A stretch of DNA of 64,000 bases from Mesorhizobium sp. M4B.F.Ca.ET.058.02.1.1 (GTDB taxonomy: Bacteria; Pseudomonadota; Alphaproteobacteria; Rhizobiales; Rhizobiaceae). Positions within the stretch are counted from its first letter, which is position 1; the number at the start of each line of letters is the position of its first letter. Of this stretch, positions 1 to 64,000 are shown one piece after another. Under the pieces are notes generated by a model, which saw only the letters and a list, made by a program, of their open reading frames with translations, made no database searches and was not told the DNA's origin. The DNA is taken from positions 5,270,001 through 5,334,000 of the forward strand of contig NZ_CP034450.1 in assembly GCF_003952505.1 (NCBI RefSeq). The letters are read 5' to 3'. The position numbers were made by a program, and so were the translations under genes.

Positions 1-127
1 GTCGTCGTGCCAGCTTGCCGGCGCGCCCGGGTGGTGCTTAGGTGCGCCGTCAATGGGCGGGATGTGCCGTGGATCAGCGATGTGAATCGTCGGGGAAGAA
101 CTCCGTTCGGACAATTGTAACCGTTCG

Positions 128-1165
128 ATGAGGCCGGCCGCCGATTTCCCAGCAGGGCACCGTCTTGTCCTGGCCGTGGCGCGGCTGCTGATCACGCTTC
201 GTCACCCGATGCTTGTGGCGCGGTTTGCGAGGAAGATGGGCTACTGGCCCAATCCCGCCGCGCCCGAGCGTTATAATGAATGCATGCTCTGGCGAAGGCT
301 GATCGACCACAATCCGCTGTTCGTCACGCTGTCGGACAAGCTCGCCGCGAAGGACTATGTCCACGCCGTCTGCCCGGAGCTGGAAGTGCCGAAGACGTTG
401 TGGCGCGGCCGCGATCCCGACGACATCCCGTCGGCGTTGCTCGACGACGCGGTGGTGGTCAAAGCCAACCATGGCTGCGACATGAACATTTTCGTCTCGG
501 GCGGCCAGCCGGATCGCGCCTCCATCGTACGTCAGCTAAGGCTGTGGCTGGGCAAGCGGCAGGGTCGTCGCAACAGCGAATGGGCCTACTGGCGGATCGT
601 GCCGGAGGTGTTCGTCGAGGAGATGCTGCCGCTCGCCGGCGGCGAGATCGCCACCGAGATCAAGGTCCAGGTCTGCAGCGGCGTCGTCTGCCATGTCAGG
701 GCCGAGGACAAGAAGGCGCTCAAGTCGCGACTGTTTGATCCTGACGGCAACCCTTTGGCGGGGCGCGACATCGACTATCCGCGCGAGGATCAGGCGCTGC
801 CCGTCACCGCCCGCCTCGTCGAATTGACTAGGCAAGCTGCCCTGATTGCGCCGCGCATCGCCGGCGATCTCGATTATGTCCGCGTCGATTTCCTGGTCAC
901 GCGCGAGCGGCTGTACGCCGGCGAGATCACTGTCTATTCGGCCGGCGGTTATGCAACCTGGAGCAATCCAGCCATCATGGCGGACATCGAGCGGCGCTGG
1001 CGGCTCGACCAATCGGACTATCTGCGCAAGCAGCATAGCGGGCTTGCCCGGCTCTACGCCGGTGCGCTGCGCTCAAAATGCCTCCGGGCCCACGGCAGTC
1101 CGAAGCCTGTTCCCGTTGCCGAAATCCACCCGCGCCTGGGCATGCCGGACCCGCGCGAGCCCTGA
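128..1165 (+). CDS. TupA-like ATP-grasp protein
   Basis: This 345-residue protein resembles the TupA-like ATP-grasp family, whose members are linked to polypeptide or exopolysaccharide modification. The family hallmark is visible around residues 38-60, where GYWPNPAAPERYNECMLW matches the usual pattern of Pro, Asn and Glu before a Trp. VVVKANHGCDMN (residues 110-120) looks like the nucleotide-binding Lys strand, and DYVRVDF near residue 250 looks like the metal-binding strand. The ATG at 128 has no strong ribosome binding site. The gene stands alone, and its convergent neighbour is unrelated. The true substrate cannot be read from the sequence. Confidence 0.75.
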   Translation: MRPAADFPAGHRLVLAVARLLITLRHPMLVARFARKMGYWPNPAAPERYNECMLWRRLIDHNPLFVTLSDKLAAKDYVHAVCPELEVPKTLWRGRDPDDIPSALLDDAVVVKANHGCDMNIFVSGGQPDRASIVRQLRLWLGKRQGRRNSEWAYWRIVPEVFVEEMLPLAGGEIATEIKVQVCSGVVCHVRAEDKKALKSRLFDPDGNPLAGRDIDYPREDQALPVTARLVELTRQAALIAPRIAGDLDYVRVDFLVTRERLYAGEITVYSAGGYATWSNPAIMADIERRWRLDQSDYLRKQHSGLARLYAGALRSKCLRAHGSPKPVPVAEIHPRLGMPDPREP

Positions 1166-1272
1166 GCGTCCGGCCTGGCGGCCTGTGCAGGTCATCTTGG
1201 ACCGCAATGCTGCACAGGCACCGACTTCTCACCGTGGCAAATCGAGATGCGGGTTTGTTTTCTCATTCGAAG

Positions 1273-1292
1273 ACGGACGGGAGAAAGTCCGT
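1273..1292. terminator. possible bidirectional terminator hairpin
   Basis: ACGGAC and GTCCGT form a perfect 6-bp inverted repeat with an 8-base loop between two convergent genes. There is no U-tract, so this is a weak call. The rest of 1166-1342 shows no gene. Confidence 0.25.
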
Positions 1293-1342
1293 TCGCTTTG
1301 GACATTTCGCTCAAGGGCTGCGCCCGGATCGTACTTGGCGGT

Positions 1343-2305
1343 TCAGGCCGCATACCTCTGAACCACGCCCGGCTGCCTTGACCACTGGGCATACCAGCTG
1401 TCGAACAGCTTGAGCTGTGCCTCGGCATAGCCGCGCTGGCTGTCGGTCAAGGCATCCGTCTCGTTGAAGTGCAGCCGGTATTCGGGATTACCCTTCAGCA
1501 CCATCATGTGCTTGAAATAGAGCACCAGGTCCGGACCCTCGTCGAAGGAGGAGAGAACAGCGAGCGCGGCGTCCAGTTCCTGCGCGCGCTGGCGGGCTTC
1601 GGCGTCGCCCTTGGCGGCGGCCTGGCTGAGCCCGACGAGGTGCAGGACCTCCTTTGGCAAGACATTGCCGATGCCGGTGATCGCGCCGGACGCGCCGCAA
1701 TTGACGAAGCCGTGGAAGACGGCGGTGTCGACGCCGATCATCAGCGCCACCTCATCGTCGCGGCTGGTGATGTTTTCGGCCGCATAGCGCAGATCCGACG
1801 GTCCGCCGAACTCCTTGAAGCCGACGAGGTTGGGATGTTCGGCGCGCAGCGCGAAGAACAGATCGGCGCGCGTGGCGAAGCCGTAATAGGGGCTGTTGTA
1901 TATGACCGCGGGCAATTCGGGCGCGGCCGCGAGGACTGCCTTGAAATGGTGGCGCTGCGCGGTGACCGAAGGTCCGCGCGACAAGACGCGCGGGATCACC
2001 ATCAGGCCTCGGGCGCCGACCTTCTGTGCATGGGCGGCATGCGCCACGGCGCTGGCGGTATTGACCGCGCCGGTTCCGACGATCACCGGCACGCCGGCCT
2101 TCACCAGGCGCTCGACCCCCTCCATGCGCTGCGCGTCAGTCAGCAGCGGCCAATCGCCCATCGAGCCGCAATAGACGACGGCCGACATGCCGGCGGCAAT
2201 CAGCTCCCGCCCCTTGCGAACGAGCGCCTCGAAGTCGGGCTGGCGGTCTTCCGTGCACGGGGTCATCAGAGCCGGCATGCAGCCGGAAAAGACATTGGCG
2301 GTCAT
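1343..2305 (-). CDS. DapA-family lyase, possible 1-pyrroline-4-hydroxy-2-carboxylate deaminase
   Basis: A 320-residue protein of the dihydrodipicolinate synthase/N-acetylneuraminate lyase family. The Schiff-base lysine is Lys164 in VGFKEFGG and the proton-relay tyrosine is Tyr136 in AVIYNSPYYG. The ATG at 2305 is preferred over the upstream start at 2374 because GGGAGAA lies just before it. The gene is divergent from a proline racemase-family gene. In rhizobial hydroxyproline catabolism a DapA-family protein acts as the pyrroline-4-hydroxy-2-carboxylate deaminase next to a hydroxyproline epimerase or dehydratase, so that role is inferred here. A true lysine-pathway DapA is less likely, but substrate specificity is not proven. 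Confidence 0.75.
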   Translation of the reverse strand: MTANVFSGCMPALMTPCTEDRQPDFEALVRKGRELIAAGMSAVVYCGSMGDWPLLTDAQRMEGVERLVKAGVPVIVGTGAVNTASAVAHAAHAQKVGARGLMVIPRVLSRGPSVTAQRHHFKAVLAAAPELPAVIYNSPYYGFATRADLFFALRAEHPNLVGFKEFGGPSDLRYAAENITSRDDEVALMIGVDTAVFHGFVNCGASGAITGIGNVLPKEVLHLVGLSQAAAKGDAEARQRAQELDAALAVLSSFDEGPDLVLYFKHMMVLKGNPEYRLHFNETDALTDSQRGYAEAQLKLFDSWYAQWSRQPGVVQRYAA

Positions 2306-2761
2306 TCGGGTTCTCCCTTGAGGCTGGCGAACGGGCCGGCTGCCCATTCTGTCCCGGCGCCGGTCGTCTGTCACGGCTTCTTATCCTCTTATCGAGCAAT
2401 CGCCACAGCTGGGCGGCGCCGGCCGGCGGCACCAAGCCGCTGTTCGACCCCATCGCCTTCGCGTGGCCGGGAGCGGATAATCATCCTTATGGACGATTTT
2501 TTTCAACGATCATTCGCCGTTTCGGTATCTTCTTGCGAGGTGGTTTGCTTTGATGGCCACGGAGGCGTGCGAGATGCCGGGACCGATATCGAACCATCGT
2601 GGAATGGCAGCGGTCCTGCTCTTGGCAATCTGCCGGTGCCGATTCCCGAAGGTTGAAGAGCAGGGACATGGCGCGGGATGATTTTGCGAATGATTGCATA
2701 CATCGCGCGCCACAAGTGCGTAGCCTCGTCGCACTAGAGAACAGCCTTACAGGGAGCAACA
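2306..2761. promoter_or_regulatory. 455-bp divergent intergenic region
   Basis: This region lies between the divergent DapA-family and proline racemase-family genes and must hold both promoters. It is locally AT-rich near 2475-2515 and again near 2675-2705, where GATTGCATACAT loosely resembles operators of GntR-type regulators. No ORF in it looks real. The strong AGGGAG at 2751-2756 serves the gene at 2762. Confidence 0.4.
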
Positions 2762-3802
2762 ATGCGCACCAAAGCCTCTATTCGTGTCGTCGGTTGTCAT
2801 GCTGAAGGGGAGGTCGGCGACGTCATCGTGGGCGGCGTGCTGCCGCCGGCGGGCCGCACGATGATGGACAAGATGATCACGATGGAGCGCGATCACGACC
2901 ATATCAGGCGCATGCTGATCTGCGAGCCGCGCGGCAGCGTCGCGCGGCACGTCAACCTGCTCGTTCCCTCGACGCGCAAGGATTGCGCAGCAGGCGCCAT
3001 CATCATGGAGCCGACGGAATATCCGCCGATGTCCGGTTCCAACACCATATGCATCGCCACGGTGCTGCTCGAGACCGGCATGGTGCCGATGCAGGAGCCA
3101 GAGACCCGCTTCAAGCTCGACATGCCGGGCGGCGTCATCGAGGTGCGCGCCGAATGCCGCGACGGCAAATGCGTCTCGATCACCTTCCGCAACGCGCCTG
3201 CCTTTGTCGACCGCCTCGACGCCGGCATCGAGGTGGAAGGGCTCGGCACTCTTAAGGTCGATATCGCCTATGGCGGCATGTTCTACGCCATCGTCGATGC
3301 CACGGCGCTCGGCTTCTCGGTCGCCCCGGACGAGGCGCGCGAACTGGCCGTGGCCGGCGAGAAAATCCGACGGGCCGCGCGCGAACAGCTCGATGTCATC
3401 CATCCGGAATTCGACCATGTGCGCGGCGTCTCGATCGTGCAGTTCGCCATGCCGTTCCAAGGGCCGGGCAATGTCACGCGCAACACCTGCATCGTCTCGC
3501 CGGGACGCTCCGACCGCAGCCCGACGGGGACCGGCACGTCGGCCCGTATGGCGGTGTTGCAGGCCAGAGGCCTGATGGGCGTGGGCGACGTGCTCACCCA
3601 TGAATCGATCATCGGCTCCCGCTTCACAGGCAGGATCGTGGACCTGACGGAAATCGGCGGGCGCAAGGCGATCGTCCCGGAGATCACCGGCCGGGCCTGG
3701 ATCACCGGCGAGCATGCCTATTATCTCGATCCGACGGACCCGTACCCGGAGGGCTATGTGCTGTCGGATACCTGGGGCACTTCCACCTCGATGAAGCAAT
3801 AG
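2762..3802 (+). CDS. proline racemase-family enzyme (hydroxyproline epimerase or trans-3-hydroxyproline dehydratase)
   Basis: A 346-residue member of the proline racemase superfamily, with the opening GCHAEGEVGDV and the two catalytic segments MSGSNTIC (residues 90-97) and DRSPTGTG (251-258). The classical racemase has Cys at both catalytic positions; here they are Ser91 and Thr255. A Ser/Thr pair argues against plain proline racemase and fits the hydroxyproline branch, where such residues occur in rhizobial and agrobacterial proteins with epimerase and/or dehydratase activity (from memory, unverified). AGGGAG six bases upstream supports the ATG at 2762. The divergent DapA-family neighbour fits a hydroxyproline catabolic role, although no oxidase or regulator gene is present here. 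Confidence 0.8.
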   Translation: MRTKASIRVVGCHAEGEVGDVIVGGVLPPAGRTMMDKMITMERDHDHIRRMLICEPRGSVARHVNLLVPSTRKDCAAGAIIMEPTEYPPMSGSNTICIATVLLETGMVPMQEPETRFKLDMPGGVIEVRAECRDGKCVSITFRNAPAFVDRLDAGIEVEGLGTLKVDIAYGGMFYAIVDATALGFSVAPDEARELAVAGEKIRRAAREQLDVIHPEFDHVRGVSIVQFAMPFQGPGNVTRNTCIVSPGRSDRSPTGTGTSARMAVLQARGLMGVGDVLTHESIIGSRFTGRIVDLTEIGGRKAIVPEITGRAWITGEHAYYLDPTDPYPEGYVLSDTWGTSTSMKQ

Positions 3803-3950
3803 CCGCCCGGCCGCGAGCCAGAGCTGGACACCGCACCGCCACAAAGGCTGGCCGAAACCGAACGGACGATGCCTATACCCTGGTGAAAATCGATATCTAT
3901 CCCTGCCGCCGTGCCAATCGGCGGCGGTCTCGCCAAACCATTGAAAAGCA

Positions 3951-4027
3951 TGGTGATCCCGACAGGAATCGAACCTGTGACCTACAGATTAGGAATCTGC
4001 CGCTCTATCCTACTGAGCTACGGGACC
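3951..4027 (-). tRNA. tRNA-Arg (anticodon CCU)
   Basis: The reverse strand folds into a full cloverleaf. The acceptor stem GGTCCCG pairs with CGGGATC, followed by discriminator A and an encoded CCA. The D-arm contains TAGCTCAG, the anticodon loop TTCCTAA gives CCT, and the T-arm contains GGTTCGATTCC. The length is 77 bases including CCA. It decodes the rare AGG arginine codon. Confidence 0.97.
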
Positions 4028-4069
4028 ACGCGGCCCGACACATAGCCGCTTCGGACCGGTTCGCCAAGA

Positions 4070-4097
4070 GGCGGACTGAAAGCAAAATCAGTCCGCC
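4070..4097 (-). terminator. hairpin downstream of the M20 amidohydrolase gene
   Basis: GGCGGACTGA and TCAGTCCGCC form a perfect 10-bp stem with an 8-base loop. It lies after the minus-strand amidohydrolase gene and before the tRNA gene. The tract following it on the minus strand is only weakly T-rich, so it may end transcription inefficiently. Confidence 0.5.
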
Positions 4098-4183
4098 GTT
4101 TCGCAAAACTCACACTTGCCCCGACTTCTGCGCATGCCCGGCTACGGTCCGCGGAGGATCCACGTCCTTGCCGGGAACCGGCC

Positions 4184-5347
4184 TCAGGCGGCCAGAGCGG
4201 TCTCCGCGAGCTTCACCCAATAGCTCATGCCATGCGGAATGACCTCGTCGTTGAAATCGTAGGCCGGGTGGTGCAGGCCGGCCGTGTCGCCGTTGCCGAT
4301 GAAGATGAAGGCGCCCGGCCGCGCTTCCAGCATGTAGGAGAAATCCTCGCCGCCCATCACCGGCTGGATGGAGCGGTGCACCTGTGAATTGCCAGCGATA
4401 TCGGCGGCGACGTCGGCTGCAAAGACCGTCTCTTCCGCATGGTTGAAGGTGACCGGATAGTTGGGCTCGTAGTCGAAGGTGATGGTGGCGCCAAAGGCGG
4501 CGGCCAGGCCGTCGCAAAGGGCGCGAATGCGCTCCTCGGCCTTCTTGGCCACTTCCTTCTTCAGCGAGCGCACCGTGCCGGCGATCTCGGCGCTCTCGGG
4601 GATGACGTTGTAGGCGTCGCCGGCGTGGAATTTCGTCACCGACACCACCACCGACTCGACCGGGTCGGTGCTGCGCGAGGCGATCGTCTGCATCGCTCCG
4701 ACAAGCTGGCTGGTGATGACGATCGGATCGATGGTGCCGTGCGGCATGGCCGCATGGCCGCCCCGGCCCTTGACGGTGATGGTGAATTCGGCGGTCGCCG
4801 CCATGATCGGGCCCGGCCTGATGGCGAACTGGCCGACCGGCAGGCCCGGCATGTTGTGCATGCCGAACACCTTGGAGATGCCGAAGCGTTCCATCATGCC
4901 GTCCTTGACCATCTCGTTGCCGCCGCCGCCGCCCTCCTCGGCCGGCTGGAAGATGACCGCGACCGAGCCGGTGAAATTGCGGGTTTCGGAGAGATATTTG
5001 GCGGCACCCAAAAGCATCGCCGTGTGGCCGTCATGGCCGCAGGCATGCATCTTGCCGGGAACAGTCGAGGCGTAGGGCTTGCCGGTGATTTCGTTGATAG
5101 GCAACGCGTCCATGTCGGCGCGCAGCCCAATCGTCGTGCCATCGCCGTTGCGGCCGCGGATGATGCCGACGACGCCGGTCTTGCCCAGGCCCGTCACCAC
5201 CTCGTCGCAACCGAATTCCTTAAGCTTCCCGGTGACGAAGGCCGCCGTCTTGAAGACATCGAAGTTCAGCTCCGGCGTCTGGTGCAGGTGGCGGCGCCAA
5301 CCGGCGACCTCGTCTTGCATCTCGGCGGCGCGGTTCAAAATCGGCAT
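4184..5347 (-). CDS. M20-family amidohydrolase (hippurate hydrolase-like)
   Basis: A 387-residue M20D metallopeptidase of the HipO/IAA-amino acid hydrolase type. Metal ligands are visible as GLRADMDALP (residues 74-83), MHACGHDGH (100-108, with Cys103 and His105) and QPAEEG with Glu137/Glu138. These enzymes cleave N-acyl amino acids in the cytoplasm. The length is normal for the family and the protein starts with the usual RRHLHQTPEL segment near residue 18. The gene is divergent from a D,D-carboxypeptidase gene, with a 215-bp shared promoter region. The real acyl substrate cannot be told from the sequence. Confidence 0.88.
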   Translation of the reverse strand: MPILNRAAEMQDEVAGWRRHLHQTPELNFDVFKTAAFVTGKLKEFGCDEVVTGLGKTGVVGIIRGRNGDGTTIGLRADMDALPINEITGKPYASTVPGKMHACGHDGHTAMLLGAAKYLSETRNFTGSVAVIFQPAEEGGGGGNEMVKDGMMERFGISKVFGMHNMPGLPVGQFAIRPGPIMAATAEFTITVKGRGGHAAMPHGTIDPIVITSQLVGAMQTIASRSTDPVESVVVSVTKFHAGDAYNVIPESAEIAGTVRSLKKEVAKKAEERIRALCDGLAAAFGATITFDYEPNYPVTFNHAEETVFAADVAADIAGNSQVHRSIQPVMGGEDFSYMLEARPGAFIFIGNGDTAGLHHPAYDFNDEVIPHGMSYWVKLAETALAA

Positions 5348-5562
5348 GATGGTCCCATTTCATCGTTGGAGCAGCCAGTTGCAGCCTGCTGCATTATAGT
5401 TGTGATTGCCAGGCGCTTTGCCATGTTGACGTCACATAGGGTAAATAGCACCGCAACAATGCAGCCCGGGAAATCGAGGGCCGGGCCGCACCATGCTGGC
5501 GATCGCGTAACGAAATCTTACGGAGCCAGGGGCGACTACGGCAAGAGGCGATTTCGGATTCC

Positions 5563-6735
5563 ATGATGCGGCACGGGCATTTCCTCAAACTATTGCTGGC
5601 CGGCGCGCTGGCCTTGCCGATGCTGGCGGGCGTCGCGCGCGCCAATCCTTTGATCCTGTTCGACCTGAAGAGTGGCAAGATCCTTGAGCACCAGGACGCT
5701 TTCAAGCGCTGGTACCCGGCGTCGCTGACCAAGCTGATGACGGCCTATGTGACGTTCCGGGCCATCGCCGCCGGTGAGGTCACGCTCGATTCGCCGATCA
5801 AGGTGACGAAGCATTCTGCCGGCGAGCCGCCCAGCAAGATGGGCTTCAAGCCGGGCTCGGTGATGCGGCTCGACAATGCGCTGAAGATGATGCTGGTCAA
5901 GTCGGCCAACGACATCGCCATGGCCGTTGGCGAAAATATCGGTGGCACGCAGGCGGCCTTCGCCGACCGGATGAACGCGGAAGCGGCGCGTCTCGGCATG
6001 ACCGGAACACATTTCGTCAATCCGAACGGGCTCTATTCGCCGGACCAGTACACCACCGCGCGCGATCTCGCGCTGCTGGTGATGGCGATCCGCGGCGAGT
6101 TCCCGCAATACGCGCCCTGGTTCTCGATCGAGGGGCTCGCCGTCGGCAAGAAGGCGCTCCCCAACTACAATCTGTTGATCGGCCGCTATCCGGGCGCCGA
6201 TGGCATGAAGACCGGTTTTGTCTGTTCCTCGGGCTTCAACATGATCGGCTCGGCGACGCGCAACGGTCGCACACTGGTCGCCGTGGTGCTTGGCGAGAAA
6301 TCGGCGGTCAGCCGTGCCGAGACGGCGGCGAAGCTGCTCGACCAGGGCTTTGACACGCCGACCACAGGGTCGACGACACTCGCCGCGCTGCCGTCCTATG
6401 GCGACACGATCTCGGCCAACGATTTGCATGACGAGATCTGCAAGAAGAAGACCAAGGCGGAGCAGTCGGAAGCAGCGCCCGCTCCGGCCAAGGATGCGCC
6501 GAAGTCGCCTTATCAGGTCAAGCTCGACCACCCAACCCTGGTCGCCGTCGGGCTCGGCGGCGCCGACGGGCCGACGCCGAAGGCGATGCTCGATCAGGCC
6601 GGCAAGGAATATGCTGACGTGCCGCTGCCGAGCTGGCGGCCCGACATTCCGGCGCCGACGGGCGCCGAACCGGCCGCAACCGGGACGGCCGCGGCCGCCG
6701 CGCAGGGCGACCAGCCGGTCAAGGTCGCGAACTAG
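5563..6735 (+). CDS. D-alanyl-D-alanine carboxypeptidase (peptidase S11)
   Basis: A 390-residue penicillin-binding protein that trims the terminal D-alanine from peptidoglycan pentapeptides in the periplasm. All three active-site motifs are present: SLTK (Ser54-Lys57), SAN (114-116) and KTG (216-218). A signal peptide covers residues 1-27 (cleavage after ARA). The C-terminal third, from about residue 300, is rich in Ala, Pro and Lys and has no clear amphipathic membrane anchor of the E. coli PBP5 type. Two consecutive ATG codons (5563 and 5566) could start it. The CobW gene follows only five bases after the stop, so the two are probably cotranscribed. Confidence 0.92.
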   Translation: MMRHGHFLKLLLAGALALPMLAGVARANPLILFDLKSGKILEHQDAFKRWYPASLTKLMTAYVTFRAIAAGEVTLDSPIKVTKHSAGEPPSKMGFKPGSVMRLDNALKMMLVKSANDIAMAVGENIGGTQAAFADRMNAEAARLGMTGTHFVNPNGLYSPDQYTTARDLALLVMAIRGEFPQYAPWFSIEGLAVGKKALPNYNLLIGRYPGADGMKTGFVCSSGFNMIGSATRNGRTLVAVVLGEKSAVSRAETAAKLLDQGFDTPTTGSTTLAALPSYGDTISANDLHDEICKKKTKAEQSEAAPAPAKDAPKSPYQVKLDHPTLVAVGLGGADGPTPKAMLDQAGKEYADVPLPSWRPDIPAPTGAEPAATGTAAAAAQGDQPVKVAN

Positions 6736-6739
6736 CCCG

Positions 6740-7864
6740 ATGGGCGGCAGCTTTCCCATCCCGGTCTCGGTGCTCACCGGCTTCCTCGGCGCCGGCAAGA
6801 CGACGCTGCTCAACCGGCTGCTGAAGGACCCGCAACTTACCGACACGGCGGTCATCATCAACGAGTTCGGCGAGGTGGCGATCGACCATCTGCTGGTCGA
6901 GCAGGCCTCAGACGGCATCATCCAGCTTTCCGACGGCTGCCTGTGCTGCACGGTGCGCGGCGAACTGGTCGATACGCTGGCCGACCTCGTCGACCGGCTG
7001 CAGACCGGCCGCATCGCCAGGCTGGCGCGTGTCGTGGTCGAAACCACCGGGCTTGCCGATCCGGCGCCGGTGCTGCAGTCGATCATGGCGCATCCGGCGC
7101 TGGTGCAGGCTTTCCGGCTCGACGGCGTGATCACTCTGGTCGATGCGGTCAACGGCAATGCAACCCTCGACGCTCATGTCGAGGCGGTGAAGCAGGTGGC
7201 GGTCGCCGACCGCATCGTGCTCACCAAGACCGACCTCGCCACCGATGCCGGCGATGTCGCGGCGTTGCGAGCGCGCCTGCGTCAGCTCAATCCCGGCGCC
7301 GTTCTGCTCGATGCCGATGACAGCGAAACCGGCGCCGCGGCGCTGTTCGACTGCGGGCTCTACAACCCCGAAACCAAATCGGCCGATGTGCAGCGCTGGC
7401 TGGGCGAAGAGGCTGGTCATCATCACCATGATCATGATGGCCACCACCACCATCATGGCGACGATCATCATCACGATCACCAGCATCGCCACGATTCGCG
7501 TGTGCGCTCGCATTCGCTGGTCCATGACGGTCCGGTGCCGTTCTCGGCGATCGAGATGTTCCTCGATCTGCTGCGCTCGACGTATGGCGAGAAGCTGCTG
7601 CGCATGAAGGGCGTCATCGAATTGCTGGAGGATCCGTCGCGGCCGCTGGTCATCCATGGCGTGCAGAAGATCCTGCACCCGCCGGCAAGGCTGCCGGCCT
7701 GGCCGGAGGGCAATCGCGGCACCAGGCTGGTGCTGATCACGCTCGACATGCCGGAGGACTATGTGCGCCGGCTGTTCGCCGCCCTCACCAACAGGCCGTC
7801 GATCGACACGCCCGACCGCGCGGCGCTGGAGGACAATCCGCTGGCCATAGCCGGGCGACGGTAA
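6740..7864 (+). CDS. CobW/P47K-family GTPase metallochaperone with His-rich loop
   Basis: A 374-residue G3E-family GTPase. The P-loop is GFLGAGKTT (residues 14-22), followed by the family metal-binding motif CLCC at 67-70 and the base-recognition motif TKTD near residue 162. Between the GTPase and CobW C-terminal domains, roughly residues 225-252, is a run dominated by His and Asp that should bind Zn, Co or Ni. The ATG at 6740 follows the carboxypeptidase stop by four bases. Proteins of this type deliver metal to target enzymes. Nothing here decides between zinc and cobalt: cobS/cobT lie 17 kb away and no zinc-uptake gene is adjacent. Confidence 0.9.
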   Translation: MGGSFPIPVSVLTGFLGAGKTTLLNRLLKDPQLTDTAVIINEFGEVAIDHLLVEQASDGIIQLSDGCLCCTVRGELVDTLADLVDRLQTGRIARLARVVVETTGLADPAPVLQSIMAHPALVQAFRLDGVITLVDAVNGNATLDAHVEAVKQVAVADRIVLTKTDLATDAGDVAALRARLRQLNPGAVLLDADDSETGAAALFDCGLYNPETKSADVQRWLGEEAGHHHHDHDGHHHHHGDDHHHDHQHRHDSRVRSHSLVHDGPVPFSAIEMFLDLLRSTYGEKLLRMKGVIELLEDPSRPLVIHGVQKILHPPARLPAWPEGNRGTRLVLITLDMPEDYVRRLFAALTNRPSIDTPDRAALEDNPLAIAGRR

Positions 7865-7881
7865 GGGCCAGGACCGCGAAC

Positions 7882-8130
7882 TCAGGCGGCGCCGCGCTCG
7901 ACCAGGAAGCGATGGCCGCCGGACACCGCCGCCGTTTCGACGAGCTGATGGCCTGCGTCCGAGCAGAAGGCCGGAATGTCGATGACGGCAAGCGGATCGG
8001 TGGTTTCCAGCCAGATCAGGCTGCCTGGCCGCATCGCGGCCAGCCGCTTCTTCGCCTTTAGCACGGGGAGGGGACAGTTCAGCCCCTTGAGATCGTAGAC
8101 GGCGGGGCGCTTTTCTCTTTTTTCAAGCAT
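7882..8130 (-). CDS. TusA/SirA-family sulfurtransferase-like protein
   Basis: An 82-residue protein with the family signature LNCPLPVLKAKK, in which Cys19 is the likely sulfur-carrying residue and the CPxP motif is intact. TusA-family proteins move sulfur for tRNA thiolation or molybdenum cofactor work, or serve less defined redox roles. The ATG at 8130 is chosen because the protein then begins just before the conserved YDLKGLNCP segment; the start at 8172 would add an unrelated leader. The gene converges on the CobW gene with only a 17-base gap. Confidence 0.85.
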   Translation of the reverse strand: MLEKREKRPAVYDLKGLNCPLPVLKAKKRLAAMRPGSLIWLETTDPLAVIDIPAFCSDAGHQLVETAAVSGGHRFLVERGAA

Positions 8131-8183
8131 GTCGTTGTCCCAAAACCGCCCTACACTTTGGGCGACATGCATCAGCCAAAACC

Positions 8184-9473
8184 TCAGCCGCCGAACATGC
8201 CGAGCAGCTTCTTCTTCAGCTTCGTCACCGTGCCGTCGTCGGCGCTCGCGGCCTGCGTTTCGGCTGCCGGTTCGGCCGCTTCGACGCCCGCGGTGGTGAC
8301 CGGCTGCTGGGCAGCCTGCTTGGCGGCTTCCGCCTCGGCCAATGCCTGGGCCTTGGCAGCTTCCTTGGCGGCCTTGGCTGCCTGTATGGCTGCGAGCCGC
8401 TGTTCCTCGGCCTTGCGCTTGGCTTCCTTCTCGGCGTCGAGCGCGGCCATCTTGCGGCCGAGCGGCGAATCGATACGGCCCATGCGCGCGGTCTCGGTCA
8501 CCGAGCCGTCGCCGTTCATCGATGGCGGGTCGATCGGCACGCGCTCGCCGCGGGCGCGGCGCTTCGACCAGTCGGAAACGATGCTGGCTTCCTTGATGCC
8601 GGCAATCGTCGGCTTGGGCGCCGGCGCGCTGGACTTGACCGCGCCGTTGAAGGCCGAGTCATAGGTGCTCTGATAGGCGCTATAGGCGCTCTTCAGCGAA
8701 TCCGGCTGCGTGGTGGCGGGGCAGGGCCCGGTGGGATCGAAGGTCGTGCCTTCGGGAGCCACTTGATTGAAGACGTAGCGCTTTTCGCAGACGTCGACCT
8801 TCGGCGGCACCTTGGTGATCTCGAAATTGTCGTAGCCGACCTTCAGCATCTTCCAGAAATCGTAGTTCGGGTCGTTGCGGTAGCGCGCCATGTTGGCGGC
8901 GGTCATGCGGAACGGAAAGGCCTGGATCTGGAACTCGGTCTGCCCGCCCTGGAAGGCATCGCGGCCGAAGGCGTAGATCTGCTCGATCTGGGCATCGGTC
9001 ATCGAATAGCAGCCCGACGACGAGCAGGCGCCATGCACCATCAGGTTGGAGCCGGTGCGGCCATTGGCGCGGTCATAGGCGTTGGGATAGCCGATGTTGA
9101 AGGACAGATGGTAGTTCGAGCGCGGGTTCATCTGCGAGGGCCGGACCGTATAGAAGCCTTCCGGCGCCTGGCGGTCGCCTTCCGTGTACTTCGGCCCGAG
9201 CTTGCCCGACCATTTGCAGATGTCGTAGCTGGCCACCATCTCGTAGCGGCCATTGGTCTTGGCCTTCCAGATCTCCAGCTTGCCCTCTTCCTTGAAGATA
9301 CGGGCCATCACCGACGAGGTGCGGACCATGCCCTTGGCCTTCATGTCGGCCAGGATCTTGTCCGGCAGCGGCTTGTTGGCCTCCGGCGCGAAATCCTTCA
9401 TCGAGGAATCGTTGCAGCCGGCGACGCCGATGGCGGCGATCAGGACTCCGGTACGGGCAAGCTTGGCAAACAT
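8184..9473 (-). CDS. L,D-transpeptidase (YkuD-type) lipoprotein with long Ala-rich tail
   Basis: A 429-residue lipoprotein. The lipobox VAGC places the lipidated cysteine at residue 20. The YkuD/YafK-type catalytic motif HGACSSSGCYSM gives His147 and Cys155, so the protein probably forms or cleaves L,D-crosslinks, or acts on attached proteins, in the periplasmic murein. From about residue 345 to the end there is an Ala/Lys/Glu-rich helical stretch with probable coiled-coil character. This tail could span the periplasm or contact the wall. No operon partner is obvious; the TusA-like gene lies 53 bases downstream on the same strand. Confidence 0.87.
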   Translation of the reverse strand: MFAKLARTGVLIAAIGVAGCNDSSMKDFAPEANKPLPDKILADMKAKGMVRTSSVMARIFKEEGKLEIWKAKTNGRYEMVASYDICKWSGKLGPKYTEGDRQAPEGFYTVRPSQMNPRSNYHLSFNIGYPNAYDRANGRTGSNLMVHGACSSSGCYSMTDAQIEQIYAFGRDAFQGGQTEFQIQAFPFRMTAANMARYRNDPNYDFWKMLKVGYDNFEITKVPPKVDVCEKRYVFNQVAPEGTTFDPTGPCPATTQPDSLKSAYSAYQSTYDSAFNGAVKSSAPAPKPTIAGIKEASIVSDWSKRRARGERVPIDPPSMNGDGSVTETARMGRIDSPLGRKMAALDAEKEAKRKAEEQRLAAIQAAKAAKEAAKAQALAEAEAAKQAAQQPVTTAGVEAAEPAAETQAASADDGTVTKLKKKLLGMFGG

Positions 9474-9727
9474 GGTACGGCTTAGTCTTTCCCTCGGGCC
9501 ACGGGTTCAACCGCCAGGCCCGCACGCTGAACATGAGCGGACCGTAAGCCCGTTAACCTTGAAAAATCCTTACCGCAAGCCTCGAACGACCCCTCGCGGC
9601 AATTTCATTGAGCCGAACGCGGCGGCATTTTTGTGGCGGAATCGTGCCCGTACACCACTTTGCCGCGTAGCGGCCGAAGCTATTCCAGGGCGATCAGACG
9701 TTTTGACAGAAACGGATTTGACGGGGA

Positions 9728-9856
9728 CTAGTTGACGTCGGTGCCAGTGCCATTGCTGTTGCCGTTTTCCACTGGCGGCTGGGAAGTCGCTTGTTGGGCC
9801 GTCAGTGCTTGCAGGCGGGCCGCTTTGATCAGCGTGGGTTTCTCGTATTTCTTCAT
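9728..9856 (-). CDS. small RiPP-precursor-like peptide (42 aa)
   Basis: A 42-residue ORF with a clear ribosome binding site (GGGGG eight bases upstream of the ATG at 9856). The N-terminus MKKYEKPTLIK has the Tyr-x-x-Pro-x-Leu pattern seen in leaders of lasso-type and other rhizobial RiPP precursors. The second half is rich in Asn, Gly, Ser and Thr and ends DVN, like a core region. No cyclase, protease, RRE protein or transporter lies nearby: the flanking genes are an L,D-transpeptidase and accA. So either maturation genes are elsewhere or this is an orphan member of the widespread 'putative RiPP precursor' family. No Cys is present, which excludes lanthipeptide or sactipeptide chemistry based on Cys. 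Confidence 0.7.
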   Translation of the reverse strand: MKKYEKPTLIKAARLQALTAQQATSQPPVENGNSNGTGTDVN

Positions 9857-9968
9857 TTCAAATCCCCCGAAACGAGAAGCTTAATTAGCAGCCGTTAAAG
9901 CAAAGTGTCTATGGCGGCCCCGCTCCGAACCACCGGATCGCCGCCTGGACCACCGATGTGGGTGGCGC

Positions 9969-10010
9969 CTTCCGGACGGAAAACCGTTCCAAACGTTTGA
10001 TGGAACTGCC
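9969..10010. repeat. intergenic palindromic element, family B (partial copy)
   Basis: TTCCGGACGGAAAACCGTTCC followed by a degenerate TGGAACT matches the dispersed GGACGGAAAACCG element also seen near 12330, 37190 and 38170. It lies between the small peptide gene and accA. The rest of 9857-10090 holds no gene that I can see. Confidence 0.55.
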
Positions 10011-10090
10011 CGGATATAAAGCGCGTCGGGCTGAAACGGTGTTAGGCGATGCGCCTTAAGCCCTCCCAGAACCGCCCACATTTCCGGGCA

Positions 10091-11041
10091 CTAGAGGCTG
10101 CGTCCCATGGCCAGGTATTTCTCGCGACGCTGCTCACGGAAATCGGTGTTGGCGCCGGCAAAATCCTTCATCGTCTTGGCGATGAGGTCGCCGGTGGCGG
10201 CGATCACCGTCTCCGGCGCCCGATGGGCGCCGCCGAGCGGCTCGGGGACGATGGCGTCGATGATCTTCATTTCGTAAAGATCCTGGGCGGTGATCTTCAT
10301 GTTGGTCGCCGCGTCCCTGGAGCGGGTGGTGTCGCGCCACAGGATCGAGGCTGCGCCCTCCGGCGAGATCACCGAATAGATGGCATGCTCCAGCATGTAG
10401 ACCCGATTGGCGGTGGCGATGGCGATGGCACCGCCCGAACCGCCTTCGCCGATCACCACCGAGATCGACGGTACCTTGAGCGCCAGACAGGCCGAGGTCG
10501 AGCGGGCAATCGCCTCGGCCTGGCCGCGTTCCTCGGCGCCGACGCCGGGATAGGCGCCGGCGGTGTCGACCAGCGTCAGAAGCGGGATCTTAAAGCGGTC
10601 GGCAAGCTCCATCAGCCGCACCGCCTTGCGGTAGCCTTCCGGCCGCACCGAGCCGAAATTGTGCTTCAGCCGGCTCGCCGTGTCCGAGCCCTTCTCCTGG
10701 CCGATCACCGCCACCGGCTCGCCTCGGAAGCGGGCGAAGCCGCCGACGATCGCCTGATCCTCGCCGAAATTGCGGTCGCCGGCGAGCGGCGTGAAATCGC
10801 TGAGCAGGCCCTTGATGTAGTCGACGCAATGCGGCCTGTCGGGATGGCGCGCCACCTGCACCTTCTGCCAGGGCGTCAGCGCCTTGTAGGCCTCGCGCAG
10901 CGCATCGCGCGAGCGCTTCTCCAGCCGGCTGATCTCGTCGCCGACATCGACGGCCTCGCCGTTCTCGGCAAGCTTCTTCAGTTCCAGGATCTTGCCTTCG
11001 AGATCCTGCACCGGCTTTTCGAAATCGAGGTAGTTGTACAT
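10091..11041 (-). CDS. accA: acetyl-CoA carboxylase carboxyltransferase subunit alpha
   Basis: A 316-residue AccA, which with AccD transfers the carboxyl group from biotin to acetyl-CoA, the first step of fatty acid synthesis in the cytoplasm. The typical start [15 protein letters not shown] and the crotonase-fold glycine-rich segment [10 protein letters not shown], followed by [13 protein letters not shown], are all present. The ATG at 11041 gives the normal family N-terminus; the TTG ten codons upstream is not needed. The gene follows xerD on the same strand after about 100 bases. Confidence 0.97.
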
Positions 11042-11141
11042 TCTTGAGCGGACCGACAGTTCGGAAGGCAATGGCTGGCGAAACCCTCGAAAACAGGGGC
11101 CCCGGGCGATGGAACGTCGCCCTCACATAGCGACATGAGGC

Positions 11142-12053
11142 CTAGTCGGCAAGCGGATGATGATCATTGACCAGCCGCACCAGCCGCTCTTCCAGCACAT
11201 GGGTGTAGATCTGGGTGGTGGAGATGTCGGCGTGGCCGAGCAGCTGCTGCACGGCCCTGAGATCGGCGCCGTTCTGCAGGAGGTGGCTGGCGAAGGCGTG
11301 GCGCAGCACATGCGGCGAGATCTTGGCCGAGGCGATGCCGGCCCTTGCGGCAAGCCCTTTGAGGTCGCGGGCGAAGACCTGACGGGAGAGGTGGCCGGTG
11401 TCGGAGGCGGCCGGAAACAGGAAGGGGCTGGCGGCGAGGGCCGGCCGCTCTGCCCTGGCGGCAAGCCAGGCCCGCATGGCGGCGCGCGCCTTGGCCGAGA
11501 GCGGCACCATGCGCTCCTTGTCGCCCTTGCCGCGCACCATGAAGAAGCGGTCATCGCGCAGCGCCACCGTCACCGGCAGGCCGACCAGTTCGGAAACGCG
11601 CAGGCCGGTGGCGTAGAGCACCTCAACCAGTGCATGCAGGCGCAGCCGCGCCGGACGGTCGCCGCCGTCGGCGTCGCCCGCTTCGGTAGCGGCGCGGTCG
11701 ATCAGCCGGCCGGTCTCGGCCTCACTCATCGTCTTCGGCAGCGGACGGCCCTTCCTCGGACTGTCCAGCGTGCCGGTCGGGTCGTCGCCACGCAGGCCCT
11801 CGGCGTAGAGGAACTTGAAGAATTGGCGGATGGCCGACAGTTTGCGCGCCTGCGAGGTGGCGGCGAAGCCGCGCGCGGCGATATCGTCGAGATAGGCGCG
11901 GATGTCGGCGGCGGCCGCGCCCGCGAGCCCGCCGCTGATTGCCATCGAAGCGTCTTCCAGGTCGCGGCGGTAGGAGGACAGCGTGTTTTCGGCCGCGCCC
12001 CGCTCGGCGCTCATCATCTCCAGGAAGGCCTCGATGCGCGCCGCGCTGTTCAT
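11142..12053 (-). CDS. xerD: tyrosine recombinase XerD
   Basis: A 303-residue site-specific recombinase that resolves chromosome dimers at dif together with XerC. The N-terminal SAM-like core-binding domain covers residues 1-95. The catalytic domain shows Arg in [12 protein letters not shown], the Lys strand near [22 protein letters not shown] (HxxR), [15 protein letters not shown] with the His and the nucleophilic Tyr. Its position next to accA and aroK on the chromosome core argues for housekeeping XerD rather than a phage integrase. A small membrane-protein gene lies 10 bases upstream and is probably in the same transcript. Confidence 0.95.
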
Positions 12054-12063
12054 GTCGTTGGCG

Positions 12064-12216
12064 TCAGTTCTTCTTGGGGTTCAGCTTTTCGGGCGGGATG
12101 CGCACGCTCATTTCGGCCTTTTTCGGTTCGACGAACATGGCCAGCGCGAACATCGTGCCATAGGCAATGCCGGCCAGAATCGTCAGCGTCACGACAAAGC
12201 GAAACAGTGTCGGCAT
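12064..12216 (-). CDS. 50-residue single-span membrane protein
   Basis: A 50-residue ORF with one hydrophobic segment (residues 6-28, [17 protein letters not shown] onward) and a basic, proline-containing tail ending KLNPKKN. It starts at the ATG at 12216 and stops ten bases before xerD, which suggests cotranscription. The codon pattern is GC-rich at third positions like its neighbours, which supports real coding. I recall a small conserved protein at this place in related genomes, but its function is unknown. A basic cytoplasmic tail after the span suggests an N-out or anchor-type topology that cannot be fixed from sequence. Confidence 0.72.
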
Positions 12217-12308
12217 CAATATGCGCCCGTCTCTTGTTCTGCATTTCCAAACCCTGTGCCCTTATGGGACGCCAATCCGGCCAATTCAAGGTAGAAGCCT
12301 GTTGTCCT

Positions 12309-12412
12309 AACGCAGGTCCTTGCCGGCAAACCGTATAACACTTTCCGGGACCTGCTTGTTTTGGCGCAGGTCCTGTTCGGAAAACCGCTGACACTTTTCC
12401 GGGACCTGCTTG
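12309..12412. repeat. two tandem copies of a 54-bp palindromic element (family B)
   Basis: GCAGGTCC (12312-12319 and 12366-12373) pairs with GGACCTGC (12348-12355 and 12402-12409), so each 54-bp unit is itself an inverted repeat. The interior shows the CGGxAAACCG...ACACTTTTCCGGGA pattern of the dispersed family. The copies differ at several positions, so this is an old duplication. It sits between the 50-residue protein gene and aroK. Confidence 0.8.
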
Positions 12413-12468
12413 CCGTGCTTGACGCAAACAGGCTTTTGATGTCGATAACGCCGACAAAGAGGGCTCGT

Positions 12469-13080
12469 ATGAACGCGCTACAAGCAAATCCTCCCGGCGA
12501 GGGCCATGCCGAGCTGCTGGAGCGGCTGGGCAGCCGCTCCATCGTCTTCGTCGGCCTGATGGGCGCCGGCAAGACGGCGATCGGCCGCAAGGTGGCGGCG
12601 ATGCTTTCGCTGCCCTTCATCGACAGCGACCAGGAGATCGAAAGCGTGTCGCGCATGACCGTGCCCGAGCTGTTCGAGCGCTATGGCGAGACCGAATTCC
12701 GTGCCTTGGAGCAGCGCGTCATCCTGCGCCTCCTGGAAAACGGCCCGCAGGTGCTGTCGACCGGTGGCGGCGCCTTCATGAACGCGCAGACGCGCGAGGC
12801 GATCGCCACGCATGGCGTCTCGGTGTGGCTCAAGGCCGAGCTCGATTTGTTGATGGAGCGCGTATCCAAGAAGCAGAACCGGCCATTGCTCAAAAGCCCT
12901 GATCCACGCGCCGTGCTCGAGCGGCTGATGGGCGAGCGGTATCCCGTATATGCCACATCGGACATCACCGTGCCGACCCGCGACGACCGCAAGGAGGTCA
13001 TCGCCTTCGAAGTGGTCGCGGCGCTGTGCGGCCATTTTGGCGTTGCGCTTGTACAAGCCAGCGACGAGGCCCGGCCATGA
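12469..13080 (+). CDS. aroK: shikimate kinase
   Basis: A 203-residue shikimate kinase that phosphorylates shikimate in the pathway to aromatic amino acids. The P-loop is [12 protein letters not shown] (about residues 27-38), followed by the shikimate-binding DSDQEIE and the STGGGAF loop. The ATG at 12469 is preferred because AAAGAGGG lies seven bases upstream; the ATG at 12439 and the TTG at 12361 lack such a site. The stop overlaps the aroB start by four bases (ATGA), so the two are translationally coupled. Confidence 0.96.
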
Positions 13081-14198
13081 GCGACGTCGCACCCGTCACC
13101 GTCGAAGTCGGCCTTGGCGATCGTGCCTACGACATAATGATCGGTCCCGGCCTGCTGTCCGGCGCTGGCCTGGAGATTTCGCGCCGCTTGCCGGGCAGGC
13201 GCGCGGCCGTGATCACGGATGAGAACGTCGCCGCTGCGCATCTCGAAACGCTGAAGGCCGGCCTCGGGACGGGCGGCATCCAGGCGGCCGTCATCACGCT
13301 GCCGGCCGGCGAAAAGACCAAGAGCTTTGCGCATCTCGAAGAGGTGGTCGACGGGGTGCTCGCCGCCAAACTGGAACGCGGCGACGTCGTCATCGCGCTA
13401 GGGGGCGGCGTCATCGGCGACCTCGCCGGTTTCGCCGCCGGCATCGTGCGGCGCGGCATGAAATTCGTGCAGATCCCGACATCGCTGCTGGCGCAGGTCG
13501 ATTCCTCCGTCGGCGGCAAGACCGGCATCAACAGCGCGCGCGGCAAGAACCTCGTCGGCGTCTTCCATCAGCCGAGGCTGGTGCTGGCCGACACCGGCGT
13601 GCTCGACACGCTGCCGATCCGCGAATTCCGCGCCGGCTATGCCGAGCTCGCCAAATACGGGCTGATCGACCGCCCCGACTTCTTCGCCTGGCTGGAGGCG
13701 AACTGGCAGGACGTGTTCGCCGGCGGTCCGGCGCGCACGCAAGCGATCGCCGAGGCCTGCCGCGCCAAGGCCGATGTCGTCGCCCGCGACGAGTTCGAGA
13801 CCGGCGACCGCGCACTGCTCAATCTCGGCCATACGTTCGGCCACGCGCTGGAAGCCGCGACGCACTATGACGGCGCCCGGCTCGTCCACGGCGAGGGAGT
13901 CGCCATCGGCATGGCGCTGGCGCATCGCTTCTCGGCGCGGCTCAACCTAGCGAGCCCGGACGATGCGGCGCGCGTCGAGGCGCATCTTCGCGCCGTCGGC
14001 CTGCCGTGGCGGATGGCCGACATCCCCGGCGAACTGCCCGACGCCGAAGCGCTGCTTGGCTTCATCGCCCAGGACAAGAAGGTGTCGCGCGGCGCGCTGA
14101 CCTTCATCCTGACGCGCGGAGTCGGCCAGGCCTTCATCGCCAGGGACGTGCCGGCGTCGGAAGTGCTTGGCTTCCTTGCTGAAAACCACCCGGGATGA
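13077..14198 (+). CDS. aroB: 3-dehydroquinate synthase
   Basis: A 373-residue NAD- and Zn-dependent enzyme that converts DAHP to 3-dehydroquinate. Family landmarks are [10 protein letters not shown], the nucleotide-binding [16 protein letters not shown], the catalytic [19 protein letters not shown], and the metal-site [12 protein letters not shown] with its downstream HGEGVAIGM. It begins at the ATG overlapping the aroK stop and ends overlapping the corC-like gene start, forming a tight aroK-aroB-corC operon typical of rhizobia. Confidence 0.97.
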
Positions 14199-15088
14199 AC
14201 GAGGCTGGCTGGATCGCCGCGGCCGTCCTTGCCGGCTCCATGCTGCTGGCCTTGCTCTTTCGCGCCCGCCTGCTCGCTGCCTTCGGCCACGAATTGCGGC
14301 GCGTCGATCCGCAACGTCCGGCGCATGACGAGCCGCGCGAGGCGGCCGACGATTTCCGCCGTGACGGCCAGGCGCCACGAGAGGAACGCAATCGTCTGGA
14401 GGGACTGTTCGACCTCGAGGAACTCGAAGTGTCCGACGTCATGGTCCACCGCACCAACATGCGCTCGGTCAATGCCGACAATGCATCGGAAGCGGTGGTG
14501 CGCGAGATCCTGAACAGCCCGCATACGCGCATGCCGTTGTGGAAGGGCTCGCTCGACAACATCGTCGGCGTGCTGCACGCCAAGGACCTGCTGAGGGCGC
14601 TGAACGAGGTCGGCAACGACTTTTCCAGGATCGACGTGATGAAGATCGCGTCGAAGCCCTGGTTCGTGCCGGACACCACCACCTTGCAGGACCAGCTCAA
14701 CGCCTTCCTGCGCCGCAAGGCGCATTTCGCCATCGTCGTCGACGAATATGGCGAAGTGGAAGGGCTGGTGACGCTGGAGGATATCATCGAGGAGATTGTC
14801 GGCGAGATCGCCGACGAGCACGACGTCGACATCCAGGGCGTTAAGCAGGAGGCCGACGGCTCGGTCGTCGTCGACGGCACGGTGCCGATCCGCGATCTCA
14901 ACCGGGCGCTCGACTGGAACCTGCCGGACGAGGAGGCCACCACGATTGCCGGCCTCGTCATCCACGAGACCCAGTCGATCCCCGATGAAAAACAGGCCTT
15001 TACCTTCCACGGCAAGCGCTTCGTAGTCATGAAGCGCGACAAGAACCGCATCGCCAGGCTGCGGATAAAGCCGGCCGGCGACGCCTGA
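14195..15088 (+). CDS. CorC/HlyC-type CBS-domain protein lacking the DUF21 membrane domain
   Basis: A 297-residue protein with one N-terminal hydrophobic segment (residues 5-25), a CBS-domain pair (about 80-205, starting at [16 protein letters not shown]) and a C-terminal CorC_HlyC domain (about 215-295). Rhizobial homologues after aroB are normally about 430 residues, with a four-helix DUF21/CNNM domain in front. Here that domain is missing: the linker resumes at [11 protein letters not shown] directly after a short, degenerate leader. The frame is intact. E. coli CorC also lacks DUF21, so the protein may still work as a magnesium or cobalt transport accessory factor. The ATG overlaps the aroB stop by four bases. 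Confidence 0.85.
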
Positions 15089-15129
15089 AAATCAGGTAGG
15101 TCGGCGCGGCGCGGCGTCTGCCTCCGGCG

Positions 15130-16680
15130 CTATTCCACGATCTCCCTGGTCGAGCGCTCGTGCAGCGTCGCGCCTGTTTCGGCGTCGACCGCCGCAAGAC
15201 TGACCTCGTAGCCCCAGAGGCTGCGGATATGGCGCAAGGTCGCGTCGCGGCTGCCTTCGTCCAGGAGGATACCGGCCTTCACCTTGTGCTGCAGCCGCAG
15301 TTGCCTGTCGCCGCGCAGGTCGACATCGACAATCTGGATGTCGGGCCTGTTCGCCCCCACGTCGTAGCTGTGGGCCAGGCCGCTGCGTATCTTCTCATAG
15401 CCGCGCTCGTTGTGGATCGATGCGACCTCCAGATGCGGTTCGTCGGCTCGATCGGCAAGCACGAAGAGCCGCCATTTCCGGATCAGGGTTGGGCTGAGGT
15501 ACTGGCGGATGAAGGATTCATCGCGATGGTCGGCCCATGCCTCGAGCAGCGTCTCGCGCCAGTCGCCGCGGCCCGCAATGTCGGGAAACCAGTCGCGGTC
15601 CTCCGCCGTCGGCTCGGTAGAGATGCGCCGTATGTCCTGCATCATGTCGAGACCGAGCGCGTAGGGATTGATGCCGGAAAAGCGGGGATCGTCGAAACCA
15701 GGCTGGAAGACCACATTGGCATGGTTGCGCAGGATTTCGAGCATGGCGCCCTCGCCGATCAGCCCGCGATCGAACAACAGGTTCATCAGCGTGTGGTGCA
15801 CGAAAGTGGCGCAACCCTCGTTCATCACCTGGGTTTGCCGCTGCGGGTAGAAATATTGCGCGATGATGCGGACGATGCGGACGATTTCGCGCTGCCACGG
15901 TTCCAGCACAAGGCTGTTCTTCTCGAGGAAATAGAGCAGGTTCTCCTCGGGCAGATTGAGCGACTTCTTCCGTTCGGCCAGGCTTTCGTCCTTCTCGCCG
16001 GTCTTGCCGGTCTCCTGCGAGGCCGGCAGCGTGCGCCACAGATCGTTGTAGGAGCGCTCCTCATATTCGAGGCGCTCGCGCAGGCCTTCGCGCTGCCGCT
16101 CCGACGACAGCTTGGGCGGCCGGCGGTAGCGGAACACGCCCTGTTCCATCAACGCATGCGCCGAATCGAGGACCGCCTCGACCGCCGCGAGGCCGTGCCG
16201 CTCCTCGCAGCGGGCGATATAGCCCTTGGCGAAGTCGAGATAGCTCAGGATCGCCCCGGCGTCGGTCCACTGCCGGAACAGGTGATTGTTCTTGAAAAAA
16301 TGATTGTGTCCAAGCGCCGCGTGCGCCGTAACCAGGGCCTGCAACGCCATGGTGTTCTCCTCCATCAGGTAGACGATGCAGGGATTGGAGTTGATGACCA
16401 GTTCATAGGCCAGACCACGACCGCCCTTGCGGTAGAGAAGGTCGTGATGAAGGAAGTGCTTGCCGAACGACCAATGGCGATACATCAGTGGCATGCCTAT
16501 CGATGAATAGGCGTCGAGCATCTGCTGGGACGAGATGATCTCCATCTGAACCGGATAGATATCGAGGTGGAGTTCTTCCAGGGCGATCGCCTCGATCGCG
16601 TCATAGGCCCGCGACAGCGTCTTGAAGTCCCAATCGGATCCGGAAAACAGCAAAGCTGGTTTGCCTGCCTGCCTGGCCAT
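15130..16680 (-). CDS. spoVR: SpoVR-family protein
   Basis: A 516-residue SpoVR-family protein. The family-typical N-terminus LLFSGSDWDF and the conserved core DIYPVQMEIISSQQMLDAY are present, along with YFYPQRQTQVMNEG and FVHHTLMNLLFDRG. The biochemical role is unknown; the family occurs with PrkA and YeaH in stress or sporulation settings. The ATG at 16680 has GAGAGGGG nearby and lies 11 bases after the yeaH stop, so it is the third gene of the prkA-yeaH-spoVR operon. An in-frame start further upstream at 16905 would overlap yeaH and is rejected. Confidence 0.93.
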   Translation of the reverse strand: MARQAGKPALLFSGSDWDFKTLSRAYDAIEAIALEELHLDIYPVQMEIISSQQMLDAYSSIGMPLMYRHWSFGKHFLHHDLLYRKGGRGLAYELVINSNPCIVYLMEENTMALQALVTAHAALGHNHFFKNNHLFRQWTDAGAILSYLDFAKGYIARCEERHGLAAVEAVLDSAHALMEQGVFRYRRPPKLSSERQREGLRERLEYEERSYNDLWRTLPASQETGKTGEKDESLAERKKSLNLPEENLLYFLEKNSLVLEPWQREIVRIVRIIAQYFYPQRQTQVMNEGCATFVHHTLMNLLFDRGLIGEGAMLEILRNHANVVFQPGFDDPRFSGINPYALGLDMMQDIRRISTEPTAEDRDWFPDIAGRGDWRETLLEAWADHRDESFIRQYLSPTLIRKWRLFVLADRADEPHLEVASIHNERGYEKIRSGLAHSYDVGANRPDIQIVDVDLRGDRQLRLQHKVKAGILLDEGSRDATLRHIRSLWGYEVSLAAVDAETGATLHERSTREIVE

Positions 16681-16691
16681 TTGCACCCCTC

Positions 16692-18005
16692 TCAAGCGCT
16701 CTTGCGGGCAGCTGGCTGCCTTGCGAAGAGCTGGCGGAAGACCGGGTAGATGTCGGCCGGAGTGGCGATGCGGGTCATCTGGAAGTTCGGCCATTTCTGC
16801 GCGACGACGCTGTAGGCGCGCCACAGCGACGTCCCGTTTTCGGTGGCTCCGAAAATATGGCTCTCGCGTTCGTCGATGATCTCGACATAGGCGAAATATT
16901 GGCAAAGACGCATGAGCGCGCCGTCGAGCAAAGCTATGCAGCGTTCCGAATCGGTGGCGAAATTGTCACCGTCCGAAGCCTGGGCGGCGTAGATGTTCCA
17001 CTCGTTGGCCGGGTAGCGTTCTTCGATGACGCGGCGCATTTCGTCGAGCGCCGTGGAAACGACTGTGCCGCCGCTTTGCGTGCAATGGAAGAAGGTTTCC
17101 TCGTCCACCTCCTGGGCCTCGTGGGTGTGGCGGATGAAGACCACCTCGGTGCGCTCGTAGCGCCGTTTCAAGAACAGATGCAGAAGCACGAAGAAGCGTT
17201 TGGCCAGATCCTTCTCGCGCTCACCCATCGATCCGGACACATCCATCAGGCAGAACATCACGGCACTGGCATTCGGCAGCGGCCGGGGATCGAAGCGATT
17301 GAAGCGGATGTCGATCGGATCGACATAGGCGATGCGTTTGCGGCGGCGCTCCAGCCGTTCGAACTCCTTGCGCAAATCCGCGACACGCAGACGCGTCGCT
17401 GCGCTGGCCGGCTGAGAGTCCAGCGCGGCGATCTGCCCGGCGATGGCATCCACGTCCGCCTGCTTCGGCCGCCTCAACGCTATGCGGCGGCCATGACTGT
17501 TGCGCATCGTACGCGCGACGTTGATGTTGGTCGGCGAACCGGTTGTCGCGAAGCCGGCGCGCTGCGACTTGAAGGCGAGGATTTCCTTGAGGTTGAGCTT
17601 GACCATGTCGGGCAGTTCGAGATCCTCGAAAAACAGATCGAGAACCTCCTCACGCGACAGCACGAAACGGAAATCGTCTTCCGAGACTGTGTCGCCCGGA
17701 GACGACGACCCGGCGCCGCCGCCCTGGCCGGGTTTGGGGATCAGGTCTCCCGGAGAGAAACTCTTGTTGCCGGGCAGGATGTGCTGGCGCCGCCCGCTGT
17801 TCCTGGCATCGTTGAAGCTCGGCTCACCGGTACCTTTTTCCGGCATCGGCACGGCGTATTCCCTGTCCGCCTCGGCGATCCGGCCGGTGCGTATGCGGTC
17901 GCGTATGCTGCGCTTCAGTTCTTCCCGCGCGCGCCGGAGGAAGCGCTGGCGATTGCCCAAGCTCTTGTCCTTGGGATTCAGGCGGCGGTCGATGAAGATC
18001 GGCAT
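16692..18005 (-). CDS. yeaH: YeaH/YhbH family protein (DUF444)
   Basis: A 437-residue DUF444 protein. It begins MPIFIDRRLNPKDKSLGNRQRF, as family members do, and carries a von Willebrand A-like metal site (CLMDVSGSMGE) in the C-terminal half. Residues 80-115 are low-complexity and Gly-rich. E. coli yeaH is cotranscribed with the PrkA-like kinase gene yeaG. Here it sits 17 bases after prkA and 11 bases before spoVR. The ATG at 18005 is chosen over an upstream in-frame codon at 18026 because it gives the conserved N-terminus. Confidence 0.93.
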   Translation of the reverse strand: MPIFIDRRLNPKDKSLGNRQRFLRRAREELKRSIRDRIRTGRIAEADREYAVPMPEKGTGEPSFNDARNSGRRQHILPGNKSFSPGDLIPKPGQGGGAGSSSPGDTVSEDDFRFVLSREEVLDLFFEDLELPDMVKLNLKEILAFKSQRAGFATTGSPTNINVARTMRNSHGRRIALRRPKQADVDAIAGQIAALDSQPASAATRLRVADLRKEFERLERRRKRIAYVDPIDIRFNRFDPRPLPNASAVMFCLMDVSGSMGEREKDLAKRFFVLLHLFLKRRYERTEVVFIRHTHEAQEVDEETFFHCTQSGGTVVSTALDEMRRVIEERYPANEWNIYAAQASDGDNFATDSERCIALLDGALMRLCQYFAYVEIIDERESHIFGATENGTSLWRAYSVVAQKWPNFQMTRIATPADIYPVFRQLFARQPAARKSA

Positions 18006-18022
18006 GGAACCCCCGGGCGTTC

Positions 18023-19972
18023 TCAACCCGCCTTGTTCACCCGCATGTACCAGTCCACCAGCCGACGCACCTGACGCTGGGTGTAGCCACGCTCGACCAT
18101 GCGCTGCACGAATTCATTGTGCCGCTTCTCGGTGACGCTGTCCTGCTTGGAGCCGAAGCTGATCACCGGCAGAAGGTCTTCGACCTGGCCGAACATGCGC
18201 TTTTCGATGACCTCGCGCAGCTTTTCATAGCTTGTCCACGACGGGTTGCGACCGTGATTGCGCGCCCGGGCTCGCAAGGTGAATTTCACCACTTCGTTGC
18301 GGAAGTCCTTGGGATTGGCGATGCCGGCCGGCTTTTCGATCTGTGACAATTCGTTGTCCAGCACCTCGCGGTTTAGGATCTGGCCGGTGTCGGGATCCTT
18401 GTAGTCCTGGTCCTCGATCCAGGCATCGGCATAGGCGATGTAGCGGTCGAACAGGTTCTGGCCGTATTCGCTGTAGGACTCCAGATAGGCCTTCTGGATC
18501 TCGTGGCCGATGAATTCGGCATAGCGCGTGGCGAGTTCAGACTTGGTGAACTCGAGATAGGCGGCTTCCGTCTGCTTCGGAAATTGCTCCCGCTTGATCG
18601 CCTCCTCCAGGATGTACATCAGGTGAACAGGATCGGCGGCCACTTCCTTGGTGTCGTAGTTGAAGGTCTGCGACAGGATCTTGAAGGCAAAGCGCGTGCT
18701 GACGCCGGTCATGCCCTCGTCGACGCCGGCGGCGTCGCGGTATTCCTGCACCGACTTCGCCTTCGGGTCGATCTCCTTCAGGCTCTCGCCGTCATAGGCG
18801 CGCATCTTGGTGTAGCGCGGTGAATTATCGTGCTCGGCCAGGCGCGTCGAGACGGTGAAGCGGCTCAGAATATCGAGAACTTCCGGAGCGCAGGGGCTGG
18901 CCGCCAATTCGCTTTCGCGCAGCAGCTTCTCGTAGATCTGCCTCTCTTCGGTAACCCGCAGGCAATAGGGAACCTTGACCACAAGGATGCGATCGAGAAA
19001 CGCCTCGTTGTTCTTGTTGTTCTTGAACTGCTGCCATTCTGATTCGTTGGAATGCGCCACGACGATGCCCTGGTAGGGGAAGGCGCCGAAATTCTCGGTG
19101 CCGTTGTAGCTACCCTCCTGCGTGGCGGTCAGCAGCGGATGCAGGACCTTGATCGGCGCCTTGAACATCTCGACGAATTCGAGCAGGCCCTGCGTCGTGC
19201 GATTGAGCCCGCCGCTGTAGGAATAGGCGTCCGGGTCGGACTGGCTGAAATTCTCCAACTGCCGGATGTCGACCTTGCCGACCAGAGCCGAAACATCCTG
19301 GTTGTTCTCGTCTCCCGGCTCGGTCTTGGCAATGCAGATCTGGCGCAGCCGCGACGGCATCAGCTTGACGACGCTGAATTTGGAGATGTCTCCGGACAAT
19401 TCGTCGAGGCGCTTGGCCGCCCATGGCGAAATCAGCCCGTTCAGCCGGCGGCGGGCTATCCCGTATTTGTCCTCCAGCAGGTCGCCCATGTGGTCGGGGT
19501 TGAAAAGGCCGAGCGGCGATTCGAAAACGGGGCTGATCTGGTTGCCGGCCTTCAGCGTGTAGATCGGCCGCTGCTCCATGAGCTTCTTCAATCGCTCGGC
19601 GAGTGATGACTTGCCGCCGCCGACAGGACCGAGCAGATAGAGAATCTGCTTGCGCTCCTCGAGCCCCTGGGAGGCATAGCGGAAATAGCCGGCGATACGC
19701 TCGATCGTATCCTCCATGCCATAGAAATCGGCGAAGGACGGATAAACCTTGACGGTCCGGTTGGAGAAAATGCGGCCGAGCCGCTCGTCCTTGCTGGTGT
19801 CGATCAGGTTTGGCTGGCCAATCGCCGCGACCATCCTTTCGGGCGCCGAGGCATACATCGATTTGTCTTCGCGGCAGGCAAGGAGGAATTGCTGGAGGCT
19901 GATCTCTTCCTGTGCGGCATTGGTATAGATCTCCGAGAACAGGTCGAAGACGTCGGATTGGTTCTCGCGCAT
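18023..19972 (-). CDS. prkA: PrkA-type serine protein kinase (AAA+)
   Basis: A 649-residue PrkA/YeaG-family protein with an N-terminal AAA+ domain. The P-loop GPVGGGKSS lies near residue 116 (YLLGPVGGGKSSLAERL), and the C-terminal PrkA kinase-like domain covers roughly residues 395-645. In other bacteria the protein acts in stress, nitrogen starvation or sporulation responses, as a kinase or an AAA+ protease. It is the first gene of prkA-yeaH-spoVR. The leader upstream contains a possible EcfG-type promoter. Confidence 0.95.
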   Translation of the reverse strand: MRENQSDVFDLFSEIYTNAAQEEISLQQFLLACREDKSMYASAPERMVAAIGQPNLIDTSKDERLGRIFSNRTVKVYPSFADFYGMEDTIERIAGYFRYASQGLEERKQILYLLGPVGGGKSSLAERLKKLMEQRPIYTLKAGNQISPVFESPLGLFNPDHMGDLLEDKYGIARRRLNGLISPWAAKRLDELSGDISKFSVVKLMPSRLRQICIAKTEPGDENNQDVSALVGKVDIRQLENFSQSDPDAYSYSGGLNRTTQGLLEFVEMFKAPIKVLHPLLTATQEGSYNGTENFGAFPYQGIVVAHSNESEWQQFKNNKNNEAFLDRILVVKVPYCLRVTEERQIYEKLLRESELAASPCAPEVLDILSRFTVSTRLAEHDNSPRYTKMRAYDGESLKEIDPKAKSVQEYRDAAGVDEGMTGVSTRFAFKILSQTFNYDTKEVAADPVHLMYILEEAIKREQFPKQTEAAYLEFTKSELATRYAEFIGHEIQKAYLESYSEYGQNLFDRYIAYADAWIEDQDYKDPDTGQILNREVLDNELSQIEKPAGIANPKDFRNEVVKFTLRARARNHGRNPSWTSYEKLREVIEKRMFGQVEDLLPVISFGSKQDSVTEKRHNEFVQRMVERGYTQRQVRRLVDWYMRVNKAG

Positions 19973-20024
19973 GATTATGTGCCCTCGGAGCCGCTCTGGC
20001 TGCCAGTCGGCTCATCACATATTC

Positions 20025-20050
20025 AACTGCCGGAAAGCGTTGTTGGTTCC
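20025..20050 (-). promoter_or_regulatory. possible EcfG (RpoE2)-type promoter for prkA
   Basis: On the minus strand GGAAC (20050-20046) is followed after 16 bases by CAGTT (20029-20025). The consensus general stress promoter of alphaproteobacteria is GGAAC, 16-17 bases, then CGTT, so the -35 is perfect and the -10 is one base off. It lies about 55 bases before the prkA start. The rest of the 363-bp gap at 19973-20335 holds no gene that I can see; it must also contain the promoter of the hydrolase gene at 20336. Confidence 0.35.
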
Positions 20051-20335
20051 CTCCAATTGAAGAAGAACACGTGCAATCTGGCGTTGACCTCCGGCAAGGC
20101 ACCCGATGTGGCCGAAATGCCTGCCTGTAGAATAACGTGGTGATTGCCAGTCTACCTTCAAGGGTATTTCGATTGGTTTTCGCATTCGCATCTCGCAGCC
20201 GGGATTCAGGGGCAAGCACGAATGCCCGGACGTCGCCTCGCCGCCGGACTTTCAAGCTCAGGTCATTACCAATCCTTAACTGGACGCCTGTGGCGCGCAT
20301 GTGCACTCTGCCAATGAAAACGGCCGGAGGTGGTG

Positions 20336-21148
20336 ATGATCGATCGGCGCAGTCTCATCATGGCATCGATGGCGGCACTGATGCCCGCTGGGGCATTCGC
20401 CGCGCAGCATCTCAGCCAGCCCACGCGGCAGAGCTTCGACTACGGCCCGGCCAGGCTCGATATCTACACGCGCGACGGCTTCAGGGGCCGGCCTGTCGTC
20501 TTCTTCATCCACGGCGGTGCGTGGCGGATCGGCAACCGCAACAACGTCGACGCCAAGCCCGGCTTCCTGCTCGACAACGGCTTCCTGTTCGTCTCGATCG
20601 ACTATCGCATGCTGCCCGAGGCCAACGTGGCCATCCAGGCCGGCGATGTCGAGAAGGCCTATGCCTATGTGCGGGCCAACATCGCCAAATATGGTGGCGA
20701 CCCCGACCGCATCGCGGTGATGGGCCATTCGGCCGGCTGCCATCTGGCGGCACTGACCGGCCTGCGCGGCGGATTGCCCGGCGTCGCCGCGCTGGTGCTC
20801 GATGATACCAAAGCCTACGACATCGAGGCACTGGCCAAGGCGCAGGGCGGCAGGCTGCGGCCGATCTACGCGCAGGCCTTCCCCGACCCGGCCCGATGGC
20901 GCGCGCTGTCGCCAGCGACCTATATCGGGAGCGGCAAGCATCCGCCTGTCTTCGTCGCCTATTCGAAAGCGCCGATCCGCGCGGTCGCCGCCCGCGCCTT
21001 CACCGATCGGCTGCGGGTGGCCGGCACAAAGGTCACGCTGTTCGACGGCAGCGCCTATACGCACATGGCGATCAACCGCCGCTTCGGCGAGGAGGGCGAT
21101 GCGTTGACCGGCGCGGCGATGGCGTTCCTGAAGGCGGCGGTCGCCTGA
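20336..21148 (+). CDS. secreted alpha/beta hydrolase (esterase/arylformamidase-like)
   Basis: A 270-residue alpha/beta hydrolase of the hormone-sensitive-lipase/kynurenine-formamidase type. The oxyanion motif is FFIHGGAW and the nucleophile elbow is GHSAG; the His is probably in YTHMAINRRF near the C-terminus. An N-terminal hydrophobic stretch ending AFAA suggests export. The ATG at 20336 has GGAGG five bases upstream; GTG codons at 20330 and 20333 are poorer choices. It is a single-gene unit and the substrate is unknown. Confidence 0.82.
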   Translation: MIDRRSLIMASMAALMPAGAFAAQHLSQPTRQSFDYGPARLDIYTRDGFRGRPVVFFIHGGAWRIGNRNNVDAKPGFLLDNGFLFVSIDYRMLPEANVAIQAGDVEKAYAYVRANIAKYGGDPDRIAVMGHSAGCHLAALTGLRGGLPGVAALVLDDTKAYDIEALAKAQGGRLRPIYAQAFPDPARWRALSPATYIGSGKHPPVFVAYSKAPIRAVAARAFTDRLRVAGTKVTLFDGSAYTHMAINRRFGEEGDALTGAAMAFLKAAVA

Positions 21149-21304
21149 CTTCACCGGCTCGCCCGCCTCACCTATGCGGCTGCGTTCGCAGGCAGGGCCG
21201 CGCTCCCTAGCCAAACTGGATCACGTCAAAGTCCGCGGCAGGACATTGCAGCTTGAGCGCTAGTGGTTTCAGATGCGGAGGATCGCCACGGCGGAGGGAA
21301 CGCG

Positions 21305-22858
21305 ATGAATGGGGCCGACGTTCTTTGTGACGTGCTGCTGGCGAACGGCGTCAACGTCTGCTTCGCCAATCCCGGCACGTCCGAAATGCACTTCGTCGCG
21401 GCGCTCGACCGCAAGCCGGAGATGCGTTGCGTGCTCGGCTTGTTCGAAGGCGTGGTGACCGGGGCAGCCGACGGTTACGCCAGGATGACCGACCGGCCGG
21501 CCGCGACGCTCCTGCACACCGGTCCCGGGCTGGCGAATGGATTGGCCAACATTCACAATGCCCGGCGCGCCCGCGTTCCGATGATCAACATCGTCGGTGA
21601 CCATGCCTCCTATCATCTGGCGCTCGACGCGCCGCTCACCAGCGACATCGAGAGCCTGGCGGCGCCGATGTCGCGCTGGGTTCGCCGCATCGACGGTCCG
21701 GACGATGTCGAACCCGCGGCGCAGGCGGCGTTGCGCGCCTCGCTGACGCCGCCCGATATCACGACCCTGATCCTGCCGGCCGACGCCGCGTGGGGCGGCG
21801 CCGGCCCAGTGGTGTCGGCCAAAGTCGAACTGGCACCGGCACCTGCGGTCGACATGGGTACCGTGCGCAAAATTGCCGAGGCCATTGGCGGTGCGCCAGG
21901 ACGGGTCGGCATGATCGTACGCGGGCTGGCGGCCCGCGAGGAGGCGCTCGAAATCGCCGGCCAGATCGCCGCGGCCATGGAGGTTCGCCTGTTCAGCGAG
22001 GTCCTGGTCGCCCGGATGCAGCGCGGCCGTGGTCGCGTGGCGCCGAGCCGCATTCCCTATCCGATCGACGCCGCGCGAACGCTACTGGCGGACATCGATG
22101 TCTTGATCCTTGTCGGGGCGAAGGAGCCGGTGGCCTTCTTCGCCTATCCCGGCAAGCCGGGACGGCTGGTGCGAGATGGCTGTGAGGTGCTGACACTCGC
22201 AGCGCATGGCGAGGACCTGAAGGCGGTGCTGGCGGCGCTTCGCGACGAACTCGGCATCAAATCGCCGCAGCCGCTCGCGGTCGCGACGGCCTTTCCCGAT
22301 GAGCCGACACCACGCGGCAGGCTGACCGACGATGCGATCGCGCTTTCCGTGGCGCGGAAACTGCCCGAGAATGCCATCGTCTGCGACGAGGCTGTCACCT
22401 CGGCACGGCGCTATTTCGCCCTGTCGGCCTTTGCCGCGCCGCACGACTACATGATGGGCGCAGGCGGATCGATCGGCGGGGGTATTCCGATGGCGACCGG
22501 AGCGGCGATCGCCTGTCCCGGCCGCAAGGTCATCAATCTGGAAGCGGATGGCAGCGGCATGTACACGGTGCAGGGGTTGTGGACCCAGGCCCGGGAAAGG
22601 CTCGATGTCGTCACCATCATCTTTTCCAACCGGACCTATGCGATCCTGCATGGCGAGATGCGCAATGTAGGGGTCAATGCCATCGGCGAGAACGCAAGGC
22701 GGATGCTCGATCTCGACCAGCCGGCGCTGGATTGGGTTTCGCTGGCGAATGGCATGGGCGTGGAAGCGGCGCGCGCCGACACATGCGAGCGGTTCGATGC
22801 CTTGCTGGACAGCGCTCTTTCTCGCACGGGGCCGTTCCTCATCGAAGCGCTGATCTGA
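21305..22858 (+). CDS. thiamine pyrophosphate enzyme, acetolactate synthase large subunit-like
   Basis: A 517-residue ThDP enzyme with the usual three domains: N-terminal pyrimidine-binding domain (catalytic Glu in LGLFEGVVTGAADGYARM), central domain, and C-terminal cofactor domain. The ThDP motif reads EADGSGMYTVQ...SNRTYAIL instead of the common GDG...NN, although the Mg-binding Asp and Asn are kept. GGAGGG upstream supports the ATG at 21305. No small regulatory subunit gene is adjacent, and the branched-chain amino acid operon is not here. The protein is therefore more likely a catabolic decarboxylase or carboligase of the benzoylformate decarboxylase-like group than IlvB. Confidence 0.82.
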   Translation: MNGADVLCDVLLANGVNVCFANPGTSEMHFVAALDRKPEMRCVLGLFEGVVTGAADGYARMTDRPAATLLHTGPGLANGLANIHNARRARVPMINIVGDHASYHLALDAPLTSDIESLAAPMSRWVRRIDGPDDVEPAAQAALRASLTPPDITTLILPADAAWGGAGPVVSAKVELAPAPAVDMGTVRKIAEAIGGAPGRVGMIVRGLAAREEALEIAGQIAAAMEVRLFSEVLVARMQRGRGRVAPSRIPYPIDAARTLLADIDVLILVGAKEPVAFFAYPGKPGRLVRDGCEVLTLAAHGEDLKAVLAALRDELGIKSPQPLAVATAFPDEPTPRGRLTDDAIALSVARKLPENAIVCDEAVTSARRYFALSAFAAPHDYMMGAGGSIGGGIPMATGAAIACPGRKVINLEADGSGMYTVQGLWTQARERLDVVTIIFSNRTYAILHGEMRNVGVNAIGENARRMLDLDQPALDWVSLANGMGVEAARADTCERFDALLDSALSRTGPFLIEALI

Positions 22859-22881
22859 GCAGCTCGGTAACCCGCCAAGCC

Positions 22882-23184
22882 TTACCAGCGGGTCTGCTCG
22901 CCCGGCGCGGCGGGTTCGATCGCCAGCGCATGCACACCGGCCTTCAGTTCGTCGGCCAGCAATTCGTTGACGGCGCGGTGGCGCTCGATGCGGCTCATGC
23001 CGGCAAAGGAAGGCGAGACGATGCGAACGCGGAAATGCGTCTCGCCGGTGCCGTCGAAGGCGCCGTGATGGTCGGAGCCGGAATGATGATGGCCCGCGTG
23101 AAGGTGGCTCTCGTTGATGATGACCAGCCGCTCCGGCGAGAATGCCGCCTTCAGCTTGTCTTCCATCGTCGACTGTATGGACAT
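22882..23184 (-). CDS. bolA: BolA family protein
   Basis: A 100-residue BolA protein. The fold is recognisable from MEDKLKAAFSPERLVIINES and the family core THFRVRIVSPSFAGMSRIERHRAVNELL. A His-rich insert (HLHAGHHHSGSDHHG, about residues 27-41) may bind an Fe-S cluster with a monothiol glutaredoxin. BolA proteins control morphology, iron homeostasis and stress responses. The gene is divergent from a J-domain gene, and a three-copy repeat lies just upstream of its start. Confidence 0.94.
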   Translation of the reverse strand: MSIQSTMEDKLKAAFSPERLVIINESHLHAGHHHSGSDHHGAFDGTGETHFRVRIVSPSFAGMSRIERHRAVNELLADELKAGVHALAIEPAAPGEQTRW

Positions 23185-23206
23185 TGGAGCTTCCCTTCAC
23201 CACATG

Positions 23207-23272
23207 ACGGCATAGCCGCAAATTGTTGACGGCATAGCCGCAACCTATCTACGGCACAGCTGCAAAATCTCA
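23207..23272. promoter_or_regulatory. three direct repeats with exact 22-bp period (operator-like)
   Basis: ACGGCATAGCCGCAA occurs at 23207-23221 and 23229-23243, and ACGGCACAGCTGCAA at 23251-23265. The start-to-start distance is exactly 22 bp, two helical turns, so all copies face the same side of the DNA. The first two contain a CGGC-ATA-GCCG palindrome. The array begins 22 bases upstream of the bolA start, so it overlaps where the bolA promoter should be. Confidence 0.7.
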
Positions 23273-23339
23273 ATTTCAGACCGCTTTTAAGCCGCGATTC
23301 AGCGGTTAGGGCGATCATCGCGGAAATGTCAATTCTTGT

Positions 23340-23353
23340 TTCGCACGTGCGAA
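23340..23353. promoter_or_regulatory. perfect 14-bp palindrome upstream of the J-domain gene
   Basis: TTCGCACGTGCGAA is an exact palindrome with a CACGTG core. It ends ten bases before the ATG at 23364, so a bound dimeric protein would block the promoter or the early leader. Confidence 0.6.
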
Positions 23354-23363
23354 CAGCCCATAA

Positions 23364-23993
23364 ATGGGTGAGATGAAGCCGTATCCCAAATATTTCGAGA
23401 AAATCCGCATCCGGCCGGAAAAGGACGCGGAGCTGAAGTCGCGCGCACCGATCTGCCAGTGGGACGGCTGCAAGGAGGCCGGCACCCATCGCGCGCCGGT
23501 CGGGCGGCTGAAGGAGGGCGAGTATTTCCGCTTCTGCTTCGAGCATGTGCGCGAGTACAACAAGGGCTTCAACTACTTCTCGGGCGTGCCGGACACCGAG
23601 GTCGCCCGCTTCCAGAAAGAGGCACTGACCGGACACCGGCCGACCTGGCGCATGGGAGCCAATGGCGGCGGGATGCGCTCGGCGCCCGATTTCGCCCAGC
23701 AGCGCTCCGGCCGCGCCGGCTACTACAACCGCATGCGCGACCCCTTCAACCTATTCAACGGGCCCAAGGATCCGCGCGAGGCGCGCGAGCGCAAGGCCAA
23801 GCCCCTTGAGGCCAAGGCACTGGAAACTCTTGGCCTTGATACAAAGGCGACTGGCAAGGATATCAAGGCGCGCTATAAGGAACTGGTTAAGCGTCACCAT
23901 CCGGATGCGAATGGCGGCGACAGGGGTTCGGAAGACCGGTTCCGCGATGTGCTCCAGGCCTATCGCGTGCTCAAGCAGGCAGGATTGTGCTGA
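23364..23993 (+). CDS. J-domain protein (DnaJ-like)
   Basis: A 209-residue protein with its J domain at the C-terminus (about residues 150-205, with the HPD motif in RHHPDANGGD), not at the N-terminus. The front two-thirds is a family-specific domain with CQWDGCKEAGTHRAPVG, whose Cys and His might bind metal. Such proteins are widespread in rhizobia and likely stimulate DnaK. ATG at 23364 and ATG at 23373 are both possible starts. The gene is followed by cobS after 120 bases. Confidence 0.88.
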   Translation: MGEMKPYPKYFEKIRIRPEKDAELKSRAPICQWDGCKEAGTHRAPVGRLKEGEYFRFCFEHVREYNKGFNYFSGVPDTEVARFQKEALTGHRPTWRMGANGGGMRSAPDFAQQRSGRAGYYNRMRDPFNLFNGPKDPREARERKAKPLEAKALETLGLDTKATGKDIKARYKELVKRHHPDANGGDRGSEDRFRDVLQAYRVLKQAGLC

Positions 23994-24014
23994 GCGGCCC
24001 TACGGTTCGTGTCG

Positions 24015-24041
24015 TTTTCCAACTTTCACAAGGTTGGAAAA
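24015..24041. terminator. hairpin between the J-domain gene and cobS
   Basis: TTTTCCAAC and GTTGGAAAA form a perfect 9-bp stem with a 9-base loop. There is no U-tract, so it may be an intergenic palindrome of unknown role, or it may slow transcription into cobS. Confidence 0.45.
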
Positions 24042-24116
24042 GGCTCTAAGACCGCCCCCGGACAAAATCGATTGCCGGCGAAATCAGCCATTTCGCCCGT
24101 GGAGACGTGGATAGAG

Positions 24117-25103
24117 ATGAACAAGGTCGACCGCGACATCGCCAACCTGCCCGACACGACAGTGTCGGTGAAGGACAAATTCGGCTTCGATTCCAAGATG
24201 GTGGTGCCGGCCTATTCGGTTTCTTCGGAGCACGTTCCGGACGTCGATCCCGACTATTTGTTCGACAAGAACACGACGATGGCGATCCTCGCCGGATTTG
24301 CCTACAACCGCCGGGTCATGGTGTCTGGCTATCACGGCACCGGCAAGTCGACCCATATCGAGCAGGTCGCCGCGCGCCTCAACTGGCCCTGCGTGCGCGT
24401 CAACCTCGACAGTCATGTCAGCCGTATCGACCTCGTCGGCAAGGACGCCATCGTCGTCAAGGACGGGCTGCAGGTCACCGAATTCCGCGACGGCATCCTG
24501 CCCTGGGCCTATCAGCACAATGTCGCGCTCTGCTTCGACGAGTACGACGCCGGCCGTCCGGACGTGATGTTCGTCATCCAGCGCGTGCTGGAATCTTCGG
24601 GCCGCCTGACGCTGCTCGACCAGAGCCGGGTCATCCGCCCGCATCCGGCCTTCCGGCTGTTCGCCACCGCCAACACGGTCGGCCTGGGCGACACCACCGG
24701 CCTCTATCACGGCACGCAGCAGATCAACCAGGCGCAGATGGACCGCTGGTCGATCGTCACCACGCTGAACTATTTGCCGCACGACAATGAGGTGAACATC
24801 GTGCTGGCCAAGGCCAAGCACTATCGCGACAGCAAGGGCAAGGATATCGTCAACAAGATGGTGCGGGTCGCCGACATGACGCGCTCGGCCTTCATCAACG
24901 GCGACCTTTCGACCGTGATGAGCCCGCGTACCGTCATCACCTGGGCAGAAAACGCCGAGATCTTCGGCGATATCGGCATGGCGTTCCGGCTCACCTTTCT
25001 CAACAAGTGCGACGAGCTGGAGCGATCGGTGGTCGCCGAATTCTACCAGCGCGCCTTCGGCGAAGATTTGCCCGAATCCGCCGCCAACGTGGTGCTGGGG
25101 TAG
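24117..25103 (+). CDS. cobS: aerobic cobaltochelatase subunit CobS
   Basis: A 328-residue AAA+ protein. The P-loop is [10 protein letters not shown] near residue 71, with a second motif [15 protein letters not shown] near 140. CobS, CobT and CobN together insert cobalt into hydrogenobyrinic acid a,c-diamide in aerobic vitamin B12 synthesis, and CobS supplies the ATPase motor. The ATG at 24117 gives the standard N-terminus [18 protein letters not shown] and lies after GGATAGAG. CobT is not immediately next: a small secreted-protein gene lies between. Confidence 0.96.
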
Positions 25104-25113
25104 CGCTGACCTC

Positions 25114-25584
25114 ATGGAAGCGGCGTGCCGGACATTTCTGTGGAGCATCCCGGTACTCTGTTTGTCGATCTGTCAGGCAGCCATGGCTCAGACCGCACCA
25201 TTTACACCGGGCCAGATTTGGACTTATCACGGAGCAGCGCCCGCTTCCTCGCGAGTAATTGTAGGTGCGGCTGACACTTTTGCGGGAAAAGGCCAGCCGA
25301 TCGTTTCGATCTCCGTCACCGACGTGCCGATACCGACCAATGAAAAGGAGATGCAGACTGTGGCTCATTTGCCCGTTGCTGCCGATGCGCTGCGGGCGAG
25401 TGTCGTTGAGCTTGAGGGCACGGGGTCTGTTCCAGATGGTTTTGAGAGTGGATACCGTCAGTGGCGACAGACTTATGACTCCGGAAAAGCAGGCTATTTC
25501 ACAATTTCGGTTGAGGGAATTGTCCGGATACTCCGCACTCAATTTGACCAACGGACAACAGGCCAGCAGCCGGAAATGAAATAG
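25114..25584 (+). CDS. secreted hypothetical protein inserted between cobS and cobT
   Basis: A 156-residue protein with a signal peptide (hydrophobic residues 7-24, cleavage after AMAQ). The mature part shows PGQIWTYHGAAPASSRVIVGA and PIVSISVTDVPIP, a small beta-rich pattern, and one short helical segment. I do not recognise a family. It starts 11 bases after cobS and ends 10 bases before cobT, so it is embedded in the operon. Its codon use is visibly less GC-rich at third positions than its neighbours, which suggests later acquisition. A periplasmic role is not obviously linked to cobalt insertion. Confidence 0.68.
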   Translation: MEAACRTFLWSIPVLCLSICQAAMAQTAPFTPGQIWTYHGAAPASSRVIVGAADTFAGKGQPIVSISVTDVPIPTNEKEMQTVAHLPVAADALRASVVELEGTGSVPDGFESGYRQWRQTYDSGKAGYFTISVEGIVRILRTQFDQRTTGQQPEMK

Positions 25585-25593
25585 AGACGTATT

Positions 25594-27492
25594 ATGGCGG
25601 GTCCGGGCGACAACACGCGCAACAAGCCGAAGAACGGGTCTGAGGCCGACAGCTTCAAGCGCTCGGTGACCGTTTGCATGCGCGCCATTGCCGGCGACAA
25701 GGATCTCGAGGTCGGTTTCGCCAAGGACCGGCCGGCGCTCGCCGGCAGCCGCGCCCGGCTGCCCGAGCTGCCGAAGAAGGCCTCGAAGGCCGATATCGCC
25801 ATCACCCGCGGGCTCGGCGATTCCATGGCGCTGAAGCGCGCCTGCCACGATCAGCGCATCCACAACAAGCTGGCGCCGGAGGGCAAGCTGGCGCGCTCGA
25901 TCTACGACGCGGTCGAGCAGGCCCGTGTCGAGGCGATCGGCAGCCGCGCCATGCAGGGCGTCGCCGACAATATCGGCTCGATGCTGGAGGACAAATACGC
26001 CAAGGCCAATCTCGTCGACGTCAAGGACAAGGCCGACGCGCCGCTCGAGGAGGCGGTGGCGCTGATGGTGCGCGAGAAGCTCACCGGCCGCGCCGTGCCC
26101 AGGAGCGGCGAGCGCCTGGTCGATCTGTGGCGCCCTTGGGTCGAGGAGAAGGCCAGCGCCGATCTCGACGGCCTGTCGGCCAAACTCGACGACCAGCAGG
26201 CTTTTGCCCGCATCGTGCGCGACATGCTGGTCTCCATGGAGATGGCCGAGGAGCTCGGCGACGACCAGGAGAGCGAAGACACCGAGGACAGTGACGACAA
26301 CGAGCCGCAGGGCGAGGAGCAGAGCGAGGAGGGCGGCGAGGACGATTCCGGCTCGGAGCAGTCGCAGTCCGACGACGCCGAGGCGTCCGACGACGACGAG
26401 CAGTCGGCCGAGACGGAAGCGTCCGACGCCACCGCCGACGACCTCTCCGACGAGGACGATTCCGACGCCGAGACGCCCGGCGAGGCGCGGCGTAACGACA
26501 ATCCCTTCACCAATTTGCCGAAGGAGATCGACTACAAGGTCTTCACCACGGCTTTCGACGAGACGGTCGGCGCCGAGGAATTGTGCGAGGAAGAGGAGCT
26601 CGACCGGCTGCGCGCCTTCCTCGACAAGCAGCTCGCCAATCTTTCCGGCGTCGTCGGCAGATTGGCCAACCGGCTGCAACGCCGGCTGATGGCCCAGCAG
26701 AACCGCTCGTGGGATTTCGACCTCGAGGAAGGCTATCTCGATCCGTCGCGACTGGTGCGCGTCGTCATCGATCCGATGCAGCCGCTGTCCTTCAAGCAGG
26801 AGCGCGACACGAAATTCCGCGACACGGTGGTGTCGCTGGTGCTCGATAATTCGGGCTCGATGCGCGGCCGGCCGATCACCGTCGCCGCCACCTGCGCCGA
26901 CATCCTGGCGCGCACGCTGGAGCGCTGCGGCGTCTCGGTCGAGATCCTCGGCTTCACCACCCGCGCCTGGAAGGGCGGGCAGGCGCGCGAGAAATGGCTG
27001 AAGGACGGCAAGCCGCCGAACCCCGGCCGGCTCAATGATCTGCGCCACATCATCTACAAATCCGCCGACCACCCATGGCGGCGGGCGCGGCGCAATCTCG
27101 GCCTGATGATGCGCGAGGGCCTGCTCAAGGAAAACATCGACGGCGAGGCGCTGCTTTGGGCGCATAACCGGCTGATCGGGCGGCCGGAACAGCGCAAGAT
27201 CCTGATGATGATCTCCGACGGCGCGCCGGTCGACGATTCCACGCTCTCGGTCAATCCCGGCAACTACCTGGAGAGGCACCTGCGCGCGGTCATCGAGCTG
27301 ATCGAGACGCGCTCGCCGGTCGAGCTATTGGCCATCGGCATCGGCCATGACGTCACCCGCTACTATCGCCGTGCCGTCACCATCGTCGATGCCGAGGAAC
27401 TGGCCGGCGCCATGACCGAGCAGCTCGCCTCGCTGTTCGGCGAGGAAAGCGCGCGCGAGATGCGGCGCGGCGGCTTGCGGCGCGCCGGATGA
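25594..27492 (+). CDS. cobT: aerobic cobaltochelatase subunit CobT
   Basis: A 632-residue CobT with the expected three parts: an N-terminal helical region, a strongly acidic linker (about residues 220-300, mostly Glu, Asp and Ser), and a C-terminal von Willebrand A domain with a MIDAS motif ([13 protein letters not shown], near residue 418). It forms a ring complex with CobS and acts on CobN. It is separated from cobS by the 156-residue insertion gene. Its stop overlaps the start of the next gene by four bases. Confidence 0.96.
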
Positions 27493-28511
27493 AGCTCATG
27501 GTGCGGGGCTTGCGGCGAACGGTTCTGGCTGCCTGCGCGCTGGCCGGCATGCTGTCGCCGGCCGTCGCCGCCGGTCTGGCTTCCATCGAGCCGGTCGAGA
27601 TCTCGGCGCGGCCGATAGGCCAGTTCCGCATTGGCCATGACGACAAGCAGTTCGGGCCGCTGGAATTCGTCGGCGGTCTGGAGATGACCTCGCCGTCGCG
27701 CGATTTCGGCGCGCTCTCGGCCTTCCGCTTCCTCAAGCCCGGCGGCGACTTCATCGGCGTCGCCGACACCGGCTTCTGGTTTTTCGGCACGGTCGCACAC
27801 GATGCCGACAAGCGGCCGTCGGGCATCCAGAATTTCCGCATGCAGCAGATGGTCGACCGGTCGGGACGGCCGATCGAAAAGAAATGGGAGGTCGACGCCG
27901 AGGGCCTCGCGGTCAAGGACGGCATCGCCACGGTCGGTTTCGAGCGAAACCAGCGCGTCGCCCAGTTCAGGATCGATCCCGACAAGATGAAGGCGCCGTT
28001 CAAGGAGCTCGACTATCTCGTGCCGGCCCGGGAGCTGCGCCAGAACCGCGGCTTCGAGACCGTCACCCATGCCAATCCCTACGGCCAGCACGAAGGCGGG
28101 CTGGTCGTGGTGTCGGAAAAGAGCCTGGACAAGGCCGGCAACATCTTCGCGGCGATCATCGAGGGCCCGAACAAGGGCGTCTTCACCGTCAAGCGCAATG
28201 GCGATTTCGACATCACCGACGGCGCCTTCCTGCCCGATGGCGATCTTCTGCTGCTCGAGCGCAGCTTCTCGATGGCGGGCGGGGTGAAGATGCGGCTGAG
28301 GCGCATCTACGGCGAGAGCGTCGAGAAGGGCGCCGTCGCCGACGGGCCGGTGCTGCTGGAGGCCGACATGGGCTACCAGATCGACAATATGGAAGGGCTC
28401 GACGTCTGGACCCGCGACGATGGCGCGCAGATGGTGTCGCTGATGTCGGACGACAACCACTCGATCCTGCAGCGCAACCTCTATCTGGAATTCATCCTGC
28501 ACCAGGATTGA
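27489..28511 (+). CDS. esterase-like activity of phytase family protein
   Basis: A 340-residue secreted protein of the phytase-like esterase family (PF13449). A signal peptide covers residues 1-27 (cleavage after AVAA). Family landmarks include FGGLEM-type [25 protein letters not shown] near residue 136, and [10 protein letters not shown] near residue 188. It is likely a beta-propeller periplasmic protein. Real phytase activity is not established for the family. It overlaps the cobT stop by four bases, an arrangement conserved in rhizobia next to rpmB. Confidence 0.86.
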
Positions 28512-28520
28512 GGGGCCGGC

Positions 28521-29192
28521 CTAGGGCTTGGCCGCAATCCAGATGACGTGGCGGGCGCCGCGCTTGCCATGGGCACGCGCCTTGACCTCCTCGACGGTGA
28601 AGCCCGCCTGTTTCAGGCGCCGCGTGAAGCCGCTGTCCGGCCCTTGCGACCACACCGCCAGCACGCCGCCCGACTTCAACGCCGCACGTGCATGGCCGAG
28701 GCCGGCCGCGCGGTAGAGGGCGTCATTGTCCTTGTAGACGATGCCTTCAGGGCCATTGTCGACATCGAGCAGGATGGCGTCCCAGGCCGACATCCCGGCG
28801 CCGATGACGCGCCCGACATCGCTTTCCAGGATGGTGACGCGGGGGTCGTCGAGACAGCCGTCGAAAATCCCGGCCATCGGGCCGCGCGCCCAGGCGACGA
28901 CGGCCGGCACCAGTTCGGCGACGGTGATGCTTGCGTCCGGGCCAAGCTCGGCAAGGGCGGCGCGCAGCGTGAAGCCCATACCAAGGCCGCCGATCAGGAT
29001 TTTCGGCTGCTTGTGACCGGCGATCCTTTCGCAGGCGAGTTTTGCAAGCGCCTGCTCGGAGCCGCTGAGGCGGCTGTTCATCAGCTCATTGCTGCCGAGC
29101 ATGATAGAGAACTCGGAGCCGCGCTGCTTCAAACGAAGTTCTTGTTCGCCATCAGGCGTCTTTGCCGAGTCGAGTTGGACCCAGGGTATCAT
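28521..29192 (-). CDS. spermidine synthase-like SAM-dependent methyltransferase
   Basis: A 223-residue Rossmann-fold protein resembling the SpeE family. The SAM-type loop is LIGGLGMGFTLRAAL (about residues 66-80), followed by the acidic VAELVPAVVAWAR and DAILLDVDNGPEG. It lacks the N-terminal beta domain of true spermidine synthase, so polyamine synthesis is doubtful. The ATG at 29192 lies in a palindromic repeat, and no strong ribosome binding site is seen. Confidence 0.78.
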   Translation of the reverse strand: MIPWVQLDSAKTPDGEQELRLKQRGSEFSIMLGSNELMNSRLSGSEQALAKLACERIAGHKQPKILIGGLGMGFTLRAALAELGPDASITVAELVPAVVAWARGPMAGIFDGCLDDPRVTILESDVGRVIGAGMSAWDAILLDVDNGPEGIVYKDNDALYRAAGLGHARAALKSGGVLAVWSQGPDSGFTRRLKQAGFTVEEVKARAHGKRGARHVIWIAAKP

Positions 29193-29203
29193 GCTCTACC
29201 TTT

Positions 29204-29250
29204 GAGCATGATCTTGTCCGAAGACCGGTTCCCACTTTTCGGGATCATGC
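29204..29250. repeat. intergenic palindromic element, family A
   Basis: GAGCATGATCTTGTCCGAAGACC followed by TTTTCGGGATCATGC forms an imperfect inverted repeat. The same core appears at 46426-46496, with weaker relatives at 41871-41919 and 53324-53378. Directly before it, ATCATGCTC (29189-29197) pairs with GAGCATGAT (29204-29212). Confidence 0.75.
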
Positions 29251-29251
29251 A

Positions 29252-29932
29252 TTAGGTGGCCAGCGCCGGCTGGCTCCAGCGGGCGGCGAGCAACCGGTAG
29301 GGGATCAGCGCCACTACGGCGATGATCAGCTTCACCGAGAGGTCGCCGAGCGCCCAGGACACCCAGCGCATGGTCTCGGCCGGCAGCACACCCAGCAGCG
29401 GCGCCGCCTCCAGTGCGAAGGCATCGTTCGGGCCGGCGAAGGCGAAAGCGGCGGAGAAGGCGACGCCGAAGAAGATGATGGTGTCGAACACGGAGCCGAC
29501 CAGCGTGCCGACGATCGGCGCGCGCCACCAGCTCTGCCGGCGCAGCCGGTTGAATACGGTGACGTCGAGCAGCTGCGCGGTGAGGAAGGCGGCGCCCGAG
29601 GCAGCGGCGATGCGCACCAGCCGGTCGGCGGCGGTCTCGAACTCGATCAGGCCGTGTCGGAACAGGAAGGGCGGGACGAGGATCGAGCAGATCACGGCCG
29701 TCATGAAGCCGACGAAGACGATCCTGCGCGCCACCGTCGGGCCATAGCGGCGGTTGGCGAGGTCGGTGACCAGGAAAGAGAAGGGGTAGGTGAAGGCGCC
29801 CCAGGTCAAGATGTCAGCCAGTGACAGGCCGCTGATCTCACCCTGCATCGGGAACTGCACAAGGATGTTGGAGGCCACGACGACGAGCGCCATGGCGGCC
29901 ACGAAGGGCAGGTAACGCGAGAAGGAATTCAT
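29252..29932 (-). CDS. yhhQ: queuosine precursor transporter (YhhQ/VUT family)
   Basis: A 226-residue integral membrane protein with about six hydrophobic spans. Family features are the N-terminal RYLPFVAAMALVVVASNILVQFP, and ADILTWGAFTYPFSFLVTDLANRRYG near residue 40. Members import queuosine precursors such as preQ1 or queuine for tRNA modification. The assignment is strongly supported by a preQ1-I riboswitch that overlaps the start codon at 29932. The AGGA Shine-Dalgarno sequence lies inside the aptamer. Confidence 0.94.
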   Translation of the reverse strand: MNSFSRYLPFVAAMALVVVASNILVQFPMQGEISGLSLADILTWGAFTYPFSFLVTDLANRRYGPTVARRIVFVGFMTAVICSILVPPFLFRHGLIEFETAADRLVRIAAASGAAFLTAQLLDVTVFNRLRRQSWWRAPIVGTLVGSVFDTIIFFGVAFSAAFAFAGPNDAFALEAAPLLGVLPAETMRWVSWALGDLSVKLIIAVVALIPYRLLAARWSQPALAT

Positions 29933-29958
29933 TTTTTTATCCTGGGTAATGGAACCAG
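29930..29958 (-). promoter_or_regulatory. preQ1-I riboswitch including the yhhQ start codon
   Basis: The minus-strand RNA reads CUGG UUC CAU UA C CCAG G AUAAAAAA AUG. CUGG pairs with CCAG (P1), the L1 loop starts UUC, an unpaired C precedes the 3' arm of P1, and the tail is AUAAAAAA. This matches the compact preQ1-I pattern of Bacillus subtilis position by position. P2, there UAG with CUA, is here CAU with AUG, a covariant pair. The AUG is the yhhQ start codon, and AGGA for ribosome binding overlaps P1, so ligand binding should block translation. Confidence 0.88.
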
Positions 29959-30072
29959 CGGGAGCGCCGCCCTGGCGTGGACGACGCTATCGTCTTGCTT
30001 CGAATATGAAATCGGACCGGAAATCGCTTCGTGCTCCCGGTCCGGCTAGCGGCGGTGATCCGCCGAAAGGCG

Positions 30073-30369
30073 TCAGGCTGCCGGCTGCTCGGCGAGCTTC
30101 TTGGCGATCTGCTTCTTCAACAGACGGGCGCGCTGCGACAGCTCCTTGGCGTCGGCCTTGGCCAGGAAGGCGTCAAGGCCGCCGCGGTGCTCGACCGAAC
30201 GCAGCGCGTTGGCCGAAATGCGCAGGCGCACATTCTGGTTCAACACTTCGGAGATCAGCGTCACATTGACCAGGTTCGGCAGGAAGCGGCGCTTGGTCTT
30301 GTTGTTGGCGTGGCTCACATTGTTGCCGGTCTGGACTGCCTTGGCAGTGAGCTCGCAGGTGCGGGACAT
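30073..30369 (-). CDS. rpmB: 50S ribosomal protein L28
   Basis: A 98-residue L28 protein of the large ribosomal subunit. The N-terminus [29 protein letters not shown] is diagnostic. The ATG at 30369 is chosen because GAAGGTTAG precedes it and because it gives the family start; the longer frame to 30399 adds a spurious leader. It lies in a conserved rhizobial neighbourhood with the phytase-like and DUF3108 genes. Confidence 0.98.
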
Positions 30370-30619
30370 GATACTAACCTTCAGTTCTCGGTCGGCCAAA
30401 CCATTCGACCCGCGCCAGGCGGCGCGCGGTCTCGGTCAGGCGGCCTTATGGAAAAAGTTGGCGTTCCATAGTGGCATTTCACCGGCGCGTCAAGCTCCGG
30501 CCAGCCGGCATCGTCAGGCCATATTCCATATAAAGGCCGGATTTCTCCCTATAAGCCAGCGACATAGGGACATGCCAGCCTGGAATTGCCCGTTTCCCGG
30601 CTGAAAATCGAGGACTGCC

Positions 30620-31426
30620 ATGCTTCGCCCCCCTGTGCTTCGTTTGCCATATGCGTTCGCTGGATTGCTCGCCGTGGCCCTGCCGACGGCAAGTTTCGCC
30701 GCCGCGGCGCCACAATCCTTCAAGGGTGAATACACGGTGTCGTTCCTCGGCCTTTCGGTGGCCAGGGCGACGTTCTCGAGCCGCTATGACGGCGATAATT
30801 ACGCGATCAACGGCACCGTCTCAGCGGCAGGCCTCGCCAAGCTGTTCGACGACACAAAGGGCACGGTTTCGTCCAAAGGCACGATTTCAGGCAAGCAGAT
30901 GCGGCCTGCGGCGTTCCGGGCCGACTACACGTCGGGCAAGAAGGCCTCGGTGGTCGACATCCGCTTCGCCAATGGCGCGGTAACCTCGACCGAGGTCATA
31001 CCGGCGCCGAAGAAGCGCGATCCCAAGAGCTGGGTGCCGCTTGGCGCGGGCGACCTGAAGTCGGTTCTCGATCCGATGGCGGCGACCGTCATCCACGCCG
31101 ACAGCCTCGATCAGGTCTGCGGGCGCACGGTCAAGTTCTACGACGGCGAGATGCGCGCCAACCTGACGCTGACCTATGCCTCGAAAGGGTCGATCTCGGT
31201 GCGGGGCTACAAGGGCGACACGGTGACCTGCCGGATGGGGTTCGAGCCGGTGGCGGGGTACCGCAAGGGCCGCAAGGCGCTGAATTTCCTCAAGGACCGG
31301 AGCCGCATGATGGTGACGTTTGCACCGCTCGGCCAAACCGGCGTATATGCGCCGATCCGCGCAACGGTCGGGACCCAGATCGGCCCGCTGACCATCAGCG
31401 CCGGACGGTTCGAAGCCATAAACTAG
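30620..31426 (+). CDS. secreted DUF3108 protein
   Basis: A 268-residue exported protein of the DUF3108 family. The signal peptide covers about residues 1-29. The mature part starts QSFKGEYTVSFLGLSVARATFSS, typical of the family's repeating beta strands, and contains CGRTVKFYDGEMRANL and VTCRMGFEPVAGYRKG with two possible disulfide cysteines. The function is unknown; the family may be outer-membrane or periplasmic. It is divergent from rpmB with a 250-bp intergenic region. Confidence 0.85.
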   Translation: MLRPPVLRLPYAFAGLLAVALPTASFAAAAPQSFKGEYTVSFLGLSVARATFSSRYDGDNYAINGTVSAAGLAKLFDDTKGTVSSKGTISGKQMRPAAFRADYTSGKKASVVDIRFANGAVTSTEVIPAPKKRDPKSWVPLGAGDLKSVLDPMAATVIHADSLDQVCGRTVKFYDGEMRANLTLTYASKGSISVRGYKGDTVTCRMGFEPVAGYRKGRKALNFLKDRSRMMVTFAPLGQTGVYAPIRATVGTQIGPLTISAGRFEAIN

Positions 31427-31454
31427 GCGCGTTTGCGCGCCGCCGGAGACAGGC

Positions 31455-32342
31455 ATGGGGCGCGCAACACTGATCGGCTTCTCGGCGGTCGCCATGTGGT
31501 CGCTGCTGGCGCTGTTGACCGACGCGTCCGGCCAGGTGCCGCCATTCCTGCTGTCGGCCATCACCTTCGCCATCGGCACGTGCGTCGGGCTCGCCGCGCG
31601 GCTGGTGATGCCGGCCGCTGACCGGAGCAAAAAGATCCCGCCGCAAGTCTGGGTGATCGGCATTGCCGGCCTATTCGGCTACCATTTCTTCTACTTCACC
31701 GCGCTGCGCAACGCGCCGGCGGTGGAGGCGAGCCTGATCGCCTATCTGTGGCCACTGCTGATCGTGCTGGGCTCGGCGCTGATGCCGGGCGAGCGGCTAG
31801 CCTGGAACCACGTCGTCGGCGCGCTGCTCGGCCTCGCGGGAACGGTACTCATCGTCACCAAGGGCGGCGGGCTCGCCTTCGACGCGCGCTATGCCTTCGG
31901 CTATGCGATGGCCGGCGTCTGCGCCCTCCTGTGGTCGTCCTATTCGCTGTTGTCGCGGCGTTTCCCGTCGGTGCCGACCTCGATCGTCACCTGGTTTTGC
32001 GCCGCGACGTCGGCGCTTTCGCTGGCCTGCCACTTCCTGCTCGAGCAGACGGTGCTTCCCGTCGGCATCGGCCAGTGGCTGGCCGTGTTCGGCCTTGGCC
32101 TGATGCCGGTGGGGGCCGCCTTCTACGCCTGGGACATCGGCGTCAAGCGCGGCAACATCCAGGTGCTGGGCGCGGCGAGCTACGCCGCGCCGTTGCTGTC
32201 GACGCTGGTGCTGATCATTGCCGGCGTCGCCGAGCCGTCGCTGCGCATCCTCGCCGCCTGCGTGCTCATCACCGGCGGCGCGGCACTTGCCGCGAAGTCG
32301 CTGTTGCTGCGCAAAGCGGCCACGGGTGAGGCAAACGCATGA
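31455..32342 (+). CDS. EamA/DMT-family transporter (YddG-like exporter)
   Basis: A 295-residue ten-helix drug/metabolite transporter with two EamA repeats. The second half-repeat contains GAASYAAPLLSTLVLIIAG. The closest resemblance I can name is the YddG aromatic amino acid and methyl viologen exporter. The ATG at 31455 lies 28 bases after the DUF3108 gene. Its stop overlaps the lysoplasmalogenase start by four bases. Confidence 0.83.
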   Translation: MGRATLIGFSAVAMWSLLALLTDASGQVPPFLLSAITFAIGTCVGLAARLVMPAADRSKKIPPQVWVIGIAGLFGYHFFYFTALRNAPAVEASLIAYLWPLLIVLGSALMPGERLAWNHVVGALLGLAGTVLIVTKGGGLAFDARYAFGYAMAGVCALLWSSYSLLSRRFPSVPTSIVTWFCAATSALSLACHFLLEQTVLPVGIGQWLAVFGLGLMPVGAAFYAWDIGVKRGNIQVLGAASYAAPLLSTLVLIIAGVAEPSLRILAACVLITGGAALAAKSLLLRKAATGEANA

Positions 32343-33010
32343 TGCCGTTTCCCGGCGGCATCGACGCCAACGCCAATGCGACGCTGGTGTTCTCGCTGGT
32401 GGCGGCGGTGATCTACGCTTTCACGCTCAACATGCCGCCGAGCCTCGCCCGCTCGGCGGCAAAGACGCTTGCCGTCGCCGTGCTGGCGGTGCTCGCCCTC
32501 ATGCAGGGCGGCCCATTTCTGTTGGCTGCCGCGCTCGCGCTCAGCGCCGTCGGCGATGCCTTCCTGTCACGCGATGGCGAGAGGGCCTTCCTTGGCGGGC
32601 TGGCCAGTTTTCTTACGGCGCATATCCTCTACGTTCCGCTGTTCCTGCAAAGCGGCGGCGGGCTGGATGTGCTTGGCTCCGAATCCTGGCGCGGCGCGAT
32701 CGCGCTCGCCATGGCGGCATTCGCGATCGTCATGCTGGCGGCACTCTGGCGCCGTGTCGGCCCCGCCTTGCGCCTGCCGATCGCCGTCTATGTCGCGGCG
32801 ATCCTCGCCATGGGGATTTCGGCGCTCACCACCAGCAATACGCTGGTGATCGGCGGCGCCATCCTGTTCATGGCGTCGGATGGGTTGCTCGCCGCCGAAA
32901 AATTCCTGCTCGCCGCCATCTCCCCGCACCGCGCCTGGATGCGTTACGCGGTCTGGGCGCTCTACTACGCCGCGCAGGCGGCGATCAGCTTGGGTTTTCT
33001 ACTCGGCTAA
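32339..33010 (+). CDS. lysoplasmalogenase family protein (YhhN)
   Basis: A 223-residue integral membrane protein of the YhhN/TMEM86 family with about eight hydrophobic spans. ALSAVGDAFLSRDG carries the conserved Asp-containing motif and ALYYAAQAAISLGFL ends the protein. Related eukaryotic enzymes cleave vinyl-ether bonds of lysoplasmalogens; bacterial substrates are uncertain. It is coupled to the upstream EamA gene by an ATGA overlap and its stop overlaps the convergent cupin gene by four bases. Confidence 0.82.
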   Translation: MMPFPGGIDANANATLVFSLVAAVIYAFTLNMPPSLARSAAKTLAVAVLAVLALMQGGPFLLAAALALSAVGDAFLSRDGERAFLGGLASFLTAHILYVPLFLQSGGGLDVLGSESWRGAIALAMAAFAIVMLAALWRRVGPALRLPIAVYVAAILAMGISALTTSNTLVIGGAILFMASDGLLAAEKFLLAAISPHRAWMRYAVWALYYAAQAAISLGFLLG

Positions 33011-33435
33011 GGCTGTTTCGGCTGCCAGCCCGGCTCGGCCATCTCGAAGGCGGCGAAGTCGAAGCCCGGCGCCACGGTGCAGCCGACCAGCGACCATTCG
33101 CCGAGGCTGCGCGCCGACTGCCACCAGCCGGCCGGCACCACGATCTGCGGCCGCTCGCCGGCGGCAAGGGCGATGCCCAGCACCTGCTCGATCACGCCGC
33201 CGCCTTCCTCATGCATCGACAGCGCCAGCGGCGCGCCGGCATGGAAGTGCCAGACCTCGGCCGCGTCCCTCACCCGGTGCCAGGCCGACAGTTGGCCCTC
33301 TTCCAGAAGGAAGTAGATGGCGGTCGAATGGCCGCGCGCGCCTCCGGCACCATCGCGAAAGGTCTCGGCATACCAGCCACCCTCCGGGTGCGGCTGCAAG
33401 CCGAGCGTGGCGATGATTTCGGCGGCACTGGTCAT
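33007..33435 (-). CDS. cupin-type DUF985 protein
   Basis: A 142-residue cupin_5 (DUF985) protein. It starts with AAEIIATLGLQPHPEGGWYAETFRD, the family signature, then STAIYFLLEEGQLSAWHRV and HFHAGAPLALSMH with metal-ligand-like His residues. The enzymatic role is unknown; some members bind sugar-nucleotide-like ligands. It is followed on the same strand by gloB, which lies upstream 22 bases away. Confidence 0.87.
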   Translation of the reverse strand: MTSAAEIIATLGLQPHPEGGWYAETFRDGAGGARGHSTAIYFLLEEGQLSAWHRVRDAAEVWHFHAGAPLALSMHEEGGGVIEQVLGIALAAGERPQIVVPAGWWQSARSLGEWSLVGCTVAPGFDFAAFEMAEPGWQPKQP

Positions 33436-33457
33436 CGGCCGGAAGCTAGCACGAGGC

Positions 33458-34225
33458 TCAGAAATTGTCCTTGCGCTTGCGGATCTCGGCGAACACCTCG
33501 GCGTCGGCGGCCGTCTCCATGCCGAGATGCTTGCGGATCGCCGGGTCGTGCCAGCGCAGGAACGGATTGGTCGACAATTCCTCGCCGATCGTCGTCGGCA
33601 GCGTCGGCTTGTCGTCGGCGCGCAGTGCCTCGATCCGGGCGGCGCGTTCCTTCAGGGCCGAATTGGTCGGGTCGACGGTCAGCGCGAAGCGGGCGTTGGA
33701 CAGCGTGTATTCATGGCCGCAATAGACGACCGTGTCGGCCGGCAGCGCCGCCAGCTTCTTCAGCGAAGCGTACATCACCGGCGGCTTGCACTCGAACAGC
33801 CGGCCGCAGCCCAGCGCAAACAGCGTGTCGGCGGTGAAGGCGACTTTCGAGGCCGGCAGATGGTAGGAGACATGGCCGGCGGTGTGGCCTGGCGTGGCGA
33901 TGACGTCGATCCGTTCCTCGCCGAGGTGGACGACGGAGCCTTCGCCGACCGTCTCGTCGATGCCGGGGATTTTCTCCTTTTCCGCTTCCGGCCCGATGAT
34001 GCGCAGCTTGAAGCGTTCCTTCAGCGCCAGATTGGCCTCGACATGGTCGACATGGTGGTGAGTGGTCAGGATCAGCGTCGGCGTCCAGCCGGTGCGCTGG
34101 ATGGCGGCCAGAATCGGCGCCTCCTCGGGTGCGTCGATGATGGCGGTCTGGCCGCTCGTGGGGTCACGCACCAGCACGCCGAAATTGTCGCTGCGGCACA
34201 TGAACTGTTCGATTTCGACCGGCAT
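33458..34225 (-). CDS. gloB: hydroxyacylglutathione hydrolase (glyoxalase II)
   Basis: A 255-residue metallo-beta-lactamase-fold enzyme. The binuclear metal motif THHHVDHVE is complete, followed by [12 protein letters not shown] and the C-terminal HAGYRD-like CGHEYTLSN. It hydrolyses S-lactoylglutathione in methylglyoxal detoxification. The ATG at 34225 has GGAGAGA upstream and gives the family start MPVEIEQF; the frame extends further upstream without need. It is divergent from the methyltransferase gene. Confidence 0.95.
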
Positions 34226-34293
34226 CGCGTCTCTCCACCAAAGCGCCGTGCGTCCAATTCGACGCACAAAGGACGCTCTAAGCTGTTTATCTG

Positions 34294-34339
34294 CTGCATC
34301 GCGCTTTCCGAAATCGAAACCGATTTCGGGCCGATGCAG
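34294..34339. repeat. palindromic element between gloB and the methyltransferase gene
   Basis: CTGCATCG (34294-34301) pairs with CGATGCAG (34332-34339), and the interior contains a second inverted repeat CCGAAATCG / CGATTTCGG. This is another short intergenic palindrome, of unknown function. Confidence 0.6.
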
Positions 34340-34424
34340 TTGTCGCCGCAGACATAGGGCGCTTGGGCGCCGATGTCATCCGCCTTTGTTGAACTTGCAA
34401 TGCTTCGAAGCTACCGTCCCGGCC

Positions 34425-35201
34425 ATGCATTCCGATATCGTCGACCTCCGTTCCTTCTATTCGACCACGCTGGGGCGCCTGGCCGAGCGCTCGATCACCA
34501 TGGCGCTGTCGTCGATCTGGGCGGCCGTGCCAAACGAGCGGCTGGTCGGGCTCGGCTACACCTTGCCGTGGCTGGAGCGGTTCGGCGCCGACGCCGAGCG
34601 CGTCTTTGCCTTCATGCCGGCGACGCAGGGGGCCGTGGTCTGGCCGACGACGGGGCCGACGGCGACCGCGCTGGTCTTCGACGAGGAATTGCCGCTGGTC
34701 GATTCCTGCATCGACCGCGTGCTGCTGGTGCACTCGCTCGAACATGTCGAAAACCCGCGCGAGACGCTGAACGAGATCTGGCGGGTGCTATCGCCTGCCG
34801 GTCGCGTCGTCATCGTCGTGCCCAACCGGCGCGGCGTCTGGGCGCGTTTCGAGCACACGCCGTTCGGCAATGGCCGGCCGTTCTCGCGCGGCCAGCTCAC
34901 GGAATTGCTGCGCGAGGCGAACTTCACGCCGGCGGCGTGGTCGGACGCGCTGTTCTTCCCGCCGTCGCCGCGGCGTTTCATGATGCGGTTCCACAATGTG
35001 CTGGAGCGCGCCGGCCGGCGCTTCTGGCCGATCTTTTCCGGCGTCATCGTGGTCGAGGCGCAAAAGCGGCTCTACCAGGGCGTGCCGGTCGTGCAGCGCG
35101 CCTCGCGCCGTGTCTTCGTGCCTGTGCTGACGCCGCAAGGCGCCACCAGGCTCGGGCGGCTGGCCGCGAACAAGGTGCAAGCCCGGGTGACGCGTTCGTG
35201 A
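34425..35201 (+). CDS. class I SAM-dependent methyltransferase
   Basis: A 258-residue methyltransferase of the type found next to gloB in rhizobia. The SAM domain resembles Methyltransf_11: VLLVHSLEHVENPRETLNEIWRVLSPAGRV (about residues 100-130). The first glycine-rich motif is weak, as in many of these proteins. The ATG at 34425 is in a poor context and an upstream in-frame start is possible but runs through the gloB promoter. The substrate is unknown; ubiquinone-type C-methylation is not suggested. Confidence 0.78.
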   Translation: MHSDIVDLRSFYSTTLGRLAERSITMALSSIWAAVPNERLVGLGYTLPWLERFGADAERVFAFMPATQGAVVWPTTGPTATALVFDEELPLVDSCIDRVLLVHSLEHVENPRETLNEIWRVLSPAGRVVIVVPNRRGVWARFEHTPFGNGRPFSRGQLTELLREANFTPAAWSDALFFPPSPRRFMMRFHNVLERAGRRFWPIFSGVIVVEAQKRLYQGVPVVQRASRRVFVPVLTPQGATRLGRLAANKVQARVTRS

Positions 35202-35316
35202 TCGCGGCAGCGCCTTGCCTCATCCTATCTGTCGGGGGCGGGTTCGCGGCCTGAAGGACATGCCGGTCGCGCTCGCGCCGGTTTCAGTACCTTTTCCGAA
35301 AGCAGGGACATCTGAC

Positions 35317-37140
35317 ATGGCTGATCAAGCGGATGACAAGGCCGGTCCGGCGCCCGCCGCCGTGTCTGTCGAAGCCAGCAGCCTCGGCGACCAGTTGGCG
35401 ACGATCCGGCAGGCGCTGAAATCCTCGCCGGTGCGCAGGCAGTTCGTCTGGGCCTGTCTCGGCATCGTCGCCGTCATCGTCGCGACTGCGATCGGCCAAG
35501 TGCTGCTCAACCGTTGGAACCAGCCCTTCTACGATGCGCTGGCGCGGCGTGACCTGCCGGGTTTCCTGCACCAACTCATGGTCTTCGCTGCCATCGCCGG
35601 CGGGCTTCTGGTGCTCAATGTCGGCCAGACCTGGCTCAATCAGACCATCCGCCTGAAGCTGCGCGAGGCGCTGACGCTCGACCTGATCGAGGAGTGGATG
35701 CGGCCGGCGCGCGCCTTCCGGCTGGCGCATGCCGGCGCCATCGGCGTCAATCCGGACCAGCGCATGCAGCAGGACGCCGGCCATCTCTCCGACCTGTCGA
35801 CCGATCTCGGCGTCGGCCTCCTGCAGGCCTTCATCCTGCTGGCGTCCTTCATCGGTGTGCTGTGGACACTGTCGTCGGGCTTCGTCTTCCACATCGGCGG
35901 TTATTCGCTGGCGATCCCTGGCTACATGGTGTGGGCGGCGATCCTCTATGCCGGCATCGCCTCATGGCTGAGCTGGCTGGTCGGACGGCCGCTGATCCGC
36001 TTCAACAGCGACCGCTACACGCGCGAGGCCGAACTCAGGTCCTCAATGGTCCGCGTCAACGAGAACATCGATGCCATCGCGCTTGCGCATGGCGAGGCCG
36101 ACGCCAGGCGGCAACTCGAGCTCGACCTCGGCACGGTGCTCGGCGCCATGCGGCGCATCTACAGCGCCCAGATCAATCTCTCCTGGGTCACCGACACCTA
36201 TGGCTGGATCACCGTGGTGGCGCCGATCCTGGTTGCCGCGCCGGTCTATTTCGCCGGCGACATCAGCTTCGGCGGCCTGATGATGGCGGTCGGCGCCTTC
36301 AACCAGGTCCATTCCTCGCTGCGCTGGTTCATCAACAACATAGGCGGCATCGCCGATTGGCGAGCGACGCTGATGCGCGTCGCCGATTTCCGCATCGCGC
36401 TCGGCGAAACCGATGTCTTCCACGACACCGAAAAGCGCATCATTTTTGCCGAAAACCCCGGCGGGACGCTGACCTTCGAGAAGCTTGAGGTCGCCTCGCC
36501 TGACGGCTGCACGAAGCTTGCCGAGCCGCATGTCGAGATTCGCCCCGGCGAGCGCGTCATGATCACCGGCGACCCGCGCGCCGGCAAGACGCTGTTCTTC
36601 CGCGCCATTGCCGGGCTGTGGCCGTGGGGCAGCGGCCGCATCGGCATGCCGACCGGAGCGGCGCCGATCTTCGTTCCGCGCACCCCCTATTTCCCGCTCG
36701 GCACGCTGCGTGAGGTGCTGAACCACACCGACGACATCACGGTCGAGGATGCCGAGATCGCGGCGGTGCTGACGGAAGTCGGCCTCGAACGGCTTGCCTC
36801 CTCGCTCGACCGTTCGGCGCGCTGGGAGCACGAACTGGCCGATGACGAGCAGCGCCTGCTTGCCGTCGCCAGGCTCGCGCTCAGGCGGCCAAAATGGGTG
36901 ATCATCGACGAGGCGATGGACACGTTCGACGGCGCGACGCTGCGACGCGTGCTGGCGATGCTGGAGAAGCGCCTGCCGGATGCCGCCATCCTCAACATCG
37001 GCCGCGGCCAGCACAACAACCAGTTCTTTCCGCGCTCGCTGACGATCGTGAAGGATACAGCCGGGTCGGCGCTGAAGCCCGCGCGGGTCAGGGCCGGCGC
37101 GATCGAGCCGCCGCCGCACGCTGCGCGCAAGAAGAAGTGA
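35317..37140 (+). CDS. SbmA/YddA-type ABC transporter, membrane and ATPase fused
   Basis: A 607-residue protein with an N-terminal ABC membrane domain of the SbmA/BacA/ABCD type (about residues 40-330) and a C-terminal ATPase domain. The nucleotide site is degenerate: Walker A reads GDPRAGKT, the signature reads LADDEQRLLAVARL instead of LSGGEQ, and Walker B is WVIIDEAMDTFD. Such proteins move peptides, acyl-CoA or other hydrophobic cargo. The ATG at 35317 follows AGCAGGGA. An ATG at 35260 also has GAAGGA close by, so the start is uncertain. Confidence 0.83.
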   Translation: MADQADDKAGPAPAAVSVEASSLGDQLATIRQALKSSPVRRQFVWACLGIVAVIVATAIGQVLLNRWNQPFYDALARRDLPGFLHQLMVFAAIAGGLLVLNVGQTWLNQTIRLKLREALTLDLIEEWMRPARAFRLAHAGAIGVNPDQRMQQDAGHLSDLSTDLGVGLLQAFILLASFIGVLWTLSSGFVFHIGGYSLAIPGYMVWAAILYAGIASWLSWLVGRPLIRFNSDRYTREAELRSSMVRVNENIDAIALAHGEADARRQLELDLGTVLGAMRRIYSAQINLSWVTDTYGWITVVAPILVAAPVYFAGDISFGGLMMAVGAFNQVHSSLRWFINNIGGIADWRATLMRVADFRIALGETDVFHDTEKRIIFAENPGGTLTFEKLEVASPDGCTKLAEPHVEIRPGERVMITGDPRAGKTLFFRAIAGLWPWGSGRIGMPTGAAPIFVPRTPYFPLGTLREVLNHTDDITVEDAEIAAVLTEVGLERLASSLDRSARWEHELADDEQRLLAVARLALRRPKWVIIDEAMDTFDGATLRRVLAMLEKRLPDAAILNIGRGQHNNQFFPRSLTIVKDTAGSALKPARVRAGAIEPPPHAARKKK

Positions 37141-37145
37141 GCGAT

Positions 37146-37253
37146 AGAGCGGCGGTCTATCTCTTTGTTTTCGCGCAATTCCGGACGGAAGGCTACGGCG
37201 AAGTCGCCGAGCCTGACCGTTTCACGCTTTTGCTGGAATTGCTCCAGCTTTAT
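37146..37253. repeat. intergenic palindromic element, family B
   Basis: AGAGCGGCGG near 37146, GCAATTCCGGACGGAA at 37175-37190 and TGGAATTGCTCC near 37232-37243 match the element at 38106-38209, although it is extended by an extra hairpin (GGCTACGGCGAAGTCGCCGAGCC). It fills the 166-bp gap before the DUF1194 gene. Confidence 0.65.
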
Positions 37254-37306
37254 TTCGCCGTGATCGGCGCGGAAGATGATGCGCGTCAAACCGGACGCAC
37301 GCGACC

Positions 37307-38107
37307 ATGTTCGACGTGCTCAGCCTGCTTGCCTGTCTCGGCTGCGCTCAGGCAACGCCCTTGCCGATGCCAGCCGCGCCAGCCGCTGTGGATGTCGAAC
37401 TGGTGCTTGCGGTCGACATCTCGACGTCGATGGACGAGCGCGAGTTCGCGCTGCAGCGCGCCGGCTATGTCGAGGCGCTCAGGCATCCGGACTTCATCAA
37501 GGCGGTGCGAGCTGGCACCAACGGCCGCATCGCGATCGCCTATTTCGAGTGGGCGGGCACCATCCGCGACGACGCGGTGCTTGCCTGGCAGATCATTGAT
37601 GGCAGCGACAGCGCCGATGCCTTCGCTGACGGGATCGCGGCGCGGCCCTTCCGCAGCTTCCGTGGCACTTCAATCTCCGGCGCGCTCGCCTTCGGCACCG
37701 GGCTCTTCGGGCAAAGCGCCTTCAAGACGCAGCGGCGCGTCATCGACATTTCCGGCGACGGCCCCAACAACACCGGTCCGCCAGTCACCACGGAGCGCGA
37801 CGCGGCTTTGGCCAAGGGCATCATCGTCAACGGCCTGCCGATCCTGATCAGCCCATCGCCAACCTTCAGCCATCTCGACCGCTACTATGCCGAATGCGTC
37901 ACCGGCGGGCCGGGCTCCTTCGTGCTGCCGATCTACGCGGCTTCCGAGTTCTCGACCGCCATCCGGCGCAAGCTGATCCTCGAGGTGAGCGGCATCGCCG
38001 ACACGGCGGCGGTCCGGATCGATGCCGAGCCACCCATCGACTGCCTGCGGGGCGAGCGCGACCGCCGTTTCTATTCCGATCCCTATTTCCCGGAACTCGA
38101 TCGCTAG
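37307..38107 (+). CDS. DUF1194 protein (von Willebrand A-like)
   Basis: A 266-residue protein of the DUF1194 family. The MIDAS-like metal site is VDISTSMDEREF (about residues 37-48). Further landmarks are YFEWAG near residue 78 and GDGPNNTGPPVTTERD near residue 150. A short hydrophobic N-terminus with CLGCAQA suggests export, possibly as a lipoprotein. The family is common in rhizobia and has no known function. The stop TAG is the first part of the following hairpin repeat. Confidence 0.86.
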   Translation: MFDVLSLLACLGCAQATPLPMPAAPAAVDVELVLAVDISTSMDEREFALQRAGYVEALRHPDFIKAVRAGTNGRIAIAYFEWAGTIRDDAVLAWQIIDGSDSADAFADGIAARPFRSFRGTSISGALAFGTGLFGQSAFKTQRRVIDISGDGPNNTGPPVTTERDAALAKGIIVNGLPILISPSPTFSHLDRYYAECVTGGPGSFVLPIYAASEFSTAIRRKLILEVSGIADTAAVRIDAEPPIDCLRGERDRRFYSDPYFPELDR

Positions 38108-38209
38108 AGCGGTTCAGCGTTTCAAGGAATCGCGGAACCGCTCTAACTTTTTGTTTCTACGCGATTCAGGACGGAAAACCGTTACACACTTTTCCTGGAA
38201 TTGCTCTAA
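38106..38209. terminator. family B intergenic element, probably also terminator of the DUF1194 gene
   Basis: AGAGCGGTTC (38106-38115) pairs with GAACCGCTCT (38135-38144) and is followed by AACTTTTTGTTT, which is a good intrinsic terminator for the plus strand. The second half, GCGATTCAGGACGGAAAACCG...TTTTCCTGGAATTGC, is the dispersed family B palindrome. Confidence 0.6.
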
Positions 38210-38235
38210 GCCGACAGGTTCGGGGCACGACAAGA

Positions 38236-39171
38236 TCAGGCGGGCCGCGCGCCGTATTTCTCGCGGAACTCGTCATAGAGGTCACGCCGGCGGCGGCGAC
38301 CGTCGACATAGCCGCGCAACAGCTGCGGCAGCGAGTAGCCGAGCGACTTGGACGAGCGGTTGGCCAGATAACCGGCGAATGCCTGCGAAATCCTGCCCTT
38401 CATCGTATCGGCGATGATCTGGCGCGCGATCATATAGGGCGGGATCTCGGGATAGCGGTCAGCGATGTAAGGGTGCTTGTCGATGAGGTTCGCATAGGCC
38501 TCGACATAGCCGTCACGGCGGCCGGAAATCGAATTCTCCGAATTGTATTTCTTCCAGTCGATTTCCTCGGTGAGCAGCGCGCCGCCGCGGCGGGCGAAGC
38601 GCAGCAGCAATTCGCGATCCTGCATGCGCGCGATGTCGCTGTCGTAGCCGCCGATCGCCAGCAGCGATTCATGCCGGGCGGTTATCGCGGAACCGGCGAT
38701 GAATATGGTCTGGGAGACCAGGGCCCGTTCCAACGTGTTGCGGGTCAGGAAAGCCTCGCGGTTGACGCATCTGGTGGCCCGGTTGCCCTTCACGGACACG
38801 AAAGAGCTGATGAGGACTTCCAGCGACGGATTCTCATCGAAGCGCGCCAGCGTGCGTTCCAGCCGGTCCGGCAGATAGACGTCGTCCGAATCGAGAAATG
38901 TGACAATGGGCGCCCGCGCGCGTTCGATACCGGCATTGCGGGCGGCGTTGGCGCCACGCCATTTCGCGCCGACATAGATCAGCCGGGGATCGCGGATTTC
39001 GGCAAGCGCCGCCGCCGTGCCGTCGGTGGAGCCGTCATCGACGACAATGTGCTCGAAACGGACAAGGCTCTGGGCCAGCACGCTTTCCACGGCGCGCACG
39101 ACCTGGCTGCGCCGGTTGTGGGTTGGCGTGATCACTGTGATGAGGGGCGCCGGCTCGGGAGCTTTCGGCAT
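38236..39171 (-). CDS. glycosyltransferase family 2
   Basis: A 311-residue GT-A glycosyltransferase. The nucleotide-sugar site VITPTHNRRSQVVRAVESVL, then IVVDDGSTDGT, and the DXD-type FLDSDDVYLPDR are intact. The C-terminal third is helical and specific to this subgroup. The ATG at 39171 gives the standard start; the frame to 39225 is unnecessary. It follows another GT2 gene and the sulfotransferase gene on the same strand. Together they suggest a small surface-polysaccharide decoration cluster. Confidence 0.88.
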   Translation of the reverse strand: MPKAPEPAPLITVITPTHNRRSQVVRAVESVLAQSLVRFEHIVVDDGSTDGTAAALAEIRDPRLIYVGAKWRGANAARNAGIERARAPIVTFLDSDDVYLPDRLERTLARFDENPSLEVLISSFVSVKGNRATRCVNREAFLTRNTLERALVSQTIFIAGSAITARHESLLAIGGYDSDIARMQDRELLLRFARRGGALLTEEIDWKKYNSENSISGRRDGYVEAYANLIDKHPYIADRYPEIPPYMIARQIIADTMKGRISQAFAGYLANRSSKSLGYSLPQLLRGYVDGRRRRRDLYDEFREKYGARPA

Positions 39172-39348
39172 GCAACTAGGCCCCGGATTCTGGGATATTC
39201 GGATGGATCTGAGGCCGCCTTCCATGCCCGCCCAGGATTGCGTTCGGTGGAACGCTACAAAAAAGAGGCCTCCGTGTCATCTCGACCGCCCGGCGCTCAG
39301 GGCCTGCAACCGGCAAATTCCGCGACACCGCGCCTCAACTGCAACACT

Positions 39349-40341
39349 TTAGCTGTGGCCGATATAGTCCGGCACGAGCTCGACCCTGTCGCCGACGATG
39401 CCCGCGGCAAAGCTGAGCTGTCCCCAGAAGACCAAGGTATAGAACGCCAGGCCGACGATGACGGCGAACGGGATTTGCCAAAGCGGCATGCCTGCGGGGT
39501 GCGCATGGCCCACGATGCGCCGCGCCGTGCGCCACGACATGGTGAACCAGCGGCTGAACGACTTGACGATCCGCTGGCCCCGGCTGGGCGACCGGAGCGC
39601 GACGAATTTCCTGTCGGCATCCCTGCCGGTCACCAATGCGCGCCAGAAAAAGAACCGCCAGCCCCGCGGGGAATAGTGGTAGACGCGAGCGTTGACGTTG
39701 CGCAGATCGTGGCCTTCGCGGCGCAGTTGGTGCATCAGCAAGGTGCAGGAGACCTTGAAGCCATTGTTTTCAGGAAACGGGTGGCTGGAAATCCAGTCGC
39801 GCCGGAAGGCAGTATTGTTGGCGTTGAGGGCCCGTTTCGAGGCGAACCTCTTGTCGCCCTGGGCCATCGGGAAGAACCACATCAGGGCAAAGGTTCTCGA
39901 AAAGAAGTCATCGCACAAAAGATACGTGTAGCCGTTGACACAGACGATGCCAGGGTCCTGAAACGGGCCGAGCAGGGTTGCAAGCCAGTCGCGTTCCGGT
40001 ACGGTGTCTGAGTCCAGGAAGACGACCAGTTCGCCCTCGGTTGCCTTGATGCCATTGTTCTTGAGGTCGTAGTAGCGGCCGCCAGGGCAAGCCACGAAGC
40101 CTATCTCCGCCACTTCTTCCAATCGCGGCGCTTCGGCACGGAAGTTGCGCCGAAGCGTGTCCGCGTCCTCGGCTTGCCCGCCATGCGAGATGATCAGTTT
40201 CGGTCTCGCAAAGCCGATCGCGGAAACCGCGGCGATTTCGCGCGCCAGGGCGTTCAGCCCAACGCCGATCTCGGCCCAGTCGATCGACTTGGCGTTCTCC
40301 ATTTCCACGACGATTGAATAGTCGGGGTATTCGTCAGCCAT
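39349..40341 (-). CDS. glycosyltransferase family 2 with C-terminal membrane segments
   Basis: A 330-residue GT2 enzyme. The acidic core LVVFLDSDTVPERDWLATLL is intact near residue 105, and FRRDWISSHPF with DADRKFVALRS follows. The C-terminus, about residues 275-325, is hydrophobic (IPFAVIVGLAFYTLVFWGQLSFAAGIVG), so the enzyme is membrane-bound, as for lipid-linked or secreted polysaccharide synthesis. The ATG at 40341 is preferred; an upstream TTG at 40401 is in a poorer context. It lies between the sulfotransferase gene and another GT2 gene. Confidence 0.85.
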   Translation of the reverse strand: MADEYPDYSIVVEMENAKSIDWAEIGVGLNALAREIAAVSAIGFARPKLIISHGGQAEDADTLRRNFRAEAPRLEEVAEIGFVACPGGRYYDLKNNGIKATEGELVVFLDSDTVPERDWLATLLGPFQDPGIVCVNGYTYLLCDDFFSRTFALMWFFPMAQGDKRFASKRALNANNTAFRRDWISSHPFPENNGFKVSCTLLMHQLRREGHDLRNVNARVYHYSPRGWRFFFWRALVTGRDADRKFVALRSPSRGQRIVKSFSRWFTMSWRTARRIVGHAHPAGMPLWQIPFAVIVGLAFYTLVFWGQLSFAAGIVGDRVELVPDYIGHS

Positions 40342-40464
40342 CGGGGGCGCTACCGGTTCATCGGAGTGTATGTCGCTATAACCCTGGTGGCCTGCTGTCA
40401 AACGACCGAGACGCTACCCACATCTGCGAGTTCGCCGCCTCGATCAAGTGGGTTTTCGTTGTTT

Positions 40465-41241
40465 CTAGTTCTTCAGGAAACCACGGAAGTGGCGCGGGCG
40501 ATGCCAGAAGCTCGAAGGATCGGCGTACTCGGACAGAAAGCGCTCCCTCCATTCGTCATTGATTGTGTCGCGCTGGATTTCGAGACCTGACTCGATGTTG
40601 GTTCCCCAGGTAAGTTCGGTATCCGCCAAGCGTGCAATTTGCTTGAGGCTTGCTCGCGGATCTTGCTGAATTTGCTCGTAAGTCAGAGAAAGGTAGGGCA
40701 GTCCGTTTTTTGCGAACCAGCCATCCCAAGCCAGATTTTCCATCAGAATTCTTTCAAGCGAATCGACGATCGCGCCACCGTCATAGCGCGGCGGTGTGTC
40801 ATTGATTTCCGTGGAGCGGAATCTGCGGGTTTGACGGGCGCGGGCCCAAGAAATCGCCTGGCCCAGCCGATCACGGCGCGTCAAGCGGACGTAACGCGGA
40901 TTCGGAAGGCTCGCGGGCAGGTTCAATTTCTTGGCAACTTGAGCAAATTGGCTTGCGAAAAGCTTGATCGCGTAGATTCCTGAAGAGGATCGCCCGTCCG
41001 TCACCGCACGCAGAAGCTGCGCGCGGGGGGCGCGAGGATAATCCGGCAGCTCCAGCAAACGGCGACCGCCAAACCACTCAAGTGGACGCCCCAGTTCGGC
41101 GGAGGCCATCAACCCAGCGAGATGATTGCTACCGCTGCGCGGTGAGGTGCAGACAAGAATTCCCGCCTTTATCCCGGACAGAATGTCGGGCGGGATTTCA
41201 ACCGTGGCCGCACGCCGACGAAAGAGACGCATCGCAATCAT
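40465..41241 (-). CDS. Stf0-family sulfotransferase
   Basis: A 258-residue sulfotransferase. The PAPS-binding loop CTSPRSGSN (residues 31-39) matches the Stf0 family named after mycobacterial trehalose 2-sulfotransferase, and RDRLGQAISWARA carries the second PAPS contact. Its ATG at 41241 overlaps the metW stop by four bases (ATGA), so it is translationally coupled to metX-metW. The base composition is somewhat less GC-rich than that of metX. The acceptor is likely a sugar or lipid-linked sugar, given the two downstream glycosyltransferase genes, but this is an inference. Confidence 0.82.
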   Translation of the reverse strand: MIAMRLFRRRAATVEIPPDILSGIKAGILVCTSPRSGSNHLAGLMASAELGRPLEWFGGRRLLELPDYPRAPRAQLLRAVTDGRSSSGIYAIKLFASQFAQVAKKLNLPASLPNPRYVRLTRRDRLGQAISWARARQTRRFRSTEINDTPPRYDGGAIVDSLERILMENLAWDGWFAKNGLPYLSLTYEQIQQDPRASLKQIARLADTELTWGTNIESGLEIQRDTINDEWRERFLSEYADPSSFWHRPRHFRGFLKN

Positions 41242-41852
41242 CGCTTCAGCAGAAACACTGCCTGCTGGCCGAAGAAATTCCAGAACCACCACGGCATGGA
41301 GAGGCCGATCCTCTGACCATTGCCGTCGAGGGCGGTTGCCTTTTCCACCGTGGCGCCAAGCTCCTCGCACAGATTGACGAAGTCACGGATGGTGCAGAAA
41401 TGGATGTTGGGCGTGTCGTACCAGGAATAGGGCAGATCCTTGGTCACCGGCATCCGCCCCTTGACGAACAGCGACAGGCGCACCCGCCAGTGGCCGAAAT
41501 TGGGGAAAGAGACGATGGCGCGGTTGCCGATTCTGAGCAACTCGTCGAGCACCAGCTTCGGATTGCGGGTCGCCTGCAGGGTCTGCGACAGGACGACGAA
41601 ATCGAAGCCCTTGTCGGGATAGAATTCGAGATCCTTGTCGGCGTCGCCCTGGATGACCGAGAGGCCGCGCGCCACGCATTCGTTAACGCCGCGCTGCGAC
41701 AGTTCCAGCCCACGGCCGTCGACCTGCTTGGTTTCCTGTAGTAATTCGAGCAGCAGCCCATCGCCGGAGCCGACATCGAGCACCCGTGACTGCGGCGGGA
41801 TGAGATCGGCGACGACTTCAAGGTCGACGCGCTGGGCGCGGTTGACGCTCAC
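41238..41852 (-). CDS. metW: methionine biosynthesis protein MetW
   Basis: A 204-residue SAM-fold protein found with metX. VLDVGSGDGLLLELL is the cofactor motif, and the family landmarks LSQTLQATRNPKLVLDELLRIG, VSFPNFGHWRVRLSL and LPYSWYDTPNIHFCTIRDF are all present. It helps MetX in homoserine acylation. The start is taken as GTG at 41852, because GGGAGG lies at the right distance upstream and the first residues (VNRAQRVDLEVVADLI) match the family. The ATG at 41876 would start inside a repeat element. Confidence 0.93.
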   Translation of the reverse strand: MSVNRAQRVDLEVVADLIPPQSRVLDVGSGDGLLLELLQETKQVDGRGLELSQRGVNECVARGLSVIQGDADKDLEFYPDKGFDFVVLSQTLQATRNPKLVLDELLRIGNRAIVSFPNFGHWRVRLSLFVKGRMPVTKDLPYSWYDTPNIHFCTIRDFVNLCEELGATVEKATALDGNGQRIGLSMPWWFWNFFGQQAVFLLKR

Positions 41853-41870
41853 AGGCTGGCCTCCCTTTTG

Positions 41871-41919
41871 GCGCATGATCCTGACTCGGAAAGTCTGCAA
41901 CTTTCCGGGGTCATGCGCT
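41871..41919. repeat. intergenic palindromic element, family A-like
   Basis: GCGCATGATC at 41871-41880 pairs with the closing GGTCATGCGC (41909-41918), and the interior CGGAAAGT/ACTTTCCG is a second inverted repeat. It fills the metX-metW gap and overlaps the last metX codons. Confidence 0.65.
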
Positions 41920-43080
41920 CAGCCCCCTTGCCCGCGCGGCCGAGCCGATGAAGCCGTTGATGGCGGCGAACAGTTCCGGCTCATCGAGCAGGAAGGCGTC
42001 ATGGCCGCGATCGGTCTCGATCTCGACGAAGGAGACGGAGGCGCCGGCAGCGTTCAGCGCATGCACGATCGAACGGCTTTCCTCGGTCGGGAACAGCCAA
42101 TCGGAGGTGAAGGAGACCAGGCAGAAGCGCGTCTTGGTGCCGGCGAAGGCATCGGCCAGGCGACCACCGTGATCGGCGACGAGGTCGAAATAGTCCATCG
42201 CGCGGGTCAAATAGAGGTAGGTGTTGGCGTCGAAGCGGTCGACGAAGGTCATGCCCTGATGGCGCAGGTAGCTTTCGATCTGGAAGTCGGCGTCGAAACC
42301 GAAGGTCAGCGCCTCGCGATCCTGCAGGTTGCGGCCGAACTTGCGGTGCAGCGCCGCCTCCGAAAGGTAGGTGATATGGGCGGCCATGCGCGCCACCGCC
42401 AGCCCCTTCTCCGGACGCTTGCCGTATTCGAAATACTTGCCGCCATGCCATTCCGGATCGGCCATGACGGCTTGCCGGCCCACTTCGTGGAAGGCGATGT
42501 TCTGCGAGGAATGACGTGCCCCGGTGGCGATCGGCAGCGCCGAGAAGACGCGCTCGGGATAGCTCGCCGCCCATTCCAGCACCTGCATGCCGCCCATCGA
42601 GCCGCCAAGCACGCAAAACAGCTTCTCGATGCCGAAATGGTCGACCAGCATCAGCTGCGCCCGCACCATGTCGCGGATGGTGATGACCGGCAGGTCGAGG
42701 CCGTAGGGCTTGCCGGTGGCCGGATTGGTCGAAGCCGGGCCGGTCGAGCCGAGGCAGCCGCCCAGCACGTTGGAGCAGATGACGAAGAAGCGGTTGGTGT
42801 CGATGATCTTGCCGGGACCGATCAACACCTGCCACCAGCCCGGCTTGCCGGTCACCGGATTGGTGCTGGCGACATGCTGGTCGCCAGTCAGCGCGTGGCA
42901 GACCAGGATGGCGTTGGAGCGGGCGTCGTTCAGCGTGCCATAGGTCTGGTAGGCGATCTGAAACGGCGACAGCAGCGCGCCGGCATCGAGCTTGAGCGGC
43001 TTGTCGGCGCCGAAGCGCAACACCGGGCTCGACGGATTGTCGGCCTCGTTGCTGGTTTTTGCGGCGCGCAGAACGGCCAT
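41911..43080 (-). CDS. metX: homoserine O-acetyltransferase
   Basis: A 389-residue alpha/beta-hydrolase-fold acyltransferase for the first committed step of methionine synthesis. The nucleophile is in [10 protein letters not shown], with the Asp in [11 protein letters not shown] and the His in [13 protein letters not shown]. The substrate segment [12 protein letters not shown] and [22 protein letters not shown] are conserved. A SAM-II riboswitch and a terminator lie 86-190 bases upstream, so expression should drop when S-adenosylmethionine is plentiful. Confidence 0.96.
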
Positions 43081-43113
43081 AACATCCTCTTACATTAGGC
43101 ACCGTGGTTTCCG

Positions 43114-43137
43114 GAAACCGATTCCGGTTTCCGGACC
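43114..43137. repeat. 24-bp palindrome in the metX leader
   Basis: CCGGAAACCG and CGGTTTCCGG are perfect reverse complements with a 4-base centre. It lies between the metX terminator and the start codon. A role in the leader is possible but unproven. Confidence 0.5.
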
Positions 43138-43165
43138 AGGCGACTGTCCGGCCGGCGGCGGGCAA

Positions 43166-43198
43166 CAAAAAACCGGCAATGCCTTCGCAAAGCCGGTT
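43166..43198 (-). terminator. intrinsic terminator in the metX leader
   Basis: On the minus strand AACCGGC pairs with GCCGGTT across a 14-base loop and is followed by TTTTTTG. It lies just downstream of the SAM-II aptamer and upstream of metX, the expected position for riboswitch-controlled termination. Confidence 0.8.
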
Positions 43199-43210
43199 AC
43201 AGGATGCAAA

Positions 43211-43268
43211 CGGCCCTTTAGCGAATTGTTTAACGTGGCTGCAAGCCGACCGGCCAAATCACCACGGA
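43211..43268 (-). promoter_or_regulatory. SAM-II riboswitch upstream of metX
   Basis: The minus-strand RNA carries CCGUGGUGAUUUGGCC, then CGGCUUGCAGCCACGUUAAA and UCGCUAAAGGGCC. These are the conserved segments of the SAM-II (metA-type) aptamer, in order and spacing. CGUGG pairs with CCACG to form the first helix. SAM-II aptamers are known mainly from alphaproteobacteria in front of metX/metA and metC. The downstream gene is metX, as expected. Confidence 0.93.
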
Positions 43269-43413
43269 ACTGTCGCTGCTCTTCTAGGGCCAGCGCGGCT
43301 CGGCGTCAACGGTCGGGCTTTTCGCGCCCTTGCCGCCCTCTCGACATTCGCGGCCACGGCTTGTATTTCCGCTGCGGCCTTCGGTTGGAGGCATCCTCGA
43401 CGGACTTTTGGAC

Positions 43414-44523
43414 ATGAACCAGACACCTGACAAGGCACGTCCGACGCCCCGCGCGGGCATCATGGACATCGAAGCCTATGTGCCCGGCAAGAGCACAGCG
43501 CCTGCCGGTGTCGCCAAGGTCCATAAACTGTCGTCGAACGAGAACCCGCTCGGCCCCTCGCCGAAGGCGATCGAGGCGGCGCGGGAGGTTGCCGCAAGGC
43601 TCGACGTCTATCCCGACGGCACCGCCAGGCGGCTGCGCGAGGCGATCGCCGAGGCGCACGGCCTCAACCCTGCGAACATCATCTGCTCCAACGGCTCCGA
43701 CGAGATTCTCGGCCTGTTGGCGCAGACCTATCTTGCGTCCGGCGATGAAGCCATCATCACCGAGCACGCCTTCATGGTCTACAAGATCTACATCCAGTCG
43801 GCCGGCGCCACGCCGGTCACGGTGAAGGAGACCCATGAGCGCGCCGACATCGACGCGATCCTGGCAGCGGTGACGCCGCGGACCCGCATCATCTTCCTCG
43901 CCAATCCCAACAATCCGACCGGTACATACGTGCCGTTCCAGGAAGTGCGCCGGCTGCATGCCGGCCTGCCGAAGAACGTGCTCTTGGTGCTGGATGGGGC
44001 CTACGCCGAATATGTGCGCCGCAACGACTACGAGGCCGGCATCGAACTGGCGGGAAGCGCGGAGAACGTGGTGATGACCCGCACCTTCTCCAAAATCGGC
44101 CTTGGCGGCGCGCGCATCGGCTGGATGTATGGCCCCATGCACATCGTCGACGCGATCAACCGCGTGCGCGGCCCCTTCAACGTCAACGCAACGGCGATCG
44201 AGGCCGGCATCGCGGCGATCCGCGACCGCGCCCATGTCGAGCGCAGCGTGGCGCATAACGAAACCTGGCTCGCCTGGCTGAGCGACGAACTGACCAAGCT
44301 CGGGCTGCGCGTGACGCCGAGCGTCGGCAATTTCGTGCTGATCCACTTCCCCGAGGACGGCAAGCATTCGGCGGCGGCGGCGGACGACTATCTCACGGCG
44401 CGCGGCTACATATTGCGGCGGGTTTCCGGCTACGGCTTCCCCAACGCGCTGCGCATGAGCGTCGGCATCGAAGAAGCCAATCGCGGCGTGATTGCCGCCC
44501 TCACGACCTTCCTGAAAAGTTGA
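43414..44523 (+). CDS. hisC: histidinol-phosphate aminotransferase
   Basis: A 369-residue class II PLP aminotransferase. The start [17 protein letters not shown], the glycine-rich [10 protein letters not shown], the substrate loop [12 protein letters not shown], and the PLP lysine in [16 protein letters not shown] identify HisC. In rhizobia such enzymes serve histidine synthesis and may also accept aromatic substrates, which fits the adjacent tyrC gene. The ATG at 43414 was chosen from the family N-terminus. tyrC follows five bases after the stop. Confidence 0.93.
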
Positions 44524-44528
44524 GCGCC

Positions 44529-45467
44529 ATGGCACCTGTGATGTTCGAAAAGATCGCGCTGGTCGGCATCGGCCTGATCGGCTCGTCGCTGGCCCGCGTC
44601 ATCCGCCGCGAGGGCCTGGCCCGCCATGTCGCCATCGCCACCCGCAGCCCCGCCACGCTGGCGCGGGCCGAGGAGCTCGGCCTCGGCGATTCCTACGCAA
44701 CCGACGCCAGGCAAGCGGTGCGCGATGCCGATCTGGTTATCGTCTCGGTGCCGGTCGGCTCCTCCGGCGAAGTGGCGGAGGAGATCGCGCCGGCGCTGAA
44801 GAAGGGCGCCATCCTCACCGATGTCGGCTCGACCAAGGCTTCGGTCATCGCGCAGATGCAGCCTTATGTACCTGACGGCGTTCACTTCATTCCTGGCCAT
44901 CCTCTGGCCGGCACCGAGAAGTCCGGACCGGACGCTGGCTTCGCCGACCTCTTCGACAACCGCTGGTGCATCTTCACGCCGGTGCCCGGCACCGATCCCG
45001 CGGCATTGGAAAGGCTTTCAGAGTTCTGGCGGCGCTGCGGCTCAAACATAGACACAATGGATCCGCAGCATCACGACATGACGCTGGCCATCGTCTCGCA
45101 CCTGCCGCACATCATCGCCTACAACATCGTCGGGACCGCGGACGACCTGGAATCGGTGACCAAGACCGAAGTCATCAAGTACTCCGCCTCCGGTTTCCGC
45201 GACTTCACTCGCCTTGCCGCGTCCGACCCGACCATGTGGCGCGACGTCTGCCTGCACAACAAGGACGCTATCCTGGAAATGCTGGCGCGGTTTTCGGAGG
45301 ACCTTGCTTCGCTGCAGCGGGCGATCCGCTGGGGCGACGGCGAGAAACTGTTCGACCTGTTCACGCGCACGCGCGCGGTCCGCCGCTCGATCATCGCGGC
45401 CGGCCAGGACATCGATGTGCCGGACTTCGGCCGCCAGGTCGTCGAGCATCCCGGCGCCAAGGGATAG
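44529..45467 (+). CDS. tyrC: prephenate/arogenate (cyclohexadienyl) dehydrogenase
   Basis: A 312-residue NAD-dependent dehydrogenase for tyrosine synthesis. The dinucleotide motif VGIGLIGSSLARVI, TDVGSTKASV and GHPLAGTEKSGPDA are all present. The TTG at 44520 overlaps the hisC stop, but the ATG at 44529 is a better start. It forms an operon with hisC, and this hisC-tyrC pair is typical of rhizobia. Confidence 0.93.
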   Translation: MAPVMFEKIALVGIGLIGSSLARVIRREGLARHVAIATRSPATLARAEELGLGDSYATDARQAVRDADLVIVSVPVGSSGEVAEEIAPALKKGAILTDVGSTKASVIAQMQPYVPDGVHFIPGHPLAGTEKSGPDAGFADLFDNRWCIFTPVPGTDPAALERLSEFWRRCGSNIDTMDPQHHDMTLAIVSHLPHIIAYNIVGTADDLESVTKTEVIKYSASGFRDFTRLAASDPTMWRDVCLHNKDAILEMLARFSEDLASLQRAIRWGDGEKLFDLFTRTRAVRRSIIAAGQDIDVPDFGRQVVEHPGAKG

Positions 45468-45494
45468 GCGCGTCTAGAGCTTCTAATCGCCGGG

Positions 45495-46406
45495 TCAGTG
45501 GGCCGCCATCATGGCCAGCGTCTCTGCCCGGTCCGGGGCGCCGAGCCGGCCGCCGAAGCGCTGGCATTTGAGCGCCGCCGCAGCACTGGCAAAGCGCAAG
45601 GCCTGCTCGGGCGGCATAGCTTCCGCGAGGCCGACGGCAAAGGCGCCGTGAAACACATCGCCGGCCGCCAACGTATCGACCGCCTTGATCCTCGGCGCCG
45701 CGACATGGCGGACCGAGCCGGTGGAACGGTCGTGCCACCAGCTTCCCGCCGCGCCGCCGGTGACCGCGACAAAGGCGTCGGTACGGCTGGCAAGATCGGC
45801 GCAGGCGGTTTCCGGATCGAGCGCATGGCCGCAGACGATACGCGCCGCGGGTTCGGAAGCGACGATGTGCGTGGCCAGCGGCAACAACTGCTCCAGCACC
45901 TCCAGCGGCGCGGTATCGGCATCGAGGATCGCAGGCCGGCCATTGGCGCGCGCCGCGTTCAGGGCGAGCGCCGCGGCGCCCGGCCAGCGGACGTCGACCA
46001 GCACGGCGTCGAAGGCGGAGAGATCGGCGGGCAATTCAGCGGGGTCGGCCTGCGCCTTGCGGTCGTAGAACGGAACGATGATGCGCTCGCCATGCGCGTC
46101 AACGAGGATCGCGGCCAGCGCCGAGCGCGCGCCGGCCACACGTCGGACCAGGCTGCAATCGACGCCCTCGGCCTCGATCTCGGCAATCAGCTGGTCGCCG
46201 ACGGCATCATCGCCCGCACTTGCCCAGAGCGAGACTTCGGCGCCGAGACGGCGGGCGGCGCAAGCGGCGCTGGTTGCCATGCCCGAGGCGATCTGGACGC
46301 CATCGGAAGCGATGAACTTGCCCTGATGCACGGGCAGCGTGTCGAGGCGAAGGATCGTGTCGAGGGTGAACGCGCCAACACTCAGGAGCTTGACCGGTTT
46401 ATCCAT
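45495..46406 (-). CDS. PfkB-family carbohydrate kinase
   Basis: A 303-residue ribokinase-like sugar kinase. The first PfkB signature lies near residue 28 (GKFIASDGVQIASGMATSAA), and the second, with the catalytic Asp, is DTLAAGDVFHGAF near residue 248. The closest families phosphorylate ribose, adenosine or ketohexoses; the substrate is not readable. The ATG at 46406 is taken from the start of the conserved domain, and the longer frame to 46649 is unlikely. It converges on tyrC. Confidence 0.87.
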   Translation of the reverse strand: MDKPVKLLSVGAFTLDTILRLDTLPVHQGKFIASDGVQIASGMATSAACAARRLGAEVSLWASAGDDAVGDQLIAEIEAEGVDCSLVRRVAGARSALAAILVDAHGERIIVPFYDRKAQADPAELPADLSAFDAVLVDVRWPGAAALALNAARANGRPAILDADTAPLEVLEQLLPLATHIVASEPAARIVCGHALDPETACADLASRTDAFVAVTGGAAGSWWHDRSTGSVRHVAAPRIKAVDTLAAGDVFHGAFAVGLAEAMPPEQALRFASAAAALKCQRFGGRLGAPDRAETLAMMAAH

Positions 46407-46425
46407 CTGCTCGCAATCTCTTGTT

Positions 46426-46496
46426 GAGCATGATCTTGTCCGAAGACCTGTTTCCACCTTTTGCTGACGCGGGCCCTCGGTTCGGAACCATGCTCT
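46426..46496. repeat. intergenic palindromic element, family A
   Basis: GAGCATGATCTTGTCCGAAGACC starts the element and GGAACCATGCTC closes it. It shares its first 23 bases almost exactly with the copy at 29204-29250. It fills the gap between the sugar kinase and DUF2125 genes. Confidence 0.75.
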
Positions 46497-47493
46497 AGTT
46501 GACCGGCTTGATCTTGCCGAGCGGGATGAAGCCGAGCGAGGCCTTGCCCTTGACGATCCTGAGCGGCATGGACGGTTCGTTACCGAGCATCGCCAGGCCG
46601 GCAAAGCCTTGCTCGATCTCGCTCTTGCGCTCGGGAATGGCGCCGCCAAGGATCGCCGCCACCGCCTTGGGATTCCTGAGCTTGATCGTCAGGTCGGCGT
46701 CGATCAGGCCGTCGGCATCGACCGATAGCGGCCCGGACACCGTTATCCGTGCTTCGCCAGACGACAGATCGAGCTTTGCGATGTCGACCGACTGGCCGCG
46801 CAGGCTCTTCGGCTGCGTCCTGATCAGCACGACACCGTTCTTCAGCGTCGCCTCGCCACTACCGTCGAGCGGCGGCAGCACGCGTCCGCCGATAGCATCG
46901 GCGTCGATCTCGAGATCGTTGAAACTGCCGGCATAGCCGATGTCCTGGCCATTCGGCTGCAATTGCCCGGCAGCCTTTCCGGCATAGAACAGTTCGACAG
47001 GATCACTGTTGTCAGCCGGATCGGTCTGGCCGGACAGGCCCTCGGCCTTCAGCGCGACGCGCCGGGGCAGCGGCCAGGAGAGCTTCGCATCCGCCCGCAG
47101 CTTGTCCCAGTCGATCCATAGCGGCGTCATCCCGGGCATGGAGGTCCTGAGCGGCCCGCGTAGATCAGCAACAGGCGACAGGGGCTGGTTGATCGCAGCC
47201 ACGGCATTGAAGCTGCCGGTCGAGGCGGCGAGGTTCCTGGCATCGTCCTCATAGGCGAGCGTGTCGCAGGAAATGGCGAAACTGAGCGGATAGCCGCTGA
47301 CGGTCAGGTTGGCGCAGCCGGCCTCGATGCCCTTGGCGTTGAGCGCGGCCACCGCCTTGTCGGCCTCGGCCCTGACGCGATCGGCGAGGTAGAACCAGCC
47401 GGCGCTGTAGATGGCGAACAGCACTGCAATGAAAGCGGCGAGCCAGAACAGCCGGCGGCGAAAGTTCGGCGGGCGCTGGTCAGTTGACGTCAT
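46495..47493 (-). CDS. DUF2125 membrane-anchored protein
   Basis: A 332-residue protein with one N-terminal transmembrane segment (about residues 14-35) and a large extracytoplasmic domain. The family start is visible as FYLADRVRAEADKAVAALNAKGIEAGCANLTVSGYPLSF. The cysteines in CANL and ISCDTL probably form a disulfide in the periplasm. The function is unknown. The gene lies between a sugar kinase gene and a ChaC-like gene, in a neighbourhood conserved next to tyrC in rhizobia. Confidence 0.86.
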   Translation of the reverse strand: MTSTDQRPPNFRRRLFWLAAFIAVLFAIYSAGWFYLADRVRAEADKAVAALNAKGIEAGCANLTVSGYPLSFAISCDTLAYEDDARNLAASTGSFNAVAAINQPLSPVADLRGPLRTSMPGMTPLWIDWDKLRADAKLSWPLPRRVALKAEGLSGQTDPADNSDPVELFYAGKAAGQLQPNGQDIGYAGSFNDLEIDADAIGGRVLPPLDGSGEATLKNGVVLIRTQPKSLRGQSVDIAKLDLSSGEARITVSGPLSVDADGLIDADLTIKLRNPKAVAAILGGAIPERKSEIEQGFAGLAMLGNEPSMPLRIVKGKASLGFIPLGKIKPVN

Positions 47494-47608
47494 GCTGGAG
47501 CTCTCATTGCCCCTGATATTGCGGGCGGACGGTTGTTACGCAACAAGCGGAAGACGGAAACACTGATTCCGGCGTGCGGTCGGGACTCACGCGATCAGGC
47601 TTGGCGAT

Positions 47609-48145
47609 ATGGGCGATTTTTGGGTTTTTGGCTATGGGTCGCTGATCTGGCGCCCTGGATTCGCGCATGTCGAGACGCGCCGCGCGCGCCTTTTCGGCTA
47701 TCGGCGGTCGCTTTGTGTCTATTCCTTCGTGCACCGAGGCACGCGGCAGCGGCCGGGCCTGGTGCTCGGCCTCGACCGTGGCGGCTCCTGCATCGGGCTG
47801 GCGTTCCGCGTGCCCGGCGACCTGCGGGGCGAGGTTCTCGCCTATCTGCGCGAGCGCGAACTGGTGACCAGCGTTTATGTCGAACGCACGCTGGACATCC
47901 GGCTCGACGGGAACGGGACGGAGGCACGCAAGACGATCAAGGCGGTCGCCTACATCGTCGACCGCGCGCATGAGCAGTATGCCGGCGCGCTCGATGCGGC
48001 CCATGCGGCCGGCATCGTTGGCGGCGCAGCCGGCCAGTCCGGCAGGAACGAGGACTATGTGCTGAGCACGCTGGAGCACCTCAAGGCGCTCGGCATCCGC
48101 GACCACTGGCTGGAAGAGGTGGCGCGGCGGGTCGCGCCTTTGTGA
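47609..48145 (+). CDS. ChaC-like gamma-glutamylcyclotransferase
   Basis: A 178-residue protein of the ChaC family, which degrades glutathione to 5-oxoproline and Cys-Gly. It opens with WVFGYGSLIWRPGF, the family motif binding the gamma-glutamyl group, and contains GLVLGLDRGGSCIGLAFRV. The catalytic Glu is probably in the YVERTL segment near residue 91. It is divergent from the DUF2125 gene, with 115 bases between. Confidence 0.87.
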   Translation: MGDFWVFGYGSLIWRPGFAHVETRRARLFGYRRSLCVYSFVHRGTRQRPGLVLGLDRGGSCIGLAFRVPGDLRGEVLAYLRERELVTSVYVERTLDIRLDGNGTEARKTIKAVAYIVDRAHEQYAGALDAAHAAGIVGGAAGQSGRNEDYVLSTLEHLKALGIRDHWLEEVARRVAPL

Positions 48146-48266
48146 AGCGCTGGCCTGCCGGAAAAGAAGGGCCAGGCCTTTGACCTCGGCAATCCAAGAC
48201 CTAGCTTAGCTGCTGCCCCCAAGCCGGGCTTGCCCCGCATCATCCCAATCATCACGGAGTTCAATC

Positions 48267-49214
48267 TTGCACAAACGCCGTCTCGGTCGCACCGAACTTT
48301 CCATCGCGCCGCTGGTCCTGGGCGGCAACGTCTTTGGCTGGACCGCCGACGAGAAGATCTCCTTCGACCTGCTCGACCGTTTTGCCGATGCCGGCCTCAA
48401 CGCCATCGACACGGCGGACGTCTATTCGCGCTGGGCTCCCGGCAACAAGGGCGGCGAGTCCGAAACCATCATCGGCAAGTGGATGAAAAGCCGCGGCAAC
48501 CGCGACAAGATCGTCGTCATCACCAAAGTCGGCTCGGACATGGGCCAGGGCAGGCGGGATTTGTCCGCCGTCTATATCGAAAAGGCGGTCGACGCATCAC
48601 TGAAGCGGCTGCAAACCGATGTGATCGATCTCTATCTGTCGCATTGGCCGGACCCGGCGACACCCTACGAGGAGACGCTCGGCGCCTATCAGAGCCTGCT
48701 TGCCAAGGGTAAGGTCCGCCATGTCGGCTGCTCAAACCTCGATGCCGGCCAGCTACGGGCGGCGCTCGACGTGGCAAGCCTGCGCAGCCTGCCGCGCTAT
48801 GAGGTTCTTCAGCCCGAATACAATTTGTACGATCGGTCGTCGCTCGACGGACCGCTGCTTGATCTCTGCGTGGCCGAGGATATCGGCGTTATCACCTATT
48901 TCGGTCTCGCCAAGGGATTCTTGAGCGGCAAATACCGCGGCAAGGCCGATCTCGGCCAGAGCGAGCGGGGCGAGGATGTCGCCAGCTACCTCAACGAGCG
49001 CGGCATGCGCGTCCTCGCCGCGCTCGATTCGGTATCGGCAAGGCATTCGGCCAGGCAAGCGGAGGTGGCTCTGGCCTGGGTGATGGCGCGGCCGGGCATC
49101 GCGGCGCCGATCGCCAGCGCCACGACGCTCGCCCAGATGGACGGCCTGGTGCGGGCGGCATCGCTGATGCTCGATGCCGACGACATCGCGGCGCTGGACC
49201 GGGCCAGCGCCTAG
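48267..49214 (+). CDS. aldo/keto reductase
   Basis: A 315-residue NADPH-dependent reductase with a TIM-barrel fold. The catalytic tetrad is visible as Asp and Tyr in IDTADVYS, Lys in VVITKVGS and His in YLSHWPDP. The start is TTG at 48267, supported by GGAG seven bases upstream and by the family N-terminus HKRRLGRTELSIAPLVLGGN; no ATG fits. The substrate is unknown. Confidence 0.9.
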   Translation: MHKRRLGRTELSIAPLVLGGNVFGWTADEKISFDLLDRFADAGLNAIDTADVYSRWAPGNKGGESETIIGKWMKSRGNRDKIVVITKVGSDMGQGRRDLSAVYIEKAVDASLKRLQTDVIDLYLSHWPDPATPYEETLGAYQSLLAKGKVRHVGCSNLDAGQLRAALDVASLRSLPRYEVLQPEYNLYDRSSLDGPLLDLCVAEDIGVITYFGLAKGFLSGKYRGKADLGQSERGEDVASYLNERGMRVLAALDSVSARHSARQAEVALAWVMARPGIAAPIASATTLAQMDGLVRAASLMLDADDIAALDRASA

Positions 49215-49287
49215 CGCCGCAGGGCCGGCGGTGTTTCGCCCGCTGTTGCACGATCGTTCAAGACGGGGATGCCGCTTGCGCATAGCG

Positions 49288-49314
49288 TTCCCGCATCGCG
49301 ACAGGATGCGGGAA
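49288..49314 (+). promoter_or_regulatory. hairpin covering the ribosome binding site of the LysE-like gene
   Basis: TTCCCGCATC and GATGCGGGAA form a perfect 10-bp stem with a 7-base loop. The Shine-Dalgarno sequence GGGAAAGG (49310-49317) is partly in the 3' arm, so the hairpin should repress translation of the gene at 49321. Confidence 0.6.
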
Positions 49315-49320
49315 AGGCGT

Positions 49321-49938
49321 ATGGCTGGGTTCTTGTCCCTCACGCAGCCATGGCAGCAGGTGCTGGCGCTGGTGTTTGCCGCCACCGTGGTGATGGGCAG
49401 TCCGGGGCCGGCGACCATCAGCGTCACCGCCATCGGCGCCGCCTTCGGCCTGCGCCATTCGCTGCGCTATACGTCGGGCATCATCCTCGGCACCACGATG
49501 GTGCTTCTGGTGGTGGCGTCCGGCGTGATGGCGATCTTTGCCTTGCTGCCGGGCATGGCGCCGGTGCTGGCGATCGCATCCGCCGCCTACATCCTCTATC
49601 TGGCCTACAGGATCGCGACGGCGCCGCCACTGGCGGCGCGCGAGAGCGGGATGGCGCCTCCGACATTCGCCGGTGGGTTCCTGCTCGCGGTCGCCAATCC
49701 GAAAGCCTATGTGGCGATCGCCGCGGTCTTCGCCGGCGCTTCGTCGGGCGTCGCCGATCTCGGAATTTCGACCAGGCTCGTGGTGCTCGCGCTGATGATC
49801 GTCGCCATCCACGTGCTGTGGCTTCTCGCCGGTGCGGCCTTCGCCCGCTTCCTGCGGCGGCCGCTGGCCTCGCGGATCATCAACCTGATTTTCGCGGCGA
49901 CACTGGTGCTGACGACGGCACTGGCGGCCTGGCCATAG
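49321..49938 (+). CDS. LysE/RhtB-family exporter
   Basis: A 205-residue membrane protein with about six spans. The family start SLTQPWQQVLALVFAATVVMGSPGPATISVTAIG, with its conserved PGPA, is present. Members export amino acids or homoserine lactones. The ATG at 49321 is supported by GGGAAAGG and by the start of the first span; ATG at 49306 is possible. A strong hairpin lies over the ribosome binding site. Confidence 0.88.
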   Translation: MAGFLSLTQPWQQVLALVFAATVVMGSPGPATISVTAIGAAFGLRHSLRYTSGIILGTTMVLLVVASGVMAIFALLPGMAPVLAIASAAYILYLAYRIATAPPLAARESGMAPPTFAGGFLLAVANPKAYVAIAAVFAGASSGVADLGISTRLVVLALMIVAIHVLWLLAGAAFARFLRRPLASRIINLIFAATLVLTTALAAWP

Positions 49939-49964
49939 GCGGGCCGGCGTCAAGAGGCTGCGGT

Positions 49965-50765
49965 TCAGGCCTTCGCCTTTTCGGCGGCCGCAAGCTCGGC
50001 CAGCCGCTTCGCCGCCGTCGGCGGCATTGGCGGCGGGTTCGGCGCGCGCGAGGCCTCGACGAGGAGTTGGTCGCAGGCTGCCTCGGTCTCGCCGATCAGC
50101 CGCTGCATGAACTCGTCCTTGGCCAGTCCCGGCGGGATCGGCGGCAGGAAGCGGGCCTTGATGGTGCCGGGATAGCGCAGGAATTTGCGGCGCGGCCAGT
50201 AGAGGCCGGCGACGTGGGCGACGGGCACCACCGGGACGCCAAGCTGCGAATAGATCTCGACGATGCCGTATTTGTAGGCCGGCTCGTCGCCCGGAGCGCG
50301 GCGCGTGCCTTCGGGGTAGATGATGAGCTGGCGCGGATTGCGGTCCATTTCCGCTCTGGTGGCGGCGACGACCGCCTTCAGCGCCTTGGAGCGACTGCCG
50401 CGGTCAACCGGGATCATGCGCATCTTCATGATGTACCAGCCGAAGAAGGGGATCCAGGTCAGCTCCCGCTTCAGGATGTAAAGCGCGTCATCGAGATAAG
50501 GGAAAAAGGCGATCGCATCCCAGAAGGACTGATGCTTCGGCGCCAGGATGAAGGACCCTTCGGGCAAGTTCTCGACGCCTGTGATTTCGCTCTTCGTGCC
50601 GGCGATCTTGTCGTAGAGCCACATGCAGCTCCGCGACCAGAATTTCGGCACGAACCAGGCCCGGTGACGCGGCGACAGGAAATAGTACGGGGTCCAGAGG
50701 ATCATCTGGACGACCAGGCTGACATAGAAGACGAAGTTGAACGCCAGCGAGCGGACATAGAGCAT
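49965..50765 (-). CDS. 1-acyl-sn-glycerol-3-phosphate acyltransferase-like protein
   Basis: A 266-residue PlsC-family acyltransferase. The HX4D motif is HQSFWD near residue 78, followed by FPYLDD and the YPEGTR motif near residue 150. An N-terminal membrane segment is present (residues 7-29). These enzymes acylate lysophospholipids; rhizobia often have several. It converges on the LysE-like gene. The C-terminal 40 residues are Ala/Pro-rich. Confidence 0.9.
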   Translation of the reverse strand: MLYVRSLAFNFVFYVSLVVQMILWTPYYFLSPRHRAWFVPKFWSRSCMWLYDKIAGTKSEITGVENLPEGSFILAPKHQSFWDAIAFFPYLDDALYILKRELTWIPFFGWYIMKMRMIPVDRGSRSKALKAVVAATRAEMDRNPRQLIIYPEGTRRAPGDEPAYKYGIVEIYSQLGVPVVPVAHVAGLYWPRRKFLRYPGTIKARFLPPIPPGLAKDEFMQRLIGETEAACDQLLVEASRAPNPPPMPPTAAKRLAELAAAEKAKA

Positions 50766-50859
50766 GCGGGAAGGGCCCGGTGAGAACGAGTGCGTTGGTT
50801 ACACCAAGCGCGGGCAAAAAGGAAACGGGCCGAGGTCGGGACAATCCCGATTCCCGAGC

Positions 50860-51765
50860 CTACCACATTGCCTGCGTGAGACGCTCCTTCAGGCGGGGGG
50901 CGGCGAAATCGAGGAAGGCGCGCAGCTTGACCGGCAGCAGGCCCTGGCCGGCATGGACGAGGCTCACCGGCCATGGCGGCGGCTCGAACTCCCGCAGCAC
51001 GGCCTGCAGCGCGCCGGAACGCACGGCAACCGCGACCTGGTAGGACAGAACCTTGGTCAATCCGACACCGCCGATCGCGGCGTCGATGGCGGCTTCCGCG
51101 GTGTTGACGCGAAGCCGGGAGCGGACCGGCACGGCTACCTCGCTCTTGCCGTCGGCGAAGGTCCAGGTGGCGGGGGCTGAGAGGTTCTCGAACGTAATGC
51201 AGCTGTGCGCGGCCAAGGCTCCCGGGGTCTGCGGTGTGCCATGCGCGGCAAGATAGGCAGGGCTTGCGCAGACGACACGGCGGATCGCGCCGACACGGAT
51301 GGCGACAAGGCTGGAGTCGGGCAGGTCACCGATACGCACGGCAAGGTCGATATGCTCGTCGAGCAGATGGGTTATCTGGTCCGACAGCGTCAGCCGGATA
51401 TCCACCTCGGGATAGGCGGCGAGGAAATCAGTTACCACCGTCAGCACGTGCAGGCGGCCGAAGACGATCGGCGCGGTGACGACCAGTTCGCCCCTGGGCG
51501 TGCTGTATTCGCCGGCGGCGGCGCGCTCGGCCTCGCCGACCTCGTCCAGGATGCGGCGGCAGGCAGCGAGGTAGGCCTGCCCGGCATCGGTCGGTGTCAG
51601 CCGCCGCGCCGAGCGGTTGAGAAGGCGCGTGTTGAGATGCCGCTCCAATTCCGAAACCTTGCGGCTGACCGTGGCCAGCGGCATGCCTAAATGGCGCGCC
51701 GCGGCAGAAAGGCTGCCGGCCTCCACTGCGGCGACGAAAAGCGACATGGCCTCGAGGCGATCCAT
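50860..51765 (-). CDS. LysR-family transcriptional regulator
   Basis: A 301-residue LTTR. The winged helix-turn-helix covers residues 1-60 (FVAAVEAGSLSAAARHLGMPLATVSRKVSELE), and an inducer-binding domain follows. It is divergent from a pyridoxamine phosphate oxidase-like gene, with 105 bases between that contain clustered TTCCA/TGGAA half-sites. It therefore probably regulates that gene and itself. Confidence 0.92.
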   Translation of the reverse strand: MDRLEAMSLFVAAVEAGSLSAAARHLGMPLATVSRKVSELERHLNTRLLNRSARRLTPTDAGQAYLAACRRILDEVGEAERAAAGEYSTPRGELVVTAPIVFGRLHVLTVVTDFLAAYPEVDIRLTLSDQITHLLDEHIDLAVRIGDLPDSSLVAIRVGAIRRVVCASPAYLAAHGTPQTPGALAAHSCITFENLSAPATWTFADGKSEVAVPVRSRLRVNTAEAAIDAAIGGVGLTKVLSYQVAVAVRSGALQAVLREFEPPPWPVSLVHAGQGLLPVKLRAFLDFAAPRLKERLTQAMW

Positions 51766-51770
51766 GGATC

Positions 51771-51826
51771 TTCCAGGAAATGGAAGGTGCTATTCCAGAT
51801 ATGCCATCTGTATCCGAAATATGGAA
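51771..51826. promoter_or_regulatory. four TTCCA/TGGAA half-sites between the LysR and flavoprotein genes
   Basis: TTCCA lies at 51771-51775 and 51793-51797, and TGGAA at 51781-51785 and 51822-51826. The first pair is separated by five bases and the middle pair (TGGAA-TTCCA) by seven. LTTR operators are often such paired dyads. It lies directly in the divergent promoter region. Confidence 0.5.
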
Positions 51827-51870
51827 GGCTTATGTTTGGGTGCATCACCAGTTTTGGAGGACAGCGCCAT

Positions 51871-52494
51871 ATGAACGCCCATGCTTTCGCCAGCGACGTC
51901 GCCTTCACGCCGAGCGTCAAGGCGATCCAGGCACGTAAAGGCTCGCGCGAAGCCTATTCCCGCGTCGAGGAGCGCGGCGGCTGGCGGGATGTCATCACGC
52001 CCGACCTTGCCGCTTTCATCGCGGCGCAGACCAGCGTCTTCCTGGCGACCGCCAATGGTGAGGGTCAGCCCTACATCCAGCATCGCGGCGGACCGGCCGG
52101 CTTCCTCAAGGTGCTCGACGAGAAGACGATCGGCTTCGCCGACTTCACGGGCAACAGGCAATTCATCACCCAGGGCAATCTCGCCGACAATGCGCAAGCT
52201 TTCCTGTTCCTGATCGACTATGCCCACCGTCAGCGCATCAAGGTCTGGGGCAGGGCGCGTGTCGTCGAGGGCGACGCCGAACTGACGGCGAGCCTGATGC
52301 CGCGAGGCTACAAGGCGCGTCCCGAGCAGGTCATCTTGTTCAACGTCTCGACCTGGGATGCCAATTGCCCGCAGCACATTCCGCAGCGCTTCGAGGCGGC
52401 CGACGTGGCAGCGGCGCTGGCCGAACGCGACCGGCGCATCGCGAGCCTCGAACAGGAGGTCGAGCGCCTGCGCGGGGTCGCCGCTACGGGGTAA
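51871..52494 (+). CDS. pyridoxamine 5'-phosphate oxidase-family flavoprotein
   Basis: A 207-residue split-barrel protein of the PNPOx-like group. SVFLATANGEGQPYIQHRGGPAGFLKVLD is the flavin-binding core and NRQFITQGNLADN follows; RIKVWGRARVV is the closing strand. A coiled helix (ERDRRIASLEQEVERLRG) ends the protein. Such proteins bind FMN or F420 but the substrate is unclear. The ATG at 51871 was chosen after TTGGAGG. It converges on and overlaps the YdcF gene by 11 bases. Confidence 0.83.
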   Translation: MNAHAFASDVAFTPSVKAIQARKGSREAYSRVEERGGWRDVITPDLAAFIAAQTSVFLATANGEGQPYIQHRGGPAGFLKVLDEKTIGFADFTGNRQFITQGNLADNAQAFLFLIDYAHRQRIKVWGRARVVEGDAELTASLMPRGYKARPEQVILFNVSTWDANCPQHIPQRFEAADVAAALAERDRRIASLEQEVERLRGVAATG

Positions 52495-53236
52495 TGCGGG
52501 CCGGCGGCTTCTCGCTCTTGACCACGGAGGCTTCCGCCAGGGCGATGCCGTCGGCGGTCTGGCGCAGCGGGACGATGCCGCGCGCCAGCGCGAGCACATA
52601 TTTGCTGTATTCGGTCAAAAGCACGCGCAACGCTTCCGGCTTGGTCAGCCAGCCGCCATTGCCGAGATTGGTGTTGACCACCGGATAGGGCTCCAGCTTG
52701 GCGCCGTGCAGTAGCCGCCCCATCTCCAGCAGGCTGCGCGGCATATGGTAATTGTTGGTGACAAGGATGACGCTGCCATAGGCGTGGCTCTCCACCCATT
52801 TGGCGCTCTCCTCGGCATTGCCGATCGTGTCGAGCGCGGCGCGGTCGATGTCGACGCAGCAGGAAAACAGCGCCTTGTCGCCGCCGGTCGCGGCCTGCAA
52901 TTGACGGCGGCTGGCGGAAGGATGAACGCCGCTGATCAGCAGGCGCTCGCCCTTGCCGGAGGCGAGAAGGTCCATCGCCGCGTCGAGGCGCGACTGGCCA
53001 CCGGTGAGCACGATAATGGCATCGGCCCTGGCGGGGTTAGCGGGCGTCGTCATGTGGCTGACGGTGCTGGCGAACCAGCCGAAGCCGCCGGCAAACAGAG
53101 CCGCTAGCGCCAGGACCGAGAAAGCACAGATCCGAAGGACCATGACAAGACGGGCCAGATTGCCGGGCCCATGCCCCCGGGTACCAGCAACTGGCCTCCG
53201 TCCAGCCGTCCCGGTCGTGTCCCGCGCGTCCATCAT
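52484..53236 (-). CDS. YdcF/SanA-like DUF218 protein
   Basis: A 250-residue membrane-anchored protein with one transmembrane segment (about residues 32-56) and a DUF218 domain. The domain starts ADAIIVLTGGQSRLDAAMDLL and contains SVILVTNNYHMPRSLLEM near residue 155. Related proteins (ElyC, SanA) affect envelope integrity and peptidoglycan precursor use. The start is taken as ATG at 53236; ATG at 53233 is equally possible. It lies next to ftsX. Confidence 0.83.
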   Translation of the reverse strand: MMDARDTTGTAGRRPVAGTRGHGPGNLARLVMVLRICAFSVLALAALFAGGFGWFASTVSHMTTPANPARADAIIVLTGGQSRLDAAMDLLASGKGERLLISGVHPSASRRQLQAATGGDKALFSCCVDIDRAALDTIGNAEESAKWVESHAYGSVILVTNNYHMPRSLLEMGRLLHGAKLEPYPVVNTNLGNGGWLTKPEALRVLLTEYSKYVLALARGIVPLRQTADGIALAEASVVKSEKPPARITP

Positions 53237-53323
53237 CCTATGGTTAATCCTGAAATGCGGCCTTTGATAGATGAAAAGGCGCACATTGCGTTACGGCAGT
53301 TTCTCTTGCGTGATCAGACCCTT

Positions 53324-53378
53324 GCTGAACATGACCGGTTCAGCATTCGCTCGCTCCCGGTTCCGGATCATGCTCAGC
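53324..53378. repeat. palindromic element, family A-like, overlapping the ftsX end
   Basis: GCTGAACATGACCGG at 53324-53338 pairs with CCGGATCATGCTCAGC (53363-53378). The element includes the ftsX stop codon and may act as its terminator. Confidence 0.6.
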
Positions 53379-54363
53379 TCCCATCCGGCTGGCGCATGTC
53401 GATGTCGCTGAGATAGGCGACCACGGTGGCATGGGATGTCGCCGCCGTCAGCACACCGATCACCAGCACCATCAAGCCGACGCCGAGATAGCCAGCCGAG
53501 CCGATGGCGAAATTGCCGAACAGGGCTGTCGCCTGGTCCGCCTGGGGCGTGGCCATGTTGCGCGACGACCACCAGGAAAAGACGATGAAGACCAGGATCG
53601 CGGCAGCGCCTCCTGCGGCGGCGCCCTTCATGCCGGTGACCAGGAAATGCCAGCGAAATTCGCGCGCGATGAAGCGCGCCTCGGCACCGACGAAATGCAG
53701 CACCTCGATGATATGGCCGTTGCCAGCCATAGCGCCGCGCGTCGCGAACACCACTGTCAGCACCGTCGCCGACAGCATCAGCACCAGTACGGCGATGCCG
53801 ATGGTCACCGTGGTGCGGGCCATGGCCACGAGCCGGTCGACCCAGGTGCGGTGGTCGTCGAGTGCCGCGCTCGGCAGTTTGGGCGCGATCGCGGCGCGCA
53901 TCGCCGCAAAGTCGGGCGGGCTGTTCTCGTCAATGGTGACGATCACCAGGCGCGGCACCGGCAATTCGTCGATGTTGAGGCCTGTGCCCAGCCACGGCTC
54001 CAGCAAGCGGGCGGTAGCGTCCCGGTCGATGATTTTGGTGCCCTTGACGCCGGGAAATTCGCTGGCGATCTGTGAGGCCTGAGCCAGCGCGGCCTCCATG
54101 TCGAGGCCGTCGACCGGCTTGATCTGGATCGTCGCCTCGCGCGAGATCTGGTTTTCCCACACCGAGGCGGTGTCGCGCACCAGGGTCACGGCGCCGAAGG
54201 TCAGGCAGGACAGGAAGGTCATGATGGCGATGACCAGCACCAGCGCCCGTCCGGCGATGTTCTGAGCCGGCACGATCGGCGCCATCCTGCGCTGGGCGCG
54301 CTGCATCACGCCAGTCATCTCGGCCGGCTGGTCATGGAGATGTTCGGCGGAAAGCTCAGTCAT
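53374..54363 (-). CDS. ftsX: cell division protein FtsX
   Basis: A 329-residue permease-like protein. There are four transmembrane spans: about 42-63, 182-208, 243-265 and 297-319. The large loop after the first span is periplasmic (IQIKPVDGLDMEAALAQ onward) and activates peptidoglycan hydrolases during division. The family C-terminus ends the protein in the cytoplasm. The start overlaps the ftsE stop by eight bases, so both are translated together. Confidence 0.94.
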   Translation of the reverse strand: MTELSAEHLHDQPAEMTGVMQRAQRRMAPIVPAQNIAGRALVLVIAIMTFLSCLTFGAVTLVRDTASVWENQISREATIQIKPVDGLDMEAALAQASQIASEFPGVKGTKIIDRDATARLLEPWLGTGLNIDELPVPRLVIVTIDENSPPDFAAMRAAIAPKLPSAALDDHRTWVDRLVAMARTTVTIGIAVLVLMLSATVLTVVFATRGAMAGNGHIIEVLHFVGAEARFIAREFRWHFLVTGMKGAAAGGAAAILVFIVFSWWSSRNMATPQADQATALFGNFAIGSAGYLGVGLMVLVIGVLTAATSHATVVAYLSDIDMRQPDGS

Positions 54364-55015
54364 AGATATCCAGCCTTCCGCCGGCGAGGATCATGCGTCG
54401 CGCGTCGACCTGCTCCATCAGGCCGAGGTCGTGAGTCGCGATGACCACGGCGGTGCCGAGACGGTTGAGCTCGATAAACAGCCGAAGCAGCCGGCGCGCC
54501 AGCGGCGGGTCGACATTGCCGGTCGGTTCGTCGGCGAGCAGGATCTCGGGCTGCTCAATCAGCGCGCGGGCGATCGCGGCGCGCTGCTTCTCGCCGCCGG
54601 AGAGCACCGGCGGCAGCACATGCATGCGCTCGCCAAGACCGACCCATTTCAGCAATTCGGTCACGTCGGTGCGGTAGCTCGCCTCCTCGCGCCCGCGCAC
54701 GCGCAGGGGCAGGGCGACGTTCTCATAGGTGGTCATATGGTCGAGCAGGCGAAAATCCTGGAACACGACGCCGATGCGGCGCCGCAGATGCGGCAGCTCG
54801 CTGCGCGAGATGCGCGAGCGGTCCTTGCCGAAGATGGTGATCAGCCCGCGCGTCGGCTTCAGCGACATGAACAGAAGGCGCAGCAGCGTCGTCTTGCCGG
54901 CGCCGGAAGGCCCGCTCAGGAACTGGAAGGAGCGCTCCGGTATGTGCAGGGAAATGTCGCGGAGGATTTCCGGACCCATGCCATAGCGGAGGCCGACATT
55001 TTCGAAGCGGATCAC
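54356..55015 (-). CDS. ftsE: cell division ATP-binding protein FtsE
   Basis: A 219-residue ABC-type ATPase. Walker A is GPSGAGKTT, the signature is LSGGEKQR and Walker B is ILLADEPTGNVD. With FtsX it links the Z-ring to murein hydrolase activation. The start at 55015 gives the normal N-terminus MIRFENVGLRYG. A CtrA box lies 71 bases upstream, in the divergent region shared with the gene at 55211. Confidence 0.96.
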   Translation of the reverse strand: MIRFENVGLRYGMGPEILRDISLHIPERSFQFLSGPSGAGKTTLLRLLFMSLKPTRGLITIFGKDRSRISRSELPHLRRRIGVVFQDFRLLDHMTTYENVALPLRVRGREEASYRTDVTELLKWVGLGERMHVLPPVLSGGEKQRAAIARALIEQPEILLADEPTGNVDPPLARRLLRLFIELNRLGTAVVIATHDLGLMEQVDARRMILAGGRLDIYD

Positions 55016-55085
55016 GTTCGGCGACCTGGAACTTGCGGCGGCGAAACGCCAGCCCTTTCTCTCAAAAGACCATCGGCCCGCATGG

Positions 55086-55100
55086 TTAACCCTTGGTTAA
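55086..55100. promoter_or_regulatory. CtrA binding box (TTAA-N7-TTAA) upstream of ftsE
   Basis: TTAA at 55086-55089, seven bases, TTAA at 55097-55100 is the full CtrA consensus of alphaproteobacteria. A TTAACCAT half-site follows at 55147-55154. CtrA controls cell-cycle genes, so regulation of ftsEX is plausible. Confidence 0.6.
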
Positions 55101-55210
55101 TTTTTGATGCTTTTCGATGCATCACCGGGGTTCCGGTGGGGAAGCGTTAACCATTTGCGTTTACCCAAAAGAAACGAACAGCGAACAGGTGCTTTCAGTA
55201 CTGGAGCCAT

Positions 55211-55852
55211 ATGGCTAAGGATCGAACCGCGCGCCCGGTTTCCGGCGAAATCATGGCCGGGCTGGGGACAAGTGCCGCGCTGCAACCGCGCGGGCCGGTG
55301 ATCGACATCGTCGATGCCGATTACGAGGTGCTGCCGCGTCTTTCCGCTATGCCGGAAGCGCCGGCGGCGTCGCCTTCCCGCGCGACCGCCACGCCTACCA
55401 TCGAAGGTATGGACATGCTGCGCAAGCCGGAGGCTGCGACCGAGCGGCAGCCGGCATCGCGCGGCGGACCGCTTTTCTGGATTGCCGGCGTCAGTGCGGC
55501 GCTGGCCGCCTTCTGGGTCTCCGGCGGCCATGCGCTGGTTCGTCAATCGCCGTTCTGGAAGGCCGCGCAACCGGCGGCGGTGTTCAGCATATCGGACATC
55601 ACGTCGCGCATCGACGCGTCGGGGCTGAAACCTGTGTTGTTCGTCGACGGCGAAGCCGCCAATGACGGGGCGCAGGCCGCGCAAATGCCGCCGCTGGAGA
55701 TCCGCGTCACCGGCAATGACAGCCAGGTCACCCGCTATACGCTGGGGACATCCGGCCGCTCGCTGGCGCCCGGCGAAAGATTTGGCTTTTCCAGCCGCCT
55801 CGATGTGCCTAGAAACGGCGTGAAGGCCGTGGCGGTCAACTTCGCCGGCTAA
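55211..55852 (+). CDS. hypothetical membrane-anchored protein next to ftsE
   Basis: A 213-residue protein with a soluble, Pro/Ala-rich N-terminal part (residues 1-85), one transmembrane span (about 88-106) and a C-terminal beta-rich domain that ends with RLDVPRNGVKAVAVNFAG. This layout resembles the C-terminal part of zinc-ribbon/DUF3426 proteins common beside ftsE, but no Cys-rich zinc ribbon is present. The function is unknown. The ATG at 55211 is plausible. Because it shares the CtrA box region, it might be cell-cycle controlled. Confidence 0.72.
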   Translation: MAKDRTARPVSGEIMAGLGTSAALQPRGPVIDIVDADYEVLPRLSAMPEAPAASPSRATATPTIEGMDMLRKPEAATERQPASRGGPLFWIAGVSAALAAFWVSGGHALVRQSPFWKAAQPAAVFSISDITSRIDASGLKPVLFVDGEAANDGAQAAQMPPLEIRVTGNDSQVTRYTLGTSGRSLAPGERFGFSSRLDVPRNGVKAVAVNFAG

Positions 55853-55956
55853 GGCGGAACAGCATCGCGCGATCCGGCGCAAAATCAAGAAGTTCTACAG
55901 CGCGTTCGCTGGCCTGAAGGTCGCGGTCCTGTAGGCAAAACGCCTGGAGGGCGAAA

Positions 55957-56499
55957 ATGCCAGTTGTGCGCGGCAAGGATATCGAGGTCCTGTTTTCGGC
56001 GTCGGCGATCGCCCGCCGCAATCTCGAGCTCGCCAAGGAGATCGCCGGGCGCGACTACCATGACCTCCTGGTGATCTCGGTGCTGAAGGGATCGTTCATC
56101 TTCGCCGCCGACCTGATCCGGGCCATGCACGATGTCGGCCTGTCGCCCGAGGTCGAGTTCATCTTCATTTCCAGCTACGGCGCCGGAACCACCAGCGGCG
56201 AGGTGAGGGTGCTACGCGACATCGACAACGAGGTCGCCGGCCGTGACGTGCTCCTGATCGACGACATCCTTGAATCCGGCAAGACGCTCTCCTTCACCCG
56301 CGACCTCATGCTGTCGCGCGGCGCCAGAAGCTGCGCTATCGCCGTGCTGCTCGACAAGCGCATGCGCCGCCAGACCGCACTCAACGCAGACTATGTCGGC
56401 TTCGACTGCCCTGACTATTTCGTCGTCGGCTACGGCATGGACGTCGCGCACGCCTTTCGCGAATTGCCCTTTGTCGGAATCGTCAAGGGCGACGCCTAG
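55957..56499 (+). CDS. hpt: hypoxanthine phosphoribosyltransferase
   Basis: A 180-residue purine salvage enzyme. The PRPP loop LLIDDILESGKT (about residues 100-111) and the flexible loop SSYGAGTTSGEV are intact; VLKGSFIFAADLIRAM is the first family strand. It converts hypoxanthine and guanine to IMP and GMP with PRPP. The ATG at 55957 is preceded by GGAGGGCG. The following 94-base gap to the receiver gene holds two competing hairpins. Confidence 0.95.
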   Translation: MPVVRGKDIEVLFSASAIARRNLELAKEIAGRDYHDLLVISVLKGSFIFAADLIRAMHDVGLSPEVEFIFISSYGAGTTSGEVRVLRDIDNEVAGRDVLLIDDILESGKTLSFTRDLMLSRGARSCAIAVLLDKRMRRQTALNADYVGFDCPDYFVVGYGMDVAHAFRELPFVGIVKGDA

Positions 56500-56523
56500 G
56501 CATTCTCGGGGCGCTGGAGCGAA

Positions 56524-56567
56524 TTCTGAAAAGGCCTCATCGACGTTTCAAATTTTCAGAAAACGTC
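56524..56567 (+). terminator. two overlapping, mutually exclusive hairpins after hpt
   Basis: TTCTGAAAA (56524-56532) pairs perfectly with TTTTCAGAA (56553-56561), and GACGTTT (56542-56548) with AAACGTC (56561-56567). The arms interlock, so only one hairpin can form at a time. They lie between hpt and the receiver gene and could end or attenuate transcription. Confidence 0.45.
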
Positions 56568-56593
56568 AACGTTTCACCGCCATGTATCTTGCC

Positions 56594-56965
56594 ATGGCAA
56601 AGCTTCTGATCGTCGAGGACGATGAATCCGTCCGCACTCTCGCCGCCCGCGCGCTCGAACGCGACGGGCACAGCGTGGCAGTCGCCTGCGATGGCGCCCA
56701 GGGCCTTTCTCTCATCGAGGCGGCGCGGGGCGGCTATGACCTCGTCGTCTCCGATATCCGCATGCCGGAGATGGACGGCATCGAGATGGCCACCGCGGCG
56801 GCGGCGCTGTTCCCGTCGATGAAGATCATGCTGATGACCGGCTATGCCGACCAGCGCGAGCGCGCCGAGGAATTGAACGGCATTATCCTCGACGTCATGC
56901 AGAAGCCTTTTACCCTCGCCGAAATCCGCGCCCGCGTCGGACGCGCCCTGAACTGCTTCGCCTGA
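56594..56965 (+). CDS. single-domain response regulator (CpdR-like)
   Basis: A 123-residue receiver domain with no output domain. The acidic pair is in LLIVEDDESV, the phosphorylation Asp is in YDLVVSDIRMPEMDG, and the conserved Lys is in VMQKPF. It resembles CpdR, the adaptor that directs ClpXP to CtrA and other cell-cycle proteins. The start is ATG at 56594 (MAKLLIVEDDES); ATG at 56582 is possible. No histidine kinase gene is adjacent. Confidence 0.85.
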   Translation: MAKLLIVEDDESVRTLAARALERDGHSVAVACDGAQGLSLIEAARGGYDLVVSDIRMPEMDGIEMATAAAALFPSMKIMLMTGYADQRERAEELNGIILDVMQKPFTLAEIRARVGRALNCFA

Positions 56966-57038
56966 GGTTCCGCGCCGGAGGCCCGCCCGGCACGATAGTC
57001 CAGGAATCGCATTGCGTTCACGTCGCGGTGGTCGGCGA

Positions 57039-57989
57039 TCACGCCGTGTCGCCTGTCGGCACGAGCAACGGCGGAGCTGCTCTTAGCCGCTCGGTGCGGA
57101 AGGCAAGCAGGCCGGCGCCAATGATAAGGGTGGCACCCAGCACGGTCGCCGAGTGTGGCACCTCGGCGAAGAACAGGAAGCCCCACAGCGGCGACCAGAT
57201 GATGCCGGTATATTCAAAAGTGGCGACGCGGTTGGCCTGCGCAAGCCGGTAGGCCTGCGACAGCAGGATCATGCCGGCCGAGGCGACGAAGCCGCAGGCC
57301 GCCATCTTGAGAAGGTCGGGCAATGCCGGCCAGATCCAGGGCCGCACCAGGAATTCGAGGCTGGGGTGGACGGCGTGCTCTATCCCGGCAAGCCGGAACA
57401 GGCCGGCGACGAGCAGCGCACCGGTCAGGTAGGCGCCGTTCTGGTAGAACGCCATGACGGTGGAGGATTCGGTGTCGCTTATCTTGCGGGCCATCAGCTG
57501 CGAGAGGCCGTAGAGGAAGGCGGAGCCGAGCGACAGGAGCGCCGCCCAGTCGAACAGTCCGGCGCCCGGCCGCAGCATGACGAGGACGCCGAGCAGACCG
57601 ATCAGGACAGTCGCCAGCGTCTGCCAGGAGACCCGTTCGCCAAGATAGGGCCCGGCAAGCGCCATGATGAACAGCGGCGCCATGAAATAGAGCGCCACCG
57701 CGTCGGCCAGCGGCAGGGCGGCGATCGCCAGATAATAGGACGTATAGGACGCGAACTGGATGAAGGCGCGCAGCGTCAGCGTGCCGAAGCGCTTCGAGAG
57801 CAGGGCTTTCAGCCCGACATCGGCGTGCACGATAACGATCAGGATCGGCAAGGCGACGATAGCGCGGATCGCCATGACCTCGGTAACCGGGTAGAGGCCC
57901 GACACCGCCTTGACGAGCGGATCCTGGAGCGAAAACACCAGCACGCCCAGACAAAGGCTCAGGATGCCAAGCACCATCCTGTTCTGCAT
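57039..57989 (-). CDS. EamA/DMT-family transporter
   Basis: A 316-residue ten-helix exporter with two EamA domains. The repeats are clear from LQDPLVKAVSGLYPVTEVMAIRAIVALP and LADAVALYFMAPLFIMALAGPYLGE. The substrate is unknown. The ATG at 57989 is preferred. It is divergent from a LysR gene. An intrinsic terminator and a structured RNA lie in its leader, so it may be under attenuation control. Confidence 0.87.
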   Translation of the reverse strand: MQNRMVLGILSLCLGVLVFSLQDPLVKAVSGLYPVTEVMAIRAIVALPILIVIVHADVGLKALLSKRFGTLTLRAFIQFASYTSYYLAIAALPLADAVALYFMAPLFIMALAGPYLGERVSWQTLATVLIGLLGVLVMLRPGAGLFDWAALLSLGSAFLYGLSQLMARKISDTESSTVMAFYQNGAYLTGALLVAGLFRLAGIEHAVHPSLEFLVRPWIWPALPDLLKMAACGFVASAGMILLSQAYRLAQANRVATFEYTGIIWSPLWGFLFFAEVPHSATVLGATLIIGAGLLAFRTERLRAAPPLLVPTGDTA

Positions 57990-58036
57990 AGGATTCGGCC
58001 CCCCGATTCGCGCGATCCCAAACCGACGCATGCGGT

Positions 58037-58070
58037 AAAAAAGAACCCGCCACCGTTCCAGGCAGCGGGT
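58037..58070 (-). terminator. strong intrinsic terminator upstream of the EamA transporter
   Basis: On the minus strand ACCCGCTGCC pairs with GGTGGCGGGT (ten pairs, two GU) around a 6-base loop and is followed by TCTTTTTT. No minus-strand gene precedes it, so it must end a leader or a small RNA that starts within 58071-58209. Confidence 0.8.
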
Positions 58071-58076
58071 ATGAGT

Positions 58077-58142
58077 GAGGACTCGATTGGTCCGCAGCCG
58101 GTTTCAAGGGCTGCATATCCAATGGGTGAGGCGACTATCCTC
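58077..58142 (-). ncRNA. structured RNA before the terminator (leader or sRNA)
   Basis: Reading the minus strand, GAGGA pairs with TCCTC (58142-58138 with 58081-58077). Inside it, ATTGG-ATAT-GCAGCC pairs with GGCTGC-GGA-CCAAT around a 9-base loop, an 11-bp helix with an internal loop. The strong terminator follows after six bases. No known riboswitch motif was recognised by eye. It is either a ligand- or protein-controlled leader of the EamA gene or a small RNA. Confidence 0.5.
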
Positions 58143-58209
58143 CGGCGTTTGACATGTTGCAAACGAATTGGAATGATGCCAGCAATCAAAATTGCTTATG
58201 GTGGATGCG

Positions 58210-59088
58210 ATGAAGCCGACGCTCGACAGCGATCTCCTGCGCACCTTCGTTGCGGTGGCCGAAACCGGCAATTTCACCAAGGCGGCGGAGCAGGCGGGCC
58301 GTACCCAGTCGGCGGTGTCGATGCAGATGAAGAAGCTCGAGAGCATGGTTGGCGACAGCCTGTTCGAGCGCGGCTCGCGCGGCGTGGCGCTGACACGGCG
58401 CGGCGGCGAGCTGATCGGCAATGCCAGGCGCATCGTTTCGCTGCTCGACGAGACGGCAGCGTCGATGGCGGCGGCGCCGCTTGGCGGCCCGGTGCGCATC
58501 GGCATTCCCGAAGAGTATGGCCATGCCATACTGTCGCGCGCCCTTGGCGCGTTTTCGACGCGCCACCCGAAGGTCGAGGTGACGGTGCGCTACGCGCATT
58601 CGGGCGCGCAGACAGCGGCGGTTACCGCCGGCGAGCTCGACCTTGCGGTTGTCTTCGAATGGCAGGATCTCGCGGGCGGCGAGGTGCTGATGCACGACCC
58701 GACCGTCTGGGTGACGTCCGAGACGCACCACAGGCACGAGGAGCGGCCGGTGCCGATCGCGCTCTACAGCCGTGACGGCTGGTGCCGCGACTTCGCCATC
58801 AAGTCGCTGGAACAGCGCGGCCTTGCCTATCGCGTCGCCTACACCAGCGACACCAATGGCGGCCTCAAGCTCGCCGTCACCTCCGGCCTGGCGATCGCGC
58901 CGATCTCGCGCAGCAACATCCCGGCAGGCTGCCGCGAGCTGACCGCCGCCGACGGCTTCGGCGACATCGATTCCTCCAATGTCGTGCTGCACCGCAATCC
59001 GCTCGCCGCCGGCGAAGCGATCGACAGCATGGAGAATGCCATCCGCGAGGCGTTCACGCTGACGCCCGGCGCGCTCCTCGACGCCTGA
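58210..59088 (+). CDS. LysR-family transcriptional regulator
   Basis: A 292-residue LTTR. The winged helix-turn-helix spans residues 1-60 (DLLRTFVAVAETGNFTKAAEQAGRTQSAVSMQMKKLES), followed by an inducer domain. The ATG at 58210 has GGTGG upstream; ATG at 58198 is possible. It is divergent from the EamA transporter gene and probably controls it. Confidence 0.9.
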   Translation: MKPTLDSDLLRTFVAVAETGNFTKAAEQAGRTQSAVSMQMKKLESMVGDSLFERGSRGVALTRRGGELIGNARRIVSLLDETAASMAAAPLGGPVRIGIPEEYGHAILSRALGAFSTRHPKVEVTVRYAHSGAQTAAVTAGELDLAVVFEWQDLAGGEVLMHDPTVWVTSETHHRHEERPVPIALYSRDGWCRDFAIKSLEQRGLAYRVAYTSDTNGGLKLAVTSGLAIAPISRSNIPAGCRELTAADGFGDIDSSNVVLHRNPLAAGEAIDSMENAIREAFTLTPGALLDA

Positions 59089-59130
59089 CTTGCGCTGCTT
59101 CAATCCGGTGGGGCGGTGGCGGCTCCGTTC

Positions 59131-59505
59131 CTACCCTGGCGGCGTGCTCTCGGAGAAGGTCAGACGGTTGCCGAACGGGTCGTCGACGGTGACCTCTCTC
59201 GTTCCCCAGGGCGTCTCTTCCAACCCCGGCCTGGCGTAGCGGTATTTCTTCACCGTCAGCTCCCGATGCAGCGCCGCTATGTCGGCCACTTCGACGCGGA
59301 TATGGGAGCCCGGCGAACCGTCGCCATGATGCTCGCTCAGATGCAACTCGCAGCCGTCGCGGGCAATGCCGGTGTAAAGCGGCGCACTGTCGTCGAAACG
59401 GTGCTCGAACCGCACCTCGAAGCCGAGGAAGCCGAGATAGAATTCATGCGCCTTGGCGACGTCGAATATGCGCAATATCGGAGTGACGGCACCGAGCTTC
59501 GGCAT
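59131..59505 (-). CDS. VOC-family protein (glyoxalase/bleomycin resistance-like)
   Basis: A 124-residue vicinal oxygen chelate protein with two paired beta-alpha-beta-beta-beta modules. The first is VTPILRIFDVAKAHEFYLGFLGFEV and the second contains HIRVEVADIAALHRELT and VDDPFGNRLTF. It may be metal-dependent or a drug-binding protein. It converges on the LysR gene. Confidence 0.86.
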   Translation of the reverse strand: MPKLGAVTPILRIFDVAKAHEFYLGFLGFEVRFEHRFDDSAPLYTGIARDGCELHLSEHHGDGSPGSHIRVEVADIAALHRELTVKKYRYARPGLEETPWGTREVTVDDPFGNRLTFSESTPPG

Positions 59506-59533
59506 GGCGTTGCGACCGTTGGGAAGGGGCGGG

Positions 59534-62119
59534 CTATTTCAGTTCCAGCAGCCGTTCGAGATAGCTGCGTTCGATGTCGGGGCTGAGCGCGTTGCCGAGC
59601 CGCTTCCGGATCGCTTCCAGGATCTGGCGCGCGCGCTGGACATCGATCTCGTCAGGCACCTTCACCGAATTGCCGTCGTCGGGCCCGCGCGTGGCGCGCG
59701 GTCGGCCGAGCGGGTCGCGGTCGGCATCCTGCTGGCGGCCGCCCTGCTCGCTGCCGCCCTGGTCGCCCTGCATGGCCTGCAGCTGCTTCATCATGTCCTT
59801 GGCGCCACGGCGCAGCGCCTCCAGCGCGCGGCCCTGATGGCCGACGGCCTGGTCGCCGTCGCCTTCGCCGAGCGCCTGCTCGGCATTGCCCATCGACTTG
59901 CCGGCATCGCCAAATCCCTCATTGGGCTGCATGCCCATGCCTTCCAGGCCCTTCTTCAACTGCTCGAGGTCGTTTTGCAGCTTGCCCTGGCCTTCCTGCA
60001 ACTGCTTCAGGGCGTCGGCGAACTCCTGCGGCGTCATCTGCCTCGGACGCGCGAGCGGGTCGCGATCCTCGCCGGGGCCAGGCCTGTCCTCGTCCTGGCC
60101 GCCGCCGTTCTCGCCGAGCTGCTCGTCGCGGTTCTCGCCGCGCTGGCGCTGGCCGCGCTGCATCTGGTCCATGCGGAAGGTGTCGTTCATCATCTCCTGC
60201 TGGCGCCGCATGATCTCGCCCAGCTTGTCCATCTGCTGGCGCATCTCGCTGTCCTGCTCGCCGCCCTGCTGCTGGCGGCCGGCCTGCAGGTTGTTCATCA
60301 TGTCCTGCAATTGCGACAGCAACTGCTGGGCGCGGTCGCGATCGCCGGATTTGGCCAGGTTCTCGATCTCGTCCATCATCCTCTCGATGTCGCTCTGGCG
60401 CAGTTCCTGGCCGTTCTGCTGCATCTGCGGCGCGTTCGGGTTCTGCTTGGCGCGCTCGGCGAACTCCTGCAGGAACTCGTTCATGGCCTCGCGCAGTTCC
60501 TTCATCGCCTTGTCGATCTCTTCGTCGCTGGCGCCCCTGTTGATGGCATCCTGCAGCGCCTGCTGCGCCTGGCGCAGCCGCCGCTCGGCGGCCGACAGAT
60601 TGCCCTCCTCGATGCCGAGCGCGATTTCCCAGAGATAGGACACGACATTGCGCAGCTGGTCGTCATTGTCGGCCATCTTCAGCCGGCTGCGGGCGCTCAT
60701 GATCGCGAGGTAGTGCGCCATGTTGTCGAACGTGTCCTCGGGGCGCAGCGTGATGGCATCCATCAGCTCGAGCACGCGCGGCTTCGAATTGGCGTCGAGC
60801 CCAAGCATGCGGCGCTGCTCGATCACTGCGCGCGCCAGCGGGTTGGCGAAGGGCCGCTCCGGCATCATCAGCGTCTTGGTCTCGCTGGTCGCGGTGTGGC
60901 CGGCGTCGTCGGTAGCGGTGAGCGTCAGCTTGATGCTGCCACCGGACCAGACGTGCTCGGTCAGGTCCTTGCTGGTCTTGGCGGCGTTGCCCTTGCCGCC
61001 ACGCCGCGGCACCGCCAGCGGCATGTCGGGCGGGCCATAGAGAGGATGCGCGTTGGGTGCCTGCGGGTCGGCGAGCGCGAACTCCGCCTTGGCCGAGGCC
61101 GCGCCATAGTCGTCGTCGATCTGGTAGTTGAGCTCGAAGGCGCCGTTAACGGCGCGCTTGGGCTCGCCGGCAAAGCGGATCGCCGGCGGCTTGTCCGGAA
61201 TTACGGCGAAGGCCCAGTGGCCGAGATCGTCCTCGCCTGATTTCAGCGTCAGCACGCCGTCGCCGGTCAGCTTGCCGGTGAACTGGCGCACTTTTGGCGC
61301 TGCTGTCGACACCGGCTTGGCGGCCTGCGGTCCGGCCGGGTCGATGGCGCGGGCATTGCCGTCCTTGTCGGCAAAGCTCAGCGTCTCCTCGCCCGAGCCA
61401 CCGGTGACGCGCAGCGAGACATCGCTGCCCTGCGGCACGGTGAAGGTGGCGGCCGCCTGGTTGGCGTCGGCGGTGAGGAAGAGCGGCGGCTTGCCGGTAT
61501 AGGCAGGTGGCGTCACCCAGGCGTCGATGCGCGGCGGAACGGCGTCGCGCGCGGCGCGGGCGACGAAGCCGTCGCTTATCCGGCCGCCTGACGGACCGAA
61601 GGAGAAGGCGAAGGCGGTGACCAGGAGCAGCGCCGCGACGGCGCGCAGGCCCCAGCGGTCGCGCTCCGGAACGCGTGCGCGCGGCCGGTCGGCGCCAAGA
61701 CTGCCCAGCCGTTCAGCCATGCGCTTCTGGTGTTCGCGCCAAAGCGCCTGCGAGAAAATGCTTTCCTGACCGCTCGGGCGGTCGGTCTGCACCTGCACCG
61801 GGCTATGCAGCAGTTCATTGGCCGCTTCGATGCGCCGGTCGATCTCGGCTGCCGTCGGCAAGCGGAAGACGCTCAGCGGGTAGAGCGCTGCGAGGGCGGC
61901 TATGGCGAAGACAATCAGCACGCCGATGCGCGCGACGTCGGGCAGAAGCGGGAACAGGCCGAGCCAGGAGATGCTGAGGAACAGGCCGGCAAGGATGAGC
62001 AGCGGCAAAAGCAGCGGCCAGCCACGCTCGACCACCATGGAGGACCGCGTCGCCAGCCGGCTCAGGGCAAGACGCCCGGCCAGGCCACGATTGCCGCTGG
62101 AAGTGGGTCGTTGCGTCAT
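59534..62119 (-). CDS. TIGR02302 family membrane protein (DUF4175)
   Basis: An 861-residue protein of the TIGR02302 family, restricted to alphaproteobacteria. Three transmembrane segments lie near the N-terminus (about 34-54, 61-78 and 158-176). A periplasmic part follows with PPRIDAWVTPPAYTGKPP near 192. The C-terminal third (about 520-800) is Gln/Arg/Asp-rich and coiled. The family's function is unknown but it is linked to the cell envelope. No anomaly in length or frame was seen. Confidence 0.87.
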   Translation of the reverse strand: MTQRPTSSGNRGLAGRLALSRLATRSSMVVERGWPLLLPLLILAGLFLSISWLGLFPLLPDVARIGVLIVFAIAALAALYPLSVFRLPTAAEIDRRIEAANELLHSPVQVQTDRPSGQESIFSQALWREHQKRMAERLGSLGADRPRARVPERDRWGLRAVAALLLVTAFAFSFGPSGGRISDGFVARAARDAVPPRIDAWVTPPAYTGKPPLFLTADANQAAATFTVPQGSDVSLRVTGGSGEETLSFADKDGNARAIDPAGPQAAKPVSTAAPKVRQFTGKLTGDGVLTLKSGEDDLGHWAFAVIPDKPPAIRFAGEPKRAVNGAFELNYQIDDDYGAASAKAEFALADPQAPNAHPLYGPPDMPLAVPRRGGKGNAAKTSKDLTEHVWSGGSIKLTLTATDDAGHTATSETKTLMMPERPFANPLARAVIEQRRMLGLDANSKPRVLELMDAITLRPEDTFDNMAHYLAIMSARSRLKMADNDDQLRNVVSYLWEIALGIEEGNLSAAERRLRQAQQALQDAINRGASDEEIDKAMKELREAMNEFLQEFAERAKQNPNAPQMQQNGQELRQSDIERMMDEIENLAKSGDRDRAQQLLSQLQDMMNNLQAGRQQQGGEQDSEMRQQMDKLGEIMRRQQEMMNDTFRMDQMQRGQRQRGENRDEQLGENGGGQDEDRPGPGEDRDPLARPRQMTPQEFADALKQLQEGQGKLQNDLEQLKKGLEGMGMQPNEGFGDAGKSMGNAEQALGEGDGDQAVGHQGRALEALRRGAKDMMKQLQAMQGDQGGSEQGGRQQDADRDPLGRPRATRGPDDGNSVKVPDEIDVQRARQILEAIRKRLGNALSPDIERSYLERLLELK

Positions 62120-62232
62120 CGGCCTTCCTGTCCGGGCGGGATGGCCCGAACCTCAGGACTAGAAGTGTACCAGCAAACACGGCAAAGGCGAGGCGGGTTC
62201 CAAAAACGTGAACCGTTCTTTCCGCTTTATGG

Positions 62233-63174
62233 TCAGAATTTTGCGGGGTCGGTGTTGGAGCCGCAGACCAGAACCGCGATGCGCTCGCCCGGCGAGGGCT
62301 GGTAGCGGCCGGAGAGCACCGCCGCGAAGGCCGCGGCACCGCCCGGCTCGGAAATGATTCGCACCCGGTCCCAGAGCGCCTTCTGCGCGGCGACGATGTC
62401 ATCGTCGCTGATCAGGAGCGAACGCTCGACATAGGCCTCGGCGATCGGGAACATCATCTCTCCCACGCGCTTGGGTGCCAGAGAATCGGCGGCTATGCCT
62501 TCGGCTGGCGCATCGACTGGCCGGCCTGCCTCGAAGGCGCGATAAAGCGTCGGCGCGCCCTCCGGCTCGACGGCGATGATCCTGATGCGACCGGCGAACC
62601 AGGCGGCGATGCCGCCGATCAGGCCGCCGCCGCCGACGGCGACCAGCAGCGTGTCTATTTCCGGCAGATCGGCCTCGATCTCGAGGCCGAGTGTGCCTTG
62701 CCCGACCAGCGTTTCCTCCTGGTTGAAGGCATGGATCTGCAGTGCGCCGGTGCTTGCGGCAAAGTCCTCGCTGGCGGCCAGCGCCTCGGCATAGCGCGCG
62801 CCGCCGACGACCAGTTCGGCGCCATAGCCGCGAATGCGCGCAAGCTTGGCCGGCGGGCTTACCTCGGGAACGAAGATGGTGGCCTTGTGACCGAGCCGCA
62901 TGGCGGCATAGGCGACCGCCGCGCCGTGATTGCCGCCAGACGCGGCGACCACGCCGGCCGCGGGCACTGAACGCTCCAGCAGGTTGGTAAAGGCGCCGCG
63001 CGCCTTGAACGAACCCGAATGCTGCAGGCATTCGAGCTTGAGGCCGACGGCGAGAGGCGCCTTGCCGAAATCGGCCATGTCGACGCGCAGCACCGGCGTG
63101 TGGCGGACGTATGGCCGGATGCGCGGCTCCGTCGCGGCGATGCGTTCGCGGGTGATGGTGCTGGGGTTGCTCAT
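62233..63174 (-). CDS. threonine/serine dehydratase-like PLP enzyme
   Basis: A 313-residue fold-type II PLP enzyme. The PLP lysine is in SGSFKARGA, the phosphate-binding SGGNHGAAVAYAA is present, and the glycine-rich GGGGLIGGIAAW comes near residue 180. It resembles biodegradative threonine dehydratase and serine racemase. It lacks the C-terminal ACT domain of biosynthetic IlvA, so it is likely catabolic. The ATG at 63174 has AGGAAG upstream. It follows lysA on the same strand. Confidence 0.88.
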   Translation of the reverse strand: MSNPSTITRERIAATEPRIRPYVRHTPVLRVDMADFGKAPLAVGLKLECLQHSGSFKARGAFTNLLERSVPAAGVVAASGGNHGAAVAYAAMRLGHKATIFVPEVSPPAKLARIRGYGAELVVGGARYAEALAASEDFAASTGALQIHAFNQEETLVGQGTLGLEIEADLPEIDTLLVAVGGGGLIGGIAAWFAGRIRIIAVEPEGAPTLYRAFEAGRPVDAPAEGIAADSLAPKRVGEMMFPIAEAYVERSLLISDDDIVAAQKALWDRVRIISEPGGAAAFAAVLSGRYQPSPGERIAVLVCGSNTDPAKF

Positions 63175-63241
63175 AATTCGCTTCCTAACCGTGCCGGCTG
63201 TTGTGCACACCAGCCAGGATGAAACTCGTGGCGCCGCCTGT

Positions 63242-64000
63242 CTACCTCAGCCACTCCGGGATCGAATCCAGTCCGATCAATTCGTCATAGGTCTGGCGCG
63301 GGCGCACGACATGAAAACGGTCGCCGTCGACCAGCACTTCCGGCACAAGCAGCCGGGTGTTGTAGGTGCCGGCCTGCACCGCGCCATAGGCGCCGGCAGT
63401 GGCGACGGCGATGAGATCGCCGGCCTTCAGCCGCGGCAGGTCTCGATCGAGGCCCAGGAAGTCGCCGGTCTCGCAGACCTGGCCGACCACGTCGACCGTC
63501 ATGCGCGGCGCTGCCGCCGGCTGCTGCAGTACGGGGCGGATGTCGTGGAAGGCATCGTAAAGCGTCGGCCGGATCAGGTCGTTCATGGCGGCGTCGACGA
63601 CGAGGAAGTTCTTGGCGTCGCCTTCCTTCACGAAGATGACCTCGGAGACCAGGATGCCGGCATTGCCGACGATCAGCCGGCCCGGCTCGAACATCACCTT
63701 CAGGCCGAGCTTGGTGACGTGCTTCCTGACGATCTCGGCATAGGCGTCGGGCAGCGGCGGCGGACTGTTGTCGACGCGGTAGGGGATGCCGAGACCGCCG
63801 CCGAGATCGACATGCTCGATGGAATGGCCGTCGGCGCGCAGCGCGCCGACCAGTTCGACGAGCAGCGCGAAGGCGTCGTCGAAAGGCTGCAGCTCGGTGA
63901 TCTGGCTGCCGATATGGGTGTCGATGCCGGTGACCCTGATGCCGGGCAGTTCCGCGGCGCGGGCATAGACTTGTCGCGCCCTTTGCCATGCAATGCCGAA
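63242..64000 (-). CDS. lysA: diaminopimelate decarboxylase (5' end beyond the window)
   Basis: The last 252 residues of LysA, a PLP enzyme that makes lysine from meso-diaminopimelate. The frame is open through the window edge, reading FGIAW, then TGIDTHIGSQITEL, LGGGLGIPY, KVMFEPGRLIVGNAG and DAAMNDLIRPTLYDA, with the substrate-binding C-ETGDF. Short open frames at 63285-63989 and 63700-63993 in other registers are shadows. There is no frameshift. The gene's start lies outside the window. Confidence 0.95.
   Translation of the reverse strand, partial: FGIAWQRARQVYARAAELPGIRVTGIDTHIGSQITELQPFDDAFALLVELVGALRADGHSIEHVDLGGGLGIPYRVDNSPPPLPDAYAEIVRKHVTKLGLKVMFEPGRLIVGNAGILVSEVIFVKEGDAKNFLVVDAAMNDLIRPTLYDAFHDIRPVLQQPAAAPRMTVDVVGQVCETGDFLGLDRDLPRLKAGDLIAVATAGAYGAVQAGTYNTRLLVPEVLVDGDRFHVVRPRQTYDELIGLDSIPEWLR

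Follow-up and report, generated by a model that had tools for sequence, protein, structure and literature searches.

A candidate type III-related preQ1-I riboswitch that takes in the start codon of yhhQ in Mesorhizobium and related bacteria

Introduction

The closest described system to the element reported here is the type III preQ1-I riboswitch that lies upstream of yhhQ in Escherichia coli, for which a structure and a KD of 58 nM have been reported (PMC10622847; the structure is PDB 8FZA, as cited in PMC11625349). The leader of the E. coli gene reads UUGGG UUCCCUCAC CCCAA UGGUUAAUC AAAAAGG. In the published description of the structure, the Shine-Dalgarno sequence AAGG supplies A28, G29 and G30 as partners for U11, C10 and C9, A27 contacts preQ1, and C14 is the base that provides ligand specificity (PMC10622847). 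The ceiling of the pocket is described as being built by contacts of U7 and C8 with A27 and A28 and of A13 with U11, and the pocket is reported to prefer preQ1 over preQ0 (PMC10622847). According to the same source, the Shine-Dalgarno sequence is buried inside the aptamer, with no separate expression platform (PMC10622847).

Other known systems hide the ribosome binding site in different ways. Among type II preQ1-I riboswitches, the one from T. tengcongensis is described as burying only the first two bases of the Shine-Dalgarno sequence, and that from B. subtilis is a transcriptional switch (PMC11625349). For the add and TPP riboswitches, the AUG is reported to lie in a hairpin outside the aptamer (PMC10907184, PMC11751092), and in a candidate motif found on an mgtE-type gene it is placed at the base of a stem (PMC11109978). 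The yhhQ gene itself is said to be under the control of various preQ1 riboswitch classes in different bacteria; the passages on this point do not name the group analysed here (PMC5372724).

The DNA under study (hereafter, the window) is a 64,000-nt stretch of Mesorhizobium sp. M4B.F.Ca.ET.058.02.1.1, whose genome is a single contig of 6.46 Mb. An earlier note on this stretch had proposed that a preQ1-I riboswitch at 29930..29958 on the minus strand uses the start codon of yhhQ as one strand of its pseudoknot helix. Here, the element is compared with the E. coli type III riboswitch, its conservation and pairing are described, and the explanations that it admits are weighed.

Results

Position and parts of the element

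The minus strand of the window from 29958 to 29930 reads CUGG-UUCCAUUAC-CCAG-GAUAAAAAA-AUG, 29 nt in all, and this confirms the coordinates and base assignments of the earlier note to the base. All parts of the element lie on the minus strand. The two strands of P1 are CUGG (29955..29958) and CCAG (29942..29945). The hairpin loop between them, UUCCAUUAC (29946..29954), contains CAU (29949..29951), the putative 5′ strand of P2 and the counterpart of CCU in type III, and closes with a C (29946) that corresponds to the ligand specificity base C14 of the E. coli riboswitch (role from PMC10622847). The A-rich L3, GAUAAAAAA (29933..29941), ends in an A (29933) that is the counterpart of A27 (role likewise from PMC10622847), and AAAAAA directly precedes the AUG. 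This AUG (29930..29932) is both the start codon and the putative 3′ strand of P2, where type III has AGG. A Shine-Dalgarno-like AGGA (29940..29943) overlaps P1 by 2 nt and ends 7 nt before the AUG.

By sequence complementarity, these parts follow the order of the preQ1-I class, in which P1 encloses a loop carrying the 5′ strand of P2 and is followed by an A-rich L3 and the 3′ strand of P2. A G-C pair atop P1 and a C at the specificity position before the 3′ strand of P1, both features of this class, are present as well. Sequence, conservation and score together suggest that the whole element (29930..29958) is a preQ1-I-like, type III-related H-type pseudoknot with the start codon at its 3′ end. 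Minimum-energy folding, for which pseudoknots are out of reach, returned a weak hairpin in a shifted register (GGU/ACC), with a z of 0.20 for 41 nt. Just upstream of the element, a ten-pair hairpin is predicted at 29963-29988 (minus strand); it has counterparts at the same place in many Mesorhizobium leaders, and its sequence varies between species.

Gene and surroundings

The AUG of the element is the first codon of the yhhQ ORF (29252..29932, minus strand), which encodes a protein of 226 aa that matches NCBIfam model TIGR00697 with 107.6 bits against a cut-off of 50.95. The identification of this AUG as the start of a queuosine precursor transporter therefore stands. Directly upstream on the same strand, the ORF at 30073..30399 contains rpmB, the gene of ribosomal protein L28, and L28 precedes the element on the same strand in 132 of 132 element-bearing loci, some genomes being counted twice. 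A consensus scan of 29200-30700 found neither a sigma-70-like promoter nor an intrinsic terminator in the interval from rpmB to yhhQ. This absence fits translational control, and yhhQ may be co-transcribed with rpmB. The genome gives matches above cut-off to models for queC and queF, which means that the cell can make preQ1.

A reading of the element as a small upstream ORF was rejected, as nearly all of its bases are kept whatever their codon position. Elsewhere in the window, a SAM-II (SAM_alpha) riboswitch (43198-43275, minus strand; Rfam, 79.7 bits) lies upstream of the ORF at 41911-43080 (minus strand) and is ordinary for the group; we take this ORF to resemble homoserine O-acetyltransferase. 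A tRNA gene is found at 3954-4027 (minus strand; Rfam, 71.1 bits).

Comparison with the E. coli type III riboswitch

The UAG/CUA form of P2 found in B. subtilis had served the earlier note as its yardstick. The proper comparison is instead with type III, that is, with UUCCCUCAC and AAGG of E. coli yhhQ. When UUCCAUUAC and AAAAAAAUG of the window are placed in the E. coli register, C9, A10 and U11 stand opposite the G, U and A of the AUG. Only two loop positions differ from E. coli, the variable position 12 and position 10, where A stands in place of C. Opposite position 10, G29 has likewise given way to U, and the Shine-Dalgarno AAGG thus becomes the AAUG of the start codon with the register kept. 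Based on this same-register match and the paired change at 10 and 29, the element is called type III-related and not a UAG/CUA exchange. In the register comparison, the A before the AUG falls at the place of A27, and the A of the AUG falls at the place of A28 in the pocket ceiling. The mapped contact bases of the E. coli structure, G5-C15, U6, C14 and A27, are all present.

The likeness to E. coli type III extends further. Both RNAs have two G-C pairs atop P1, a loop of the form UUCC-N-U-N-AC, an A-rich L3, a three-pair P2 (putative in the window) in the same register and the pocket bases G5-C15, U6, C14 and A27, and both sit on yhhQ. In the other classes, the type III loop reads UUCCCU(C/A)AC. 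The type III features of UU after the 5′ strand of P1, AC before its 3′ strand, four to five conserved adenines before the 3′ strand of P2 and association with yhhQ are all found in the window; across the family, the UU is kept in 89 of 147 leaders. The partner in P2, on the other hand, is AAUG of the start codon and not the Shine-Dalgarno AAGG, and the element is therefore filed as a type III-related variant rather than as a member of type III. Unlike in E. coli, the loop would pair with the start codon (CAU/AUG) in place of the Shine-Dalgarno sequence (CCU/AGG), P1 is CUGG/CCAG, and L3 is short and nearly fixed. The element also belongs to an alphaproteobacterial family, part of which has G at loop positions 7-8. 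The neighbours of yhhQ in E. coli are tusA and dcrB, not rpmB.

More distant comparisons set the element apart in other respects. With type II (T. tengcongensis and B. subtilis), it shares the H-type pseudoknot, the AC before the 3′ strand of P1 and the A-rich L3, but its loop sequence differs, and an AUG in P2 is not among the described features of type II. As in the TPP and add adenine riboswitches and the mgtE-type candidate motif, the ribosome binding site and the AUG are included, the AUG being inaccessible in one state or lying within a structure. In contrast to those cases, the AUG would here be a strand of the pseudoknot helix that belongs to the ligand pocket itself. The absence of a separate platform, which had been put forward as unusually compact, is not new, since type III is described in the same way (PMC10622847). 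What is new here is that the start codon occupies the place of the buried Shine-Dalgarno sequence of type III; the fold itself was already known.

Conservation within the family

A total of 152 leaders was sampled, 127 of them from the family of the window and 25, its own leader among them, from its genus. The family leaders were drawn from 188 family genomes with a transporter match, the weakest matches being mostly left out. The element is present with sharp edges in 147 of the 152 leaders, and the remaining five, all from family members (L164, L172, L191, L193 and L282), show no trace of it. Outside the genus of the window, 83 of 86 sampled genera carry the element. Both sampled genomes of one genus, g98, are without it. 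All 80 named loci, which are the best 80 of 569 relatives and come nearly all from Mesorhizobium with one Aminobacter and one Pseudaminobacter, likewise carry the element, and its AUG is in frame with the transporter match in every one of them.

The pattern used to recognize the element in leaders required CAT, CCAG, ATG, the A-run and a loop that begins with T and ends with C; CUGG, a T at -7 and the sharp edges were left free. The free 5′ strand of P1 is CUGG in all 147 element-bearing leaders and in 79 of the 80 named loci (again the best 80 of 569 relatives), the exception being one CCGG that breaks a P1 pair. The G atop P1, which the pattern did not require, and the two C's, which it did, are found in 147 of 147. 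An A-run of 6-8, counting the A of the AUG, is also universal in these leaders (at least 5 were required). Of the 29 positions between -26 and +2 in 112 family leaders of standard length, 23 reach an information content of 2.00 bits, in part as the pattern demanded; directly outside, the content is 0.02-0.63 bits, and it climbs again within the coding region from about +22. We conclude that the element is real and conserved, and that it very likely acts as an RNA regulator of the transporter.

CCAG is followed by G in 142 of the 147 leaders and by C in the other five, which have no AGG there; the reported overlap of a Shine-Dalgarno AGGA with P1 thus holds in the window and most leaders but not in these five, where the sequence is CCAGC. 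In the CCAGC leaders (L151, L152, L165, L168 and L170), a fifth P1 pair (G-C) is gained and the AGG of the putative Shine-Dalgarno sequence is lost. Loop bases 7-8 are UC in 89, GG in 47 and GC in 11 of the 147 leaders, with UG in none (variants include L139, L146, L151, L165 and L174), and position 13 is A in 132, C in nine and U in six. The element of the window retains UUC and A13. As U7, C8 and A13 are contact bases in E. coli, part of the family would have to build its ceiling differently: by this comparison, leaders with a variant base at 7-8 or 13 must use other ceiling contacts, and the type III label would fail there. The variants at positions 7-8 could represent a re-wired pocket ceiling.

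Distribution beyond the family

In wider searches, the AUG-type pattern matches 12 of 385 genomes of the class and 21 of 249 of the order. Apart from the window itself, the class search left 11 rows, and the order search gave 14 rows from outside the family; a P1 of 4 bp is found in none of these, and five transporter loci at the order level (L026-L030) are without the element. With different bases at positions 10 and 29, the pattern occurs in 37 of 398 genomes of the phylum (11 rows from family members and 28 others). Among the 19 of these 28 non-family rows that have loci, none combines a P1 of at least 4 bp with paired 10 and 29.

The Shine-Dalgarno form of the pattern is found in 30 of 299 genomes of the phylum. 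The comparison set used below consists of 27 of the 31 rows with this form and E. coli, 28 sequences in total; one row had no locus, and L234, L235 and L263, with no YhhQ relative following, were excluded because they probably match by chance. All 27 kept elements lie outside the class of the window and are followed by a YhhQ relative on the same strand, and we infer that their carriers are gamma and beta relatives. In two genomes of the family (L234 and L235, genus g46), GGGTTCCCTTACCC...AAAAGG stands in nearly the same context without a YhhQ relative, which is probably due to chance.

Evidence for pairing

Pairing was assessed in 18 distinct sequences of equal length, which comprise 15 of 35 family forms and 3 of the 28 other-class sequences. 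All seven pairs of P1 and P2 can form in each of the 18. Changes on both sides are seen in three pairs, two of P1 and the A-U versus C-G pair at 10-29 of P2. When the partners are slid by 1-3 columns, pairing falls to 25-51%. None of 500 shuffles reaches the observed percentage paired, number of both-side changed cells or covariation score. The number of pairs changed on both sides and the number of further pair types are reached in 25 and 157 of the 500 shuffles, respectively, so that two of the five measures are not unusual.

Within the family, the covariation in CAU/AUG and CUGG/CCAG that the earlier note had named as a check is not seen. Both helices are invariant in the 147 matched leaders, in part since the pattern required CAT, ATG and CCAG, and pairing is consequently not proved by covariation within the family. 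Judged from the sequences, covariation appears only as fixed both-side differences from the other classes, each perhaps a single event. A swap of the start codon with its partner to GUG/CAC or UUG/CAA, sought as loop CA(A/C/G) with a (C/G/T)TG start, occurs in 0 of 394 family genomes. The wider proposal of a preQ1-I-like pseudoknot with a P2 between CAU and the yhhQ start codon is supported by complementarity, conservation and score.

Descriptor and model searches

Rfam gave no preQ1 match in the window at the gathering threshold, nor in the 301-nt region 29800-30100 at E ≤10. As a control, the E. coli type III yhhQ leader (L138:7179-7211) was scanned with Rfam release 15, and even this validated RNA was missed at E ≤10; four further type III loci gave no Rfam preQ1 match at E ≤1. 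Rfam release 15 is therefore blind to type III at the settings used, and its failure to find the element is uninformative.

A descriptor based on type III (TTCC N T N AC, a gap of 3-20, AAAA N G), in which any base is allowed at position 10 and at its partner, gives 13 matches in the 6.46 Mb genome, against nine for a reversed control pattern. In 12 of the 13, P1 amounts to 0-2 bp; at yhhQ alone, a P1 of at least 4 bp is combined with paired 10-29. A score was also trained on the 28 other-class type III sequences, with positions 10 and 29 counted only as a pair; it was designed after the element had been seen, which favours the element. The element scores 33.7. No other place in the window exceeds 18.8, the top value among 16 pieces of this genome is 20.0, and both strands of 10 Mb of random sequence reach 30.1 at most. 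The training sequences themselves score 35.9-39.9. With a covariance model based on 24 of these training sequences, whose 3′ A-runs were misaligned, the element came out fifth of five weak matches in the window (7.7 bits, E 6.4), a poor result that counts against the proposed reading.

A looser feature of the locus is less distinctive. A 4-bp hairpin around CAT in the 45 nt before the first ATG is found for 10 of the 124 window ORFs of at least 150 aa, yhhQ included. Five A directly before the ATG occur only at yhhQ among the same 124 ORFs.

Discussion

Proposed mechanism

Taken together, the results point to a translational OFF riboswitch with the preQ1-I fold whose P2 is formed on the start codon, and which is derived from or sister to type III; we consider this reading probable. 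The fold, the ligand contacts and the OFF direction are carried over from the E. coli structure, and from this we infer ligand binding, burial of the AUG and repression. In the proposed mechanism, CUGG/CCAG would form P1, and preQ1 would sit above it, read by the loop C (29946) and the A at 29933. Bound preQ1 would lock the loop CAU onto the AUG as P2, burying the initiator codon in the pseudoknot, with the first A of the AUG in the ceiling of the ligand pocket and the AGGA sequestered at the base of P1. An ample supply of preQ1, whether made by the cell or imported, would thus keep the importer from being translated. When preQ1 is scarce, the weak hairpin would open, AGGA and AUG would be free and translation could start.

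A more specific form of this reading is that the initiator codon serves as the expression platform throughout the family, that its first A and the A before it build the pocket, and that the ribosome is in direct competition with preQ1 for this codon. We lean towards this form, with less assurance than towards the riboswitch as such. If it is true, regulation would need no Shine-Dalgarno sequence, and the AGG beside P1 has already been lost in five of 147 leaders. Uptake of the proposed ligand has a parallel in a rhizobial relative: queC and queF mutants of S. meliloti are reported to regain their HeLa-cell phenotype with 300 nM preQ1 supplied from outside, and this relative thus appears to take up preQ1 (PMC3568095).

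Alternative explanations

The alternative that survives best accepts a real aptamer that binds preQ1 but has repression arise from indirect occlusion or from the AGGA held in P1, with the CAU-AUG pairing weak or incidental. Type I preQ1-I riboswitches are described as repressing without appreciable burial of the Shine-Dalgarno sequence (PMC11625349), the AGG overlaps P1 in 142 of 147 leaders, and a P2 of three pairs, two of them A-U, is weak. However, CAU is retained in the leader though there is no coding reason for it, CCU/AGG has given way to CAU/AUG in exactly the same register, and the five leaders that have lost AGG still keep CAU and AUG, both of which the pattern required. Weighing these points, we regard this alternative as unlikely.

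A pseudoknot that buries the AUG in the proposed manner could also respond physiologically to preQ0, queuine or another 7-deazapurine. The COG1738 transporters are reported to group according to whether preQ0, preQ1 or queuine is salvaged (PMC5372724), and the variability of loop positions 7-8 within the family would suit a change of ligand. Against this, the window element keeps every mapped contact base of the pocket described as preferring preQ1 over preQ0 (PMC10622847), and with queC and queF present preQ1 can be made, and such a ligand thus seems to us very improbable.

Finally, the region downstream of rpmB might be no riboswitch at all but a conserved translation-initiation region or a protein site, for example the target of a ribosomal protein or RNA-binding protein, as the constant L28 neighbour, the invariance of P1 and P2 within the family, an A-run and AGG that could serve initiation alone and the commonness of CAT-centred hairpins upstream of ORFs would allow, but we give this little credence, as the match to type III spans the loop, P1, the A-run and the register of P2, E. 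coli has type III on the same gene between tusA and dcrB and not beside rpmB, and the five leaders without AGG argue against an initiation region.

Significance

The preferred reading, a riboswitch with P2 on the start codon, appears to be new to the literature. Among the matches listed in our search, judged by titles and the starts of abstracts and with few subscription papers, no published report was found of a preQ1 riboswitch in the family of the window or of a start codon in the P2 of one; single sequences may be contained in the type III classification (reference 9 of PMC10622847). From the main text of a preQ1 riboswitch review of 2024 (PMC11625349), the words start codon, AUG, Alphaproteobacteria and Rhizobi are absent, and the 2023 type III paper (PMC10622847) does not contain start codon or AUG.

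The 2024 review predicts riboswitches that control translation without a Shine-Dalgarno sequence and states that the absence of this sequence weakens bioinformatic searches (PMC11625349). The element comes close to such a case, in that one paired change in P2, from C-G to A-U, re-addresses the aptamer with its register unchanged. Queuosine is reported to matter for symbiosis in the rhizobial group (PMC3568095), and rhizobia and their relatives gain with this element a candidate preQ1 switch on a predicted importer of queuosine precursors.
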